From Nitratidesulfovibrio sp. SRB-5 (GTDB lineage: Bacteria > Desulfobacterota > Desulfovibrionia > Desulfovibrionales > Desulfovibrionaceae): a stretch of DNA of 64,000 bases. A program made the translations under genes and the position numbers. Location: assembly GCF_019931275.1 (NCBI RefSeq), contig NZ_JAIOTY010000001.1:1522650-1586649 (forward strand), in the 5' to 3' direction. This document shows positions 1-64,000 of the stretch, piece by piece (position 1 is the stretch's first letter; each line of letters opens with the position of its first letter). Below the pieces are notes generated by a model. It made no database searches, was not told the origin of the DNA, and saw only the letters and a list, made by a program, of their open reading frames with translations.

Positions 1-2895
<2,895 letters not shown>

Positions 2896-2934
2896 GTGGC
2901 GCTCTCCGTGGGCTGTGCCTGCGGCGTCGCGTGG

Positions 2935-3055
2935 CGCGCCGCGTGTCCTGGCTGCGTATCCGGGTGCGTGTCCTGACTGCGTATCCTGACTGCGTGTCGG
3001 GGCCGCGTGTCCTGCTCTGCGTATGGGGGCTGCGTGTCGGGGTGCGGCAGGGAAG
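2935..3055. repeat. imperfect tandem repeats between STAS and FapA genes
   Basis: The 208-bp gap between the two genes is mostly degenerate copies of a unit of about 12-15 bp built on GCGTGTCC / GCGTATCC followed by TGACT or TGGCT. No conserved protein is encoded here on either strand. It is one member of the short-repeat family scattered through the window. Confidence 0.6.
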
Positions 3056-3103
3056 GCCATATGCCTGCCGTGACCGATTCGCCCGAACTCCGTGCTTGCG
3101 GGA

Positions 3104-3448
3104 CTAGTCCGGCAGCAGGGCCAGCAGGTCTTCCTCGTCACCAAGGATGGGAAAGAACCCGGTGAGTTGCGCGGTTTCCATGGTGTGCACCGCTTCTGCG
3201 GTGGGCCGGTACAGCAGCAGGCGGCGGCCCATGGAGCGGGCCTTGGTGCTGGCGGCCACCAGCGTGCCCAGCCCGGAGCTGTCCATGAACGACACGGCGG
3301 CAAGGTCCAGCACCACGTCGGACACGCCCTTGCGGGCAAACAGCCGTTCCAGTTCGTTGCGGACCTCCGTGGCGTTGGCCAGGGTCAGTTCGCCCGTCAG
3401 CGCCGCAACAAGGATGTTTCCGTGATCGTCAAGTTCGAGGTGCGCCAT
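3104..3448 (-). CDS. STAS-domain anti-sigma factor antagonist
   Basis: 114 residues, a complete single STAS domain (SpoIIAA/RsbV type). The signature FMDSSGLGTLV contains the serine pair at 57-58 that is the usual phosphorylation site in this family. In the known scheme the dephosphorylated protein binds the HATPase partner and releases a target; phosphorylation reverses this. The partner kinase (3397-3858) and a PP2C phosphatase (3871-5424) are directly upstream, so this is the switch protein of a complete module. Start at 3448 has GGAGG five bases upstream. It overlaps the upstream gene by 52 bases, which suggests translational coupling. The downstream target is not visible. Confidence 0.9.
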   Translation of the reverse strand: MAHLELDDHGNILVAALTGELTLANATEVRNELERLFARKGVSDVVLDLAAVSFMDSSGLGTLVAASTKARSMGRRLLLYRPTAEAVHTMETAQLTGFFPILGDEEDLLALLPD

Positions 3449-3858
3449 TGTTCCTCCGGTATGGCCAATTGCAGATGCAGGGTGTTGCCGTCCGGGCCGG
3501 TTTCACCCGTCACGGCATCGCACAGGCAGGTGATGATGCGCAAGCCCCGTCCGGACGTGGCTTCCGGCGCCCCCACCGCAGGGGGCAACGGGCAGGCGGC
3601 GCAGCCTCGCCCCCAGTCGGTGACGGCCAGCGCCATGTCCACGCGCGGGTTCACCGTCAGGCGTACCCGCACCGGGCCGGGCTGCCCTTGCGGGTAGGCA
3701 TGGCGCACCACGTTGGCGCAGGCCTCCGCCGTGACCAGCTCCAGCGGATGCACCAGTGTGGGCGCGGCAAGGTAGGCGGCCATGGTTGCGGCAATGCCGC
3801 GCACGAAGGGGCGATAGGTTTCGCGCAGGGCGGTGGTGGAAAATTCGTAGTTGTGCAT
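3397..3858 (-). CDS. serine kinase/anti-sigma factor, HATPase_c (RsbW-like)
   Basis: 153 residues, the small single-domain GHKL ATPase of the RsbW/SpoIIAB class. Visible motifs: N box EACANVVRHAY (Asn49), G1 box VTDWGRG (80-85) and G2 box SGRGLRII (102-109). Family members bind ATP, phosphorylate a STAS partner and sequester a sigma factor or other effector. A cysteine pair (CAAC) follows the G1 box, which is unusual but of unknown meaning. The gene lies 12 bases after the phosphatase gene and overlaps the STAS gene, giving a tight three-gene switch. Confidence 0.87.
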   Translation of the reverse strand: MHNYEFSTTALRETYRPFVRGIAATMAAYLAAPTLVHPLELVTAEACANVVRHAYPQGQPGPVRVRLTVNPRVDMALAVTDWGRGCAACPLPPAVGAPEATSGRGLRIITCLCDAVTGETGPDGNTLHLQLAIPEEQWRTSNLTITETSLLRR

Positions 3859-3870
3859 GGCGCGCTTCCG

Positions 3871-5424
3871 TCAATGGGCCCCGGCGGGCTCGTCTGGCCT
3901 GACCGGTTCGTCTGGCCTGACCGGTTCGTCTGGCCTGACCGGTTCGCCGGGGACGGGCCCCTCGCGGCGTATCCACAGGGCGGTCACATCGTCCCGGAAG
4001 GGCGGCATGCCGCCAGCCACATCACGTAGGGCCGATTCCATGGCGGCCAGCACCTCGCTGCCGGCGCGCAGGCATGGTTCGGTCAGTTCCAGAAACCGTT
4101 CCGGGCCAAGGTGGGTGCCTCCCGGTGCCGTCCAGTCGTGCAGGCCGTCGGTGAACAGCAGCAACTGGCAGCCGGGTGGAAAGGCGCGCAGTTCCGCGGC
4201 GAAATCGGCGTTGAAGAATCCCAGCAGCGGAGCGTTGGACGGCAGACGGGTGACCTGCCCGCCGCCGTCGCGCAGCAGGGCGGGGCAATGCCCGGCGTTG
4301 ACGTATTCCAGCGTGCCCACGGCAAAGTCGATGTCACCCGCGAACAGGGTGACGAAGTCCGGCTCGCCGCCGATGATGTCCACTAGGTGCCGGTTGATGC
4401 GCTGTACGGTCTCGGTCAGCGGCAGAGGGGGCATGCCGTCGGCGTGGCGGGCGGCGGCGCCGTCGTTCTGGGCGCGCACCAGGGTGCGCACGATGCTCAT
4501 GAGAAAGGCGGCGCGGGCTCCGTGGCCGGACACGTCGGCAATGACCACCCGCAGCACCGGGCCGTCGACGTCGGATAGGGCAGGCTGCACAGGCGGGGCG
4601 GGCTGGTCTGGCACGGCGGACGAAGAAAGCTGCGCCGGAGATGCCGTGGGCGCGGCATTGGCGGGGACGCGCGGGGGCAGCAGGAAGTAGTCGAAATAGT
4701 CGCCGCTGGCATCGCCGGATGGACGATACAGGCTTTCCACGTGCAGGCCGGGCAGATATGGCGAGGACGAAGGCAGCAGGCGCATCTGCAATTCTGCCAC
4801 GCGGGCCATTTCGCGGGTCAGCCTGTCCGAGTAGGCGCGCAGGCGGCGGGCCATGCGGGCCTGCCGGGCGCCCACGGACACGCGGGCGTCCAGTTCCAGC
4901 GGTTCCAGCGGCAGGCGCAGGGCGTCGTTGGCGCCCATGGCCAGGGCGTCGGCCCGCAAGGCGTGGTCGTCCGGCTCGGTGAGCACGATGAGGAACACGT
5001 CCTCGTCGCCGCGCACGGCGCGGATGGCCCGCACCAGGTCGAGCGCGGGAAGGTGGCCGTCCGCATGCGCGCCCTGTGTCGATACGGACGCCGAAGCGGA
5101 CGCCGATGCGGGTACGGACGGGGGCGGCACGGGGTCGTAAGGCGGCGGCGGGGGCGCGGCAAGACGTGGGGGGACAGGCGCCGCATCGGGCCGGGCCGGA
5201 TATGTATGGGCCGGATATGTTGGGGCAGGATATGTTGGGGCGGCGTCGGGCAGGGCGGCGTCGATGATCACCACGTGGGGGCGGCGCGCGTCGTGCAAGG
5301 CCAGCGCCTCGGCCAGGGTGGCGGCGCGCAGCATGGTGCGGCCCGTGCCGGGCAGGCGGCGCAGCGCCTCGCGCGTCAGCGGCGTGGGCGCGGCGATGAG
5401 AAGGGTGATGTCATCCGCCGCCAT
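3871..5424 (-). CDS. response-regulator-like PP2C (SpoIIE/RsbU) phosphatase
   Basis: 517 residues. Residues 1-180 are a receiver-like domain: VVIIDAALPD keeps the acceptor position (Asp55), but the N-terminal acidic pair is replaced by AAP and the usual conserved lysine region reads DALRLPL. A Pro/Ala/Ser-rich insertion (about 61-125, including a three-fold PTYPA-like repeat) splits the domain after Asp55. A short coiled linker (about 195-215) leads to the PP2C-type domain with ADVSGHG (about 297-303), LFTDGLHDW and FRDDVTALW metal-binding motifs. The C-terminus is a three-fold EPVRPD repeat. It should dephosphorylate the STAS protein downstream. It overlaps dtd by 14 bases. The degenerate receiver may not be phosphorylated. 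Confidence 0.87.
   Translation of the reverse strand: MAADDITLLIAAPTPLTREALRRLPGTGRTMLRAATLAEALALHDARRPHVVIIDAALPDAAPTYPAPTYPAHTYPARPDAAPVPPRLAAPPPPPYDPVPPPSVPASASASASVSTQGAHADGHLPALDLVRAIRAVRGDEDVFLIVLTEPDDHALRADALAMGANDALRLPLEPLELDARVSVGARQARMARRLRAYSDRLTREMARVAELQMRLLPSSSPYLPGLHVESLYRPSGDASGDYFDYFLLPPRVPANAAPTASPAQLSSSAVPDQPAPPVQPALSDVDGPVLRVVIADVSGHGARAAFLMSIVRTLVRAQNDGAAARHADGMPPLPLTETVQRINRHLVDIIGGEPDFVTLFAGDIDFAVGTLEYVNAGHCPALLRDGGGQVTRLPSNAPLLGFFNADFAAELRAFPPGCQLLLFTDGLHDWTAPGGTHLGPERFLELTEPCLRAGSEVLAAMESALRDVAGGMPPFRDDVTALWIRREGPVPGEPVRPDEPVRPDEPVRPDEPAGAH
3891..3944. repeat. three 18-bp tandem repeats in the phosphatase C-terminus
   Basis: Three perfect copies of an 18-bp unit (CGTCTGGCCTGACCGGTT on the plus strand) encode EPVRPD three times near the C-terminus of the phosphatase. 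The unit length is a multiple of three, so copy-number change would lengthen the tail without a frameshift. Confidence 0.9.
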
Positions 5425-5965
5425 GGGGTGGTCGCCGCTCCGGAAAGAGGTCGTCGTCGCTCAGCCAGATGGTCACCGGCCCCCAGTTGACGAGGGAGAC
5501 GTCCATGTCGGCCGCGAAGATGCCACAGCGTACCCGGCCCGGCAGGCGTGCGTCAATATCGGTAGCCAGTTGGCCGAACAGGCCTTCGGCCACGGCGGGC
5601 TGCGCGGCGGAGGAAAACGACGGGCGGCGGCCCTTGCGGCAGTCGGCGTGCAGGGTGAACTGGGGCACCAGCAGCAGCTGGCCCAACGTGCCGCCGGAAG
5701 CGATGCCGCCGACCATGGCGTCCTGCATGCTGGCGGGTACGGGCCATTCGCGCAGGCCCACGTTCATCTTTCCCGCGTCGTCGGGAAACACGCGCAGGTC
5801 CAGCATCTTGTCGATCATGCCCGCCCAGCGCGGCTCACCGGGCAGCGCGGCGGTATCGCGCGGGCCAAAGCCCGCCAGCACCACCAGCCCCGGCCCGATG
5901 GCGGCCACGATTTCACCGTTTACCGCCACCGATCCCCGGCGCGCCCGTTGCAGCAGCAGTCGCAT
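5411..5965 (-). CDS. dtd: D-aminoacyl-tRNA deacylase
   Basis: 184 residues, slightly longer than the usual ~150. It removes D-amino acids (and glycine from tRNA-Ala) from mis-charged tRNAs. Recognisable family blocks are MRLLLQRARRGSVAV at the start, FPDDAGKMNV, KGRRPSFSSAAQP and DMDVSLVNWGPVTIWL. The second active-site motif NxGPxT is present (Asn160 to Thr165). The first motif, normally Ser-Gln-x-x-x, reads Pro101-Gln102-Phe-Thr-Leu: the serine is proline, a substitution I associate with the ATD/DTD2-like branch. The start at 5965 has GAGGAA upstream. The extra C-terminal residues (DLFPERRPPHGGG) overlap the phosphatase start. Confidence 0.9.
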   Translation of the reverse strand: MRLLLQRARRGSVAVNGEIVAAIGPGLVVLAGFGPRDTAALPGEPRWAGMIDKMLDLRVFPDDAGKMNVGLREWPVPASMQDAMVGGIASGGTLGQLLLVPQFTLHADCRKGRRPSFSSAAQPAVAEGLFGQLATDIDARLPGRVRCGIFAADMDVSLVNWGPVTIWLSDDDLFPERRPPHGGG

Positions 5966-6057
5966 GTCGTTCCTCTATTCCGTGGCGGAGACGGGTGCGG
6001 AACGCCGTCCCCCGCTCGTCAGGCCAGGGAAAGCCGGAGGCAGCCAGGCCTGTCGCC

Positions 6058-7809
6058 CTACTGCGCTCCGTCGTCGTCGGACGCGGCGGCTGTTGCGGGA
6101 GACGCCGCCAGTTCCGCCTTCAGCTTCTCTTCTTCCTCGGTGCGCAGGATGCGGCGCAGTACCTTGCCTACCACGGTCTTGGGCAGGTCGTCGCGAAACT
6201 CCACCTGCTTGGGCACCTTGTAGCTGGCCAGCTTTTCGCGGCAGTGGGCCACGACCTCTGCCTTGGTCAGCTTTTCGCCGGGCTTGACCACCACGAAGGC
6301 CTTGATCATCTCGCCGCGCGTGGGGTGGGGCACGCCCACGGTCACCGCTTCCTTGATCCTGGGGTGCTCGTGCAGCACTTCATCGATTTCGCGCGGGTAC
6401 ACGTTGTAGCCGCCCACCAGGAACATGTCCTTCTTGCGGTCCACGATGGTGAAGTAGCCGTCCTCGTCCATGGTGGCGATGTCGCCGGTGTACAGCCAGC
6501 CGTTGCGCAGGGTGTTGGCGGTTTCGTCCGGGCGGTTCCAGTAGCCCTTCATGACCTGCGGGCCGCGGATGATAAGTTCGCCCACCTTGCCCGCGGGCAG
6601 CGGCACCAGGCCCACTTCCATGTCCACGATGCGCGCCTCGGTGTCCGGGAAGGGGATGCCGATGGACCCGGCCTTGCTGACCCCGTGGATGGGGTTCAGG
6701 TGGGTGACCGGCGAGGCCTCCGTCAGGCCGAAGCCTTCGATGACCTGAGCCCCGGTAAGTTCCCTGAACCGCTTGATGTGCTCCATCGGCATGGGCGCCG
6801 ACCCCGAAATGCAGTAGCGGATGGAGGTCAGGTCGTAGTCGCCCACCTCCTTCTGCTGCATCAGCGAAATGTAGATGGAGGGCGCGCCGGGGAAGATGGT
6901 GGGCTTGTGCTTCTGGATGCCCACCAGCACGTCGCGCGGGACATAACGCGGGAAGGGCACGATGGTGGCCGCAAGGGCCGTGGGCAGGGTGAGGCAGGTG
7001 GTCAGCCCGTAGACATGGAAGTAGGGCATCAGCCCCAGGAAACAGTGGTCCATGTCGCGGGCTTCGCCCAAAATGGTGGTGATCTGCTGCACGTTCACCG
7101 ACATGTTGTGGTGCGTCAGCATGACCCCCTTGGAAATGCCCGTGGTGCCGCCGGTGTATTGCAGCACTGCCAGGTCTTCGGTGGGGTTGCACGTGGTGGT
7201 GGAATGGCGGGCCTTGCCCTTGAGCAGGCTTTTCCACGGCAGCACGTGCCTGCCGTCAAAGGGCAGCTCGCGCCAGGTGCCCTCGCGCTTGGCCTTGAAG
7301 GCGTACAGGAAGTTGAGCGGGAAGGCCAACCCGTCGCCGATGCGGGTGAGGAAATACTTGTCGATGCCCAGCTTTTCGCGCAGTGGCTCTATCTTGGGCC
7401 ATACCAGGTCGAGGGCGATCATGAACCGCGCGCCGGAGTCGTGGATCTGGTGGACCAGTTCCTTTTCCATGTACAGCGGGTTGGTCATCACCACCACGCC
7501 GCCAGCCTTCAGCACCGCCCAGAAGGCAATGACCGTCTGCGGCAGGTTGGGCAGCATGATCGACACCTTGTCGCCGCGCCGCACGCCCTGGGCGCGCAGG
7601 TTGGCGGCCATGACCTCCGCCAGTTGGCGCAGCTTGGCGTAGCTGAGGCGATAGTTGCGGAAGGCGATGGCCGTGCGGCGGGGGGTGCGTTCCGCGGCCC
7701 TGTCCAGCAGGGTGAACAGCGGAAAGGTTTCGTAGCTGATGTTGGCGGGAACGCCCGCATCGTAGCTGGCCAGCCAGGGGAAATCGGCGGAGGTGTTGGG
7801 TTCGGTCAT
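6058..7809 (-). CDS. fadD: long-chain fatty-acid--CoA ligase (AMP-binding)
   Basis: 583 residues, full length for the acyl-CoA synthetase family. It activates fatty acids with ATP to acyl-AMP and then acyl-CoA. The P-loop-like motif YTGGTTGISKG is at 218-228, the A5/A8 blocks appear as GFGLTEASP and LYTGDIATMDEDGYF, and the C-terminal lysine motif as GKVLRRILR. The N-terminus lacks a signal peptide, so it is cytosolic or membrane-associated. It is transcribed toward dtd with a gap of 92 bp; the next gene upstream (ispDF) is also on the minus strand 298 bp away. A 19-bp motif shared with the hyn upstream region sits about 100 bp upstream (7901-7919). The ribosome site is weak. Substrate chain length cannot be read from sequence. 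Confidence 0.9.
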   Translation of the reverse strand: MTEPNTSADFPWLASYDAGVPANISYETFPLFTLLDRAAERTPRRTAIAFRNYRLSYAKLRQLAEVMAANLRAQGVRRGDKVSIMLPNLPQTVIAFWAVLKAGGVVVMTNPLYMEKELVHQIHDSGARFMIALDLVWPKIEPLREKLGIDKYFLTRIGDGLAFPLNFLYAFKAKREGTWRELPFDGRHVLPWKSLLKGKARHSTTTCNPTEDLAVLQYTGGTTGISKGVMLTHHNMSVNVQQITTILGEARDMDHCFLGLMPYFHVYGLTTCLTLPTALAATIVPFPRYVPRDVLVGIQKHKPTIFPGAPSIYISLMQQKEVGDYDLTSIRYCISGSAPMPMEHIKRFRELTGAQVIEGFGLTEASPVTHLNPIHGVSKAGSIGIPFPDTEARIVDMEVGLVPLPAGKVGELIIRGPQVMKGYWNRPDETANTLRNGWLYTGDIATMDEDGYFTIVDRKKDMFLVGGYNVYPREIDEVLHEHPRIKEAVTVGVPHPTRGEMIKAFVVVKPGEKLTKAEVVAHCREKLASYKVPKQVEFRDDLPKTVVGKVLRRILRTEEEEKLKAELAASPATAAASDDDGAQ

Positions 7810-7900
7810 ACGTGGTGGCGGACCGTGGCCGCCACGTCATTCCGCGCATTCCGCCCGGCCCGGCAAGGCGCATGCGGTGCACGGGCGCTGGCGCTGGCCC

Positions 7901-7919
7901 GTATTGTTCGTGTGTTCAA
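7901..7919 (-). promoter_or_regulatory. 19-bp motif shared with hydrogenase upstream region
   Basis: On the minus strand the site reads TTGAACACACGAACAATAC. The same 19 bases with a single difference occur at 25610-25628, upstream of hynB. The flanks of the two sites are unrelated, which favours a bound site over a copied segment. The spacing does not fit a simple sigma-70 promoter. The regulator is unknown. Confidence 0.35.
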
Positions 7920-8107
7920 GGGGATGGAAGGCAAACCTTCGGATTTGTACTATGCGGCTCGCGCCCGCGCAAGCCCCACGGCACGGGGAAAAGGGCGTCC
8001 CGTGCCCAATGCGTGCCCGCGGGGCGAATGCGTGTCTGCCGGGTAAGCGGTGCCTGCGGGGCGAATGCGTAACTGACGCGCGGGGTTTCAGCCCGGCCCG
8101 TGTCCGC

Positions 8108-9415
8108 TCAGGCGCCGCCTGTGCCGCCTGTACCGCCGGTGTCCCCGGCTTCGCCTGCATCACCGGGGCGGCCAGCCCGCACGGGGCGCAGGCCGGTCAC
8201 GGCGGCCACGGCCTTCAGGCCCTTCTTTTCGCCGGTGAACCCCAGTTTTTCTTCGGTGGTGGCCTTCACGTTCACCATGGCCTCGTCCAGAGCCAGCAGG
8301 CGGCAGACGTTGCGGCGGATATGTTCGCGCCACGGGGCCAGCCGGGGCACCTGGGCGATGATGGTCAGGTCCACGTTGGTGATTTCCAGCCCTGCGGCTC
8401 GGGTCAGGCCCAGCACCTCGTCCAGCAGGACGGCGGAGTTGGCGTTGTCCAGCGCGGCGTCGGTATCCGGAAAATGCTGGCCGATGTCTCCGCCGCCGAT
8501 GCACCCCAGCAGGGCATCGGTGAGGGCGTGCAGCAGCACGTCGCCGTCGGAATGGGCAACCACCTCCGGACCGCCGGGAATGAGCACGCCGCCCAGCTTC
8601 ATGGGACGGGGGGGGCGGCCCGCCTCTTCCTTTCGCACGTAGCGATGCACGTCGTAGCCCCAGCCGGTGCAGGGAATCAGGCGCATCTGCCCGTTGCGGG
8701 CATCCCACGGGGTACGGGCGGTGTCGGCATCGTCCAGCATGGCCAGGTCCTCCGGCGTGGTGATCTTGGCGTTGGCGACCTCGCCGGGCACCACGTGCAC
8801 GGCAACGTCGCAGCGTTCCAGCAGGGCGGCATCGTCGGTAACGGTCCAGCCCTCGGCACGGGCGCGTTCATGCGCCTGTCGCAGCGCGGCCAGCGCAAAG
8901 CCCTGCGGGGTCTGCACCGCCACCAGCCCGGACCTGTCCGGGGTGTGGGCAACCACGCCGTTGGCCGTCTGCTTGATGGTGTCCGTCACCGCCACTCCCG
9001 GCACCACCCCCGGCGCGCCCGCCGCCAGCGCGTCGAGCACCGCGTTGCACAACGCCGCCGTGGCGAATGGCCGGGCCGCGTCATGCACCAGCACCGCGTC
9101 GCACTCGTGCGGCAGGGCCGCAAGCCCCGCCGCCACCGAATCCTGCCGCAGCGCGCCGCCCGCCACCGCCCGCCACGGCACACCCAGGGCGCGTCCGGCG
9201 TCCAGCGCGGTCAAACGCTCGCGCTCGGCTTCCAGCCTGTCCTGCGGGAACACGAACACCAGCCCGCGCACCCGCGCCACCGCCGCGAACGTGCGCGCCG
9301 AACGCCAGTACAACGGCGCCCCCCGGTGCTGGATGAACTGCTTGGCCGTGGACAGCCCGGCCGCAGCCAGCCGGGTGCCGCTGCCCGCCGCGAGAACAAT
9401 GGCCCATGCGTGCAT
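8108..9415 (-). CDS. ispDF: bifunctional IspD/IspF (MEP pathway fusion)
   Basis: 435 residues joining two enzymes of isoprenoid precursor synthesis. The N-terminal half is 2-C-methyl-D-erythritol 4-phosphate cytidylyltransferase (VLAAGSGTRLA at 7-17, VHDAARPF, TDTIKQT, QTPQGF). The C-terminal half, from about residue 240, is 2-C-methyl-D-erythritol 2,4-cyclodiphosphate synthase with the GWGYDVHRYV metal motif, HSDGDVLLHALTDALLG, and VKATTEEKLGFTG. The protein ends in a Gly/Thr-rich repeat tail (GDTGGTGGTGGA) produced by tandem DNA repeats. Start at 9415 is supported by AAGGA about seven bases upstream. The IspE step is not in the window. Confidence 0.95.
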   Translation of the reverse strand: MHAWAIVLAAGSGTRLAAAGLSTAKQFIQHRGAPLYWRSARTFAAVARVRGLVFVFPQDRLEAERERLTALDAGRALGVPWRAVAGGALRQDSVAAGLAALPHECDAVLVHDAARPFATAALCNAVLDALAAGAPGVVPGVAVTDTIKQTANGVVAHTPDRSGLVAVQTPQGFALAALRQAHERARAEGWTVTDDAALLERCDVAVHVVPGEVANAKITTPEDLAMLDDADTARTPWDARNGQMRLIPCTGWGYDVHRYVRKEEAGRPPRPMKLGGVLIPGGPEVVAHSDGDVLLHALTDALLGCIGGGDIGQHFPDTDAALDNANSAVLLDEVLGLTRAAGLEITNVDLTIIAQVPRLAPWREHIRRNVCRLLALDEAMVNVKATTEEKLGFTGEKKGLKAVAAVTGLRPVRAGRPGDAGEAGDTGGTGGTGGA

Positions 9416-9460
9416 GTACGGTCCTTGAAAAGAAAAGTGGAAAGGAGAGGGGAAAGATAC

Positions 9461-9496
9461 GGGGGGAAGGAGGCTTTGAAAAGCCCCCTTCCCCCC
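9461..9496. other. polypurine-arm hairpin upstream of ispDF
   Basis: An inverted repeat of about 17 bp with one mismatch, one arm being G-rich (GGGGGGAAGGAGGCTTT) and the other its complement. It lies 46 bp upstream of the ispDF start, so it would fall in the 5' leader of a transcript arriving from rnpB. It could act as a terminator or leader structure; no long U-tract follows. Confidence 0.5.
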
Positions 9497-9635
9497 GTGC
9501 CCCCCATCCCGCAAACTTTCTAATTGGGGGTAAGGGGGCGAGGCAGCGGCTTTTGTGTTCACCGTCCCTTCGCGCTCCATCTGCACCAAAAAGAACCCCC
9601 AAATGAAAAGTTTGGGGGAAGGAGGGAGGGGGACC

Positions 9636-9683
9636 GGGGGAGGGAGGAAGGTACTTTTTTAAAAGTACCTTCCTCCCTCCCCC
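9636..9683. terminator. perfect 23-bp hairpin downstream of rnpB
   Basis: A perfect 23-bp inverted repeat with a 2-base loop (arm GGGGGAGGGAGGAAGG plus TACTTTT) begins 18 bp beyond the RNase P RNA 3' end on the minus strand. Position suggests a terminator or processing structure for rnpB. The expected run of U after the stem is missing, so mechanism is uncertain. The purine arm continues a longer G-rich tract from 9614. Confidence 0.5.
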
Positions 9684-9701
9684 GTATGCCCTTGAAACTA
9701 T

Positions 9702-10065
<364 letters not shown>

Positions 10066-10089
10066 AAATCGGATGCGCGGTGGTCCGGC

Positions 10090-10839
10090 CTATTCGGCGG
10101 CCGGGGTTTCCACGCAGAAGTGTTCGCTCCAGTAGATGAGGCGCTGGCAGTTGGGGCAGCTGAGGATCTGGGTGCCCTTCTGCAACTCGATGTAGCTCTG
10201 CGGCGGGATGGAGATGTGGCAGCCGGAGCACACGCCCTTGTCCACGGGCACGATGACCGGGTTTTCCAGCCGCTGGCGGATGAATTCGTAGCGGCTCAGC
10301 ACGGGCGGGGGCACTTCCTTGCCTGCGGCGTTGCGCTGCGATTCCAGATCTGCCAGGCCCGCGCCGGCTTCGGTCAGGCGCGCTTCAAGGCTGGCCTTCT
10401 TGGCTTCCAGGTCGGCCTTGAGGGTGGTGTAGCGCTCGTCCATCTCCGTCATGGCCTCGGTCTGGCGTTGCAACTCTTCGGCCAGGGCCAGCTTTTCTTC
10501 CTCGCGCGAGCGGTTCATCTTTTCCATGTTGTCCATTTCGCGCATCATGGCGTGGTATTCCTTGGTGTTACCCACGAGCATGAGCTTGGACTTGCTCTTC
10601 TTGATGCGCAGGGAATCGTCCTCGATTTCGGTGCCGAGGCGCTTTTCCTGCTCCTTCAGGTGGGTGAGCTTGTCGAGGAGGCGGTTGCGCTGTTCCTCGA
10701 GGACGTCGAAGCGCTGTTGCAGCCCTTCCACTTCCTGCGGCGCGTTCTTCAGTTCCGCCTTGATGCCGTAGATGTGGTCGTCCACCTTCTGCAGGGCGAC
10801 AAGCTGTTCGATCTGCTTGAGATACAGGCTCAACGTCAT
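10090..10839 (-). CDS. coiled-coil C4-type zinc-ribbon protein
   Basis: 249 residues. Residues 1-180 are heptad-like, charged helices, predicted as a long antiparallel coiled coil. The last ~50 residues carry a zinc ribbon with two Cys-x2-Cys knuckles (CSGCHISIPP and SCPNCQRLIYW). This matches the family often annotated as C4-type zinc ribbon protein (CT398-like), a putative nucleic-acid or scaffolding factor of unknown function. The order nif3-like gene, this gene, rnpB places it among tRNA-maturation genes. Start at 10839 has AGGAGG just upstream, with very short spacing. Confidence 0.85.
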   Translation of the reverse strand: MTLSLYLKQIEQLVALQKVDDHIYGIKAELKNAPQEVEGLQQRFDVLEEQRNRLLDKLTHLKEQEKRLGTEIEDDSLRIKKSKSKLMLVGNTKEYHAMMREMDNMEKMNRSREEEKLALAEELQRQTEAMTEMDERYTTLKADLEAKKASLEARLTEAGAGLADLESQRNAAGKEVPPPVLSRYEFIRQRLENPVIVPVDKGVCSGCHISIPPQSYIELQKGTQILSCPNCQRLIYWSEHFCVETPAAE

Positions 10840-10857
10840 ATCCTCCTGAAATGCGGG

Positions 10858-11892
10858 TTAGGCCGGATGTTCCGGAACGCGGCCGCCGTCCGTGCCCGTG
10901 GGGGGAACGGGCAGGTGCAGCCGCAGTGGATCGCTGGATGGCAGGAAATGCACGGGCAGGCCGGGCAGCGCGGTGCGCAGGCCGTTGGCGAAGCGGCGCA
11001 TCATTTCCTCTTCAAGGGCAAAGTGCCCCACGTCGAGCAGGCAGCCACGGGCTTCGAGCGCGGTGTGGTACTTCACGTCGCCGGTGACGAACACGTCGGC
11101 GCCACGGGCAAAGGCTGTATCGGCCAGTGAACTGCCGGAACCGGTGCAGTAGCCCACCCGCCGCACCATGGCGGGGGCGGGGCCGCTGACGTGGCAGTGG
11201 GCGCGCCCGGCAAGGCCGTGCAGGCGCCGGACAAAGGCCGGAAATTCGAGCGGTTCGGGCAGGTCGCCCACCAGGCCGAAGCCGAAGACCCGCGCGGGCA
11301 GTTCCGGCTCGGCGGGCAGGAAGGCGGGCGCGGCGCCCTGCGGGGCGTCTGACGTGATGGCCGCGCGGATGGCGGGCCAGTCGGCGGCCTCGCAACTGAG
11401 CACGGCGGTGTTGCCCAGCACCCGGCATGCCAGCACGCCGGGCAGGTTGGCCCAGTGCGGCGCGGGCGTTGTGGCCGCCACGATGCACCGGGTCAGCCGT
11501 TCCTGGCGCAGGGTGGGTTCCAGCACTTCGGGGGCGTCCAGCGAAAGCTCTCGGGCCAGCCAGCCCACGGGGCCGTCGGGATTGGCGTCCAGCGAGGTGT
11601 GCGCGGCGTACAGCCACGCACCGCGCGCCAATACGGCGGCAGCCACGGCGTGGTGGTCGTCCAGCGTGTCCAGCGCGCGGGGCGCCATGACCAGCGGGTG
11701 GTGGGAAAGGATGACGTCGGCGCCAAGGTCAAGCGCGGCGGCGACGGCGGCGGGGGTGGGGTCGAGGCAGACGGCGAGGGCCGCGGCCTGTGCGTCGTGC
11801 CCGGCCACCTGGATGCCCGACCTGTCCCACTGGGCGGCGGATGCCGGAAGTGCCGTTTTTTCAATAACGCTAATTATTTCAGAGCGTTTCAT
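10858..11892 (-). CDS. Nif3-like dinuclear metal centre protein
   Basis: 344 residues, NIF3/YbgI family (GTP cyclohydrolase I type 2-like fold), a widely conserved hexameric protein with a two-metal site of debated function. Visible metal-ligand regions: ILSHHPLVM near residue 65, and near the C-terminus GDVKYHTALEARG and DVGHFALEEEMM. The N-terminal block EIISVIEKTALPASAAQWDRSG is also typical. The length agrees with members that carry an inserted middle domain. The start at 11892 (MKRSEII) is chosen because the family begins here; upstream extensions are low complexity. It is 18 bases before the zinc-ribbon gene and downstream of a tRNA gene. Confidence 0.88.
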   Translation of the reverse strand: MKRSEIISVIEKTALPASAAQWDRSGIQVAGHDAQAAALAVCLDPTPAAVAAALDLGADVILSHHPLVMAPRALDTLDDHHAVAAAVLARGAWLYAAHTSLDANPDGPVGWLARELSLDAPEVLEPTLRQERLTRCIVAATTPAPHWANLPGVLACRVLGNTAVLSCEAADWPAIRAAITSDAPQGAAPAFLPAEPELPARVFGFGLVGDLPEPLEFPAFVRRLHGLAGRAHCHVSGPAPAMVRRVGYCTGSGSSLADTAFARGADVFVTGDVKYHTALEARGCLLDVGHFALEEEMMRRFANGLRTALPGLPVHFLPSSDPLRLHLPVPPTGTDGGRVPEHPA

Positions 11893-12082
11893 GCAAATTT
11901 CCCAAGCAAAGAGGGTGCTTCGCCGGATTTGCGCGGCGCAAGCACCCTCGAAGCGGCAAGGTGTGGTTCCGGAATTGGTGCTGCTCCAATGTCCGCGTTC
12001 CTGTCCCGTTGCTCTGTTGCGCGGCAGGGGGCACTGGCGGTGCCCGGTGCCGGGGCGGCGCAAGCGCCTGCCCGGGAAAATT

Positions 12083-12158
12083 TGGTGGGCCTAGCGTGAC
12101 TCGAACACGCAACAAACCGGTTATGAGCCGGGGGCTCTGCCAATTGAGCTATAGGCCC
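12083..12158 (-). tRNA. tRNA with CAU anticodon (tRNA-Met, or tRNA-Ile2)
   Basis: Minus-strand cloverleaf of 76 nt including an encoded CCA. Acceptor GGGCCTA pairs with TAGGCCC; D-arm TAGCTCAATTGGCAGAGC; anticodon loop CTCATAA in stem CCGG/CCGG; T-arm GCGTGTTCGAGTCACGC. The CAU anticodon with this loop fits elongator tRNA-Met, but a lysidine-modified tRNA-Ile2 has the same anticodon and cannot be excluded by eye (tilS is in the window). The missing initiator features make tRNA-fMet unlikely. Confidence 0.93.
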
Positions 12159-12214
12159 GCACGTAACCGGAGCGGCCCGGCACCATGCCCGGAATGCTGA
12201 CCGGTGAGCCGAAT

Positions 12215-12243
12215 CTGATACGCCTGGGCGTGGCGGCTGTCAA
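12215..12243 (-). promoter_or_regulatory. sigma-70-type promoter for the tRNA gene
   Basis: On the minus strand a perfect -35 TTGACA (12238-12243) is followed after 17 bp by TATCAG (12215-12220). The predicted start would lie about 50 bases before the tRNA 5' end. Transcription could continue into the nif3-like gene. Confidence 0.65.
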
Positions 12244-12278
12244 GCAGACCATGCCGCGCCCAGCAATGTCATCGGCAC

Positions 12279-13235
12279 CTACCCGGCCTTCTTCACGCCG
12301 CCCTCTTCACTCCGCTTCTTCATGCCGCACTGTTCCTTGGCAAAGGCGATGGCCGAACGGGCCGCCTTGGCCCCTTCGCCCACGGCCACGCCGATTTGCA
12401 GAAAACCGCCGGTGCAGTCGCCCGCCGCGAAAATGCCGGGGATGTTGGTGCACTGTTCGCCGTCGGCCACCAGGAACACGCCCTTGCGTTCCACGCCCAG
12501 GGAGTAGGCGAAATCGAGGGACGACGCCTCGCCCATGGCCACGAACAGGCCGTCGGCAACCGCTTCCGTGCCGTCGGCGAACACCACGCCCTCAAGCCCG
12601 TTGATACCGGCCAGTCGCGCGATCTTGCGGGTGTCGATGGCGATGCCCGCGTCGGCCAGGCGTTGCCGGAAGTCGGGGGTGAGCACGGGTTCCTTGCCCT
12701 GGGTGCAGATGGACACGTGCGGGGTGTACTGGGTCAGTTCCAGGGCCTGGTTGGCCGCGAAGATGCCTTCGCCCAGCACCAGCACCTGCTTGCCGCGATA
12801 GAAGAATCCGTCGCAGCTCACGCAGTAGGACACGCCCTTGCCCTCGTAGTCGCCCAGGTTGTCGATGCCGGGGCGCACGCGGGCAACCCCGGTGGCCAGC
12901 ACCACCGCGCAGGCATCGTAGGCGCCCTTGTCGGTCTTGACGTGGAAGCCGCCAGCATCGCCATGGTGCACGGCCAGCACGCGTTCCTCGCGCAGTTGCG
13001 CGCCGAAGCGTTCGGCCTGCCTGCGGCCCCGTTCGATGAGGTCGCGCCCGGAGATGGTTTCGTCGAAGCCGAAGTAGTTGTCGATGTCATAGTCGCCCGC
13101 CACCTTGGGGGCGCTGCCCAGCACCAGCGTGGGAATGCCCGCGCGGGCGGTGTAGATGGCGGCGGAAAGCCCGGCGGGGCCGGAGCCGATGATTACCAGC
13201 GGGGCGTTGGCGGAAGCGGACGTGGATTCGGACAT
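12279..13235 (-). CDS. thioredoxin-reductase-like flavoprotein, atypical
   Basis: 318 residues. FAD-binding motif IIGSGPAGLSAAIYTA (15-30), the redox pair Cys138-Val-Ser-Cys141 in the place of the TrxR CATC site, and the terminal FAD motif IFAAGDCTGGFLQIGVAVGEG are all present. The second nucleotide-binding loop is GEGIFA, and the HRRxxxR arginines that hold the NADPH 2'-phosphate in classical thioredoxin reductase are absent (the strand reads VSICTQGKEPV). NADPH is therefore doubtful; NADH, F420 or ferredoxin use is possible. No thioredoxin gene is adjacent. The start at 13235 is preferred over the ATG at 13241 because GGAG is six bases upstream of the former and abuts the latter. Confidence 0.85.
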   Translation of the reverse strand: MSESTSASANAPLVIIGSGPAGLSAAIYTARAGIPTLVLGSAPKVAGDYDIDNYFGFDETISGRDLIERGRRQAERFGAQLREERVLAVHHGDAGGFHVKTDKGAYDACAVVLATGVARVRPGIDNLGDYEGKGVSYCVSCDGFFYRGKQVLVLGEGIFAANQALELTQYTPHVSICTQGKEPVLTPDFRQRLADAGIAIDTRKIARLAGINGLEGVVFADGTEAVADGLFVAMGEASSLDFAYSLGVERKGVFLVADGEQCTNIPGIFAAGDCTGGFLQIGVAVGEGAKAARSAIAFAKEQCGMKKRSEEGGVKKAG

Positions 13236-13533
13236 GGGCATCTCCGTAAGGAAAGGCGCTGGCGGTAACGCCGTGCGTCTGTTGCGTGTTTCCGGCTGGG
13301 CGCGCGGTACTGCGGGAGAACGGGGTGTCGCCCGCGCATGGCGCGCCGAACCAGAAAGTAGGCAATCCGAAGTGGCTGGCAAGGGGGGGAGGTGAGGCAG
13401 GGGGCATGCGTGGTGCCGGACAGGTCCGGCGCGCATGCCGTCCGCTTTCCACCCTCATCTCGTCCACATCTCGTCCACATCTCGTCCGCTTCCCGCCAGG
13501 TTCCCGGCAGGCTCCCGGCAGGCCTTGTGATTC

Positions 13534-14280
13534 CTACAGTCCCAATTGGGCCAGCAGGTCGTCCACGTTTTCCTGCGAGGCGCCGCGCTGCGGGCCCTTC
13601 AGTTCGGAGACCACCTGGCGGGTTTCCGCCTCGATCTGCGAGATGTCCTTTTCCGGGGCTTCCTCGCGTGCGCGTATCAGCAGGCCGGTGGACAGGTAGA
13701 GTTCCACCACGGTGCTTTCGATGGTGCGCAGGGCCGTGATGATCTTCTTGATGCGCTGGCCGGTCAGGTCCTGGAAGCCGAGGGTGGTCAGGATTTCCAC
13801 AAGCCCCTCGCCCAGTTCGGCGTTGATCTGCACCAGGCGTTCAAGGGCGCGTTCCACTCCCGCTCCGGCGCGGACGGCCTCGATCAGCACTGCTGCTTCC
13901 TTCTGGCGTTCGATCTGCACCTCGACCACGTCCATGATCGATTCAGTGGCTTCCTGCGTGGTGACCAGGATTTCGTCCAGTTGGCGCGAAGCCTCGTTGA
14001 ACAGCCGGTCGGCATCCTCGCGCTGCACGGGGAGCGTGCCTTCCGGGGCTTCCTGCGCGCCGGGCTTCGCGGCGGTGGATATTTCGCGGTAGATGGTTTG
14101 CAGGCCCCCGCGCATGTCGTCGCTGATGCGGCGGTAGAATTCGCTTTCCACCAGTGCACGGGTGAGATTGGTGGTGAGTTCCCGTTCAATGGTGGCTGCA
14201 AGCACGTCGCGGATGTTGACGACGAGGTTGTTCGTCACGCGTTCCATCACGTTGTCGAGCAATTCTTCCTGCGTGACCAT
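13534..14280 (-). CDS. cheZ: CheZ-family CheY-P phosphatase
   Basis: 248 residues, mostly long helices. The CheZ catalytic motif LGFQDLTGQRIKKI lies near residue 166 (the Gln of FQDLTGQ is the family's catalytic residue), and the C-terminus ends NVDDLLAQLGL, the CheY-binding peptide of CheZ. The protein would speed dephosphorylation of CheY in chemotaxis. Start at 14280 has AGGAG six bases upstream. It is isolated from other chemotaxis genes here; a cheW is at 40544. Confidence 0.9.
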   Translation of the reverse strand: MVTQEELLDNVMERVTNNLVVNIRDVLAATIERELTTNLTRALVESEFYRRISDDMRGGLQTIYREISTAAKPGAQEAPEGTLPVQREDADRLFNEASRQLDEILVTTQEATESIMDVVEVQIERQKEAAVLIEAVRAGAGVERALERLVQINAELGEGLVEILTTLGFQDLTGQRIKKIITALRTIESTVVELYLSTGLLIRAREEAPEKDISQIEAETRQVVSELKGPQRGASQENVDDLLAQLGL

Positions 14281-14808
14281 GATGCGCTCCTGCTGGTGGT
14301 GTGTGCGCCAAGCCGTGCGGCCTGCGGTTGACGCGGCCCGGGGGGGCTGGTCCGGGGGCCTGGCCCCGGGGTGGCTGGTTTGGGGCTGCCCAGGGTATGC
14401 GTCTGCCGGACGCAGGCCGTGCCCCGGGGCGGATGCGAGGCCGTTTACTGGACTTGCCCGACAGGGTGCGAGCCAGACCGGGGCGAGCCTGACCGGACTG
14501 AATCGGAACGTCCGTTTCAGGGGCGGATGTCCGCATTGGCGAACCTAGCAGATAGTGGACCGTGGGAAAAGCGGAAAACGTCGGAACAGGCAGCCTTTCG
14601 CCGCATGCCGAAAGAGGGGAGCACGCAGCGGGCCCGACAGCAAGGCGGGGCGTGCGCGGAACATGTCGCGCACGCCCCGCCGGGGTGTGTCAGTATATGG
14701 CAGGCGAGTGGACCGTTGTGCCCGTCAGGGTCTGGTCGGGCACGGTCTGGCCGGGCAGCGCCTGGTCAGGCAACATCTGCACGGGCAGGGCCGGAGCCAC
14801 GCTGGCGG
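14281..14808. other. 528-bp intergenic region, repeats and a hairpin
   Basis: No gene seen. It holds the cheZ upstream region, a perfect hairpin at 14644-14681 and, at about 14711-14790, degenerate repeats of a roughly 15-bp unit (CTGGTCGGGCACGGT-like) next to the ferredoxin gene stop. Confidence 0.6.
14644..14681 (-). terminator. hairpin terminator candidate after NIL/ferredoxin gene
   Basis: A perfect 15-bp stem (arm GGCGGGGCGTGCGCG) with an 8-base loop, 127 bp past the stop of the gene at 14809. On the minus strand it is followed by TTGCTGT, a weak U-rich tail. Confidence 0.5.
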
Positions 14809-15252
14809 CTACAGGCCGCCGTTCTCCACTTCAACGTTCATGGCCCCCACGGGGCACACGCGCGTGCACAGGCCGCATGCGGTGCAGCGGTCCTTGTCGA
14901 ACACCACGACCCGCGCCTCGATATCCATGGCCAGGGCCGAAGTGGGACAGATGGCGGTGCACATGCCACAGTGCATGCAGCTGTCCTCGTCACGCGAGAT
15001 GCGCTGCGAGACGTCGGTTACGGTCACGTCCTGCTCACGCAGGTAGGCGATGCCCTTCAGACAGTTGTCCTCGCCCCCGGAAATTTCCAGGGTCAGGTAG
15101 CCTTCCTTGCGCGGGGTGATCTGGGCCTTCAGGATGTTGACGGTAAGGTCGTACCGGCGCACCAGGTCGCTCACGATGGGCTTGCCCGAGATTTCGGGCG
15201 GGAACGTGAGATGGATGTTCTTGCGGTAAGGCTTGGTCTGTTGTTCGGTCAT
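14809..15252 (-). CDS. NIL-domain 4Fe-4S ferredoxin
   Basis: 147 residues. The first ~75 residues form a NIL domain, a small ferredoxin-like fold found in methionine transporters and in reductive methionine-synthesis accessory proteins. The C-terminal half has two 4Fe-4S motifs, CMHCGMCTAICP and CTACGLCTRVCP. In sulfate reducers and methanogens such proteins are linked to sulfur insertion and homocysteine formation; that role is inferred here. No signal peptide, so cytoplasmic. The start at 15252 (MTEQQT) is taken over an ATG 21 bases earlier because of family length and a GGAA site. Confidence 0.88.
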   Translation of the reverse strand: MTEQQTKPYRKNIHLTFPPEISGKPIVSDLVRRYDLTVNILKAQITPRKEGYLTLEISGGEDNCLKGIAYLREQDVTVTDVSQRISRDEDSCMHCGMCTAICPTSALAMDIEARVVVFDKDRCTACGLCTRVCPVGAMNVEVENGGL

Positions 15253-15285
15253 GCTGTTTCCGGGCCGGAGCACCGGGTACTCGGA

Positions 15286-16287
15286 TTATTTGTTCTCGCT
15301 CAGGAACTTCTTGGCGCGCTGCGCTTCGGGCGAATCGGGCAGCTTCTTGATCAGCTCCTCCAGACGCACCTTGCCGGCGTCCTTCTTGCCGAGCTTGTAG
15401 AAGCAGATGCCCTGCTTGAGCAGCGACGAGGCGTACTTGGGGCTCTTGGGGTACTTGGAGATGACCTGTTCGTACGCCAGCGCCGAGCGGGCGAAGTCCT
15501 GCTGCTGGAAGTTGGCCTCACCCTGCCAGAACCACGCATTGCTGGTCAGCTTGTGGTCCCCGAAGGTGTTGGTGAAATCGGTGAACGCCTTCACGGAATC
15601 CTTGTAGCGCCGCTCGTTGAACGCCGTCATGCCCTGGTCGTACAGCGCCTGGGCCGTATCCACGGCTGCGGCGGCAGGCTTGGCGGCGGGTGCGGGTGCG
15701 CCCTTGGCGGGTTCCGCGTTGGTCACGGCCATGGTGCCGCTTTGCGCCGGGGGCACCGTGACCGGCCCGCTGGGCTGGCTCGATGGCGCGACGACAAAGC
15801 CGTTCTCCTTGCCGGGGTTTACAAGCAGGACCGGGGCATTGGGATCGCCCGCGTGGGTCGTGCCGGTGGCCGACGCTGCACCGGCTGCGCCCGCGGGGGC
15901 GGGGGCGGCCAGCACGCTGTCGAGGTCGATGGCCAGTTGCGAGGCCATCTGCCGCAGGGCGATATCGTGGCGGTTCAGCTGATCGCGCATCTGGGGCAGG
16001 TCGCGGCTCTGGTCGCCGGTGGCGTTCAGGCGCATCTGCATGTCGTCGATCTGGCCGCGCAGGGTGGCGATTTCCTGCCGGGTGGACTGCACCTGCGACC
16101 AGGTGTCCGCCTGCGCGGGCTGCACGCCGGAAAGCTGCGAGTTCAGCGTCTGGATCTGCTGGTCCTGGCGCATGACGCGGGCGTTCAGGGCGTCCACGTC
16201 TTCCTGGCGCACGCAGCCGACAAGGGCCACCAGCGCGGCCAGGGAGCACACGGGAAGGAAACGACGGGAAAGAATGCGGGTCTTCAT
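15286..16287 (-). CDS. cpoB: CpoB/YbgF-like TPR lipoprotein
   Basis: 333 residues. The N-terminus is a lipoprotein signal with lipobox LVGC (about residue 25), then a coiled-coil segment (about 30-110) rich in Gln and Asp, an Ala/Pro-rich linker (about 115-200), and TPR repeats in the last ~125 residues (ALYDQGMTAFNERRYKDSV, NAWFWQGEANFQQQDFARSAL, SSLLKQGICFYKLGKKD). This is the plan of CpoB/YbgF, which coordinates envelope constriction with peptidoglycan synthesis and the Tol-Pal system; no tol or pal gene is in the window. Located 33 bases upstream of the NIL/ferredoxin gene. Confidence 0.87.
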   Translation of the reverse strand: MKTRILSRRFLPVCSLAALVALVGCVRQEDVDALNARVMRQDQQIQTLNSQLSGVQPAQADTWSQVQSTRQEIATLRGQIDDMQMRLNATGDQSRDLPQMRDQLNRHDIALRQMASQLAIDLDSVLAAPAPAGAAGAASATGTTHAGDPNAPVLLVNPGKENGFVVAPSSQPSGPVTVPPAQSGTMAVTNAEPAKGAPAPAAKPAAAAVDTAQALYDQGMTAFNERRYKDSVKAFTDFTNTFGDHKLTSNAWFWQGEANFQQQDFARSALAYEQVISKYPKSPKYASSLLKQGICFYKLGKKDAGKVRLEELIKKLPDSPEAQRAKKFLSENK

Positions 16288-16384
16288 GGCTTTTGGTCCG
16301 CCTTTCGGTTCTCTTTGCTTGGCGTAAGGGTTCGGTGCCCGGACCGGGTCATGCCGTGCGTTCGGGCGTGGGCCGGGCCTGCCG

Positions 16385-16579
16385 TCAGGCCTTGCGGGCT
16401 CGCCGCTGGCCGAAGACAAGATAGGCAAGGCCGCCGAGCACGGGAAGGAATATCCCGGCCGCCATCCACAGGGCCTTTTCTGCCGGGCGGTCGAACTCGT
16501 GCTTGTAAGAATGCCAGATGCACCACAGGTTGGGCAAGATGGGAATGGCAAGCAGGGGGATGAGCAGGGCCGTATTCAT
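16385..16579 (-). CDS. small PLDc_N-domain membrane protein
   Basis: 64 residues with two hydrophobic segments (about 3-22 and 37-57) and the conserved pattern W-x2-WHSYKHEFDRPAEKALWM between them, followed by a basic tail QRRARK. This is the phospholipase-D-nuclease N-terminal domain found alone in many small inner-membrane proteins, function unknown. AAGGA precedes the ATG at 16579. It lies between lspA and cpoB in the same direction. Confidence 0.8.
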   Translation of the reverse strand: MNTALLIPLLAIPILPNLWCIWHSYKHEFDRPAEKALWMAAGIFLPVLGGLAYLVFGQRRARKA

Positions 16580-16624
16580 GGTGTCCTTTTTGGCGGGCTT
16601 GACTGGCTTGACTGGCTCGGCGGC

Positions 16625-17125
16625 CTAGCGGGCCTTTGGGGTGCCGTTGCCTGGCGCGGGCTGTCGGTACATGGCGATGAAGGCCAGGAACGCGCCCACG
16701 CAGATGGCGATGTCCGCCACGTTGAAGGCGGGCCAGTGCCAGTCGCCCACGTAGAAATCCAGAAAGTCGATCACAGCACGAAAGCGCACCCGGTCCACGA
16801 GGTTGCCGAGGGCGCCGCCGAGAATGCAGCCGAACCCGGTGAACAGCACCTTGTCTTCCTGCGCGGCGCGGGTAAGCGAAATGATGGCCCATACGGCAAG
16901 CACCGTGGCCACCAGGAACAGCCAGAACTGCCATTCGATGTCGGAACGGTTCAGAAAGCCGAAGGCCGCCCCCCGGTTGCGCACGTTCACCAGGTCGAAG
17001 AACCCGGCGATGACCGGCACCGAATGGTGCTCGGGGATGGCCGTCACCGCCCACAGCTTGGTGAGCTGATCCAGGCCGATGACGGCGGCGGCGATGGAGA
17101 AGACCGTGACGAATCTGGGACGCAT
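16625..17125 (-). CDS. lspA: lipoprotein signal peptidase (signal peptidase II)
   Basis: 166 residues with four hydrophobic segments. The catalytic aspartates lie in [18 protein letters not shown] and [11 protein letters not shown], and the NRGAAFGFL block is conserved. The enzyme cleaves prolipoproteins at the lipid-modified cysteine in the inner membrane. Start at 17125 has AAGAGG upstream. It follows ileS as in many bacteria. Its nearness to two hydrogenases with N-terminal MSGC large subunits may be functionally relevant, since the Hildenborough NiFeSe enzyme is reported to be lipidated. Confidence 0.95.
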
Positions 17126-17152
17126 GGGGCCTCTTGGGACTTTGGGCGCATG

Positions 17153-17189
17153 CCCTGCCCGGCGGCACGTTGCGTACCGCCGGGCAGGG
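17153..17189. other. hairpin between ileS and lspA
   Basis: Perfect 13-bp stem (arm CCCTGCCCGGCGG) with an 11-base loop, 28 bp upstream of the lspA start. No U-tract follows on the minus strand, so it is more likely an intercistronic stabiliser or attenuator than a strong terminator. Confidence 0.5.
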
Positions 17190-17203
17190 GAATATTATCG
17201 GGC

Positions 17204-17275
17204 CTGTTGCCGCTGTTGCCGCTGTTGCCGCTGTTGCCGCTGTTGCCGCTGTTGCCGCTGTTGCCGCTGTTGTCG
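17204..17275. repeat. 9-bp tandem repeat between ileS and lspA
   Basis: Seven perfect copies of CTGTTGCCG followed by one variant (CTGTTGTCG), then degenerate continuation to about 17310. It lies in the untranslated gap after the ileS stop. Confidence 0.9.
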
Positions 17276-17314
17276 CTGGCGTCGCTGTCGTCGACGCTGT
17301 TGCCGCCGTCGCGG

Positions 17315-20131
17315 TTATTCGGCGCCGCTGGTGCGCAGCACCGTGGTGCAGCGGGCGCAGGCGCCGGGGTAGCCGGGATCGGCGCCCAGTTCCTCGTGGT
17401 AGATCCAGCAGCGTTCGCATTTGGCGCCGGGGGCCTTGGCCACGCCGATGCGCAGGCCCTTGACTTCTTCGGAGGCAAAGGCGTCCTGCGGGGCGTCTTC
17501 CAGCGGGGCGATGTTCAGCTTGGAGACGATGAACACCGCGCGCAGGTCGGTGCCGGTGGCGCGCAGCAGGTCGGCCAGCTTGTGGTCGGCGTACAGGGTC
17601 ACGTGGGTATCCAGCGAGTGACCCACCGTGCCCGCCTTGCGCAGCGGCTCGATGGCCTTGGTCACCTCGGACCGCACGGCCAGCACCGCCTCCCACCGTT
17701 CGCTCTCGTCGGAGCTGACGTTGTACAGCGGCGTATCCGAGCCGCGCAGGGCGAACACCGTGGCCGCGGCGGGGCGCAGCGCCTCGGGGATGTGCCGGAA
17801 CACTTCCTCCGCCGTGAAGCTGAGCACCGGGGCCATGTCGCGCACCAGCACCAGCAGGATGTGCAAGAGGGCCGTCTGGGCCGAGCGGCGTTCCGGGCTG
17901 TCCTTGGCCGAGGCGTACAGGCGGTCCTTCAGCACGTCGAGGTAGAAGGCGCTGAGGTCGGTCACGCACAGGTTGTGCAGGGTGTGGAACACCTTGTGGA
18001 ACTCGAATTCGGAATACGCTTCCTGGATGCGCGCGTGGGCGTCGGTGACGATGTCCAGCGCGTAGCGGTCCAGCGGGTCCATGACCGAGAAGGGCACGAT
18101 TTCCTCGGGCGTGAGGTCGTCGATGTTGCCCAGCAGGTAGCGGCAGGTGTTGCGGATGCGCCGGTAGGCGTCCACAAGGCGACTCAGGATTTCGTCCGAG
18201 ATGCGGATGTCTTCGCGGTAATCGACGGAGGCCACCCACAGGCGCAGGATTTCCGCGCCGTACTTGTCGATGATCTCCTGCGGGGCGATGACGTTGCCGA
18301 TGGACTTGGACATCTTGCGGCCTTCACCGTCCACCACGTAGCCGTGGGTGAGCACGGCGCGGTAGGGCGGCACGCCGCGCGTGCCCATGGAGGCCAGCAG
18401 CGAACTGTGGAACCAGCCGCGATGCTGGTCCGAGCCTTCCAGGTACAGGTCCGCCGGGAACGCGGTGTCGCCGCGCTGTTCCAGCACGGCGGAGAAGCTG
18501 GTGCCGGAATCGAACCACACGTCCAGGATGTCGGTTTCCTTCTTCCAGTGGTTGCCGCCGCAGTGCGGGCAGGCAAGACCGGCGGGCACGATGTCTTCCA
18601 GCGCCGTTTCGTACCAGTAGTCGCAGCCGGTGGGGTGCTTGGCGAAACGCTCGGCGATGTCGCGCATCCAGGCGGCGTCGTTCCACGCCTCGCCGCAGCC
18701 TTCGCAGAGCAGGGCGATGATGGGCACGCCCCAGGTGCGCTGGCGCGAGATGCACCAGTCGGGGCGGAATTCGATCATGTTGTGAATGCGTTCCTCGCCC
18801 CAGGCGGGAATCCAGCGCACGTCCTTGCGGATGGCAGACAGGGCGCGGGCGCGCAGGTCGTTCTTTTCCATGGCGATGAACCACTGGGTGGTGGCCCGGA
18901 AGATGACCGGCTTCTTGCAGCGCCAGCAGTGCGGGTAGCTGTGCGAAATCTTGCGTTCGGCCAGCAGGTTGCCCACTTCGCGCAGCTTTTCGATGACCTT
19001 GGGGTTGGCCTCGAACACGGTCAGCCCGGCAAAGAAGGGCACGGAATCGAGGAAGCGGCCTTCGTCGTTCAGCGGCGAAAGGATTTCCAGCCCGTAGCGC
19101 AGGCCGGTCTCGTAGTCCTCGCGGCCATGGCCGGGCGCGGTGTGCACGCAGCCGGTGCCGGAATCGAGCACCACGTAGTCGGCCAGCACCACCGGAGAGG
19201 GGCGGTCGTAGAAGGGGTGCGTGGCGACAAGGCCTTCCAGCTTCGCCCCCGGCACGGTGGACACCACTTCGCAGTTTTCCCAGCCGAAGGTCTTGGCGCT
19301 GCTTTCCACCAGCGCGGCGGCCAGCACGTAGTGCGCGCCGTCGTGGCGGACCACGGCGTAGTCATGGTCGGGGTGCACGGCCACGGCCATGTTGTCGGGC
19401 AGGGTCCACGGGGTGGTGGTCCAGATGACGATGTAGGCGCTGGCCGGATCCACGTTCAGTACGTCCGCCACCTTGGCGTCGCGCAGGGGAAAGCGCACGA
19501 AGATGGAGGGCGAGGTGTGGTCGTAGTATTCCACCTCGGCCTCGGCCAGGGCGGTCTGGCACGAGCAGCACCAGTAGATGGGCTTCTTGCTGCGCACCAC
19601 GTTGCCAGCGGCCACGAAGTTGCCGAGCTCGCGCGCGGTGGCGGATTCGTAGGCCGGGTCCATGGTCATGTACGGCTTGTCCCAGGCACCCAGCACGCCA
19701 AGGCGCTTGAATTCCTTGCGCTGGATGTCCAGGTACTTTTCCGCGTACTGGCGGCAGCGCTTGCGCACCACGTGGGCGGGCAGTTCCTTTTTCTTTTCGC
19801 CCAGTTCCTGTTCCACCTTGTGTTCGATGGGCAGGCCGTGACAGTCCCAGCCGGGCACGTAGCGGGCGGCGTAGCCCTGCATGTTGCGCGACTTGACCAC
19901 CATGTCCTTCAGGATCTTGTTCAGCGCCGTCCCCAGGTGAATGTGCCCGTTGGCGTAAGGGGGGCCGTCGTGCAGGACGTACTGGCCCTTCTGGCCGGAG
20001 GCCTGCGCCATGGCGGCGTAGGCGTCGATGCCTTCCCAGAACTTGAGCATTTCCGGCTCGCGCTGGGTGAGGTTGGCCTTCATGGGAAATTTGGTGTCGG
20101 GCAGATGCAGGGTCTTCTTGTAGTCGCTCAT
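17315..20131 (-). CDS. ileS: isoleucyl-tRNA synthetase
   Basis: 938 residues, full length for bacterial IleRS. Class I motifs: HIHLG at 63-67 in [11 protein letters not shown] and KMSKSIGN near residue 605. The editing domain is present ([13 protein letters not shown], and [14 protein letters not shown]). The C-terminus carries the zinc-binding [10 protein letters not shown] and CARCTTVL knuckles. It charges tRNA-Ile in the cytoplasm. Start at 20131 ([18 protein letters not shown]) has AGGAG ten bases upstream. lspA follows after 189 bp of repeat-rich DNA. Confidence 0.97.
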
Positions 20132-20249
20132 GGACGTGCTGCTCCTGGGGGGTGTCGGCATGCCGGAAGGTCCGGCCGGCGGCGCATGGCCGCGCCCGGC
20201 GGGGGGGACGGCGCGCGGGGCGCGCATCGCCGGGTGATGCAAAACGATG

Positions 20250-20278
20250 TAATTGGTTCAAGAAGGTGCGGAAGTCAA
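20250..20278 (-). promoter_or_regulatory. ileS: possible ileS promoter
   Basis: On the minus strand TTGACT (20273-20278) is followed after 17 bp by CAATTA (20250-20255), inside the only AT-rich stretch of this gap. The -10 match is poor. Confidence 0.35.
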
Positions 20279-20390
20279 GCCGCGCGCGGCCCGCACGGGT
20301 ACTGGGACGGCGGGGGGAGGGGGGCGGCGTGCGTGACCGGCAGTGCTTGCCGGAGGCCAAAGAGCTCGGCCCCATGTGTTCGACCCGGCC

Positions 20391-20535
20391 TGTTCGGCCA
20401 GTCCGGCGTGTTCGGCCAGTCCGGCCTGTTCGGCCAGTCCGGCCTGTTCGGCCAGTCCGGCCTGTTCGACCCGTCCGGCGTGTTCGACCCGTCCTGCCTG
20501 TTCGGCCTATCCGGCGTATCCGCCTGTCCGGCCTG
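20391..20535. repeat. array of eight 18-bp tandem repeats
   Basis: About eight contiguous units of consensus TGTTCGGCCAGTCCGGCC, with variants in the last copies (TGTTCGACCCGTCCGGCG, TATCCGCCTGTCCGGCC). There are no spacers between units, so it is not a CRISPR. A related partial copy lies at 20377. Confidence 0.9.
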
Positions 20536-20623
20536 ACGAGTCAGACTCGATGCATTCGAGCTGCCGTGTCCGGCCCGGTGTATTCGATCCGGCGTGTTGG
20601 GCCCGGGGGTGGCGTCGCGCCCG

Positions 20624-21268
20624 TCACTTGCCGCCGGTTTCCGCCCCGTCGAGCATATCCAGCATGTACGGCAGGGCTGCGCGGGCCATGCGTTCCGCCC
20701 CGGCGGCGTTGGGGTGCAGGCCGTCCCACAGGGTCAGGTCCGGCACGCCCCAGATGCCGTCCAGCACGTAAGGCCACAAGGGCACGCCGAACCGCGCGGC
20801 CAGGCGCGGGAACAGCGCGTCGTATGCTTCGGCATAGTCCGGATCGTCCGCGAATTCGGCCCTGAACCCGGCCAGCAGCGCGGGCACGCCCCGTTCGGCC
20901 AGCAGGGTCAGGATGGCGGCCAGGTTTTCTTCCATGTCCTGCGGGTCCAGCCCCATGAAGCCGTCGTTGGCGCCCAGTTCGACAATGGCGAAGCAGCGCG
21001 GGGCCATTCCCGCGTCATTGTCGGCGGCGTCGGCGCCGTTGGCGAAGCCGGGGTTGCGCGCCAGCCACGCGCGCAGGCGGCGAAGGCCGCCCGCCGTGGT
21101 GTCGCCCGAAAGGCCCAGGTTGATCACCGTGGCGTCATGGGCGGGTGCCGCCGGGCCGCCCGCGCGCAGCAGCCGTTCCAGCGCGGCGGGAAAGGCGGCG
21201 TCAGGCTCCAGGCCATAACCTTCGGTCAGGCTGTCGCCAAGGGCCAGCAGGGTAAGGGGCTGGGGCAT
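20624..21268 (-). CDS. SGNH-family esterase/lysophospholipase (TesA-like)
   Basis: 214 residues with the SGNH blocks: GDSLTEGYG (block I Ser about residue 11), INLGLSGDTTAGGL (block II), VELGANDGF (block III Asn) and DGLHPNAAG (block V Asp-x-x-His). This is the TesA/arylesterase family that hydrolyses acyl-CoA, lysophospholipid or aryl esters. TesA is normally exported; no signal peptide is seen from the start at 21268 (MPQPLTLLALGDS), which has GGAGG upstream, so this one is probably cytoplasmic. It lies downstream of hypC in the same direction. Confidence 0.87.
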   Translation of the reverse strand: MPQPLTLLALGDSLTEGYGLEPDAAFPAALERLLRAGGPAAPAHDATVINLGLSGDTTAGGLRRLRAWLARNPGFANGADAADNDAGMAPRCFAIVELGANDGFMGLDPQDMEENLAAILTLLAERGVPALLAGFRAEFADDPDYAEAYDALFPRLAARFGVPLWPYVLDGIWGVPDLTLWDGLHPNAAGAERMARAALPYMLDMLDGAETGGK

Positions 21269-21414
21269 GTTTGCCTCCGGGGCGTTCCGGCCTGGTGGGA
21301 TGGGCCGCAGGTCGGAAAAAGGGAAGGGGGAAGAACATGCGCCGGGCGCGGTGTTCTTCCCCATGATTTCGTGTGTCCGGCTACGGGCTGCGTACCGCGC
21401 AAACCCGGCGCGGA

Positions 21415-21666
21415 TCAGAACCCGGCGGGCTGGCCTTCCACGGCCTCGGACATTTCGCGCAGCAGTCGCAGGGTTTCCTCTGCCTCTGCCTTGTCCAGCA
21501 CGCGCAGGGCAAACCCGGCGTGCACTATGACGTATTCGCCGATGGCGGGGCGTTCGGGCAGCAGCATGGCCGAGACGTTGAGGTAGGTTTCGCTCTTGCC
21601 CACACGGCACTTGGCCATGCCGGCATCATTGATTTCCACGATCTCGGCGGGAATGGCGAGGCACAT
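21415..21666 (-). CDS. hypC: hydrogenase assembly chaperone HypC/HybG
   Basis: 83 residues beginning Met-Cys-Leu-Ala-Ile-Pro, the HypC signature; Cys2 carries the Fe(CN)2CO unit and contacts the large-subunit precursor. Later blocks NVSAMLLPE, IGEYVIVHAGFALRVLD are typical. It delivers iron to the large subunit before nickel insertion. It is 62 bases downstream of the HynA-type protease gene, and is the only hyp gene in the window, so hypABDEF must be elsewhere. GGAG precedes the start. Confidence 0.95.
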   Translation of the reverse strand: MCLAIPAEIVEINDAGMAKCRVGKSETYLNVSAMLLPERPAIGEYVIVHAGFALRVLDKAEAEETLRLLREMSEAVEGQPAGF

Positions 21667-21728
21667 CGGGTCTGCTCCGTCGGTTTGGCCAGCCTGATCG
21701 TTTCAGGCGGGTTGTACGGCCTGATCGC

Positions 21729-22235
21729 TCAGGCGGGGTGTCCGTTGTCGGTCGGGGCGCAGTCGCCGCCCGCGCGGCGTACCTCGGCGACCACGGCATC
21801 GCACAGCAGTGGCAGGCGCTGGCCTGCCACGGGGGAAAGTTCGGTGCCCAGCGACTGGTAGTCGTGCGGCTCCATGCCGATGATCACCGCTTCTGGCCGT
21901 TTGCCCACCAGTTCGCAGAAGATCAGGGTGTCCACGAGGTCGGTCTGGTGCATGGAGTCGTTGAAGCCGAGGCTCTTGCGCAGGTCTTCGCCGGTCAGGC
22001 GGTAGATGGCGCCGGGTTCGTCCCCTGCAAGCACGGCGTCCACCACGATCAGGTGGTCGCACTCCATGATGGCGTCCATGAGCCGCATGCCCAGCGTGCC
22101 GCCATCCATGACGGAGACGTTGTCGCTGAAGGCATGGGCCTTTTGCAGCGCCTCCACGGCGCGCACGCCGATGCCTTCGTCGGTGTACAGGATGTTGCCC
22201 ACGCCAAGGACGAGGATGTTGGGGCGATTGCTCAT
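21729..22235 (-). CDS. hupD: hydrogenase maturation protease (HupD/HyaD family)
   Basis: 168 residues. GVGNILYTDEGIGVRAVE contains the first nickel-contact acid; VVDAV and GMEPHDYQSLG supply the other conserved acid and histidine. This endopeptidase removes the C-terminal tail of the nickel-loaded large subunit. Lying directly downstream of hynA (352-bp gap), it is likely specific for HynA, while the paralogue at 25887 serves HysA. The start at 22235 (MSNRPNILV) lacks a good ribosome-binding site, unlike its neighbours; the gene name is by family, not by proven orthology. Confidence 0.92.
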   Translation of the reverse strand: MSNRPNILVLGVGNILYTDEGIGVRAVEALQKAHAFSDNVSVMDGGTLGMRLMDAIMECDHLIVVDAVLAGDEPGAIYRLTGEDLRKSLGFNDSMHQTDLVDTLIFCELVGKRPEAVIIGMEPHDYQSLGTELSPVAGQRLPLLCDAVVAEVRRAGGDCAPTDNGHPA

Positions 22236-22587
22236 GTGGGGTGTACTATAGGGTTGGAAAAGGCCCGGCGCAAGGCCGGAACCTCGATATGACGGCGATG
22301 TGCCGTTTTGCGAGGTTGCGCAGGCGGCCTGCGTGGGGCGCTGATCCGGTTGGTGAAAAACGAAAACGGTGCGCGTCCGGTTTGCAACCGGCGCGGGCAC
22401 GCCGCGTCGACGCGCAGTTTTCGGGGCCGTCGTCCGGTAGACGGTGCACGGCGGGGCTGCCGCTGTGCCAGCTTCGCAGATAGTCCGAGGGCCCGGCACA
22501 AGGCCGGGCCCTTCGGTCGATATGGCATTCCGAACCCTGCCTGCACCACCTGCCTTGGCGGGCGGGGCAGGCAGGGCTGCGGACAGC
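22236..22587. other. 352-bp gap between hynA and its protease gene
   Basis: No convincing gene. It carries two related stem-loops, one at 22489-22511 (stem GGGCCCGGC) and a weaker one near 22263-22280 (GCCCGGCGCAAGGCCGG), that share the core GCCCGGC-x-CAAGGCCGG. Their position after hynA suggests mRNA stabilisation or partial termination. Confidence 0.55.
22489..22511 (-). terminator. stem-loop after hynA
   Basis: Perfect 9-bp G+C stem with a 5-base loop (ACAAG), 77 bp past the hynA stop. No U-tract, so it may attenuate or protect the hynBA message instead of ending it completely. Confidence 0.45.
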
Positions 22588-24291
22588 TTACAGGATGCGG
22601 AACTTGTGCACTTCGTTGGTGTGCCCGTCGATGACGTGCACGCCGCAGGCGATGCACGGGTCGAACGAGTGCACCGTGCGCAGGATTTCCACCGGGCGCT
22701 TGGCATCGGCCACCGGGGTGCCGATGAGCGAGGCTTCCACCGGCGACAGCTTGTTCTTGTCGCAGCGGGGGCCAAGGGTCCAGGTGGAGGGCACGACCAG
22801 CTGGAAGTTGCCGATCTTGCCGTCCTCGATGCGGATCCAGTGCGACAGGCCGCCGCGCGGGGCGTTGACGAAGCCCACGCCTTCCGCCTGCTTGGGCATT
22901 TCCCACGGTGCGCAGATGACGTTGTCGCCCTTGGCGATGTTGTCCTTGTACTCCTGTAGCATCACGCCCACGTATTCGGCGATGACGGCGGTTTCGATGC
23001 CGCGCGCCGCCGTGCGGCCCAAGGTGGAGAACAGGGCCTCGGGGCCCACGCCCAGCTTGGCGAGCACGGCGTCGGTCACGGCCTTCACCTTGGGGTGGCC
23101 CTGCGAGTAGGCGATCAGCACCTGGGCCAGCGGCCCGGTTTCCATGGGTTCGCCCATGTAGCGGGGGGCCTTCATCCACGAGTAGCGGTCGTCGCCGTGC
23201 AGGTCGGTGTACTTGGGCTGGGTCTGGCCCTTCCACGGGTGGCGGGCTTCCGCGCCTTCGTACCAGCTGTGGCGCACGTGTTCTTCAATCTGCATCTTGT
23301 CGAACGGCTTGATGTTCTTGAAGTCGCGCTTGAAGACCACGCCCGGCTTGAAGAACCGGCTGTTCAGGTCGTACTCGTCCTTCGGGAATTCGCCGAAGGT
23401 GATGAAGTTGTCGGTACCGCCGTACTGCGACCAATCCTTGTAGGCCGCGGCAACCACCAGCAGGTCGGGGATGTACACTTCATCCACGAACGCCTTGGTT
23501 TCCTTCCACAGCGCCTCGAATTCGGCGATGCGCTGCGGGGTCAGGGCGTCGTAGCAGGTCACGCCGCCCACCACGGTGAACTGGGTGTGCGGGTTCTTGG
23601 CGCCGAAAACGGCCATGGCGCGCGCGGCCTTCACCTGAAGGCGCAGGGCTTCCAGGTAGTGGGCGGTGGCGATGAGGTTGGTTTCCGGATCCAGGTAGTA
23701 GGCGGGGTGGCCGCCCAGGAAGTAGGCATTGGTGAACGGGCCGAGCTGGCCGCTTTCCACGAAGGTCTTCAGCTTGTCCTGCACCGCCTTCAGGTCCGCC
23801 GCCGTGGTCTTGCGGGGCGAGATGGACGAGGCCACCTTGGCGGCCTTGGCCGGGTCGGCCTTCAGCGCGGCGGTCACGTCCACGAAGTCCAGGGCGTGCA
23901 GGTGGTAGAAGTGCACGATGTGGTCGTGCAGGTACTGCGCGCCCAGCACCAGGTTGCGGATGTAGGTGGCGTTCTTGGGAATGTGCACGCCCACGGCGTT
24001 GTCCACGCAGCGGGTGGAGGCCAGCGCATGGGTATAGGTGCACACGCCGCAGGTGCGCTGGGTGAAGTGCTGGGCGTCGCGGGGGTCGCGGCCCTTCAGG
24101 ATGATTTCAAGGCCCCGGAACAGCGTGGAACTGCTGTAGGCGTTCTTGACCTTGCCGTTCTCCACTTCCACCTCGATGCGCAGGTGGCCTTCGATGCGGG
24201 TAACGGGGTCGACGACGATGGGACCGCTATAGGAGCTCTTGGGCGTCACGGGGATGCCGCCCGGAGCATTCTGGGCTCTGCAGCCGCTCAT
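22588..24291 (-). CDS. hynA: periplasmic [NiFe] hydrogenase, large subunit
   Basis: 567 residues. Nickel-iron ligands are Cys81 and Cys84 (RTCGVCTYTHALAS) and Cys546 and Cys549 (DPCIACGVH). The 15 residues after His552 (VIDGHTNEVHKFRIL) form the tail removed on maturation. The body matches my memory of the D. vulgaris Miyazaki F enzyme closely, including residue numbering. The subunit holds the H2-splitting site and is exported with HynB by the Tat route. The N-terminus MSGCRAQNAPGGIPVTPK has no signal peptide but a Cys at position 4, as in HysA; in the crystallised Miyazaki enzyme the ordered chain begins just after this segment. AAGGAG precedes the start; hynB is 58 bases upstream. Confidence 0.98.
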   Translation of the reverse strand: MSGCRAQNAPGGIPVTPKSSYSGPIVVDPVTRIEGHLRIEVEVENGKVKNAYSSSTLFRGLEIILKGRDPRDAQHFTQRTCGVCTYTHALASTRCVDNAVGVHIPKNATYIRNLVLGAQYLHDHIVHFYHLHALDFVDVTAALKADPAKAAKVASSISPRKTTAADLKAVQDKLKTFVESGQLGPFTNAYFLGGHPAYYLDPETNLIATAHYLEALRLQVKAARAMAVFGAKNPHTQFTVVGGVTCYDALTPQRIAEFEALWKETKAFVDEVYIPDLLVVAAAYKDWSQYGGTDNFITFGEFPKDEYDLNSRFFKPGVVFKRDFKNIKPFDKMQIEEHVRHSWYEGAEARHPWKGQTQPKYTDLHGDDRYSWMKAPRYMGEPMETGPLAQVLIAYSQGHPKVKAVTDAVLAKLGVGPEALFSTLGRTAARGIETAVIAEYVGVMLQEYKDNIAKGDNVICAPWEMPKQAEGVGFVNAPRGGLSHWIRIEDGKIGNFQLVVPSTWTLGPRCDKNKLSPVEASLIGTPVADAKRPVEILRTVHSFDPCIACGVHVIDGHTNEVHKFRIL

Positions 24292-24349
24292 GGTATTCTC
24301 CTTGGCTGTTGCCTATGGGGGTATTGGGTGACCTAGCGCGTGCGCGTGA

Positions 24350-25303
24350 TCAGTTCTGGTAGAACGGGGTCATGGCGTCCCAGAAATCGGGTTCGCTGCA
24401 CCCGATGCAGGGGTGCCCCGCGTCCACGGGCCAGTTGGTCTGGTTGAACTTGATCTTCGGGCAGTTGTTCATGGTCACCGGGCCCTTGCAGCCCAGCTCG
24501 TAGAGGCACCAGCCCTTGCGGGCTTCTTCCGATTCGAACGACGGGGCGAATTCGCCCGCGTCGAAATGCGGCAGGCGGGGGCACTGTTCGTGTACGGTCT
24601 GGCCGAAGAACATGGTGGGCCGGTTCAGGCTGTCCAGTTCGGGCGCGGCCTTGTTCTTCAGGTAGTACACGATGGTGCCGACCAGGTTGTACGGGTTCGG
24701 CGGGCAACCGGCGATGTTGATGGCCTTGACGCCAAGGTGCTTCAGCGCGTCGTTGACGCCCTTGGCACCGGTGGGGTTGGGCTTGGCCGCCTGCACGCCG
24801 CCGAAGGTGGCGCAGGTGCCGTACGCGATGACGGCCTGGGCCTTGGGCAGGATGCGGCTGCAGATGTCCAGCATGGTGTGGTTGGCCACCTTGCCGTAGA
24901 TGCCGTTGGCAGCCGTGGGAATGCCGCCTTCCACCACGGCGATGAAGCCGTGCGGGCTGTTGACGGCCTGTTCCAGGGCGGCTTCCGCCGCATCGCCCGC
25001 GGCGGCCATGATGGTCTCATGGTAGTCGAGGGACAGCGTGTCCAGAATCAGAGTGTCGATGTAGGGTTCGAAAGCGCGCAGCACCGATTCGGAACAGCCG
25101 GTGCATTCGGCGTTGTGCAGGTAGACCACGGACGGGCGCCGGGGACCCATGAGCGCGCGGGCAACTTCCGGCGCGAACGCGGGGCCCATGCCCATGGTCA
25201 CGGCGATGGCCGTACAGAACTTGAGGAAGTCGCGTCGAGACACGCCGCGTTCCGCAAGCCTTTCCTCCACGCCCTCCTTGCCGAGACCGATCGAGATTTT
25301 CAT
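24350..25303 (-). CDS. hynB: periplasmic [NiFe] hydrogenase, small subunit
   Basis: 317 residues. A Tat signal with the twin-arginine motif VSRRDFLKF (22-30) and hydrophobic stretch ends at about Ala50; the mature protein of 267 residues starts [10 protein letters not shown]. Cluster ligands include Cys67 and Cys70 (ECTGC, mature 17 and 20), [14 protein letters not shown], and the C-terminal cysteines in [23 protein letters not shown] and [10 protein letters not shown], consistent with two 4Fe-4S clusters and one 3Fe-4S cluster that pass electrons to cytochrome c3. The strong leader AAGGAGGCAGGG before ATG at 25303 is identical to that of hysB. Confidence 0.98.
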
Positions 25304-25509
25304 CCCTGCCTCCTTCGGCACGGCGTATCACCGTGCCTGCCCGCCGCCAGCAGCGCGGCGGGGTAAGGGTCGTACTGGTGCGAAAGGCCCCCCGGATGCG
25401 ACCGCTTCTGCGTGCATCCGTTTCCCGCGGTGACCTGTCCGCACGTTTGCCGGGAAGGTACAACACATTGAAACGTTATTCCAATTGAAAATGTAAATGA
25501 GGCACACAT

Positions 25510-25524
25510 TTCCGCATCGCGGAA
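25510..25524. promoter_or_regulatory. palindrome TTCCGC-ATC-GCGGAA, possible operator
   Basis: Perfect 6-bp arms around a 3-base centre, about 207 bp upstream of hynB within the AT-rich patch. Symmetry suggests a dimeric regulator site; no family can be named. Confidence 0.3.
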
Positions 25525-25609
25525 GGGAATGGGTGCGTGCAATGGCAGCCGTGGCGCAACAGGAAGCGTGTTGCACCCATGCAGTGGGGGAGAGGATTGC
25601 TGTCGCGGT

Positions 25610-25628
25610 GTATTGTTTGTGTGTTCAA
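25610..25628 (-). promoter_or_regulatory. 19-bp motif shared with fadD upstream region
   Basis: Minus strand TTGAACACACAAACAATAC, 18 of 19 bases identical to 7901-7919 upstream of fadD. It is about 307 bp upstream of hynB. Confidence 0.35.
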
Positions 25629-25671
25629 TTTTGCGCGTTGGAGAGGGCCGTGGCGCATGGTTGTGGAATAC

Positions 25672-25712
25672 AAAATGCGTGCTACGTTTTTGTTGAACGT
25701 AGCACGCATTTT
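25672..25712. terminator. bidirectional terminator hairpin after hysD
   Basis: Perfect 17-bp stem (arm AAAATGCGTGCTACGTT) with a T-rich 7-base loop; A-runs on one side and T-runs on the other make it usable on both strands. It lies 175 bp past the hysD stop and would separate the hys unit from hynBA. Confidence 0.65.
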
Positions 25713-25886
25713 GTTGCAGCATGAAAAGCGCGTGCGCGGGGCGAGGGCTGTCGGGTGCGTACAGCCAGGAGGCGCTGTAACGTGCGGCCCGGTCATGGTC
25801 TGGACGTCCCGCGCGGATGGGGCTTGTCAGCCCTTTCCGATTGCCGTCGGATCAGCAGGGCAACTCGCGGGCTTTCCTGCGCCGTA

Positions 25887-26366
25887 TCAGCCTGCCTGTT
25901 CCATTTCCGTGATGATGGTGCGGATTTCTTCGCGCGCCACATCCACAAAACGGGGGAAGGCGGCCTGCACCGGCTCGGAAAGGCCGATGTTCCAGTTCAG
26001 GAAGTCGTGCGGCTCCATGCCGATGATCTGCATGCGCGGGCGCGGGCCGCGCAGTTCCGCCATCTTCAGCGAGTCGATGAGATCCACGTCGTGGATGGAC
26101 AGCCGCTGTTTCTCGTTCTGGACAAGATCGTCCTCCGACAGGCGGTAGATGGTGCCGGGGGCGCCCTTGGCGTGGACGATGTCCAGCACCAGCAGGCGGT
26201 CGTACCCTTCGAACAGGTAGAAGATGTCCTGGGTGAAGGTGCCGCCGTCCATCAGGGTAACGTTGGACGGCCAGGTTTCCTTCATCAGTTCTTCCACGGC
26301 AAAGACGCCGACGCCGTCGTCGGTGAGCAGGGTATTGCCGATGCCGAGTACGAGCAGCTTCTGCAT
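25887..26366 (-). CDS. hysD: hydrogenase maturation protease for HysA
   Basis: 159 residues, HupD/HyaD family. GIGNTLLTDDGVGVFAVEEL and VLDIVHAKG carry conserved acids and GMEPHDFLNWNIGLS the conserved histidine. It is expected to clip the 15-residue tail from HysA after Ni insertion. Located 303 bp downstream of hysA with a hairpin between. GGAG precedes the start at 26366 (MQKLLVLG). It is clearly diverged from the protease at 21729, consistent with one protease per hydrogenase. Confidence 0.93.
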   Translation of the reverse strand: MQKLLVLGIGNTLLTDDGVGVFAVEELMKETWPSNVTLMDGGTFTQDIFYLFEGYDRLLVLDIVHAKGAPGTIYRLSEDDLVQNEKQRLSIHDVDLIDSLKMAELRGPRPRMQIIGMEPHDFLNWNIGLSEPVQAAFPRFVDVAREEIRTIITEMEQAG

Positions 26367-26669
26367 GTGGGCTCCATGATGTTCCGGTACGCGGGCGGAA
26401 AGGGTGTGCGCCCGGATGCCGTCCTTTCGCGCCAGACAGGCCAGACGGGCCTGTCGGGCCTGTCGGGGGCAATCGGGGCGGCGCGATGGCGCATGTTGTC
26501 GATGGGGCGCGGCGGCGACGCAGGCCGCATGCCCTTGCCAGGCCCACCCTATGGCGGGCGTGCGCGCCGCGCAAGCTCCCCGGTGGGGGATCGCACGGGG
26601 CGCGAATGCAAGAGGGGACCAGGCCGGTCCTGCCGGTCTGGCCCCCTCCATAGGTTCGGTATGCGGCGT
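26367..26669. other. 303-bp gap between hysA and hysD
   Basis: No gene. It contains a hairpin just after the hysA stop (26613-26647, arms GGGGACCAGGCCGG and CCGGTCTGGCCCCC, imperfect) and short repeats of GGCCTGTCGG type at 26432-26465. The arrangement mirrors the hynA-hupD gap. Confidence 0.55.
26613..26647 (-). terminator. hairpin after hysA
   Basis: Imperfect stem of about 14 bp beginning 23 bp past the true hysA stop; on the minus strand followed by CTCTTGC. Likely attenuator or mRNA stabiliser between hysA and hysD. Confidence 0.45.
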
Positions 26670-28202
26670 CTACTTCACTTCGACGACGGAGACCTTGCCG
26701 GATTCAGCGTGCAGCACGTGCACGGCGCAGCCCAGTCACGGGTCGAAGGCGCGGATCACCCGCGCCACGTTCACCGGGTTGCTGATGTCCGGCACGGGGG
26801 TGCCGACCAGCGCGCGTTCCACCGGGCCAAGCTGGCCGCTGTCGTCGCGCGGGTTGCAGTTCCAGAGCGTGGCGGACACGATCTGGTAGTTGTCGATCTT
26901 CTGGTCCTTGATGTTGATGTAGTGGACCAGCGAGCCGCGCGGCGCTTCGGTGAAGCCCACGCCTTCGGAGCTGGCGGGAATTTCGGCGGCGGCGAAGGTT
27001 TCTTCGCCGGCCTTCACTTCCTTCAGCCAGCGTTCGATGGCGGAGAGCATGTAGTACGTTTCCTCGGCGCGGGCCACGTGGCGGCCCATGACCGAGAAGG
27101 CGGCTTCGTCGCCAAGGTCGCGGAAGCGCTTGGCGTTCAGCTTGAACAGGTCCTTCAGCAGCTTCTGGCCCACGGGCGACAGCTCGGGGTTGGTGATCCA
27201 CATGCGGGCCACCGGGCCGGATTCAACGGCCTTGCCGTTGTAGCGGGGGGCCTTGACGAAGCTGTACGCACCGACCTTGTTGGGCGCGGGCACCGTCTTG
27301 CCTTGCGAGAAGTGCAGGCCGGTGGTGGCGTCGTCGAACCAGGAGTACTTGACGTATTCCTTGATCAGCTTGGGATCGAACGGCTGGTCCTTGCCGTCGA
27401 TGTACACGCCGCGCTTCAGGTGCAGCTCGGTCATGGCATCGTTGAGCGGGAAGGCGCCGAACGAGATGCAGTTCTTGTAGCCCTGGCCGAACTTGAACAG
27501 GTCCTTGTAGGCCGCGCCCACGGTGTAGGCCACGGGCACGTACTTCTTTTCGACGAATTCGCGCACCTTCTTGAAGCGGGCGGCGTATTCGACAAGGGCT
27601 TCCTTGGTGGGGATTTCGGTGGTGCCGCCCACGACCTGGCCCTGAACGTGGGGCATGCGCCCGCCGAACATGGCGACCATTTCGTGGCAGATGCGGCGCA
27701 CTTCAAGCGCTTCCAGGTACTGGTCCACCGCGGCGGCGTTGATGTCCTTGGGCAGGCGCAGGTCGGGCTTGGCGAAGCGCGGCACGAAGGGCGCGCTGTC
27801 CGGCCCCTGCACGAAGTCCAGGGCGGCCAGGTGGTAGAAGTGCAGGATGTGCGACTGCAGGTAGTTGGCGCCGAAGGTCAGGTTGCGGGTAAGGCGGCCG
27901 TTGGTGGGCACCTTGACCTTGAAGGCGTTGTCCAGCGCCATGCACGAGGCGGTGGAGTGGGCCGTGGGGCACACGCCGCAGATGCGCTGCACGATCTGCG
28001 AGGCGTCGCGCGGGTCGCGCCCGCGCAGGATGGTTTCAAAGCCGCGGTACATGCCGCCGGACAGGCGGGCGTCGACCACCACGCCGTTTTCAACGGTGAC
28101 TTCGGCTTTCAGGTGGCCTTCGATTCTGCTTACCGGGTCGATGGCGATGGTCGCCTTGCCGGTGGCCCCGGCAGGAGCGGCCTTGGGTGTACAGCCGGAC
28201 AT
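26670..28202 (-). CDS. hysA: [NiFeSe] hydrogenase, large subunit (selenoprotein)
   Basis: 510 residues including selenocysteine encoded by the in-frame TGA at 26736-26738 (codon 489). After the TGA the frame continues LGCAVH plus a 15-residue tail (VLHAESGKVSVVEVK) and ends at TAG 26670-26672. Active-site ligands are Cys75 and Cys78 (RICGVCPTAH) and Sec489 and Cys492 (DPULGCAVH), the numbering I recall for D. vulgaris Hildenborough HysA. It catalyses H2 oxidation or evolution in the periplasm with HysB. The N-terminus MSGCTPKAAPAG has no signal peptide; the Hildenborough protein is reported to be lipid-modified. AAGGAGG precedes the start; hysB is 29 bases upstream. Stopping at the TGA would give a false truncation. 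Confidence 0.98.
26700..26738 (-). promoter_or_regulatory. selenocysteine UGA and putative SECIS stem-loop
   Basis: Bacterial SECIS elements lie directly after the UGA. Here the mRNA downstream can fold with apical stem GUGCA/UGCAC (26719-26723 with 26709-26713) and loop CGUGC containing GU, extended by weaker pairs below. The fold is by eye; the UGA itself is certain from the continued conservation of the protein. Confidence 0.6.
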
Positions 28203-28231
28203 GGTTTCCTCCTTGATGTATGGCGCCGGGG

Positions 28232-29185
28232 CTAGGCCGAGTAGAAGGGAGACTTGCCGTCGGGGAAGTCGGGTTCGACGCAGCCGATGCACACCGCGTT
28301 GGAGATGCACCAGTTAACGCCGCCGTTCCACTTGCGCTCGAAGCTGTCGCACATGGACATGGGGCCCTTGCAGCCGAGGTCGTAGCGGCAGCCTTCCTTC
28401 TTGGTGAAGGTTTCGCACATCTTCCCGGCGTCGTACGCTTCAAGGTAGGGACAGTTTTCATGCACGTTGCGGCCATAGAAGGGGGTGGGGCGGCCGTCGG
28501 CGTCGAGCAGCTTGACCACGTCGGCCAGGCCAGCGGCCAGGCCCTTGGCCTTGATGGCGTTCAGCGCCACCACCACGGTGCCCACGATCCAGTCGGGGTG
28601 GGGCGGGCAGCCGGGAATGTTCACCACCGGGGTGGCGATGCCGTTGTCCTTGAAGAACTGCGACACCGACTTGGCGCCGGTTTCGCTGCCCTGGGCGGCG
28701 GGAATGCCGCCATAGGCCGCGCAGGTTCCCACGGCCAGCACGGCGGCGGCATTGGCGGCAACGCTCTTCATGGCGTCAACCATGGAGATTTCCTTGTGGT
28801 GCGCTTCGCCGATGATGCAGTACTTGCCGTCGGCCTCGGTGGGCACCGCCCCTTCGACCACCACGAAGTACTTGCCCTTGTACTGTTCCGCGATCTTCAT
28901 CATGTGTTCCATGGCGGGTTCGCCTTCCCACGCCATGACGGTGGGGTGGAACTCCAGACTGATGACCTTCAGCAGCACATCGGCGATGGTGGGGTGCACC
29001 GAGTTCAGCAGCGACACCGAACAACCGGTGCAGCCCTGGCCCTGCAGCCAGAGCACCGGGGGCCGTTCGCCGTTCAGCGAACCGGAAATGGCTTCACAGA
29101 CGGCGGGGTGGAACATCTGGGATATCCCGAACCCTGCAACCGTACCTGTGCACAATTTGACGAAATCACGCCTGTTGAGACTCAT
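28232..29185 (-). CDS. hysB: [NiFeSe] hydrogenase, small subunit
   Basis: 317 residues. Tat signal with NRRDFVKL (4-11) and a short hydrophobic stretch. Iron-sulfur ligands: QGCTGCSVSLL (proximal cluster), GTCAAYGG, GCPPHPDW, ENCPYL, GCRYDLGCKGP, DSFERK region, and CIGCVEPDFP. NiFeSe enzymes carry three 4Fe-4S clusters. It relays electrons to tetrahaem cytochrome c3. The start at 29185 uses the leader AAGGAGGCAGGG, identical to hynB. Upstream lies a promoter region with a run of ten C (29270-29279). Confidence 0.97.
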   Translation of the reverse strand: MSLNRRDFVKLCTGTVAGFGISQMFHPAVCEAISGSLNGERPPVLWLQGQGCTGCSVSLLNSVHPTIADVLLKVISLEFHPTVMAWEGEPAMEHMMKIAEQYKGKYFVVVEGAVPTEADGKYCIIGEAHHKEISMVDAMKSVAANAAAVLAVGTCAAYGGIPAAQGSETGAKSVSQFFKDNGIATPVVNIPGCPPHPDWIVGTVVVALNAIKAKGLAAGLADVVKLLDADGRPTPFYGRNVHENCPYLEAYDAGKMCETFTKKEGCRYDLGCKGPMSMCDSFERKWNGGVNWCISNAVCIGCVEPDFPDGKSPFYSA

Positions 29186-29262
29186 CCCTGCCTCCTTGGT
29201 TGCGGCGTTTGCATAGACCGTAGTGGCTATTTTCCCGCGATAGCCCCGTATTCTTCCAATGA

Positions 29263-29292
29263 CGAATAGCCCCCCCCCCTCGCCAGGGTCAA
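29263..29292 (-). promoter_or_regulatory. candidate hysB promoter containing a G10 tract
   Basis: On the minus strand TTGACC (29287-29292) is followed after 18 bp by TATTCG (29263-29268); the spacer includes ten consecutive G (29270-29279). The -10 match is weak. If real, slippage in the homopolymer would change promoter spacing. Confidence 0.35.
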
Positions 29293-29576
29293 TGCGATGT
29301 CGATGGCAGGGGTGAGTTTTGATAGAAAAAAGTGATTTGGTGGGCTATGTTGCGACGGTTGAGTGGTCAAACGCGTTCGATAGTGCGAATAAATTTGAAA
29401 AAGTGTTATCGGCTTTAGGTGGGTGTTACGCAGGTCGCGGGGCAGGAGTAAGCTTTTCTGCCCGTGCCCATTGAGGATTTGTCCTGAATGGATGCCAAAG
29501 GGGTGGGTTGCGGTTGTGCAGGAACAGGGGGAAATGCTCGGGCAAGCATTGATGCGGAAAACAGCAGGCACGAGAA

Positions 29577-29604
29577 AACGCCCCGGCCTTGCGACCGGGG
29601 CGTT
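29577..29604 (-). terminator. terminator for the cimA operon
   Basis: Perfect 10-bp stem (arm AACGCCCCGG) with an 8-base loop, followed on the minus strand by TTTTCTC. It ends transcription coming from lysC-cimA, beyond the 40-bp repeats. Confidence 0.8.
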
Positions 29605-29680
29605 GCTGTTGGGGATGCGGGCTTGTGTGACGGCGGCGGGGCGAGGGGATTGGGGATATCCAGAGCCCGGCCTGGTGCCG

Positions 29681-29823
29681 AATTCGCCCTGCGGGCGTGC
29701 TCGACTCTACTCTCCGTCCGAACCCGCCCTGCGGGCGTGCTCGACTCTACTCTCCGTCCGAGCTCGCCCTGCGGGCGTGCTCGACTCTACTCTCCGTCCG
29801 AACCCGCCCTGCGGGCGTGCTCG
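29681..29823. repeat. 40-bp tandem repeat covering the cimA stop
   Basis: Three full 40-bp units (29681-29720, 29721-29760, 29761-29800) and a partial fourth. Units differ at only 3-4 positions. The unit contains the last eight or so codons and stop of cimA, so the gene end is duplicated downstream. Confidence 0.95.
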
Positions 29824-31409
29824 TCCTTGTACAACTTGTAGGTGACGGAGTCGGCCAGGGCCTGCCAGCTTGCCTCTATGATGTTGAACGACACGCCCAC
29901 GGTCACCCAGCGGCTGTCGGAGTCGCCCGACTCGATGAGCACCCGCACGGTGGATGCCGTGCCGCCGCCGGTTTCCGCGCCGGTCAGCACGCGTACCTTG
30001 AAGTCCAGCAGGCGCATTTCACTGAGGCGCGGGTAGAAGCCCAGCAGGGCCTTGCGCAGGGCGTTGTCCAGCGCGTTCACCGGGCCACGCCCGGTGGCGG
30101 CGGTGTGTTCGGTCACCCCTTCCACGTCCACCATCACAGAGACTTCGGAAACCGGTTCGCCTTCGCTGTCGTGCTTGGTTTCCAGCACCCGGAACTGCAA
30201 CAGCCGGAAGAACTCGCGCACGCCGCGCCGGGCCAGCTTGCGCAGGATCAGCAGTTCAACCGATGCTTCGGCGGCGGCGTAGTCGTAGCCCAGGCTGGCC
30301 TTCTTCTTCAGTTCGGTCAGCAGGCCCTTGACCACCGGCTCGTCCTTGTCGAGGTGAAAGCCGAAGCGCCGCGCCAGCGAGACGATGTTGCTGCGCCCGG
30401 CCAGTTCGGTGATCAGGATGCGCTGGCGGTTGCCCACCACGTCGGGGCTGATGTGCTCGTACAGCGACGACTTGCGGTTCACCGCGCTGACATGCACCCC
30501 GCCTTTGTGGGCAAAGGCCGACCGGCCCACGTACGGCTGGCGGCTGAACGGCGGGATGTTGGCCACTTCCGAGACGTAGGCGGCCACCGCCGTGAGCTGC
30601 TGCAACCGGCCTTCGGGCAGGCAGGTGTATTCCCCGCCGAACTTCAGTTCCAGCGTGGGGATGATGGAGCACAGGTTGGCGTTGCCGCAGCGTTCGCCCA
30701 CCCCGTTGATGGTGCCCTGGATCTGCACGGCACCGGCCTGCACCGCCGCGATGGAGTTGGCCACGGCCAGCTCGCAGTCGTTGTGGGCGTGGATGCCCAC
30801 CGCGGCGCCGGGCAAGGCCTCGCGCACCTCGGTCACGATGCGCGCCACCTCGTGCGGCAGGGTGCCGCCGTTGGTGTCGCACAGCACCAGCACGTCGGCG
30901 CCCGCCTCATGGGCGCGGCGCAGCGCGCTGAGCGCATAGGCGGCGTTGTGTTTGTACCCGTCGAAGAAGTGCTCCGCGTCAAAGTACACCTCGGCCAGCT
31001 TTCCCTTCAGGAAGGCCACCGAGTCGCCGATGATCTCCAGGTTGCGCGCGGCGTCCAGGCGCAGGGCCTCTGCCGCGTGCACTTCGCACGACTTGCCGAA
31101 GATGGAGGCCACCCGCGCCCCGGATTCCGCGATGGCGCGCAGGTTGGGGTCGCTGTCCGCCGTGAAGTTGGGGTGATGCGTGCTGCCGAAGGCGCTGATC
31201 ACCGCATGCTTGAGGTGATAGTTGGCGATTTCCTTGAAGAACGCCACGTCCACCGGGTTCGACCCCGGCCACCCGCCCTCGATGCGGTCGATGCCGATCT
31301 CGTCCAGCTTGAGGGCGATCTTCAGCTTGTCTGCCGCAGTGAGGTTGATGTCCTCGGATTGCGAACCATCACGCAGGGTGGTGTCGTACAACTGTATGCG
31401 CCGGGTCAT
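29787..31409 (-). CDS. cimA: citramalate synthase
   Basis: 540 residues, DRE-TIM acyltransferase family. LYDTTLRDGSQSEDINL and GGWPGSNPVD at the N-terminus and the metal-site HAHNDCELAVANS are the citramalate-synthase type; the C-terminal LeuA dimer/regulatory domain is present (GYDYAAAEASVELL onward). It joins pyruvate and acetyl-CoA to (R)-citramalate, the threonine-independent route to isoleucine. It follows lysC by nine bases, so the two are one transcript. The last residues (HARRAGSDGE) lie inside the 40-bp repeat. An isopropylmalate or homocitrate synthase is less likely because of the CimA-type N-terminus. Confidence 0.93.
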   Translation of the reverse strand: MTRRIQLYDTTLRDGSQSEDINLTAADKLKIALKLDEIGIDRIEGGWPGSNPVDVAFFKEIANYHLKHAVISAFGSTHHPNFTADSDPNLRAIAESGARVASIFGKSCEVHAAEALRLDAARNLEIIGDSVAFLKGKLAEVYFDAEHFFDGYKHNAAYALSALRRAHEAGADVLVLCDTNGGTLPHEVARIVTEVREALPGAAVGIHAHNDCELAVANSIAAVQAGAVQIQGTINGVGERCGNANLCSIIPTLELKFGGEYTCLPEGRLQQLTAVAAYVSEVANIPPFSRQPYVGRSAFAHKGGVHVSAVNRKSSLYEHISPDVVGNRQRILITELAGRSNIVSLARRFGFHLDKDEPVVKGLLTELKKKASLGYDYAAAEASVELLILRKLARRGVREFFRLLQFRVLETKHDSEGEPVSEVSVMVDVEGVTEHTAATGRGPVNALDNALRKALLGFYPRLSEMRLLDFKVRVLTGAETGGGTASTVRVLIESGDSDSRWVTVGVSFNIIEASWQALADSVTYKLYKDEHARRAGSDGE

Positions 31410-31418
31410 GACCGTGCC

Positions 31419-32648
31419 CTACGCGTTGCCGAGATCGTGATTCAGGCCGAAGGCGTCGTGCAGGGTGCGCACGGCGAGTTCGGTGTACTTTTCCTCGATG
31501 AGGCAGGTAATCTTGATTTCGGAGGTGCTTATCATCAGGATGTTGATGTTTTCGGCGTGCAGCGCCGCAAAGGCCTTGGCCGCCACGCCCGAATGGTTGC
31601 GCATGCCAACGCCGATGGCCGAAACCTTGGCCACCTGGGTGTCGTGCAGCACTTCCTGCGCGCCGGTCCTGGCCCGGATTTCCTCCATCAGCGCCAGGGT
31701 CTTCTTCAGATCCTTGCGGGGCACGGTGAAGGTCATGTCCGTCACGCCGTCGCGGCTGGGGTTCTGGACGATCATGTCCACCAGGATGCCCTGCTGCGAC
31801 AGCGGGCCGAAGATGGCGGCGGAAACGCCCGGCTTGTCGGGCACGCTGCGCAGGGTCACCCGCGCCTGATCCTTGTCGTAGGCTATGCCGGAAACGAGTA
31901 CGGCTTCCATCTCGCAATCCTCCTGGGTGACCATGGTACCCGGGGTGTCGGTGAATGTAGAGCGCACGTGGACGGGCACCTTGTACTTCTTGGCGAACTC
32001 CACGGACCTGATTTGCAGCACCTTGGCGCCCATGCTGGCCATTTCCAGCATCTCGTCGTACGAGACGCGGTCCAGCTTGCGGGCGGTGGAGCACAGGTTG
32101 GGGTCGGTGGTGTAGACGCCGTCCACGTCGGTATAGATTTCGCATTCCACGGAGCCCAGGGCGGCGGCCAGCGCCACGGCGCTGGTGTCCGAGCCGCCGC
32201 GCCCCAGCGTGGTGACGCGCCCTTCAGACGTCACGCCCTGGAAACCGGCCACCACGATGACGTCGTGGGTTTCCAGTTCCTTGCGCAGGCGGGAGGCGTC
32301 GATGTCCATGATCCGCGCCCGCCCGAAGGCGTCGCTGGTGGTGATGGGCACCTGGAACCCGGTCATGGAGCGGGCCTTGATGCCCGAATCCTTGAGCAGC
32401 ATGGAGAAGAGCGCCACCGAAACCTGTTCGCCGGTGGCGATGAGGGCGTCCACCTCTGCCGGGTCGGGGTCCGTGGACCATTCGTCGGCCAGGGACAACA
32501 GGCGGTTGGTCTCGCCCGAGCGGGCGGAAAGCACCACCACCGGCTTGTAGCCGTCGCGCAGCGCCCGCCGCACCTTCTCGCGCACCTGCTTCATGCACTC
32601 GAGGTTGGCGACGGACGTGCCGCCGAACTTCTGCACCAGAATACGCAT
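31419..32648 (-). CDS. lysC: aspartate kinase
   Basis: 409 residues, single-function aspartokinase. KFGGTSVANLE at the N-terminus, GRGGSDTSAVALAAAL in the kinase domain, and two C-terminal ACT domains (about 265-335 and 345-405) that bind feedback amino acids. It makes aspartyl phosphate for lysine, methionine and threonine. The start at 32648 (MRILVQKFGG) is the family start; the ribosome site is modest. Upstream tsaE is 70 bases away in the same direction. Confidence 0.96.
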   Translation of the reverse strand: MRILVQKFGGTSVANLECMKQVREKVRRALRDGYKPVVVLSARSGETNRLLSLADEWSTDPDPAEVDALIATGEQVSVALFSMLLKDSGIKARSMTGFQVPITTSDAFGRARIMDIDASRLRKELETHDVIVVAGFQGVTSEGRVTTLGRGGSDTSAVALAAALGSVECEIYTDVDGVYTTDPNLCSTARKLDRVSYDEMLEMASMGAKVLQIRSVEFAKKYKVPVHVRSTFTDTPGTMVTQEDCEMEAVLVSGIAYDKDQARVTLRSVPDKPGVSAAIFGPLSQQGILVDMIVQNPSRDGVTDMTFTVPRKDLKKTLALMEEIRARTGAQEVLHDTQVAKVSAIGVGMRNHSGVAAKAFAALHAENINILMISTSEIKITCLIEEKYTELAVRTLHDAFGLNHDLGNA

Positions 32649-32718
32649 ACCGCTTCCTTATCGTGCGTTGTGTCGAGCGTTGTTGGTGTTGTGCACCGGG
32701 CCATGCCCGGCTGCATCG

Positions 32719-33405
32719 CTACGTGTTATCCTGAGCGCCCCGCGTGTCCCGCGTGTCCCGTGGGTCACGGTCGTCATCGGCGGAGGGGGCCTGCATGGCC
32801 GTGTCCGCCGTCGTGTGGGGCGCCGTTTCCGGCATCACGAGGTCCGCGACCTCGCGCGCCGTCGCAGCCAGTACGCGGCGTGCCGCCTCTCCCCGGGCAA
32901 TGGCCGTGATGAGCCTGCCGTGCGTGGCCGGAAGCCAGGTAAGCTCCAGCCTGTCGGGGGGCAGCACGTCGACCGGAAGGCGTTCGGCCCATTCGACGAT
33001 GACCAGCGCCCGTCGGGGGCCTTCCGTTTCCAGAAGGTCGAGCAGGGCGTCGTCCGCCACCGCCAGTGCGGCGCCGGGCGCCTGCTCCAGTCGGTAGAGG
33101 TCGTAATGGGCCGTTTCCGGCCGGGTGGGGTACATGTTGCAAATATTGAAGCTGGGGCTGCTGACCTCGGCGTCGTCGCCGCCGGGCAACGCCTCCACCA
33201 GGCCGCGCACGAGGGTGGTCTTGCCCGCGCCAAGTCCGCCGGACAGCAGCAGGGTGCGCGCGCCGGGCTGGGCCGCAAGGGCCAGCGCCAAGACGCGTCC
33301 CAGGCGCAAGGTGTCGCCGGGGCCGGGCAGCCGCAGGGTCAGGACCGTGTCATCTCCGACGGGCCGGACAGGTCGAACGGTCTGGACGGAATTCGCTGGG
33401 GCCAT
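32719..33405 (-). CDS. tsaE: tRNA threonylcarbamoyladenosine biosynthesis ATPase TsaE
   Basis: 228 residues; the core (about 25-165) has Walker A GGLGAGKTTLVRG, the SSPSFNICNMY switch and HYDLYRLE, all TsaE hallmarks, plus VIVEWAERLP. It supports t6A formation with TsaB and TsaD. Both ends are extended relative to the ~150-residue family: the N-terminus has RPVRPV and the C-terminus DPRDTRDTRGAQ, each produced by short DNA repeats. No clear ribosome site precedes 33405; translation may be coupled to the CBS gene 11 bases upstream. Confidence 0.92.
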   Translation of the reverse strand: MAPANSVQTVRPVRPVGDDTVLTLRLPGPGDTLRLGRVLALALAAQPGARTLLLSGGLGAGKTTLVRGLVEALPGGDDAEVSSPSFNICNMYPTRPETAHYDLYRLEQAPGAALAVADDALLDLLETEGPRRALVIVEWAERLPVDVLPPDRLELTWLPATHGRLITAIARGEAARRVLAATAREVADLVMPETAPHTTADTAMQAPSADDDRDPRDTRDTRGAQDNT

Positions 33406-33416
33406 GCGCCCGACGG

Positions 33417-33869
33417 CTACGCCCCCGCAAGGGTGCGCAGCACGTCCTCCTTGCCGATGACGCCCACCAGGTTGCCCGCGTCCACCACGGGCAGGGTGTG
33501 GTACTTGGAGTCCACCATCAGGCTGGCCACTTCGTCGATGGGCGTTTCGGGCCCCACGGTGACCGGGTCCGGCGTCATGGCCTGGCCCACGTTGGTGGCG
33601 GAGATCTTGCGCATCTCCTCGTCCAGGTCGCTCATGGAACGCAGGGGGATGAAGCCGTCAAGCACGGTGAACAGCGTCGGCAGGTTCAGCTTCTTGTGCT
33701 GGGCGATGAGGTCGCTCTGGCAGATGACGCCGACGAGGGTTCCCTTGCCGTCCACAACGGGCAGGCCGTTGAACTTGCGCTGGATCATGATGCGGGCCGC
33801 TTCGGCGATGCCGGTTTCCGGAGTGACGGTGACGGGGGCGGCGGTCATGATGTCCTTGGCTAGCAGCAT
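33417..33869 (-). CDS. CBS-domain pair protein
   Basis: 150 residues made only of two CBS domains (about 8-60 and 93-145), with MTAAPVTVTPETGIAEAARIM and MTPDPVTVGPETPIDEVASLM. CBS pairs bind adenine nucleotides and usually regulate a partner. The gene overlaps nnr by ten bases and precedes tsaE, so it may respond to energy state within this operon; no effector is visible. Confidence 0.88.
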   Translation of the reverse strand: MLLAKDIMTAAPVTVTPETGIAEAARIMIQRKFNGLPVVDGKGTLVGVICQSDLIAQHKKLNLPTLFTVLDGFIPLRSMSDLDEEMRKISATNVGQAMTPDPVTVGPETPIDEVASLMVDSKYHTLPVVDAGNLVGVIGKEDVLRTLAGA

Positions 33870-35566
33870 GGGGTGGGCTCCTTTCGCGCGCGGGGGATGG
33901 CGTCGGCGATTTCGCTCGGGGTGTTGCCCCGTGCGGGGTAGTCGTGCAGCAGCAGTTGTCCGGCCTTGGCATGCAGATATGCGGCAAGGCAGGCGGCCAC
34001 CTCTGGCGGTGCGCCCTGCGCCAGCAGGGCACCGGCAAGGCCGGAAAGCACGTCGCCGGAACCGGCCACGGCAAGCGTGGGTGCGGCAAGGGGAATGATG
34101 GTGATGGGCCGGTCGCGCCGGGTGACGAGGCTGCCCGCGCCCTTGAGCACGAGCACCCCCGCGCAGCGCGCCGCGAAGGCCCGTGCCGTGGCTGCCCTGC
34201 CGCGTTGCACGTCCGCCGTGGTAAGGCCCGCAAGACGGGCCATTTCGCCGGGGTGGGGGGTAACAATATCCGTTTCACGCACCAAATCAAGCGAAACAAG
34301 GCCTTCCGCCAGCGGGAACAGGCCGTCGGCGTCGATGACGGCCGGGGGCCTGCCGGGCAGCGCCAGCAGGGCGGACAGCACCTCGGCTGCTTCCGGCGAA
34401 CGCCCCATGCCGGGGCCGATCACCAGCGCATTGCAACGTGCCGCCAGCGCCAGCAGGCCGGGCAGGGCGGCGGGGTCCCAGGCGCGGCGTTCGCCAAGGG
34501 GCAGGGTCATCACGTCGGGGGTGGCGGCCTTGACCTCTGCGGCAAGGCCGCCGGGGCAGGCCACGGTGACCAGGCCCGCGCCGCCGCGCAGGGCGCCCAG
34601 CCCCGCCAGCAGCGGCGCGCCGGTGAGCCCTTCCGATCCGCCCACCACCAGCACGTGCCCGGCGGTGCCCTTGTGCATGCAGGGGGTGGTGGCGGGCAGG
34701 GCTGCAAGGCAGGTGTCGTCCAGCATGCGGTACGAGGCGGGGTGGCGCGCGCGCACGGCCTGCGGAATGCCGATGGGCCGCACATGCAGGCGGCCCGTGT
34801 AGGGTGCAGCCTCTGGCAGGACAAGGCCGGGCTTGGCCGCCTCGAAGGTGACGGTGGCATGGGCGCGCACGGCGTCGGGGCGGGGGCGGCCCGTCAGGCC
34901 GCCGAGGCCGGAGGGAATGTCCAGCGCCAGCACGAAGGCCCGGTCGGAAAGTTCGTTGATGGCGGCCACCAGCCCCGCTTCCCGTTCACGCAGCACCCCG
35001 GTGAAGCCGGTGCCGAGCAGGCCGTCCACCACCGCGTGGGGCGCCAGCCAGCGCGGGTCGGGCAGGCTGCGCGGCCACGCCCCGGCGGGGCGGAAGGGCA
35101 CGCCGCAACGCTTGGCAAGGCGGACATGGTACCCCGCCGCGCCGCGATAGCCGCCCAACGGGCGGGTGTGCAGCACCAGCACCTCGGCCCCGGCGTCGTG
35201 CAGGTGGCGGGCCAGGGCGGCAGCGTCGCCGCCGTTGTTGCCGCCGCCCATGAACAGCAGCACCCGCAGGCCGGTGAAGGAGAAGGGGGAGGCGACCGGA
35301 GAGGGCGCGTTGCGCGTAGCGGGCGTGCCGGTTTTGGTGACGGACGCGGCCAGTTCCGCGCGCAGCACGTGCAGCGCCTCGCGGCTGGCGTTCTCCATCA
35401 GGATTTCCTCGCGCAGGCCGAAGTCCGCGCTGGCGGCGCGGTCCCACGCGGCCATTTCCTCCGGGGCGGGCAGGTCTGCATGGGGCAGGTCTGCATGGGG
35501 CAGATCCGCATGGAGCAGGTCCGGGTGGGGGTGATGCAAGCGGGAGGCGTTGTCGGTCGGGGTCAT
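33860..35566 (-). CDS. nnr: bifunctional NAD(P)H-hydrate epimerase/dehydratase
   Basis: 568 residues joining two repair enzymes for hydrated NAD(P)H. The YjeF N-terminal epimerase domain (about 30-265) has FMGGGNNGGDAAALARHL; the C-terminal ADP/ATP-dependent dehydratase (about 285-565) has VGGSEGLTGAP, VIGPGMGRSPEAAE, TPHPGEMARLAG and AGSGDVLSGLAGAL. The N-terminus carries a three-fold HADLP repeat from a 15-bp DNA unit. AGGAG precedes 35566. yjeF next to tsaE is a common pairing. Confidence 0.93.
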   Translation of the reverse strand: MTPTDNASRLHHPHPDLLHADLPHADLPHADLPAPEEMAAWDRAASADFGLREEILMENASREALHVLRAELAASVTKTGTPATRNAPSPVASPFSFTGLRVLLFMGGGNNGGDAAALARHLHDAGAEVLVLHTRPLGGYRGAAGYHVRLAKRCGVPFRPAGAWPRSLPDPRWLAPHAVVDGLLGTGFTGVLREREAGLVAAINELSDRAFVLALDIPSGLGGLTGRPRPDAVRAHATVTFEAAKPGLVLPEAAPYTGRLHVRPIGIPQAVRARHPASYRMLDDTCLAALPATTPCMHKGTAGHVLVVGGSEGLTGAPLLAGLGALRGGAGLVTVACPGGLAAEVKAATPDVMTLPLGERRAWDPAALPGLLALAARCNALVIGPGMGRSPEAAEVLSALLALPGRPPAVIDADGLFPLAEGLVSLDLVRETDIVTPHPGEMARLAGLTTADVQRGRAATARAFAARCAGVLVLKGAGSLVTRRDRPITIIPLAAPTLAVAGSGDVLSGLAGALLAQGAPPEVAACLAAYLHAKAGQLLLHDYPARGNTPSEIADAIPRARKEPTPCC

Positions 35567-35675
35567 GGAAGGCTCCTGTGCAGGATGATGGATGCCGTCA
35601 GCCCCTTGGGGGAGTGGGGAAGGTGTGGGTGCCCCCTTCGCGGGAACCTTCCATGCCGTTCATGGACCTGCGCGT

Positions 35676-36047
35676 TCAGCGCTCCAGCACCACCACGGCG
35701 GCGGCGGTGTCGCGGCCATGGGTAAGCGAAACGTGGGTTGCGGTGGCGCCCAGCGCCGCGCAGCGCGCGGCGGCCTTGCCGTGCAACACCAGTTGGGGCT
35801 GGCCGGTGGGCAGGGGGCGCACCTCGATGTCGCGCGGGCCGATGCCCTGCGAGAAGCCGGTGCCCAGCGCCTTGACGGCGGCCTCCTTGGCGGCGAAGCG
35901 CGCGGCCAGAAAGGCCACGGGCGCGGCGGGCAGGCAGGCCAGTTCCGCCGGGTGCAGCACGCGCGCGGCAAAACGCTGGCCGTGGCGTTCCCAGGCCCTG
36001 GCGATGCGCGAAAGCTCCGCGATGTCGATGCCGAGGCCCACGATCAT
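35676..36047 (-). CDS. acpS: holo-[acyl-carrier-protein] synthase
   Basis: 123 residues, full length for Acp[13 protein letters not shown] supplies the Mg-binding Asp8, and [16 protein letters not shown] contains the second acidic ligand (Glu) and the phosphopantetheine-transferase signature. It moves phosphopantetheine from CoA onto apo-ACP. GGAG precedes the start at 36047. It follows pdxJ, the usual order in proteobacteria. Confidence 0.95.
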
Positions 36048-36193
36048 GCGCTGTCTCCGGTGTGTGCGGGCTGGTGCATCATAATAGATGGCCGTTCGTT
36101 GGGTTCGTGGTGTACCAATGGCCGGGCATGCCTGCGTTGTTTCCGCAGCAGGATTGCGACCGCCGACAAGGCGTCCCCTGCCGGAAACAGAGC

Positions 36194-36919
36194 CTACGCG
36201 GGAAAACGGGCTATGATGGCCGCCATGTCGGCCACGGCGCGCTCGAACCCGGTGAATACCGCGCGGGCAACGATGGAATGGCCGATGGAAAACTCGCTGA
36301 TGCCCGGCACGTCCGCGAACGCGTAGATGTTGTCGTAGTTCAGCCCGTGGCCAAGGTTCACGCCAAGCCCCAGCGAGCGGGCAAGGCCGATGGCCCGCAC
36401 GATCTTGTCGCGCTCGGCCCGTTGTGCGGCGCGGGTGGGTGCATCGGCGAAGTGGCCGGTGTGCAGTTCGATGTACGGGCAGCCAATGGCGGCTGCGGCC
36501 CGCACCTGCGCCTCGTCCGCCTCTATGAACAGGCTGGACAGGATGCCCCGGGCATGGATGGGGGCCAGGTAGTCCTTCAGGAACGCCTCGCGCCCGGCCA
36601 CGGCAAGGCCGCCTTCGGTGGTCAGTTCCTCCCGCTTTTCGGGCACCAGGCAGACCATGTACGGCTGGCGGGCAAGGGCGATGGCCTGCATTTCTTCGGT
36701 GGCGGCCATTTCCAGGTGCAGGCGGGTCTTCAGGGTGCGGGCCATCAGTTCCACGTCGTGATCCTGGATGTGGCGGCGGTCTTCGCGCAGATGCACGATG
36801 ATGCCGCGCGCGCCCGCCAGTTCCGCCAGGTGCGCGGCGGTGAGCGGGTCCGGTTCCTTGCCCTTGCGCTGCTGGCGCAGGGTGGCGACGTGGTCCACGT
36901 TGACGACGAGAACGGGCAT
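36194..36919 (-). CDS. pdxJ: pyridoxine 5'-phosphate synthase
   Basis: 241 residues. [13 protein letters not shown] at the N-terminus, [14 protein letters not shown], the catalytic-glutamate strand [11 protein letters not shown], and [12 protein letters not shown] near the C-terminus are PdxJ hallmarks. It condenses aminoacetone phosphate and deoxyxylulose 5-phosphate. AAGGAG precedes the ATG at 36919 (MPVLVVNV). A longer start nine codons upstream lacks a good site. It is the first gene of the acpS-nnr-CBS-tsaE-lysC-cimA run on the minus strand. Confidence 0.96.
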
Positions 36920-37273
36920 GGTGGCTCCTTGGGTGAACATACCGAATGTGCGGGATTTTCACACCCCTGCGGGCGCAAAGTCAAGGGCGCAACGTCTCCG
37001 TCGGCGTCCCGACAGCGTTTGGGAGCCGGGTGTCTGGTCGCGGAGCCTGACGTCTTTCAGGGGGATGGTTCCTTCCGGCGATGCCGGGCGTGGCATGCGC
37101 CGCTCCCTGTCGTCGTCGATACGCCCGGGCCGAGTGACGCTTGCCCATCCGTTGACGAACGGCGGGGCAGCGATGTAGGGCAGGGTGCGTATATCAGATG
37201 ACCACTCAATCATCGGCGGCAGCACTGCCGCCCGTACATCCGCATATTCCGCACGAAACATAACGAGGATCGC
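36920..37273. other. 354-bp divergent promoter region pdxJ/ugd
   Basis: No gene or strong hairpin seen. Both genes are read outward from here, so at least two promoters are expected. TTGACG occurs at 37152 on the plus strand but without a good -10 partner. Confidence 0.55.
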
Positions 37274-38611
37274 ATGAACGTCTGCATCGTCGGCACCGGC
37301 TACGTTGGCCTGGTCAGTGCCGCCTGCTTCGCCGAAATGGGCAACAACGTCTGCTGCGTGGACGTGAACCCCGAGGTGGTGAAAACCCTTGCCGCCGGCA
37401 AGGTGCACATCTACGAGCCCGGTCTTGAGGAACTGGTGCGCCGCAACCACGCGGAAGGCCGTCTGGTCTTCACCACCAGCCTGGAACAGGGGCTCGAGCG
37501 CGCGCAGTTCGTGTTCATCACCGTGGGCACCCCCTCGCGCGATGACGGATCGTGCGACCTGTCCTACGTGGACCAGGTGGCCCGCGAGATAGGCCGCCTG
37601 ATGCACCGCCCGCTCATCGTGGTGGACAAGTCCACCGTGCCGGTGGGCACCGCCGACCGGGTGCGCGGGCTGATCCGCGAGGAACTGGCCGCGCGCGGCG
37701 TGGACATTGCCTTCGATGTGGTGTCCAACCCGGAATTTCTCAAGGAAGGCGACGCGGTGAGCGACTTCATGAAGCCCGACCGCGTGGTGGTGGGCACGGA
37801 AGACGAACGCTCCGCCGAATACCTGCGCCAGTTATACGCGCCCTTTGCCCGCAGCCGCGACAAGCTCATCGTCATGGGCACCCGCAGCGCGGAAATGACC
37901 AAGTACGCCGCCAACTGCATGCTGGCCACCAAGATTTCGTTCATTAACGAAATCGCGGGTATCTGCGAAAGGGTGGGGGCCGACGTGCGCGAGGTGCGCA
38001 TCGGCATCGGCTCGGACCAGCGCATCGGCTACCATTTCATCTACCCCGGCGTGGGCTACGGCGGCTCATGCTTTCCCAAGGACGTCAAGGCGCTGATCCA
38101 CACCGCGCGCGAAGCAGGGGCCGTGCCCCAACTGCTGAACGCCGTGGAAGACGTCAACGCCCGCCAGAAGGTGTCCATGGCCCGGCGCGTGCGCGACTAC
38201 TTCGCGCCGCAGGGCGGGGTTGCGGGCAAGACGTTGGCCCTGTGGGGCCTGGCCTTCAAGGCCAACACCGACGACATGCGCGAGGCTGCGGCCCTGTCCA
38301 TCATCAACGACCTGACCTCCCACGGCATGCGGGTGCGGGCCTTCGATCCGGTGGCGTCCGAGAACGCCGCGAAGCTCATTGGCGACAATCCGCTGGTGGA
38401 GATCGTGAACAGCCAGTACGAGGTCTGCCGGGGCGCCCAGGCGCTGCTGGTGGTCACCGAGTGGAACCAGTTCCGCAACCCCGACTTCGAACGGGTGAAG
38501 GAGTTGCTGACCGCGCCGGTGCTGTTTGATGGGCGCAACCTGTATTCGCCCTCGTTCATGGGCGAGCAGGGCTTTGCCTACTTCTGCGTGGGCCGGGCCG
38601 CCAGCCTGTAA
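37274..38611 (+). CDS. ugd: UDP-glucose 6-dehydrogenase
   Basis: 445 residues. NAD-binding IVGTGYVGLVSAACFAE at the N-terminus, STVPVGTADRVRG, NPEFLKEGDAVSDF, and the catalytic-cysteine loop GVGYGGSCFPKDV. It oxidises UDP-glucose to UDP-glucuronate for envelope polysaccharide. GAGGA precedes the ATG. It is a single-gene unit with a terminator 22 bp downstream and reads away from pdxJ. Confidence 0.96.
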   Translation: MNVCIVGTGYVGLVSAACFAEMGNNVCCVDVNPEVVKTLAAGKVHIYEPGLEELVRRNHAEGRLVFTTSLEQGLERAQFVFITVGTPSRDDGSCDLSYVDQVAREIGRLMHRPLIVVDKSTVPVGTADRVRGLIREELAARGVDIAFDVVSNPEFLKEGDAVSDFMKPDRVVVGTEDERSAEYLRQLYAPFARSRDKLIVMGTRSAEMTKYAANCMLATKISFINEIAGICERVGADVREVRIGIGSDQRIGYHFIYPGVGYGGSCFPKDVKALIHTAREAGAVPQLLNAVEDVNARQKVSMARRVRDYFAPQGGVAGKTLALWGLAFKANTDDMREAAALSIINDLTSHGMRVRAFDPVASENAAKLIGDNPLVEIVNSQYEVCRGAQALLVVTEWNQFRNPDFERVKELLTAPVLFDGRNLYSPSFMGEQGFAYFCVGRAASL

Positions 38612-38632
38612 CAGGGCGACATTGAAAATGTT

Positions 38633-38668
38633 AGCCCCTCGCCGGAGTTTCCGGCGGGGGGCTTTGTC
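38633..38668 (+). terminator. ugd terminator
   Basis: 14-bp stem (38633-38646 with 38650-38663) of G+C-rich bases with a 3-base loop, followed by TTTGTCTT. Confidence 0.85.
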
Positions 38669-38817
38669 TTGCTAGGGGAAAGCGTTTGTGTGGATTCCCC
38701 TCTTCACCCCTTATAGTAAGGCGTTGTATGTTTGTATGAAAACTGCCATTGTCATATTTAAAATGGTAACGCATGTGGATTATGGATATCTTCAAATAAT
38801 TGAATATTGAGGTGTAT

Positions 38818-39621
38818 ATGGAGCGTTATTGCGGTGATGATAGGCTTAGACATCATGTAGTTTTTGAAAGAAAAACTGACATGTCGTGTGTGTTTTGTGG
38901 TGCGCATGCTGAAACAAGAGAACATACACCGTCAAAGGTTTTTTTATCTAAACCGTATCCGGAAAATTTGTCAGTTGTACCTTCATGTGGAGAGTGCAAT
39001 AATTCATTTTCAAGTGATGAGCTGTACACGTTTTTGGTCATAAAATTGCTTGTTGATGGATATTTCCCACAATTAAATGTAGTAGATAGTTATGTTCATG
39101 GTAAACTTAAAGATACAAGAGAGGGAATTGATGCTATAAATAGCACAAATATGTATTTTAATAAAAAAGTAAAAGATAAAAATTGTATTTTTTTTGATGC
39201 AAGAGTAGATAGAGTGCTGAAAAAACTTGCTGTGTGCCATGCAACGCATGATTTAAGTGATGGATATTATAAATTTTCGAGAGGTTTTAGAATGTCATTG
39301 TGTTGCTTTGATATTTTGCCGAATATGTCGGAGTCGGAAAAAGATTTAATAGATAGTATAGAGCCTGTGCTGTTGTTTCCAGAAATTGGCTCCATGGGAT
39401 ATGAGCATATATTTGCACTTGATACCAAATTGACTTCTGTTGAAACTGGCGAAGAAAAAATAATTCAAAGCTGCGTTATCATTTGGAATGAAGTTCAAGA
39501 TGGTAGTTATAGGTATATTTGTGCTCATAAGATCGACGCATTGTTGGTTAAGATTGTTATTAGCGAATTCCTCTATGCTGTAGTTATATTCACTGAAGTG
39601 GAAAATGAATCAGAACGATAG
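38818..39621 (+). CDS. HNH-like nuclease-fold protein, AT-rich, likely acquired
   Basis: 267 residues in strikingly AT-rich DNA compared with everything around it. The first 65 residues have a treble-clef/HNH-like zinc pattern: Cys24-x2-Cys27, EHTPSKVFL with His36, NLSVVPSCGECNNSF with Cys57-x2-Cys60 and the following Asn pair. The remaining ~200 residues are not recognised and contain no membrane segment. HNH proteins of this kind occur alone or in defence and mobile elements. The ATG at 38818 is preferred (GAGGTG five bases upstream) over a TTG at 38800. Codon use favours A/T-ending codons, unlike neighbours, a sign of recent transfer. Nuclease activity is inferred only. Confidence 0.75.
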   Translation: MERYCGDDRLRHHVVFERKTDMSCVFCGAHAETREHTPSKVFLSKPYPENLSVVPSCGECNNSFSSDELYTFLVIKLLVDGYFPQLNVVDSYVHGKLKDTREGIDAINSTNMYFNKKVKDKNCIFFDARVDRVLKKLAVCHATHDLSDGYYKFSRGFRMSLCCFDILPNMSESEKDLIDSIEPVLLFPEIGSMGYEHIFALDTKLTSVETGEEKIIQSCVIIWNEVQDGSYRYICAHKIDALLVKIVISEFLYAVVIFTEVENESER

Positions 39622-39747
39622 TTGGATGTATTCATGGAGGGCAAGGGAGGGGCTGTCAGGCTTGCGCTCGGGGGGGGGTAGCTATATCAGCATTTTTATG
39701 AAGTATTGTTTTCTTCCGCCCGCATTGTGCCCGTGCTGGCCGCAGCA

Positions 39748-39793
39748 CGCGGAAAGGGCCGCATCCCATGGTCGGGATGCGGCCCTTTCCGCG
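39748..39793. terminator. perfect 20-bp hairpin after HNH gene
   Basis: Perfect 20-bp stem (39748-39767 with 39774-39793, arm CGCGGAAAGGGCCGCATCCC) with a 6-base loop. It lies between convergent genes and can serve both. A second weaker hairpin follows (about 39797-39836). Confidence 0.65.
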
Positions 39794-39861
39794 TGGCCGT
39801 CATCAGAATCCCGCTGGCGGCTCTGATGGCGGGTGTGCCCGGGCGGCGTCTGGCGTGTTGC

Positions 39862-40086
39862 CTAGGGGCGCCGGTCCAGGCTGCGTCTACAGGACCGCAG
39901 TTGCAGCTCCTGCAGGATCAGCCGTTCGTACTCCACGGAGTGCTGCGGCTGCACGTTGAAATCTTCTTCCAGAAATTTTTCGAGGAACTGGGTCTCCTCC
40001 CAGAAATCGAGCAACTCCTCGTCACCGAGAGCCTTTATTTGCAGGGCGAGGGGCAGGTCGTCGGGGAAGGGGAACATATGCGCCAT
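39862..40086 (-). CDS. small acidic hypothetical protein
   Basis: 74 residues, beginning MAHMFPFPDDLPLALQIK and rich in Glu, Leu and Phe in the middle (DEELLDFWEETQFLEKFL), then a basic tail. No known domain recognised. The composition looks like a real soluble helical protein and not an antisense shadow. GGAGG lies ten bases upstream of the chosen start; an ATG nine bases earlier is too close to it. Divergent from cheW. Confidence 0.6.
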   Translation of the reverse strand: MAHMFPFPDDLPLALQIKALGDEELLDFWEETQFLEKFLEEDFNVQPQHSVEYERLILQELQLRSCRRSLDRRP

Positions 40087-40543
40087 CGGCAGCATTCCTC
40101 CGCATCGGTGGACGTTGTGGTGCCGGGGCGGTCGCCGGGCCGGCCGCCTGCCTCTCATAGGACGTCTCTGGTCGCTCGTGCAACCGCCCGTGCGGTCCGG
40201 TGGCGTCACCGTTTCCGCATGCTCGCACCGGGCGCGCCCACCTGTGGGCGGGGCGCGCTCGGCTGGTCCCTAGGTGCTCGCGCACGTGCGCATGGCGCAC
40301 GACCAACGCGCGGGATGCGCGCGGCGTTACGGGGCAACGGACTGGTTGGGCTGTACACCCACCTTTTACGCCACGGCGGCATGATTATCAAGCCCCATGG
40401 CCGCAATGCGGCCCATCGAAAGGAATATGGCGCGGGGGTGTTGCTTGCCTTGAAAGATGATTCCGCATAGGATTATGCGAGCGGTCGCGGCGTTCGTCGC
40501 CCGGACTGCCGCAACTGTCGCTACCCGCACCAAGGAGCTGGTC
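40087..40543. other. 457-bp divergent region upstream of cheW
   Basis: No gene seen. It carries G+C-rich inverted repeats around 40225-40260 and an AT-richer segment at 40370-40490. TTGAAA at 40451 with TATGCG 18 bp later is a possible weak cheW promoter. Confidence 0.5.
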
Positions 40544-41020
40544 ATGGATGCAACGCAGAAGAAGCAGGATGATGAACTGCTGCAACTCGTAACGTTCAGC
40601 ATCGGCGACGAGGAATTCGGGGTGGACATCCTGAAGGTGCAGGAAATCATCCGCACCATGGAGATCACCAAGGTTCCCCGTGCGCCGGAGTTCGTCGAGG
40701 GCGTCATCAACCTGCGTGGCAAGGTCATTCCCATCATCGACCTGCGCCGCAGATTCGGTCTCGACTCCAAGAGCCACGACAAGCATACCCGCATCATCGT
40801 CATTGAGATCAACAATATGATCGTCGGGTTCGTGGTGGATTCCGTTTCGGAGGTGCTGCGCATTCCCGCGAGCACGGTCGAGCCGCCGCCACCGGTGGTT
40901 GCGGGGCTCGAGTCGGAGTACATCAGCGGCGTGGGCAAGTTGCAGGATCGCCTGCTGATCCTGCTGGACCTCGACAAGCTGCTGTCCAACGACGACATGA
41001 GCGTACTGGGCCACATCTAG
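40544..41020 (+). CDS. cheW: chemotaxis coupling protein CheW
   Basis: 158 residues, a single CheW domain: LVTFSIGDEEFGVDILKVQEI, TKVPRAPEFVEGVINLRG, VIPIIDLRRRFG and LIDLDKLL-like end. It links receptors to CheA. AAGGAG is seven bases upstream of the ATG at 40544; an upstream extension of 29 codons is low complexity and rejected. No cheA is nearby. Confidence 0.93.
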   Translation: MDATQKKQDDELLQLVTFSIGDEEFGVDILKVQEIIRTMEITKVPRAPEFVEGVINLRGKVIPIIDLRRRFGLDSKSHDKHTRIIVIEINNMIVGFVVDSVSEVLRIPASTVEPPPPVVAGLESEYISGVGKLQDRLLILLDLDKLLSNDDMSVLGHI

Positions 41021-41040
41021 GCATTTCCCCGTTCTCGCAC

Positions 41041-41069
41041 GCGCCCCGGCGGCTTCGGCCCCGGGGCGC
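41041..41069 (+). terminator. hairpin after cheW
   Basis: 9-bp outer stem GCGCCCCGG/CCGGGGCGC with an inner GGC-TTCG-GCC stem, 20 bp after the stop. No U-tract follows. Confidence 0.5.
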
Positions 41070-41304
41070 TGCGCATTGGAAGGGGGGGCACCAGCCCATT
41101 GCGCAGCATGGCCGGACCGGATAGTGTCCCGCCCTGCGCGCGGCACGTGCCGTGCGCACCACACGACAACCACGCCGCCTTCCCCCCGTGCCCGCGCAGC
41201 GTCGCAAAAGGGGCGAAGCGGCCTTTTGCCGTTCACCCGCGCACCCGTCGTCGCCCCTCTCCACGGGGCGTGGCGGGCATCGCCGCGCGGGGCACGGAGG
41301 CACC

Positions 41305-44300
41305 GTGAATTTCGAGCAATTAACTGCCCGGCTGGCTGCGTCCGGCCTTGCCGCACCCGCGTCCGGCGGGAGCCATTCCGGCGGTACCCATTCCGGCGGT
41401 ACCCATTCCGGCGGGGCGCACGCCGTGGCCGAGGCCCTGCGGATAGAGGTGGCCCGCAGCGGCATGGGCGGGGCCGCCCGGCTGGCTCTGGCCCTGATGC
41501 GCGCCGGGCGCGACGTGGTCATGGTGGTGCGCGATGCCGCCGAACTGGCCGAGGCCCGCGCCCTGACCACGCTGTTCTCGCCCGAGCTTTCCGGTACGGA
41601 CCCGGCGGTGACCCAGGCCCGCTGGGACGCCCAGTGGATCGTCTTTCCGCAGCACCCGGCGGGCACGCGCGGGCGCGGGGCGTGGGCCGCGCGCATGGCC
41701 AGCCTGTACGCCCTGAGCCGCCGCGAGCATCCGCGCGGGATCATCATTTCCGTGGACAACCTGCTGCCCAAGCTGCCGCCGGTGGACATCTTCGAGCACC
41801 ACGAACTGCGGCTGGCCCGGGGCGAGGACATGTCGCCCGAACTGGTGCTGGACCAGGCCATCGACTGGGGCTTCGAGCGTGCCCAGATGGTCAGCCGCCC
41901 CGGCGAGGCTGCCCGGCGCGGCGATATTCTGGACATCTTCCCGCCCGGCTACGAAAAGCCGCTGCGCCTTGAATTCTTTGGCGATACGCTGGAAGACATC
42001 CGCCTGTTCGACGCCACCAGCCAGCGCTCGCTGGCCAGCCTGGAGGAGTTCCGCCTGCTGCCCGTGGCCCCGGTGGTGGGCTGCCGCGAATACCGCGAAG
42101 CCGCCGCCCGCCGCTGGAAGCAGTTGCGCAGGGACGGCGTCATCGACGGCGAGCAGGCCGCCGCCCTGGTCCGCATGGCCGAGGGCGAGGTGACCGGACT
42201 GCTGCCCGGCGCCTGGTACGAGAACGCCACCTGGATGGAAGACTGGTTGCCGCGCGATGCCGTGTGGCTGCTGCCCGACCGGGCCGACCTGTCCACCGCG
42301 CTGGAGGCCGCCCGCACCAACTGGGAAGCCCTGCTGGATCGCCAGTACGACGAGCACCGCCTGCGCCAGCCGCGCACCCTTGTGCTGCGCGACGCGGACG
42401 AAGCGCAGGCCGCCTGGCGTGGCCGGTCCGTGGCCCATTTCGAACGGCTGGTCATGGGCGTGGAGCGCACCGGCGTGGACCTGCCGGAACGGCGGCTGCA
42501 CGCCTTCCGCGATCTGTTCGCCGCCACCCCCTCCGTACCCGTGGACGAGGACCGCCCCTGGCAGCGGCTGGTGACGGCCCTGCGCCAGTGGACCTCGGAA
42601 CGGCGCCAGGTGGTGCTCAGCTTCGCCAGCGACCGCAGCCGCCGCAAGTTCCTGAAGCTGGCGGAACAGGACGGCGTGCGCCCGAACCTGCGCTATTCCC
42701 CGGCGGACCGGGGCCTGTACGCGCTGGTGGCGCCGTTCCGCGCGGGCATCGACCTTGCGTGGGACAACGTGCTGGTCATCGGCGAGGACGTGCTGCAACC
42801 CAAGGCCGACCGCCAGCCCCGCGTGCCTACCGGGGCCTTTCTGGGGCTGGACAAGTACGACGACCTTTCGCCCGGCGACCTTCTGGTGCACCGCGACTAC
42901 GGCGTGGGGCGCTTTGGCGGGCTGCACCGCATGGACCTTGGCGGGGTGGCCAACGACTTTCTGTTGCTGGAATACGCGGGCGAGGACCGGCTGTACCTGC
43001 CCGTTGACCGCCTGTCGCTCATCCAGCGGTTCAAGGGAGGGGACGATTCCGTCCCGTCGCTGGACAAGCTGGGCGGTTCCGGCTGGCGGGCCAGCAAGGA
43101 CAAGGCCCGCAAGGCCATCGAGAAGATCGCCGCAGACCTCGTCCAGATGTACGCCTACCGCAAGGTGGCCAAGGGCTATCGCTACGGTCCGCTGGGAGAG
43201 CTGTACCGCGAGTTCGAGGCGTCCTTCGGCTTCGAGGAAACCCCGGACCAGGCCCGGGCCATTCAGGACGTGCTGGACGACATGGAAAAGCCGGAACCCA
43301 TGGACCGCCTGGTGTGCGGCGACGTGGGCTTTGGCAAGACCGAGGTGGCCCTGCGCGCGGCCTTCCGCGCCGCCGCCGAAGGCCGCCAGGTGGCCCTGCT
43401 GTGCCCCACCACGGTGCTGGCGGAACAGCACTACCAGACCTTCCGCAGCCGTCTGGCCGGGTTTCCGGTCAACGTGGGCATGCTGAGCCGCTTCGTCTCG
43501 CGGCAGAAGCAGAAGGAAGTGCTGCAATCCGCCGCGCGCGGGCAGATCGACATTCTCATTGGCACCCACCGCCTGCTCTCCGACGACGTGCAACTGCCCA
43601 ACCTGGGCCTGCTGGTGCTGGACGAGGAGCAGCGCTTCGGCGTGCGCCACAAGGAAAAGCTGAAGAAGTTCCGCAAGAACGTGGACGCCCTGACCCTGAC
43701 GGCCACGCCCATTCCGCGCACCTTGCAGCTGTCCATGTCGGGCATCCGCGAACTGTCGGTCATCGAGACCGCGCCGCCGGAACGCAAGCCCGTGGCCACC
43801 GCGCTCATAGAGCGCGACCAGAACGCCCTGCGCCAGATTCTGGAGCGCGAAATCGCCCGCGAAGGGCAGGTGTTCTGGGTGCACAACCGCGTGCAGGGGC
43901 TGGAGCGGGTGGCGGAATTCGTGCGCGGGCTGGTGCCCACGGCGCGGGTGGGCATGGCCCACGGCCAGATGGGCGAGCGCGAACTGGAAGACACCATGCA
44001 CAAGTTCTGGCACGGCGAGCTCGATGTGCTGGTGTGCACGGCCATCGTGGAGTCGGGCCTGGACTTTCCGCGCGCCAACACCCTCATCGTGGATCAGGCC
44101 CAGATGTTCGGGCTGGGGCAGCTGTACCAGCTGCGCGGCCGGGTGGGGCGGTCCGACCGGCAGGCCTACGCCGTGTTCGTGGTGTCCGACGCCGAACGCC
44201 TGCCCGAGCAGGCCCGCCAGCGCATGCGCATCATCCTTGAGCTGGACTATCTGGGCGCAGGGTTCCAGGTGGCCATGGAAGACCTGCGGCTGCGCGGCGC

Positions 44301-44931
44301 CGGGAACATCCTGGGCGAGGTGCAGTCCGGCCACATGACCCGCCTTGGCCTCGACCTGTATCTGGAGATGCTGGAAGAGGAAGTGGCCCGGCTGAAGGGC
44401 GACCCCCCGCGCGAGTCGGTGGAGCCGGAACTGAACATCGGGCTTGCCGCGCACATTCCCGAAACGTACATTGGCGATGCCCGCGAGCGCCTGAAGTTCT
44501 ACAAGGCCCTGTCGTCCGCGCCGGATGCCGCCACGTTGCAGGATGTGGAAATGGAACTGCGCGACCGCTTCGGCCCCTGTCCGCCGGAGTTGCGCAACTT
44601 CCTGGCCGTGCTGGTGCTGAAGCGCTTCCTGGCGACCTTGCAGGTGGTGCGGGCAGACATCCACCCCGAACGGCTGCGGCTGGTCTGGGACGAACGCCAG
44701 ACCGTCATCGCGCCGGAACGGCTGGTGGCATGGGTGGCGGCCCGGCAGGGCAAGGCGCGGCTGGTGCCCCCGTCCACGCTGGAAGTGCGCATGGAGGCCG
44801 TGCCCGGTTCCGCCGCCGAGGCGGAAGGCGACCTTGGCGCCCGGCTGGACGCCATCCGCACCGAACTGGCGGGGCTGGCCGCCGTGCCTGCCGCCGTGCA
44901 TGGTTCCGTGTCCGGCATGCAGCAGGCCTGA
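41305..44931 (+). CDS. mfd: transcription-repair coupling factor
   Basis: 1208 residues from a GTG start with GGAGG five bases upstream. UvrB-homology domain at the N-terminus, RNA-polymerase-interacting domain around 500-560 (LSPGDLLVHRDYGVGRFGGL), then the superfamily 2 translocase: CGDVGFGKTEVALRA (about 671-685), LDEEQRFGVRHKEKLK (about 771), TATPIPRTLQLSMSG, HNRVQGLERV, and QLRGRVGRSDRQAYA. The C-terminal TRCF domain is present. It removes stalled RNA polymerase and recruits UvrA. Near the N-terminus a 15-bp repeat gives SGGTH three times. Upstream in-frame codons are low complexity. Confidence 0.97.
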   Translation: MNFEQLTARLAASGLAAPASGGSHSGGTHSGGTHSGGAHAVAEALRIEVARSGMGGAARLALALMRAGRDVVMVVRDAAELAEARALTTLFSPELSGTDPAVTQARWDAQWIVFPQHPAGTRGRGAWAARMASLYALSRREHPRGIIISVDNLLPKLPPVDIFEHHELRLARGEDMSPELVLDQAIDWGFERAQMVSRPGEAARRGDILDIFPPGYEKPLRLEFFGDTLEDIRLFDATSQRSLASLEEFRLLPVAPVVGCREYREAAARRWKQLRRDGVIDGEQAAALVRMAEGEVTGLLPGAWYENATWMEDWLPRDAVWLLPDRADLSTALEAARTNWEALLDRQYDEHRLRQPRTLVLRDADEAQAAWRGRSVAHFERLVMGVERTGVDLPERRLHAFRDLFAATPSVPVDEDRPWQRLVTALRQWTSERRQVVLSFASDRSRRKFLKLAEQDGVRPNLRYSPADRGLYALVAPFRAGIDLAWDNVLVIGEDVLQPKADRQPRVPTGAFLGLDKYDDLSPGDLLVHRDYGVGRFGGLHRMDLGGVANDFLLLEYAGEDRLYLPVDRLSLIQRFKGGDDSVPSLDKLGGSGWRASKDKARKAIEKIAADLVQMYAYRKVAKGYRYGPLGELYREFEASFGFEETPDQARAIQDVLDDMEKPEPMDRLVCGDVGFGKTEVALRAAFRAAAEGRQVALLCPTTVLAEQHYQTFRSRLAGFPVNVGMLSRFVSRQKQKEVLQSAARGQIDILIGTHRLLSDDVQLPNLGLLVLDEEQRFGVRHKEKLKKFRKNVDALTLTATPIPRTLQLSMSGIRELSVIETAPPERKPVATALIERDQNALRQILEREIAREGQVFWVHNRVQGLERVAEFVRGLVPTARVGMAHGQMGERELEDTMHKFWHGELDVLVCTAIVESGLDFPRANTLIVDQAQMFGLGQLYQLRGRVGRSDRQAYAVFVVSDAERLPEQARQRMRIILELDYLGAGFQVAMEDLRLRGAGNILGEVQSGHMTRLGLDLYLEMLEEEVARLKGDPPRESVEPELNIGLAAHIPETYIGDARERLKFYKALSSAPDAATLQDVEMELRDRFGPCPPELRNFLAVLVLKRFLATLQVVRADIHPERLRLVWDERQTVIAPERLVAWVAARQGKARLVPPSTLEVRMEAVPGSAAEAEGDLGARLDAIRTELAGLAAVPAAVHGSVSGMQQA

Positions 44932-44984
44932 GCCGTCCGGACCCGGTTTCATCCCGTCACCACAACCGGAGAGCAGACCTGCCC

Positions 44985-46283
44985 ATGGTTCCTTCATCGC
45001 CCCCGTCTTGCCGCATGACGTCCCCGTCTTGCCGCATGCCGTCGCGTTTTCGCGCGGGTTGCCGTCCCTTCGGTGGGGCGCGGGCCATCCTGCCGCTGTG
45101 CGCGGTGCTGCTGGTGCTGCTGTTGTCCGGCTGCGGCCAGGACCCCCTGCCCGAGGGCGTGGTGGCCACGGTCAACGAGCGGCCCATCATGCTGCGCACG
45201 CTGGAGGCGGTGCACGACATGAACAGCATGAGCTGGTCCGGTCATGCCCCTTCGGTGGAGCAGTTGCAGGCCCAGTATGGAGCGGTGCTGTCCGACCTCA
45301 TCGTGCAGGAACTGGTGGCGCAGGCGCTGGAGCGGGAGAACATCGCAGTCAGCGACGCGGAAGTGGCCGAGGCCGAGGCCGAGGTGCGCGGCGACTACCC
45401 GGCGGGCGAATTCGAAAAGTCGCTGGTCGAGGAATACATAGACCTGGACCTGTGGCGTTCGCGCCTGCGCGCCCGCATCGCCATGCAGAAGTTCATGCGT
45501 CTCATCCTGCGGCCCACCATCAGCATTCCCCTTGAAGAGGTGGAGACCTACTACGCCGCGCACCGGCAGGACTACCGGCTGCCCCGCCGGGTGCAGTTCC
45601 TGGTGGTGGCCGGGCCGGACAAGGCCGCCGTGGACAAGGCCCGCGCCCTGTCGCTGGGCGGGGCCAAGCCCGCCGATGTGGAGGCCGCCCAGCCATCGGT
45701 GACCGTGCGCGAGGTCAAGATGCGCCGCGACCGCCTGCCCGCCCTGTGGAGCAAGGAACTGGCGGGGCTGGCGCCCCGGCAGGCCTCTGCGGTGAAGCAG
45801 GGCGAATGGGGCTACCAGTCGTTTCTGCTGGTGGGCGAGATTGCCGAGAAGCAGCTGGAGCTTTCCCACGCCTACCCGCTGGTGGAACGGGTGCTGCTGG
45901 AGCGCAAGATGGACGAGGCCTACGCCCGCTGGATGGAGGCGGAACTGCGCACCGCGCGCATCAGGGTATCTGCCCACCTGCTGCCCGAAGCCCGCGGCGC
46001 CGCGAAGGGCGCGGCGGCTCAGGGCGCCAATGCCACCGGCATGCCCGGTGTGCCCGGTATGTCTGGTGCGTCGGGCACGCAGGGACAGTCCGGGCAGGAC
46101 TTGTCCGGTCAGGGTGCCCAGGGCGCTCAGGCGATGCAGCCACAAGAGATCCTGGACGAGGGCGATCCCATGGACGGAACCGCGCCGGGATCGGAACTGG
46201 ATGCGCCGCCACCCGCCGAAGACGGCAAGGGAACGCGAAGTGCACCGGCAAACGGTGCACAACGCAAGACAAAGGCGAAATAA
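44985..46283 (+). CDS. SurA/PpiC-like periplasmic lipoprotein
   Basis: 432 residues. Signal ends in the lipobox LLLSGC (about residue 47), then a SurA-N-like helical domain (VVATVNERPIMLRTLEAV, LIVQELVAQALERENIAVSDAEV) and a shorter, poorly conserved PPIase-like region. Residues after ~345 are Gly/Ala/Gln-rich low complexity. It probably acts as an outer-membrane-protein chaperone anchored by lipid. The ATG at 44985 has only a distant GGAG; an ATG at 45015 is possible. It lies 53 bases after mfd and upstream of a second SurA-like gene. The N-terminal CRM-SPS repeat derives from an 18-bp DNA duplication. Confidence 0.82.
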   Translation: MVPSSPPSCRMTSPSCRMPSRFRAGCRPFGGARAILPLCAVLLVLLLSGCGQDPLPEGVVATVNERPIMLRTLEAVHDMNSMSWSGHAPSVEQLQAQYGAVLSDLIVQELVAQALERENIAVSDAEVAEAEAEVRGDYPAGEFEKSLVEEYIDLDLWRSRLRARIAMQKFMRLILRPTISIPLEEVETYYAAHRQDYRLPRRVQFLVVAGPDKAAVDKARALSLGGAKPADVEAAQPSVTVREVKMRRDRLPALWSKELAGLAPRQASAVKQGEWGYQSFLLVGEIAEKQLELSHAYPLVERVLLERKMDEAYARWMEAELRTARIRVSAHLLPEARGAAKGAAAQGANATGMPGVPGMSGASGTQGQSGQDLSGQGAQGAQAMQPQEILDEGDPMDGTAPGSELDAPPPAEDGKGTRSAPANGAQRKTKAK

Positions 46284-46677
46284 TACGAATTGTTGCAGTT
46301 GATTGCATAAACGGGAAAAAGGTATTACATGCCGGGCTTGCCATGGTCGAACCGGTCGTGCAGGCTCATGTCGGCCATTCATGGCCGGTGACATGGCCAG
46401 CCGACTGGGCTGGCCGGGCTGGCTTGGCTGGTTTGATCGGTCCGGTCGAACGGGTCTGGTCGAACAGGTCCGGTCGAACGGGTCCGGCAGAGCTGGCGGC
46501 CCGATTGGCCTGACGTAACTGGCCTGACGTAACTGGCCAGTTTGCACTGGCCCGGCTGCATCAGCCTTTTCGCATCAATATGTTCGCACCGGTTGTCCGT
46601 CCGCCTTTGCGGCTTCCCTGGCAACCCCGTGCCAGTGCCGATTCCGGTCGTCTCCAACCACCAAACAGGAGTGCCCC
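46284..46677. other. 394-bp gap between the two SurA-like genes
   Basis: No gene. It contains repeats of about 15 bp built on GGTCCGGTCGAACGG (46435-46500), a 14-bp duplication CCTGACGTAACTGG (about 46505-46535), and a short inverted repeat GGCCAGTTTGCACTGGCC (46537-46554). Confidence 0.6.
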
Positions 46678-47640
46678 TTGCGTTCGCTGCTCCGCACCTT
46701 CCGCCTTGCCGCCCCCGTCCTTTTCGTCAGCCTTGCCTGCCTTGCCACCGTGGCTGTCGTGGCGCCGCGGGCCGAGCAGATCAACAAGATCGCTGCCGTG
46801 GTCAACGGCGAAATGATAACGTTCTTCGACGTGCAGGCCCAGGCCACCCCCGAACTGATGCGCCTTGGCCTTGACCGCAACAACCCCGCCCATCAGGAGG
46901 CGGTGCGCAAGGTGCACCTGCAGGTGCTCGATTCCCTGATCTCCGACATCCTGATGAACCAGGAGGCGGAGCGCTGGAAGATCACCGTGCAGGACGGCGA
47001 AGTGGAAAACGAACTGCGCAAGTTCGTGCAGCGCAGCCAGCTTTCGCAGCAGGAATTCGAGCGTCAGCTGACGCAGCAGGGCCTGTCCATGGACGTCATG
47101 CGCGACCGCGTGCGCAAGGGCATTCTGCGCCACCGCCTGCTCACGCTGATGATCGCCCGCAAGATCGTGATCACCCAGGAAGACATCAAGAAGTACTACG
47201 ACGCGCACAAGTCGCAGTTCGTCACGGACCGCACTGTGCGCCTGGGCCTTATCATTTTCGCCCCCACCGCCAACGCGGAAGCGCTGGCCGACAAGGTGCG
47301 CACCGGCCAGGCGACCTTCGAGCAACTGGCCGCCTCCGAGTCCATCGGCCCCAATCCCGGCTCCGGCGGCGACATCGGCACCCTGAAGTGGACCGACCTT
47401 GCCCCGGCCTGGAAGGAAGCCCTGGACGGCCTGAAGGCCGGTGAAACGAGCCCTGTCATACTGGTGGAAGGCCGCAAGGCCATGCTGAAGCTGGTGGCGG
47501 TGACCACGGGCCGTTCGCAGACCGTGGAGGAAGCCACCCCGGAGATCGAGAACATCCTGCGCGAACCCAAGATGCAAGAACGCTTCACCGAGTACACCAA
47601 GCAGTTGCACGACAAGGCCGTCATCGACATTCGCATCTAG
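46678..47640 (+). CDS. surA: SurA-type peptidyl-prolyl isomerase chaperone
   Basis: 320 residues from a TTG start with AGGAG seven bases upstream. N-terminal signal peptide (about 1-28), SurA-N chaperone domain (INKIAAVVNGEMITFFDVQ onward), and one parvulin domain (about 180-270) with VRLGLIIFAP, SIGPNPGSGGDIGTLKW and GETSPVILVEGRKAML. It assists outer-membrane protein folding in the periplasm. The single parvulin domain is fewer than E. coli SurA's two. Paired with the upstream lipoprotein. Confidence 0.92.
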   Translation: MRSLLRTFRLAAPVLFVSLACLATVAVVAPRAEQINKIAAVVNGEMITFFDVQAQATPELMRLGLDRNNPAHQEAVRKVHLQVLDSLISDILMNQEAERWKITVQDGEVENELRKFVQRSQLSQQEFERQLTQQGLSMDVMRDRVRKGILRHRLLTLMIARKIVITQEDIKKYYDAHKSQFVTDRTVRLGLIIFAPTANAEALADKVRTGQATFEQLAASESIGPNPGSGGDIGTLKWTDLAPAWKEALDGLKAGETSPVILVEGRKAMLKLVAVTTGRSQTVEEATPEIENILREPKMQERFTEYTKQLHDKAVIDIRI

Positions 47641-47647
47641 ATTCCGC

Positions 47648-47687
47648 ATGCGTCCCGACCGGTGCGTGCGGCCCGGTCGGGACGCAT
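47648..47687 (+). terminator. hairpin between surA and rodZ
   Basis: Perfect 15-bp stem (arm ATGCGTCCCGACCGG) with a 10-base loop, seven bases after the surA stop. Only a short T-containing tail follows (TGTCGCAGGTTG). Confidence 0.55.
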
Positions 47688-47718
47688 TGTCGCAGGTTGA
47701 CACAGCCAAGGAGAGGAG

Positions 47719-48783
47719 ATGGCACTCAAGGAACTCGGCATCGCCCTGCGCGAGGCTCGCGAGGCGAAAGGCCTCGACATCGACGACGTGGCGATCCGGA
47801 TCAAGGTTTCCGCCCGCGTGCTGCGCGCCATAGAAGATGGCCAGCAGGACCAGCTGCCGCACTCGGTGTACGCGCGGGGCTTCATCAAGTCCTATGCGAC
47901 GGTGCTGGGCGTGGACAACGACCTGGTCATGCGCGTGGTGGACGAGACCTATCCCTTTGAAGTGCCGGAGGACCTGCTGCCGGAAGCCGTGGTTGCCCAG
48001 CCCCAGGCGCGCGGGCGCACCGGCCTTTCGCTGGTTGTGCTGGCGCTGGTCCTGCTGACGCTGCTGGCGGCCCTTGGCGGCGTCTGGTACTACCGCCAGC
48101 AGGCCTCGCGCGAGGCGGACCTGCCCAAGGTGGCGCAGCCTGCCCAGCCCGCCCAGCCCACGGTGACGCAGTCTGACCCGCAGACCGACCCCCAGCCTGC
48201 ACCGTCGCAGGACGCGGTGCCCGCACCCGATGCCGCCCCGGCCTCCAACGCCACCAATGCCACGGTTTCCGCCGTGGCTCCGTCCGTGAACGGAACCTCG
48301 CCTGCCGCGGGTTCCGCAACGCAGCCCGCGCGCACCGCCCCCGTTGCGGCGGGGTCTTCCGCCGCGCAGGCTCCCGCGCCTGCCGCGCAAGCCGTCGCAC
48401 AAGGGGCAACCCCGGTCGCGGCCCCGGCAACGCCCGCAGCGCCCGCCGCTGCCGTGGCCGGTCCGCAGGGCGGTGTGTTCGACAGCGAAGCAGCCGCCAC
48501 GAGCGGCGCCGACACCGACGGCTCCATGCTGGCGGGCGGCACGCACCGCATCGTGGTCATTGCCCTGGCCGACTGCTGGGTGCATTCCAGCGCGGACGAT
48601 TCCGACGTGCGCCAGTTCTCGCTGCACAAGGGCCAGACCTTTGCGCTGACCTTTTCCAAGCGCCTCACGCTCAAGCTCGGCAACGCGGGCGGGGTGCGCA
48701 TCCGCTACAACGGCCAGGAACAGCCCGCGCCCGGCGATATGGGCCAGGTGCGGACCCTGGTGTTTCCGCCGCAGGCGCAATAG
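47719..48783 (+). CDS. rodZ: RodZ-like cytoskeletal/HTH membrane protein
   Basis: 354 residues. An HTH_25 domain (about 5-70, LGIALREAREAKGLDIDDVA and YARGFIKSYATVLG), one membrane segment (about 100-120, LSLVVLALVLLTLLAALGGV), an Ala/Pro/Thr-rich periplasmic linker (about 130-270), and a C-terminal DUF4115 domain (VVIALADCWVHSSADDS onward). RodZ links MreB to the cell-wall synthesis machinery. AGGAG precedes the start. It is adjacent to surA and recO, all read in the same direction. Confidence 0.9.
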   Translation: MALKELGIALREAREAKGLDIDDVAIRIKVSARVLRAIEDGQQDQLPHSVYARGFIKSYATVLGVDNDLVMRVVDETYPFEVPEDLLPEAVVAQPQARGRTGLSLVVLALVLLTLLAALGGVWYYRQQASREADLPKVAQPAQPAQPTVTQSDPQTDPQPAPSQDAVPAPDAAPASNATNATVSAVAPSVNGTSPAAGSATQPARTAPVAAGSSAAQAPAPAAQAVAQGATPVAAPATPAAPAAAVAGPQGGVFDSEAAATSGADTDGSMLAGGTHRIVVIALADCWVHSSADDSDVRQFSLHKGQTFALTFSKRLTLKLGNAGGVRIRYNGQEQPAPGDMGQVRTLVFPPQAQ

Positions 48784-48856
48784 CGGACAGTGTATCTGGT
48801 CGGCAGCCCGGCGCCGACCACGCCGACCCAACCACGCCCGCAAGGGCAGGGCAGCC

Positions 48857-50371
48857 ATGGAGTTTTCGGAACAGGTGCTGATCGTCCGCACCGGACGGTT
48901 CAGGGAAGCGGACCTTTGGGTCCGCTTCCTGTCTCCGACACGCGGCCTGCTCACCGCCTTCGCCTTCGGCGGCTGCCGCAGCCGCAAGCGCTTCTGCGGC
49001 TGTCTCGACCTGTTCAACCGCTCGCTCTTGCGGATAAAGTCCACGCGCGGCGGGCAGTACCTGTCCATTCAGGAAGGTACCCTGCTGCGCGGACCGGACC
49101 GCCTGCGCCGCGACTGGCCGCGCTTTGGCGCGGCGGTAAACTGTCTGAAATTTCTCGAAGCCCTGGGCTGCGGCCCGGAAGGGGCTGCGGCCACCCATCA
49201 ACTGGTCGAGGATGTACTGGAACTGCTGGAGGGCGGCGGCCCCGTGCCCGACATGCTGCCGGTGCTGTTCCGGCTGCGCCTGGCGGCGGAGCAGGGCTAC
49301 GCGCCCCGCATGGACAGTTGCGCCACCTGCGGCGCGGACCTGACCCGCGCGGCGGGCGCGGCCTTTCTGGTGCAGGAGGGTGTTGCCCAGTGCGATGCCT
49401 GCGCGCCCTTGCCGGGTCCGCGCGTGCGGGTGGAGCGTGAAGCGCTTGACGTGTTGCGCTTTGTGCAGGAGAATTCGCCGCTTCTGTGGCCGGGCGTGTT
49501 GCCCCCGGCACCGGGGATGGGCGATGTGATGCCGGAGCAGGGGGATACCCCCCGGATGTTTGCCGCGACGACTCCATCGGTGCCCCATCTGGCGCCGGGC
49601 GGAAATGTGCCGGAAGCCCATGCGGCCATGCCCGATGCCTCCGGCGCGTACGGGACGGAGTACGATCTGCTCCCGCCGGACATGAGCCCCCGTGCCGATT
49701 CCGCCCGCAACGGCTTTGCGGGCGGGGCATCGCCCCGGTTCATGGAGGGGCGTTTTCCGGGCAACCTGTCGGGGCTGGCCTTTGGCGACGGCGGGCACGG
49801 CTCGCTGGACGACTGCCTGTGCCGTTTGCCGGACAGTGCTCTGGCGGACAGTGCTTTGGCGGACAGTGTTCTGGCGGACGGCGTGCCGCCGGACAGTGGC
49901 CAGACCGTCGGGACCGCTTCCGCACCACAGCCGGCCCGGGAGGCTCCGCGCCCCCTGTGGAACGGCAGCATGGTGTTCGAGAGCGATCCGTTCGGGCCGG
50001 TGCTCGGCAGCGAAGACATGGGCGTCACGGATATGGGCGCCTCGAACATGGGCGGTGGTGACCGGGCTGCCGGGCCAGCGGCACGGCAGCAGGAAATTTC
50101 GGGGGCGGGGCGCGGTGCCGATGCGTCGGTGCCGCAGCGTCCCTCCGCGTCGATGGCATCAGTGGCGGAGGATTCCGCCCGTGGAGTCAATCGGGCCAAT
50201 CTGGCCGGTCCGGTCTATCTGGCAGTCTCGCCCGATGCGGTCGGCACGCAGAATCTCGTCGACGCACGAAACAGGGCCGCCGTGCGGCGGCAATGCACCC
50301 GCGCGGTGGAAGGGTTCATCCAGTTTCATATCGGCCTTGCGTGGGACAACGGGTGGTTCCGCCGCCTGTAG
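48857..50371 (+). CDS. recO: recombination mediator RecO with large insertion
   Basis: 504 residues, about twice the usual 230-260. The N-terminal OB-fold ([21 protein letters not shown]) and helical domain are normal, and a zinc knuckle is seen at Cys155-x2-Cys158 and Cys179-x2-Cys182. Residues from about 210 to 470 are an inserted low-complexity region (Pro, Gly, Ala, Asp, Met rich), including a three-fold LADS repeat from 15-bp DNA units. The conserved RecO C-terminus resumes at [12 protein letters not shown] (about 482). RecO loads RecA on SSB-coated DNA. No frameshift or stop is needed to join the parts. It lies 73 bases after rodZ. Confidence 0.88.
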
Positions 50372-50495
50372 CGCGGGGCCGCATGCCGGGCCAGCGAGAC
50401 GAGGCGGACCAGCCAGAAGAGGCGGGCCAGCCCTTGCAGTGGTCCGGCCACCAACGGCAACAGTCAGGTCAAGTCAGGATAATCAGGGGTACAGC

Positions 50496-51371
50496 ATGCA
50501 TTTTCAGGACGTCATCCTCACCTTGCAGAACTTCTGGGCCAAGCGGGGCTGCGTGATCATGCAGCCCATCGACGTGGAATGCGGGGCCGGTACCTTCAAC
50601 CCCTCGACCTTCCTGCGCGTCATCGGGCCGGAGCCGTGGAACGTGGCCTACGTGGAACCTTCGCGCCGTCCCACCGATGGCCGCTACGGTGAAAACCCCA
50701 ACCGGCTCCAGCACTACTTCCAGTTTCAGGTCATCCTGAAGCCATCGCCCGACAACGTGCAGGACATCTATCTGGACAGCCTGCGCGCCCTCGGCATCGA
50801 CCCGGCGGCCCACGACATCCGCTTCGTGGAGGACGACTGGGAATCGCCCACCCTGGGAGCCTGGGGCCTTGGCTGGGAAGTGTGGCTGAACGGCATGGAA
50901 GTGACTCAGTTCACCTACTTCCAGCAGGTGGGCGGCATAGACCTTGCCCCCACCAGCGTGGAAATCACCTACGGGCTCGAGCGGCTGTGCATGTACCTGC
51001 AGGGCAAGGAATCGGTCTACGACCTTTCGTGGAACGACCGGGTGACCTACGGGAACATCTACCACCAGAACGAGGTGGAACAGTCGAAGTACAACTTCGA
51101 GGCCAGCAACCCCAAAATGCTGCTGGACCAGTTCAACGCCTGCGAGGCCGAGTGCAAGCGGCTGTGCGACGAAGGGTTGTTGTGGCCCGCCTACGACTAC
51201 TGCCTGAAGTGCTCGCACACCTTCAACCTGCTTGACGCGCGCGGGGCCATCTCCATCACCGAACGCACCGGCTACATTGGCCGCGTGCGTGCCCTGGCCT
51301 CTGCCGTGGCGCGGCTGTATGCCGCCCAGCGCGAGGAACTCGGGTATCCCATGCTGGCTTCCGCCCGCTAG
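50496..51371 (+). CDS. glyQ: glycyl-tRNA synthetase alpha subunit
   Basis: 291 residues, full length. [40 protein letters not shown]-type block (motif 2), and [17 protein letters not shown]-like motif 3 ([19 protein letters not shown]) are the class II signatures. With GlyS it forms the tetrameric bacterial GlyRS. AGGGG precedes the ATG at 50496. glyS follows after 27 bases. Confidence 0.97.
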
Positions 51372-51398
51372 TCCGGAACAAGAAGGAAGGACGTGAGC

Positions 51399-53504
51399 AT
51401 GTCGCAATTCGTGCTTGAAATAGGTTTCGAGGAACTGCCCTCCCGTTTCCTGCCCGGCCTGGAGCGGGAACTGGCGGAACGCTTTGCCCGCGCGCTGGAC
51501 GACGACGGGGTGGAGCATGAATCCATCCGGGTGCTGACCACCCCCCGCCGCGCCGCTGTGCTCATCGAGGGCATCAACCCCGTGCAGCGCGAGGCGGAAG
51601 AGGTTGTGCCCGGCCCGCCGGTGCGCGTGGCCTTCGACGCCGAAGGCAAGCCCACCAAGGCGGCGGAAGGCTTTGCCCGCACCCAGGGCGTGGACATGGC
51701 CGACATTTTCACCCTGTCCACGGACAAGGGCGAATACATCGCCGTGCGCAAGCGCACCGGCGGGGCCAATGCGGCGGATCTCATCGCCACGGCGTGTCCG
51801 GCCGTCGTGGCCGCGCTGCCGTTCCCCAAGCGCATGCGCTGGGGCAGCGGAGACTTCACCTTCGGTCGCCCGCTGCGCTGGCTGCTGGCCCTGTTCGACG
51901 ACGCGGTGGTGCCCTTCGAGGTGGGCGGCGTTGTTTCCGGCGGGGTCACCTGGGGCCATCGCATCCACGGGGCCGGTCCGCTGGTGGTGAAATCCGCCGA
52001 CGACTACCTGAACGTGGTCATCGAGAAGGGCGGCGTCACGCCAGATCCGGCTGAACGCCGGGCCATGATCCTGGCGGGCGGCAACGCCGCCGCAGAGGCT
52101 GCGGGCGGGCGCATTCTGTGGAAGGAAAGCCTGCTGGACGAAGTGCAGGGCCTTGCCGAGCACCCGGTGCCGCTGCTGGGCGACATCGATCCCTCGTTCC
52201 TGGAACTGCCGCGCGAAGTGCTGCTGACCAGCATGGAAAGCCACCAGAAAAGCTTTGGCGTGGAAGGGCCGGACGGCGTGCTGTTGCCGCACTTCCTCAC
52301 CGTGCTGAACCTCACCCCGCTGGATGTCGCGCTGGTCAAGAAGGGCTGGGAACGCGTGCTGCGCGCCCGGCTGGAAGATGGCCGCTTCTTCTGGAAGACC
52401 GACCTTGCCGCCAGCTTCGACGCATGGCTGGCCGAACTGGACAACGTGATCTTCCTGGGGCCGCTGGGCTCCATGGGTGACAAGACGCGCCGTCTCGAAA
52501 AGCTGTGCGCCTGGCTGGCCAAGGCTGCGGGCGTTGCCGACGAATCGGCCTGCGCCCGCGCCGGTCGCCTGTCCAAGGCCGACCTGGTGTCCGAGATGGT
52601 GGGTGAATTCGACACCCTGCAAGGCATCATGGGCGGCATCTACGCCCGCCGCATGGGCGAGCCGGAAACCGTGGCCGCCGCCCTGGCCGAGCAGTACCTG
52701 CCCGCCGGGCCGGACAGCCCGGTGCCCGCCACCCTGGCCGGTGCGCTGCTGTCCATCGCCGACAAGGCGGACACCATGGCCGGTTGCTTCGGCCTGGGCA
52801 TGATTCCCACCGGCGCGGCGGACCCGTATGCCCTGCGCCGCTGCGCCCTGGGCATCGCCCGCATCGTGCTGGAGCACGGCCTGCGCATCGACGTGCGCGA
52901 ACTGTTCCGCACCGCGCTGGCCCTGTACGGCGAGCGCGCGTGGAAGCTGGCCCCGGCGGAAGCGCTGGTGAAGCTGGAGGAATTCTTCATGGCCCGGCTC
53001 AAGAACCACTTCATGGCCGCCGGACATGAAACCCTGCTGGTGGAAGCGGCCCTTGCCGCCGATACGCCGGAGGGCGCGGGCATCGATGTGCGCGCCGCCG
53101 GGGCACGTCTGGCCGCGCTGTCCGACTTCAGCCGCCGCGACGACTTCGGCAGCGCGGTGCTGACCTTCAAGCGCGCGGCCAACATCATCCGCAAGCAGGG
53201 GCAGGAGGGCGGCGCCGTGCTGGATGGCGCGTACAGCCATGCCCTGCTGGCCGAGGACGCGGAAAAGGCCCTTGCCGCGCGGTTGGAAGAAGTGGCTCCG
53301 CGTTTTGATGCCCTGTGGGCGGCGGACGACTTTGCCAGCCTGTTCGGGCTGCTGGGCGAACTGCGCCCGGCGGTGGACGCCTTCTTTGACGGCGTGATGG
53401 TCATGTGCGACGACGCGGCGGTGCGCACCAACCGCCTGAACCTGCTGAAGGCGCTGACGCTGCGGCTGGGTCGCCTGGCCGACTTCGGCGCGTTGCAGAT
53501 GTAG
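51399..53504 (+). CDS. glyS: glycyl-tRNA synthetase beta subunit
   Basis: 701 residues. LEIGFEELPSRFLPGLERE is the GlyS N-terminal signature; KRMRWGSGDFTFGRPLRW, the HD-type core and the C-terminal DALR anticodon-binding region (FFDGVMVMCDDAAVRTNRL) are present. The start at 51399 (MSQFVLEIG) is preferred; a GTG at 51393 is also possible with the AAGGAAGG site. A terminator follows at 53529. Confidence 0.96.
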   Translation: MSQFVLEIGFEELPSRFLPGLERELAERFARALDDDGVEHESIRVLTTPRRAAVLIEGINPVQREAEEVVPGPPVRVAFDAEGKPTKAAEGFARTQGVDMADIFTLSTDKGEYIAVRKRTGGANAADLIATACPAVVAALPFPKRMRWGSGDFTFGRPLRWLLALFDDAVVPFEVGGVVSGGVTWGHRIHGAGPLVVKSADDYLNVVIEKGGVTPDPAERRAMILAGGNAAAEAAGGRILWKESLLDEVQGLAEHPVPLLGDIDPSFLELPREVLLTSMESHQKSFGVEGPDGVLLPHFLTVLNLTPLDVALVKKGWERVLRARLEDGRFFWKTDLAASFDAWLAELDNVIFLGPLGSMGDKTRRLEKLCAWLAKAAGVADESACARAGRLSKADLVSEMVGEFDTLQGIMGGIYARRMGEPETVAAALAEQYLPAGPDSPVPATLAGALLSIADKADTMAGCFGLGMIPTGAADPYALRRCALGIARIVLEHGLRIDVRELFRTALALYGERAWKLAPAEALVKLEEFFMARLKNHFMAAGHETLLVEAALAADTPEGAGIDVRAAGARLAALSDFSRRDDFGSAVLTFKRAANIIRKQGQEGGAVLDGAYSHALLAEDAEKALAARLEEVAPRFDALWAADDFASLFGLLGELRPAVDAFFDGVMVMCDDAAVRTNRLNLLKALTLRLGRLADFGALQM

Positions 53505-53528
53505 TTTGTCCCCGTGGGGGCGGGCAGG

Positions 53529-53550
53529 GGCCGGAACGCAGGTTCCGGCC
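53529..53550 (+). terminator. glyS terminator
   Basis: 9-bp stem GGCCGGAAC/GTTCCGGCC with loop GCAG, 24 bp after the stop, followed by TTCGGCTTC. Confidence 0.6.
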
Positions 53551-53621
53551 TTCGGCTTCACGCACGGGGTTGCGAAATTCACCGGAATTCGGCCAATGGC
53601 GCGGAATGCGGCGGCACGGGG

Positions 53622-53650
53622 TTGACAAGCCCCTGCCATGCGGGTATTGA
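53622..53650 (+). promoter_or_regulatory. rpsT: rpsT promoter
   Basis: Perfect -35 TTGACA (53622-53627), 17-bp spacer, -10 TATTGA (53645-53650). The predicted start leaves a leader of about 60 nt before rpsT. Confidence 0.6.
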
Positions 53651-53718
53651 CTGGTTCCCCGTGTTCCAGCCCAGAATTTAACTGAACATATATTGCGAAG
53701 CCATTCGGAGGAGTTACC

Positions 53719-53982
53719 TTGGCTAACCACAAGTCTGCCATCAAGCGGCACAAGCAGAGCCAGAAGCGCGCCGCGCGTAACCGCGCCGCCAAGACCAGAA
53801 TCAAGAACGTGGTGAAGGCCGTGCGTGCCGCTGTCCTGCAGAAGGACAAGGACACCGCCGCCCAGGCCCTGACCGCCGCCATGTCGGTGCTCGACAAGGC
53901 CGCCGGCAAGGGCGTCATCCACTGGAAAAAGGCGGCCCGCAAGATTTCCCGCCTGACCAAGGCCGTGGGCTCCGTCGAGTAG
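53719..53982 (+). CDS. rpsT: 30S ribosomal protein S20
   Basis: 87 residues, basic and helical: [20 protein letters not shown] at the start, then [14 protein letters not shown] and [19 protein letters not shown]. It binds 16S rRNA early in 30S assembly. The TTG start codon has GGAGG eight bases upstream; S20 in other bacteria also uses a weak start under autogenous control. Own promoter and terminator make it monocistronic. Confidence 0.97.
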
Positions 53983-54005
53983 TCCCGCCTTTGCATCGCG
54001 CGTTG

Positions 54006-54033
54006 GCCCGCCGGATTCGTCCGGCGGGCTTTT
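54006..54033 (+). terminator. rpsT terminator
   Basis: Perfect 10-bp stem GCCCGCCGGA/TCCGGCGGGC with TTCG loop followed by TTTT. Confidence 0.88.
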
Positions 54034-54126
54034 CGCGTTTGCGCTCCGCGCGGCGCATGGCCACACTCGTCCAGCACCGCAGGCGCAGGGGCGTTGCAGG
54101 GGCACGCGCGGTCAACGGCGTCCACA

Positions 54127-54159
54127 AAAGAAAAACGCCCCGGTCCTGCGACCGGGGCG
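54127..54159 (-). terminator. adk terminator
   Basis: On the minus strand a 10-bp stem CGCCCCGGTC/GACCGGGGCG with a 4-base loop is followed by TTTTTCTTTT, 30 bp past the adk stop. Confidence 0.88.
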
Positions 54160-54188
54160 CTGTGCATTCAGGCCTGGAGGAATCCGGC

Positions 54189-54860
54189 TTAGACAAGCTG
54201 CTTCAGCAGGGTGTCCTTGATGGAGTCGATGGAGCCTTCGCCATCGAGCTCGATGTACTTGGTCACGCCCTTGGCGGCGAGATCCTTGTAGAAGTAGGCG
54301 GCGGCCAGGGTGCCGTCCTCGGTGTTGTAGTAGATGTCGTGGCGCTTGCCGATGGCGCCTTCATCCTGGTCGTCGGCACGGGCGGACAGGCTGCCGCCAC
54401 ACACCCGGCACACGTCGCCGTTGGGCTTGATGGCGTCGATGAAGATGTTGTTCGGGTGGTTGTTGTCGTTCTTGCAGAGGCGGCGGCCCATGATGCGGTT
54501 CTTGGCCACTTCGCGGGGCAGCAGGATTTCGATGACGTAATCCAGCTTCAGACCTTCGGCCTGAAGGGCGTCCCACAGCTTCTGGGCCTGCACCATGTTG
54601 CGCGGGAAGCCGTCGAGCAGCCAGCCGTTGGGGCCGGCGCCCTTCAGGGTTTCCAGCACCATGGGGATGGTGATGTCGTCGGGCACGAGGTCGCCGCGGT
54701 CGATGTATTCCTTGGCCTTCTTGCCGAGTTCGGTGCCGCCGCCGATGTGCTGGCGGAAGATGGCGCCCGATTCGATGTGAGCCAGATCGTACTTCTTCTT
54801 GACGAGCGCCCCCTGGGTGCCCTTGCCGCTACCATTGGGACCGAAGATGAGGATATTCAC
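54189..54860 (-). CDS. adk: adenylate kinase with metal-binding LID
   Basis: 223 residues from a GTG start with AAGGAGG six bases upstream. P-loop FGPNGSGKGTQ (6-16), LDGFPRNMVQAQ (82-93). The LID has Cys129-x5-His135-x15-Cys151-x2-Cys154, the spacing reported for Desulfovibrio gigas adenylate kinase, which binds Zn, Co or Fe. It interconverts ATP, AMP and ADP; in sulfate reducers it recycles AMP from sulfate activation. Single gene with its own promoter and terminator. Confidence 0.96.
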   Translation of the reverse strand: MNILIFGPNGSGKGTQGALVKKKYDLAHIESGAIFRQHIGGGTELGKKAKEYIDRGDLVPDDITIPMVLETLKGAGPNGWLLDGFPRNMVQAQKLWDALQAEGLKLDYVIEILLPREVAKNRIMGRRLCKNDNNHPNNIFIDAIKPNGDVCRVCGGSLSARADDQDEGAIGKRHDIYYNTEDGTLAAAYFYKDLAAKGVTKYIELDGEGSIDSIKDTLLKQLV

Positions 54861-55176
54861 CCCGAACCTCCTTGTAATAATTTTCACGAGTGATTACCGC
54901 GAAGGCCGCCCCCTGTCAATCCATGCCCCTGCAAGCTCGTGAGAAATACGCGAAATGCGGGGGGATTGCACGGGCGTCAAATGGGGGGGGAAGGCCGCGT
55001 GGTGCTGGCAGGGCAAAGGCGGGGTGTGTGCAGGCAGGATGTGGGTGCAGGGGCTGGGCGAGTGGTGGAATTGGCCGACAAGCATGGATGGAGTGCCTGC
55101 CGCTGCGGAAACATCCCGGAGGCAGGCGCTCTTGTGAAAAAGGCGCTGTAACGAAGCCTGGCGTTGGAAGGGTGAG
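54861..55176. other. 316-bp gap between tilS and adk
   Basis: It holds the adk promoter (54891-54919), a G8 run (54963-54970) and, on the plus strand at 55062-55083, a 22-base segment resembling a tRNA-Leu D-arm with no complete cloverleaf. No gene is supported. Confidence 0.5.
54891..54919 (-). promoter_or_regulatory. adk: adk promoter
   Basis: Minus strand: perfect -35 TTGACA (54914-54919), 17-bp spacer, weak -10 TAATCA (54891-54896). The leader would be about 25 nt and includes the strong ribosome site. Confidence 0.5.
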
Positions 55177-56478
55177 TCAGGCCTGCTCTTGCTGGTCTGG
55201 CAGGGGGGCAGACGCGCGAAACTCGATGCCCCCGGCGTCTTCCCTGCAACCGGCGTTGCTGTCGGATACGGGAATCACCCGCGCCGTCTTGCCGCCGGGA
55301 AACTGCACGCAGGCCCCGCCACGACCGGCATGCCAGGCCGCGTCCAGGTCCATCAGGCTGGCGGCCAGCGGCTGGCCGGGGCCAAGCCTGTCCAGCATGC
55401 GCTTGTACAGGCGCAGGCGTGCGGCGCGGTGCAGGCCGCGCAGGGTGCGACCGGGCAGAAGGATGCATTGGGGCGGGGCAACGGGTGACGCGTGCGGCGG
55501 CGTTGCGCAGGCCGCGCCGTGTGTTGCCGCAGGCCGGGGGGGGGCGTCCGCCCCGCGCTCGCCGTCGGCATGGCCAGCCTGCGCATGGGCCAGATGGCGG
55601 GACCAGTAGTCCGCATCGCAGCGGGCCAGTTCCCACAGCGAGCGGACGGCCTCGCCCAGTGCCGGATTTTCCGCGCGCAGCAGGGGCAGCACCTGATGGC
55701 GCAGCCGGTTGCGACGGTAGGCCGGATCGGCGTTGGAAGGGTCGCGCACGGGCTGCACGCCAAGGTCCGCCAGAAAGGCGTCGATGTCGCGGCGTTCCGT
55801 GGTCAGCAGGGGCCGCAGGATGCGCCGTGCCGGGTCCATGGCGGCCATGCCGCCCAGGCCGGGCCAGCCGGTGCCCCGCACCAGGCGCAGCAGCACATCC
55901 TCGCACAGGTCGTCCGCCTGATGGGCGGTGCAGGTCCAGTCCGCGCCGGTGCGCTGGCGCTCCGCCTCGAAGAAGGCGTAGCGGGCGCGCCGTCCGGCGT
56001 CTTCAAGGCCGCAACATTCCCGCGCCGCAAGGTCGGATACGTCTGCGCGCTCCGCGCGGCAAGGCACGCCCAGTCGGCGGCACAGCGCGGCCACGGCGCG
56101 GGCTTCGTCCGCGGATTCCGGGCGCAGGCCATGGTCCAGCACGGCGGCATGCAGGCGCAGCCCCAGCCGGGGCGCCAGCCAGCGCAGGACCAGCAGCAGG
56201 CACAGCGAGTCGGCCCCGCCGGAAACGCCAATGACCAGCCGCAGGCCGGAAACTGGGGACGGTTGCGCTTCTGCGGCTCCCCCGGGCTGCGCATGCCCGG
56301 GAATGCCATTGTCAGGCGTTGCCCCGCGCGGCAGTTCGCCGGTCAGGAAGTCGCCTACGCGCAAGCAGAACCGCGCCGCAGTGGGCGGCAGGTCCTGCAG
56401 GCGCAGGGGCAGCCGCTGCGGCAGCAGCGGGCGCGCCGTGAGGGCGGGGGAGGCGAGCGGGGTATGGGAATGGGGCAT
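55177..56478 (-). CDS. tilS: tRNA(Ile)-lysidine synthase
   Basis: 433 residues. PP-loop VIGVSGGADSLCLLL (about 82-96), LDHGLRPESADEA, TAHQADDLCEDVLLRLVRG and RPLLTTERRDI are TilS blocks. It converts the CAU wobble C of tRNA-Ile2 to lysidine, so that tRNA reads AUA. About 75 extra residues precede the PP-loop, low complexity and perhaps untranslated; no good ribosome site is seen at 56478. The C-terminal domain (after ~300) carries His/Ala-rich low complexity. Confidence 0.9.
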   Translation of the reverse strand: MPHSHTPLASPALTARPLLPQRLPLRLQDLPPTAARFCLRVGDFLTGELPRGATPDNGIPGHAQPGGAAEAQPSPVSGLRLVIGVSGGADSLCLLLVLRWLAPRLGLRLHAAVLDHGLRPESADEARAVAALCRRLGVPCRAERADVSDLAARECCGLEDAGRRARYAFFEAERQRTGADWTCTAHQADDLCEDVLLRLVRGTGWPGLGGMAAMDPARRILRPLLTTERRDIDAFLADLGVQPVRDPSNADPAYRRNRLRHQVLPLLRAENPALGEAVRSLWELARCDADYWSRHLAHAQAGHADGERGADAPPRPAATHGAACATPPHASPVAPPQCILLPGRTLRGLHRAARLRLYKRMLDRLGPGQPLAASLMDLDAAWHAGRGGACVQFPGGKTARVIPVSDSNAGCREDAGGIEFRASAPLPDQQEQA

Positions 56479-56611
56479 GGCTGGCCTGCGGACAACAGGG
56501 AAACGCCCGGCGGAAGGACCGGGTGCGAAAGACCGGAAAGGCGTCGGGAATGGCTGTGCGCGGGCGGCGTGCCGTATTGCGGACAGGCCCCGGCGTCGCG
56601 TCGCCCCGGCG

Positions 56612-56947
56612 CTACACCGCTATGCCAAGGTCCGCCAGCAGGCCGTCCAGATAGTCGACCATGTGCGCCCGCAGCTCGGGCGAGGCGTAGGCGATGCATT
56701 CGCAGCGCAGCATGCCCCGCGCCCGCACCAGCAGTTCCATGCGCAGGGTATCCTCGTCCATCTCAAGGGCCAGGCAGAACGGGCCGCAGCTTTCGCCATG
56801 GGCCACCTGAACGGGGGTAAGGTGGTGCTGGGGCACGGGCAGCCAGTACAGGCCGGCCATGCCGCCGCCAAGGTTCATTTCGTCCAGCCGCGTGCGCACG
56901 GCGGTGATGTCTTGAGCGGTCAGGTCGTCGATGCAGTAGGTGCGCAT
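56612..56947 (-). CDS. conserved-looking hypothetical protein next to hemA
   Basis: 111 residues, start MRTYCIDDLTAQDITAVRTRLDE shortened to the ATG at 56947; ends DYLDGLLADLGIAV. It has a mixed alpha/beta pattern with Cys residues (ESCGPFCLALE, LRCECIAYAS) and no membrane segment. No family recognised. It follows hemA by eight bases, so it is probably co-translated and may relate to haem or cytochrome formation; this is inference from context only. Confidence 0.72.
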   Translation of the reverse strand: MRTYCIDDLTAQDITAVRTRLDEMNLGGGMAGLYWLPVPQHHLTPVQVAHGESCGPFCLALEMDEDTLRMELLVRARGMLRCECIAYASPELRAHMVDYLDGLLADLGIAV

Positions 56948-56955
56948 GGGTTCTC

Positions 56956-58284
56956 TTATGCGTCGTCGCGTTGCTGCGTGTGCTTGCGGTCGCTGTGGGC
57001 GTCGTCGGGCACGTCGTCGCAGTCCAGGTTGAACATGCGGCGGGTGATGTCGATGTACCGGGTTCCGGCTTCTTCCTCGTCGAAGCGGCGCTTCAGGAAG
57101 GTGATGGGCTCGTGGTTCACCTTCTTGACGATGGCGCACAGCATGGCCTGCAACGCCTCGCGGGTGGCGTCGTCCACCGGGCCAAGGCGCTTCAGGGTGC
57201 GGGCCAGCTCGTCCTGGGCAATGCGTTCACTGCGCCGCAGCAGGTCAACGATGGTGGGTTGCAGGTCAAGCGACTTCAACCATTTGGCGAAGTTGCCCGC
57301 CTCTTCTTCCACGATGGAGCGGGCCTTGGCCGCCTCGTCGCGGCGCTGGGCCATGTTTTCCTCGACCACCTCTTTCAGGTCGTCGATGTCGTACAGGTAG
57401 ACGTTGTCCAGGTTGTTGACGTCGGGGTCGATGTCGCGCGGCACGGCAATGTCGATGAAGAACATGGGCCGGTTCTTGCGGCGCTTCAGCACGTCCTTGA
57501 TGTCCCGCGCCCGGATGATGGGTTCGTGCGCGCCGGTGGAGCTGATGATGATGTCCGCCTCGGCCAGCCGCACCGACAGGTCCTGGAACAGCACCGCCTC
57601 GCCCTTGAACTGCCTGGCCAGTTGCAGGCCGCGTTCGAAGGTGCGGTTGGCCACCATGATCTCGCGGATGCCGGAATTCAGCAGGTGGGTGGCCGCCAGT
57701 TCCGCCATTTCACCCGCGCCGATCAGCATGGCCTTGTACTGCGACATTTCGCCGAAGATGCGCTTGGCCAGTTCCACCGCCGCGTAGCTGATGGACACGG
57801 CGCTGGAAGCCACGCCGGTTTCGGTGCGCACCCGCTTGGCCACGGAAAAGGCCTTGTGCAGCAAGCGGTTCAGCACCACGCGGGTGGCGTTGCGTCCCAC
57901 GGCCTTGCGGTAGGCGTCCTTGAGCTGGCCGAGGATCTGCGGTTCGCCCACCACCATGGAATCGAGGCTGGAGGCCACGCTGAACAGGTGGCGCACCGCA
58001 TCGATGCCCTTGTGCACGTAGACGAAGGGTTCCAGGTCACTGCGCTTCTGGCCGCGCGCGGCGGCCCAGCAGTCCAGCACGCGCGTAGGCACGCCGGGGC
58101 CGTTGCCTACGGCCATGATTTCCACGCGGTTGCACGTGGACAGGATGACCACTTCGGAAATGTCGTCACCGGTGGGCACCACCCCTTGTTCAAGGACGGT
58201 ACAGTCGGTGAGGGCGAACCGTTCGCGCACTTCGACGCTGGCGGTGCGATGGTTGAGGCCGATGAGATAGATTTCCTGATCCAT
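56956..58284 (-). CDS. hemA: glutamyl-tRNA reductase
   Basis: 442 residues. LIGLNHRTASVEVRERF, the catalytic-cysteine block ILSTCNRVEIM (Cys51), VVGEPQILGQLKDAY, NADPH-binding IGAGEMAELAATHLL, and a C-terminal dimerisation helix. It makes glutamate-1-semialdehyde, the first tetrapyrrole step. The start at 58284 (MDQEIYLIGLNHR) is the family start; an upstream extension is His/Pro-rich. It is preceded by ccsA-like and sirC genes in the same direction. Confidence 0.95.
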   Translation of the reverse strand: MDQEIYLIGLNHRTASVEVRERFALTDCTVLEQGVVPTGDDISEVVILSTCNRVEIMAVGNGPGVPTRVLDCWAAARGQKRSDLEPFVYVHKGIDAVRHLFSVASSLDSMVVGEPQILGQLKDAYRKAVGRNATRVVLNRLLHKAFSVAKRVRTETGVASSAVSISYAAVELAKRIFGEMSQYKAMLIGAGEMAELAATHLLNSGIREIMVANRTFERGLQLARQFKGEAVLFQDLSVRLAEADIIISSTGAHEPIIRARDIKDVLKRRKNRPMFFIDIAVPRDIDPDVNNLDNVYLYDIDDLKEVVEENMAQRRDEAAKARSIVEEEAGNFAKWLKSLDLQPTIVDLLRRSERIAQDELARTLKRLGPVDDATREALQAMLCAIVKKVNHEPITFLKRRFDEEEAGTRYIDITRRMFNLDCDDVPDDAHSDRKHTQQRDDA

Positions 58285-58386
58285 GTGAACTCTGTGCTTC
58301 GCGGGGTGCGTCTTGTGGTCCGCTGGGTGCGCGACGGGCGGCGCCTGCTCCGGGTTGCGGGTCATGGTTCCTGCGGGGTGCGGCGG

Positions 58387-59214
58387 TTACTGCGGGTTGA
58401 AGCTGTGGTGCGTGGTCATCAGGAAGTTGACCCCCAGCAGCGAGAACACGCATACCGCGAAAATCCAGATGGCCATGACGGCGGTCTTGCGGCCCCGCCA
58501 GCCCAGCGCCAGCCGCTGGTGGAAGAGCAGGGCGAACATGCACCACACCACCAGCGAAACGACTTCCTTGGGGTCCCACGACAGCATCTTGCCCCAGGCT
58601 ATGCGCGCCCACACGAACCCGGAAACCATGCCCAGCGTGAACAGCGGAAAACCCGCCATCACCGCGAGGTGGTTCACCTTGTCAAAGGCGGAAAGCGCGG
58701 GCAGGTCGCGGTCGAAGCCGGAAAGGCGCGTCTTGTGCTTCAGCTTGCGGTCCATGTACAGGAACAGCAACCCGGCCCCGCAGGCCATGGTCATCAGGCT
58801 GAAGCTGAGGAACAGCGTGCCGATGTGCAGCCCGAAGAACAGGCCGGACATGGCGGGCGGCAGCTTGCTTTGCACGTCGGCCAGCATGAACGACGAGACG
58901 TAGAACACCAGCGCCACAGGCGAGGCGGTAAGCCCCAGGAATTCCAGCCGCAGGCGCCACCAGACAAAGAAATAGATCAGCAGCAGGCTCCACGAGAGCA
59001 TGCGGAAGTAGTAGGCCTTTTCCAGAATCTGCCAGGTCTGCCCCTGCATGGACACCCCCAGCATGATGGTATGCAGGGCAAAACCCGCCAGCGTCAGCCA
59101 TTGCGAAAGGCGCTTCAGCCTGTCGCGCCGGGCCAGCAGGCCCACGGCGATGCATACCGTGCCAAGCACGTAGAGCATGATGATGGCGATGGAAAGCAGC
59201 TCAAGCGAGCTCAT
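58387..59214 (-). CDS. CcsA/HemX-type cytochrome c assembly protein
   Basis: 275 residues, eight hydrophobic segments. The tryptophan-rich WGKMLSWDPKEVVSLVVW motif (about residue 210) is the haem-handling WWD signature of CcsA/ResC, and conserved histidines flank it (LHTIML, GLHIGT, FHQRL). It would present haem for cytochrome c ligation, or act as HemX controlling HemA. Overlaps sirC by 14 bases. GGAG lies seven bases upstream. Confidence 0.87.
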   Translation of the reverse strand: MSSLELLSIAIIMLYVLGTVCIAVGLLARRDRLKRLSQWLTLAGFALHTIMLGVSMQGQTWQILEKAYYFRMLSWSLLLIYFFVWWRLRLEFLGLTASPVALVFYVSSFMLADVQSKLPPAMSGLFFGLHIGTLFLSFSLMTMACGAGLLFLYMDRKLKHKTRLSGFDRDLPALSAFDKVNHLAVMAGFPLFTLGMVSGFVWARIAWGKMLSWDPKEVVSLVVWCMFALLFHQRLALGWRGRKTAVMAIWIFAVCVFSLLGVNFLMTTHHSFNPQ

Positions 59215-59887
59215 GCAGCAACTCCACGATGCGCGGATGCAGTTCCGCGGGCAGCAGTTCGGTCAGGATGCGTTCGGCCCCGGCGCGGTCGCGCGCGGCC
59301 AGTGCGTCGATGATCGGTGATTCCACGATGGCGCGGAACAGCGCCGTATTCTGCCCTGTCTCTTGCCCAAGCGCAAGGACGAGCGGGCGCAGGCGGCCCA
59401 GCAGCACGGTAATGGCGTCGTACCTCGCGCCGAACCACTGTTGCAGGTCCATGCGGATGCGCCGGGCCAGGGCCGGGCTGTGCCCCCCGGTGGAAAGGGC
59501 CACCGTCAGGTCGCCGCAGGCGAAGTGGGCGGGCACGATGAACGCCCCCGTGTCCGGGGCGTCGGCCACGTTGCAGGGCACGTTGCGCTGGCGGCAGGCA
59601 TCGGCCACGGCGGCGTTGACGGCGCGGTTGCCCGTGGCCGCGAAGACCAGCGTGCAGCCGTCCACGTCGGCGGGGGCGAAGGGCCGCGCCTCGAAGCGCA
59701 CGGCGGGGTGGGCCAGCAGGGGGGCCAGTTCCGGGTCGTCCGGAGCCTGCGGATTGGCGTCCAGCACCAGCACGCGGGCCGGGCCGCAATCCAGCAGCGA
59801 CGCCAGCTTGCGGCGCCCCACGCCCCCCGCGCCCACCACCAGGCAGGCGCGTCCGTGCAGGTCGAGAAGCAGGGGATAATAACGCAT
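59201..59887 (-). CDS. sirC: precorrin-2 dehydrogenase/sirohydrochlorin ferrochelatase domain protein
   Basis: 228 residues. NAD-binding VVGAGGVGRRKLASLL (about 17-32), VFAATGNRAVNAAV, and STGGHSPALARRIR are the CysG N-terminal/SirC pattern. It oxidises precorrin-2 to sirohydrochlorin, which in sulfate reducers feeds sirohaem for sulfite reductase and the sirohaem-dependent haem route. The ATG at 59887 is used; a GTG at 59902 is possible. No ribosome site is clear. First gene of the sirC-ccsA-hemA run. Confidence 0.9.
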   Translation of the reverse strand: MRYYPLLLDLHGRACLVVGAGGVGRRKLASLLDCGPARVLVLDANPQAPDDPELAPLLAHPAVRFEARPFAPADVDGCTLVFAATGNRAVNAAVADACRQRNVPCNVADAPDTGAFIVPAHFACGDLTVALSTGGHSPALARRIRMDLQQWFGARYDAITVLLGRLRPLVLALGQETGQNTALFRAIVESPIIDALAARDRAGAERILTELLPAELHPRIVELLHELA

Positions 59888-60038
59888 TGGGGTCGTATAC
59901 ACGAGGGGCGGGCAAAGTAAAACCGGTCCGCCTTGCCGCCGCGCCCCACTTGGGCTAGTCTGCCGACAACGGTAGATGCGGACAATTCCCGCAACGACGC
60001 CAACACCTTGCGCATCCCATTACCCGGCAGGCACCCGC

Positions 60039-61430
60039 ATGGCCAAACACCTCGTCATCCAGCTGGCCCGCTTCGGCGATCTCGTGCAGACCAAGCGTCT
60101 GATACTGTCGTTGCTGAACGAGGAGGGGGCTGACGGTGGCGGCACGCACGGCGCGGGGCAGGGACCGGGGCAGGGACCGGGGCATGCGGTTGCCCCCGCC
60201 CCCGAAGTACATCCGTCAGGGGTGCTTTCCTCAGAGGTGCATCTGCCCGAGGTGCATCTTGCGGTCGACGCCTCGCTGGTCGAACTGGCCCGGCTGGTCT
60301 ACCCCGGCGTCACCGTGCACGGCGTGCGCGCCCACGGCGGTGTACCGCAGGCGGACGTGCTGGCGCACAACGCCCGCGCCTTCGCCGCCCTGGCGGCGGA
60401 ACGCTTCGATACCGTCTATAACTTGAACAATTCCGGGCTGAACATGGCCCTCGCCGCGCTGTTTCCGCCCGATGCGGTGCGCGGCTACCGCAACCTGAAC
60501 GGCCAGCCCCTGCGCGACCGCTGGATGCGCATGGCCTTTCGCTGGGTGGCGCACCGCCGCCTGTCCCCGGTGAACCTCGTGGACTTCTGGGCGGCGCTGG
60601 CCCCCCGGCCCATTGCCCCGGCGCGGGTAAACCCCATCGCCCTGCGGGGCGGGCGGGGCATCGGCGTGGTGCTGGCCGGGCGCATGTCGCGCCGTTCGCT
60701 GCCGCCCGATGCGCTGGCCGCCTGCCTGCGCGCCGTGTACGAGGGGCTGGGCGGCCCGCGCGTGACCTTTTTCGGCACCAGGGCCGAGCGTCCTTTGCTG
60801 CGCAAGGTGCTGGACCATCTGCCCGCGTCCGTGGCGGGGAACCACGACGATCTCGTGGGCCGCACCGGCTGGGCGGACCTGGCCGACGCGCTTGCGGGGC
60901 TGGACACGCTGCTCACCCCCGATACCGGCACCATGCACCTTGCCGCGCATCTTGGCGTGCCGGTGCAGGGCTTCTTCCTGTCCTCGGCGTGGTGCCACGA
61001 AACAGGCCCCTACGGCCCCGGCCACCGGGTGTGGCAAGCCACCTTGGACTGCCTGCCCTGCCTGGAGGCGCGGCCATGCCCCATCGGGGTGCAATGCCTG
61101 GATGCCTTCCGCTCGCGCGAGTTCCTGTCCTTTCTCTCCGGACGCCCCGGCGACCGCAACCCGCCCGGCATGCTGGGCATGGTCTCCACCCTCGACGACG
61201 TGGGGTCCACCTGGCTCACCGTGTTCGGCGAAGACCCGTCCGCGCCGCGCCGGGTGGAACTGCGGGCGCTGGTGGGCGAATACCTGGGCCTGTTCACGGG
61301 CGAGGAACTGACGGACCACGACCTGGCCCGCCTGCTGTACCACGAGGCGGACTGGATGCTGCCCGGCCCGGAAGGAGCGGCCTTTGCCGCGTTCGACCCG
61401 TTTGCGGACCAACCGCAGCGCGGGGCATGA
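60039..61430 (+). CDS. glycosyltransferase family 9 (heptosyltransferase-like)
   Basis: 463 residues. VIQLARFGDLVQTKRLIL at the N-terminus and TPDTGTMHLAAHLGVPV plus the acidic C-terminal half are the ADP-heptose:LPS heptosyltransferase (GT9) pattern. A low-complexity insert (about 30-70) includes GQGPGQGPG and repeated SEVHLPEVHL, from 12- to 18-bp DNA repeats. The unusual cysteine cluster CLPCLEARPCPIGVQC (about 340-356) suggests a structural metal or disulfide. It would add sugar to LPS core or another glycan, cytoplasmic side. The start at 60039 has a weak site. Confidence 0.85.
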   Translation: MAKHLVIQLARFGDLVQTKRLILSLLNEEGADGGGTHGAGQGPGQGPGHAVAPAPEVHPSGVLSSEVHLPEVHLAVDASLVELARLVYPGVTVHGVRAHGGVPQADVLAHNARAFAALAAERFDTVYNLNNSGLNMALAALFPPDAVRGYRNLNGQPLRDRWMRMAFRWVAHRRLSPVNLVDFWAALAPRPIAPARVNPIALRGGRGIGVVLAGRMSRRSLPPDALAACLRAVYEGLGGPRVTFFGTRAERPLLRKVLDHLPASVAGNHDDLVGRTGWADLADALAGLDTLLTPDTGTMHLAAHLGVPVQGFFLSSAWCHETGPYGPGHRVWQATLDCLPCLEARPCPIGVQCLDAFRSREFLSFLSGRPGDRNPPGMLGMVSTLDDVGSTWLTVFGEDPSAPRRVELRALVGEYLGLFTGEELTDHDLARLLYHEADWMLPGPEGAAFAAFDPFADQPQRGA

Positions 61431-61547
61431 AGGATTGCACCGACTGAAGGTTGAAGTTCAACTTTAAGGTTTGCGGGGCAAAACCTGCCCTGCGTCCCGA
61501 CGTTTCCGTTTTCACGCTCCGCCGGGGTTCCGGCACGAGGTTCGCGC

Positions 61548-62876
61548 ATGACCCAGCCTTTCGACACTCCTCCGTTCCCCGAATCCTCCGCGTCCGGCGC
61601 GTCCGCCAACGACATGCCCCGCCTGCGCGTGCTGGTGGTGCTGCCCATGTACGGCGGTTCCCTGCCCATCGGGCGGTATTGCGTGGACGCCCTGCGCGAC
61701 CTGGGCCACGTGGTGGAAACCTTCGAGGCGCCGTCGTTCCTGGGAGCGTTCACGGCGCTGAAGGACCTGAAGGTCACGGCGGACCGGCTGGAGTTTCTGG
61801 AAAACTCGTTCCTTCAGGTGGTGTCGCAGGCGGTGCTGGCCAAGGTGGAAACCTTCGGGCCGGACCTGGTGCTGTGCCTGGCGCAGGCCCCGCTGAACCA
61901 TCAGGCCCTCAAGCGGTTGCGGCGCGACAACGTGGCCACGGCCATGTGGTTCGTGGAAGACCACAAGGTGTTCACCTACTGGCGGGCCTTTGCGCCGTTC
62001 TACGACGTGTTCGCGGTGATCCAGCGTGCGCCCCTGCTGGACGAACTGGCCGCCATGGGCGTGCGCGACGCGCTGTACCTGCCCATGGCCGCGTTGCCGT
62101 CCTTTCACAAACCACTTGAACTTTCGCCGGTGGACCAGCGCCGCTACGGGGCCGACGTGGCCTTTCTGGGCGCGGGCTATCCCAACCGGCGCGTGGCTTT
62201 CCGCCAGCTGGTGCATCTGGACTTCAGGATATGGGGCACGGAATGGGACGGGGAGCCCCTGCTGGCGCGGCACGTGCAACAGGGGGGGGCGCGGGTGTCC
62301 GCCGAGGATTCGGTGAAGATCTACAACGCCAGCCGCATCAACCTGAACCTGCACTCCAGCATCCAGTCGCGCACCCTGGTTACCGGCGGCGACTTCGTGA
62401 ACCCGCGCACCTTCGAGCTGGCCAGCATCGGGGCCTTTCAGCTGGTGGACCGGCGCACCCTGATGGATGAACTGTTCGCCGAGGATGAACTGGCCACCTT
62501 CGACTCCATGGACGGGCTGACGGCGGCCATCGCCCATTATCTGGCCCACCCGGAGGAGCGGCAGGCCATGGCGGCCCGTGCCCGTGCCCGGGTGCTTGCG
62601 GAACATACCTACCAGCACCGCATGCGCACGCTGCTGGAGTTCATCGCCCAGCGCCGCCCCGGCTGGCCCGCCCCGCGTGCCGCCGATGCGGGCCTGCCCG
62701 CCGACCTTCCCGAGGACATGCGGCGCGAGCTTGCCGCGCTGCTGGACCGGTTGGGCCTGCCCGCCGACGCCGCCTTTGCCGACGTGGTCACTGCCCTGCG
62801 CCAGCACAGCGGCCAGTTGACCCCGCTGGAAACGTCATTGCTGTTCCTGGACGAGTGGCGCAGGCAGTACGCCTGA
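61548..62876 (+). CDS. CgeB-type glycosyltransferase
   Basis: 442 residues, complete. N-terminal Rossmann-like strand RVLVVLPMYGGSLPIGRY, FVEDHKVFTYWRAF, DVAFLGAGYPNRR and the C-terminal INLNLHSSIQSRTLVTGGDF / NPRTFELASIGAFQLVD blocks match CgeB/DUF3880 glycosyltransferases. A helical tail after 370 is unassigned. The homologue at the left edge has the same block order. It follows the GT9 gene, so both may act on one surface glycan. Confidence 0.87.
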   Translation: MTQPFDTPPFPESSASGASANDMPRLRVLVVLPMYGGSLPIGRYCVDALRDLGHVVETFEAPSFLGAFTALKDLKVTADRLEFLENSFLQVVSQAVLAKVETFGPDLVLCLAQAPLNHQALKRLRRDNVATAMWFVEDHKVFTYWRAFAPFYDVFAVIQRAPLLDELAAMGVRDALYLPMAALPSFHKPLELSPVDQRRYGADVAFLGAGYPNRRVAFRQLVHLDFRIWGTEWDGEPLLARHVQQGGARVSAEDSVKIYNASRINLNLHSSIQSRTLVTGGDFVNPRTFELASIGAFQLVDRRTLMDELFAEDELATFDSMDGLTAAIAHYLAHPEERQAMAARARARVLAEHTYQHRMRTLLEFIAQRRPGWPAPRAADAGLPADLPEDMRRELAALLDRLGLPADAAFADVVTALRQHSGQLTPLETSLLFLDEWRRQYA

Positions 62877-63037
62877 AGAATACCGGAGCTTCTTGGCCGG
62901 GGAAACCTCCTGGCCGGGTAGGGCTGCCCTGCTGCCGGGTTCTCCACATGTTCGCTTTCCGTGTGCGTGCTTCCCGCACCCGGAACAGACACGTGCATGC
63001 GTGTGATGTGCACTTGGCAACGTCTACAGGATGGACT

Positions 63038-63904
63038 ATGCGCCGAGGTATGAGCGTCCGCACAACCCACCGTATTCCGCGTTATCGGCGCGCCCGGCAT
63101 GACCTTTACGTGTTGTGCGCGGCATGCGCGGCGGTGGCGTGCGCGGTGCTGCTGGCGTATTCGGTCCGCCCGGCGCTGGCTGATGGTCCGTCGTCGCAAA
63201 CGCTGGTGGCCGTGTCCGACGAGTGGGCGCCGCGCATCATGCCGGGGGCGGACGGCTCCGCCGACGGCATCTGCCCCATGGTGCTGCGCCAGGTGGCAGA
63301 GGACATGGGGCTGGAGGTGGAGTTCGGCTTCATGCCCAAGCCGCGCCGCCAGATGGCCTTCCGCCGGGGCGAGATCAACGTGGTGCCGTGCGTTTCACCC
63401 ATGTGGGAGGGCGTGCTGTCCGACGTGGCCGTGCATTCCGAGCCGTTCATGATGGCCACCGAAATGGTGCTGGTTCCCGCCGGGACCAAGGGGGTGTACC
63501 GTACCGTGCGCGATTTCGCGGGAATGCGCATGGGCACCATCGGCGGGTACGTCTATCACGACGGATTCGACGAGGCCTTCGAAACGGGCATGCTGCGCCG
63601 CGAGGATGCCTACACCGTGCCCCAGAACCTGCAAAAGCTGCGGGCCGGGCGTATTGATGCCATGATCGTGGATGACTACGAGGCCGCCTACTGGATGCAC
63701 AAGGCCGGATGGGCCGAGACCGATTTTCGCGTGGCCTACGTGTTTGCCGATCCCGCACCCATCACGGTGATGCTACATGCCTCGCTGCGCGAGTTTCTGC
63801 CCAGGATCAACGCCTCGCTGGCTCGCATGCGCACCAACGGCACCCTGCGTGCCCTGTTCGCGGAATACGGTCCGCAGAAACTGGCCGCGCACCTGGCCCG
63901 CTGA
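63038..63904 (+). CDS. periplasmic solute-binding protein, family 3
   Basis: 288 residues. An unusually long basic N-terminus (MRRGMSVRTTHRIPRYRRAR) precedes a hydrophobic signal (about 23-45) ending ALADG. The mature part has LVAVSDEWAPRIMP, VVPCVSPMWEGVL, MGTIGGYVYHDGF and RIDAMIVDDYEAAYW, the SBP_bac_3 pattern of amino-acid or polar-solute binding. No permease or ATPase is seen before the right edge. The ATG at 63038 has AGGA about six bases upstream; longer frames upstream lack one. Confidence 0.85.
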   Translation: MRRGMSVRTTHRIPRYRRARHDLYVLCAACAAVACAVLLAYSVRPALADGPSSQTLVAVSDEWAPRIMPGADGSADGICPMVLRQVAEDMGLEVEFGFMPKPRRQMAFRRGEINVVPCVSPMWEGVLSDVAVHSEPFMMATEMVLVPAGTKGVYRTVRDFAGMRMGTIGGYVYHDGFDEAFETGMLRREDAYTVPQNLQKLRAGRIDAMIVDDYEAAYWMHKAGWAETDFRVAYVFADPAPITVMLHASLREFLPRINASLARMRTNGTLRALFAEYGPQKLAAHLAR

Positions 63905-64000
63905 CGCAGGCCGGGCCCGCCTGTCCGTCCTGAGCTCTCCGGTTCACCCCGGTTTCATCCGATTTTTCCATTCCGGTGTTTTACCCGATCCGTGCACCAA

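Follow-up and report, generated by a model that had tools for sequence, protein, structure and literature searches.

The hysA reading frame across an in-frame TGA

The locus raises the question of whether the TGA at which a mechanical ORF caller ends hysA (26736), in a 64,000-nucleotide stretch of DNA from Nitratidesulfovibrio sp. SRB-5 that is referred to as a whole as the window, is a stop or a codon for selenocysteine (Sec). The frame is opened by ATG at 28202 on the minus strand and runs for 488 codons to the TGA (26738–26736), after which it continues for 66 bases to the stop codon TAG at 26672–26670 (Table 1). With the TGA read as U, the product has 510 residues and the C-terminus DPULGCAVHVLHAESGKVSVVEVK. 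Read-through therefore gains 22 residues, with LGCAVH and a 15-residue tail lying beyond the TGA. The sequence-only reading had described the TGA, the 66-bp extension, LGCAVH with its tail and the TAG in the same way, and these positions proved exact on the sequence.

Several lines of homology connect this C-terminus to NiFeSe hydrogenases. With C substituted for U, the protein scored 919.8 bits against the NCBIfam HysA model NF045518 (cut-off 780), and it aligned to its last residue with the NiFeSe chains 5jsu (917 bits) and 5jsh, the deposited sequences of which contain the C-terminal tail. The solved chains 2wpn, 3ze6, and 1cc1 stop at the equivalent of His495. We take 5jsu, 5jsh, 2wpn, and 3ze6 to be HysA of Desulfovibrio vulgaris Hildenborough, and 1cc1 and 4kl8 to be the NiFeSe hydrogenase of Desulfomicrobium baculatum. 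The alignment with HysA proposed in the sequence-only reading thus agrees with its claim that known NiFeSe large subunits share this C-terminus. The in-frame TGA of DPULGC occupies the C-terminal Ni-ligand position and is followed by xxC. The feature is almost certainly the hysA gene of a standard NiFeSe hydrogenase from a sulfate reducer of the Nitratidesulfovibrio type, in which the TGA would be decoded as Sec489 and the tail later removed after His495.

Table 1. Features of the hysA locus (positions in the window).
Feature	Position	Strand	Basis or remark
hysA, NiFeSe hydrogenase large subunit	26670..28202	minus	510 codons with the proposed Sec at 489, ends TAG
In-frame TGA, proposed Sec codon 489	26736..26738	minus	Ni ligand position by homology
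C-terminal tail, codons 496–510, removal expected after His495	26673..26717	minus	Ends of 2wpn, 3ze6, 1cc1
Apical hairpin of the proposed bacterial SECIS	26708..26724	minus	6 bp stem, loop CGUGC
hysB, NiFeSe hydrogenase small subunit, upstream ORF	28232..29185	minus	NF045520, 588.4 bits (cut-off 470)
NiFeSe maturation protease (HysD type), downstream ORF	25887..26366	minus	NF045519, 263.1 bits (cut-off 190)

The small subunit and the maturation protease both lie in the hysA cluster and both score above their model cut-offs. The presumed start of the HysD-type protease is the M before QKLLVLG, and its gene ends in TGA. The gap that separates the end of hysA from the protease gene contains a very stable inverted repeat (26611–26649, minus strand; −31.9 kcal/mol, z −3.48), which is perhaps a terminator or an RNA-processing element. 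A complete cluster for a Cys-type NiFe hydrogenase, with small subunit, large subunit, and its own protease, is found at 21729–25321 on the minus strand, directly downstream of the NiFeSe cluster.

Conservation of the TGA among relatives

The best 80 of 88 relatives were kept, and the closest among them (98–99% identity) were Nitratidesulfovibrio oxamicus, N. liaohensis, and two metagenome bins labelled Desulfovibrio sp., in line with a position of the organism in or close to Nitratidesulfovibrio. A total of 111 sequences were examined, i.e., 110 relative loci and the window, and 107 of them reach codon 489; L056, L057, and L061, which had no match to the C-terminal query, were left out together with L018, which ends before this codon. 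TGA is the codon in every one of the 72 HysA-type rows extending that far; this number takes in the window as well as its duplicate, L094, and counts some genomes twice. The TGA is followed by LGCAVH in 71 of these rows and by LGCSVH in one. The more distant rows all have a Cys codon at this position (35/35; TGC in 23 and TGT in 12). Of 199 sampled genomes of the same order, 61 contain HysA (E up to 1e-120), and in all 61 the HysA frame is broken by TGA only (once in 60, twice in one); the position of the TGA was read in the 30 of these genomes for which loci were fetched. One HysA (L102, genome G142) has a second in-frame TGA at the position of Trp in SATLWNCNPRDD of the HysA from the window, which may reflect a sequencing error, a mutation, or a genuine second recoding.

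In a tree from which residue 489 and everything after it were excluded, a branch (99/97) separates the 66 Sec rows from the Cys rows. Identical rows were dropped for this tree, 8 of the 35 Cys rows were chosen for it, and the midpoint root serves for drawing only; the long branches of L058, L038, L023, and L021 were flagged.

Selenocysteine decoding genes

The genome to which the window belongs (4.12 Mb, 11 contigs) was searched for selA, selB, selC, and selD, as the sequence-only reading had suggested, and all four were found. The scores were 615.7 bits for selA (cut-off 267.9), 358.6 bits for selB (cut-off 242.25), 352.5 bits for selD (cut-off 125), and 83.6 bits for the tRNA-Sec gene selC (gathering score 47), with ARAGORN in agreement and giving the anticodon tca. 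Lack of selB or selC had been named as an observation that would overturn the Sec assignment, and both genes are present. A second RNA match above the gathering score (49 bits) was rejected as tRNA-Sec, since ARAGORN calls it tRNA-Ser. The selD gene (L124) itself has an early in-frame TGA at 2404–2406 on the minus strand, in the context KAAG-TGA-AAKVAPGD, and selenophosphate synthetase is therefore probably also a selenoprotein.

Among the HysA-positive relatives, selB was above the cut-off in 58 of 60 genomes, although some matches span part of the profile only. It was also above the cut-off in all 20 HysA-negative genomes tested (20 listed out of the 138 without a HysA match), so its co-occurrence with hysA, considered as a test of dependence, fails to discriminate, and selB presence is needed but not specific. 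The two HysA-positive relatives without a selB match above the cut-off, G064 and G079, are both fragmented assemblies. In G079 (77% complete, 390 contigs), selB-like pieces covering 1–148 and 142–580 are located on different contigs, and tRNA-Sec was not found above the gathering score. In G064 (96% complete, 510 contigs), tRNA-Sec scored 86.3 bits, and selB is represented by weak matches and two 25-residue pieces only.

A hairpin downstream of the TGA

The published model of the bacterial SECIS requires an apical loop of 3–9 nt with a G among the first two loop nucleotides, an upper stem of 4–16 bp, a distance of 16–37 nt from UGA to the loop, and a minimum free energy at or below −7.5 kcal/mol (PMC13188914). 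The hairpin in hysA, with arms at 26724–26719 and 26713–26708 around the loop at 26718–26714, agrees with this geometry, as it has a 5-nt loop with G second, a stem of 5–6 bp, and a spacing of 17 nt. The folding energies were −18.4 (49 nt), −12.7 (41 nt), and −7.7 kcal/mol (22 nt), all below the published limit, while the bare 17-nt hairpin, at −6.7 kcal/mol, falls short of it. Three of the four stretches that were folded contain the hairpin in their minimum-energy structure, and the 62-nt stretch (26680–26741) folds otherwise. However, the region was no more stable than dinucleotide shuffles in any of the four stretches (z −0.68, +0.22, +0.32, and −0.25), and an Rfam scan of the whole 64,000 nucleotides at the gathering threshold returned RNase P and one tRNA only, with nothing at hysA. 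The earlier suggestion that a downstream stem-loop fits a bacterial SECIS draws its support from the comparison of relatives; the fold it had proposed as a check does yield a SECIS-like hairpin, but taken alone this does not outperform shuffled sequences. Because folding alone did not separate the region from shuffles, comparative and synonymous-recoding tests were used.

For these tests identical stretches were counted once, which left 45 Sec and 34 Cys sequences of 45 nt (48 and 34 at 48 nt), and one Cys row that was too short was left out. All 45 distinct Sec sequences can form the five apical pairs, where 10.6 would be expected under synonymous recoding, and none of the 34 distinct Cys sequences can, where 0.5 would be expected. 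The mean folding z against recodings was −2.18 for Sec and −0.46 for Cys. When minimum-energy folds were compared, the apical pairs were present in 44 of the 45 Sec sequences and 0 of the 34 Cys sequences at 45 nt, and in 47 of the 48 Sec sequences at 48 nt, with L048 as the exception in both cases. In the alignment of the 45 distinct Sec rows, 99.7% of the stem cells pair, and the covariation score is 0.160, compared with at most 0.029 in slid registers. The observed numbers of cells paired and of cells changed on both sides, and the covariation score, were each reached by none of 500 shuffles, although the cells are not independent events because the sequences are related. On the other hand, the number of pairs altered in both partners was as high in 500 of 500 shuffles, and that of further pair types in 188 of 500.

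Two-sided changes occur in only one of the seven stem pairs, namely pair 18-28, which is GC in 28 sequences, CG in 16, and UA in one, and is never unpaired. Among the other six pairs, five are invariant; the sixth varies in one partner and is unpaired in a single cell. Parsimony on the tree gives three changes of pair type at 18-28 within the Sec branch. At least two of the three are forced by the starred branches (one to GTC-Asp and one to GTT-Asn), and the third rests on L038, which has a long branch. The support for a SECIS thus comes from the comparison, i.e., from pairs kept in Sec but not in Cys sequences and from compensatory changes, and not from the fold of a single sequence.

Proposed decoding and alternative readings

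By analogy with relatives and from general knowledge of selenoprotein synthesis, SelA, SelD, and tRNA-Sec would make Sec-tRNA, and SelB would bind the hairpin that closely follows the TGA, delivering Sec at codon 489. Translation would then continue through LGCAVH and the 15-residue tail to TAG. The claim that the TGA encodes Sec is supported by the alignment, by the presence of selA, selB, selC, and selD, by the conserved TGA, and by the comparative hairpin data, and in this cell it is very probably correct.

If the TGA were a true stop, the gene would be truncated or a pseudogene and the frame downstream of it a relic. The end assigned by the ORF caller agrees with such a reading, and the 488-residue form still matches the Pfam family NiFeSe_Hases (418.5 bits). 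Against it, every HysA-type row that extends to this codon has TGA followed by LGCAVH (or once LGCSVH), the hairpin pairs are retained in TGA sequences and not in Cys sequences, and the genome has the full set of sel genes, so we consider a true stop extremely improbable. Decoding as another residue, either Trp through a change of the code or Cys through misreading, is to our judgement just as improbable. In its favor, 5jsu is deposited with Cys at the Sec position, so Cys at position 489 appears to be tolerated. Yet TGA serves as the stop codon of hysD, hynB, and hynC elsewhere in the window, so the case of hysA is one of context-dependent recoding with the code unchanged, and both the tRNA-Sec with anticodon tca and the SECIS-type hairpin after the TGA point to Sec. 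A true stop, a changed code, and Cys misreading were accordingly rejected in favor of Sec489. Reading the codon as Sec corrects the annotation, since an ORF caller that takes the TGA as a stop drops the selenocysteine ligand of Ni together with Cys492 and the tail involved in maturation.

The C-terminal tail and residue 498

Maturation should remove the 15-residue tail. Since the counterpart of His495 is the last residue in several solved chains, the mature enzyme would keep only U489 to H495 of the 22 added residues. Removal of the tail after His495 would be carried out by the dedicated protease encoded just downstream of hysA, and Sec489 and Cys492 would remain at the Ni site once the tail is gone.

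The co-varying stem pair joins the silent third base of Val494 to the first base of codon 498, so that GTG occurs with CAC (His), GTC with GAC (Asp), and GTT with AAC (Asn), without exception among the 45 distinct Sec sequences. Residue 498 belongs to the tail, which is absent from mature relatives. We tentatively hypothesize, with slightly less than even confidence, that RNA constraints and not protein constraints shape the beginning of the cleaved tail, residue 498 following the SECIS stem. It would mean that a removable tail lets the 3′ arm of the SECIS evolve with the mature enzyme untouched.

Comparison with known systems

In PMC4730141, annotated NiFeSe large subunits are described as cut short at an in-frame opal codon, with read-through giving homologous C-termini, and SECIS elements were detected directly after the opal codon; according to a figure legend there, the analysis included sequences of D. 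vulgaris Hildenborough and Miyazaki F. NiFeSe hydrogenases are also noted there for their oxygen tolerance. PMC10362691 reports that the SECIS of Desulfomicrobium baculatum differs from that of E. coli. Sec read-through of hysA is thus a known kind of event, described before in closely related sulfate-reducing bacteria (PMC4730141), and the present observation is correct, already known, and ordinary. The hysA gene described here is a further close relative in a well-studied hydrogenase class and establishes no new principle.

Compared with HysA of D. vulgaris Hildenborough, the family, the Sec position, the numbering (2wpn 1–495 on 1–495), LGCAVH, and the presence of a 15-residue tail are the same. 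The differences are ordinary divergence over the protein body and two residues in the tail, which reads VAVIEVK in D. vulgaris Hildenborough and VSVVEVK here. The enzyme of Desulfomicrobium baculatum (1cc1, 4kl8) belongs to the same family and its solved chains end at the His495 equivalent, but it is more distant (758.1 bits for 1cc1 vs 917 for 5jsu). The Cys-type NiFe large subunits, e.g., HynA (22588–24291), share the Pfam family and have a DPC..C motif at the homologous place, whereas they carry Cys in place of Sec, and none of the 34 distinct Cys homologues tested forms all five apical pairs.
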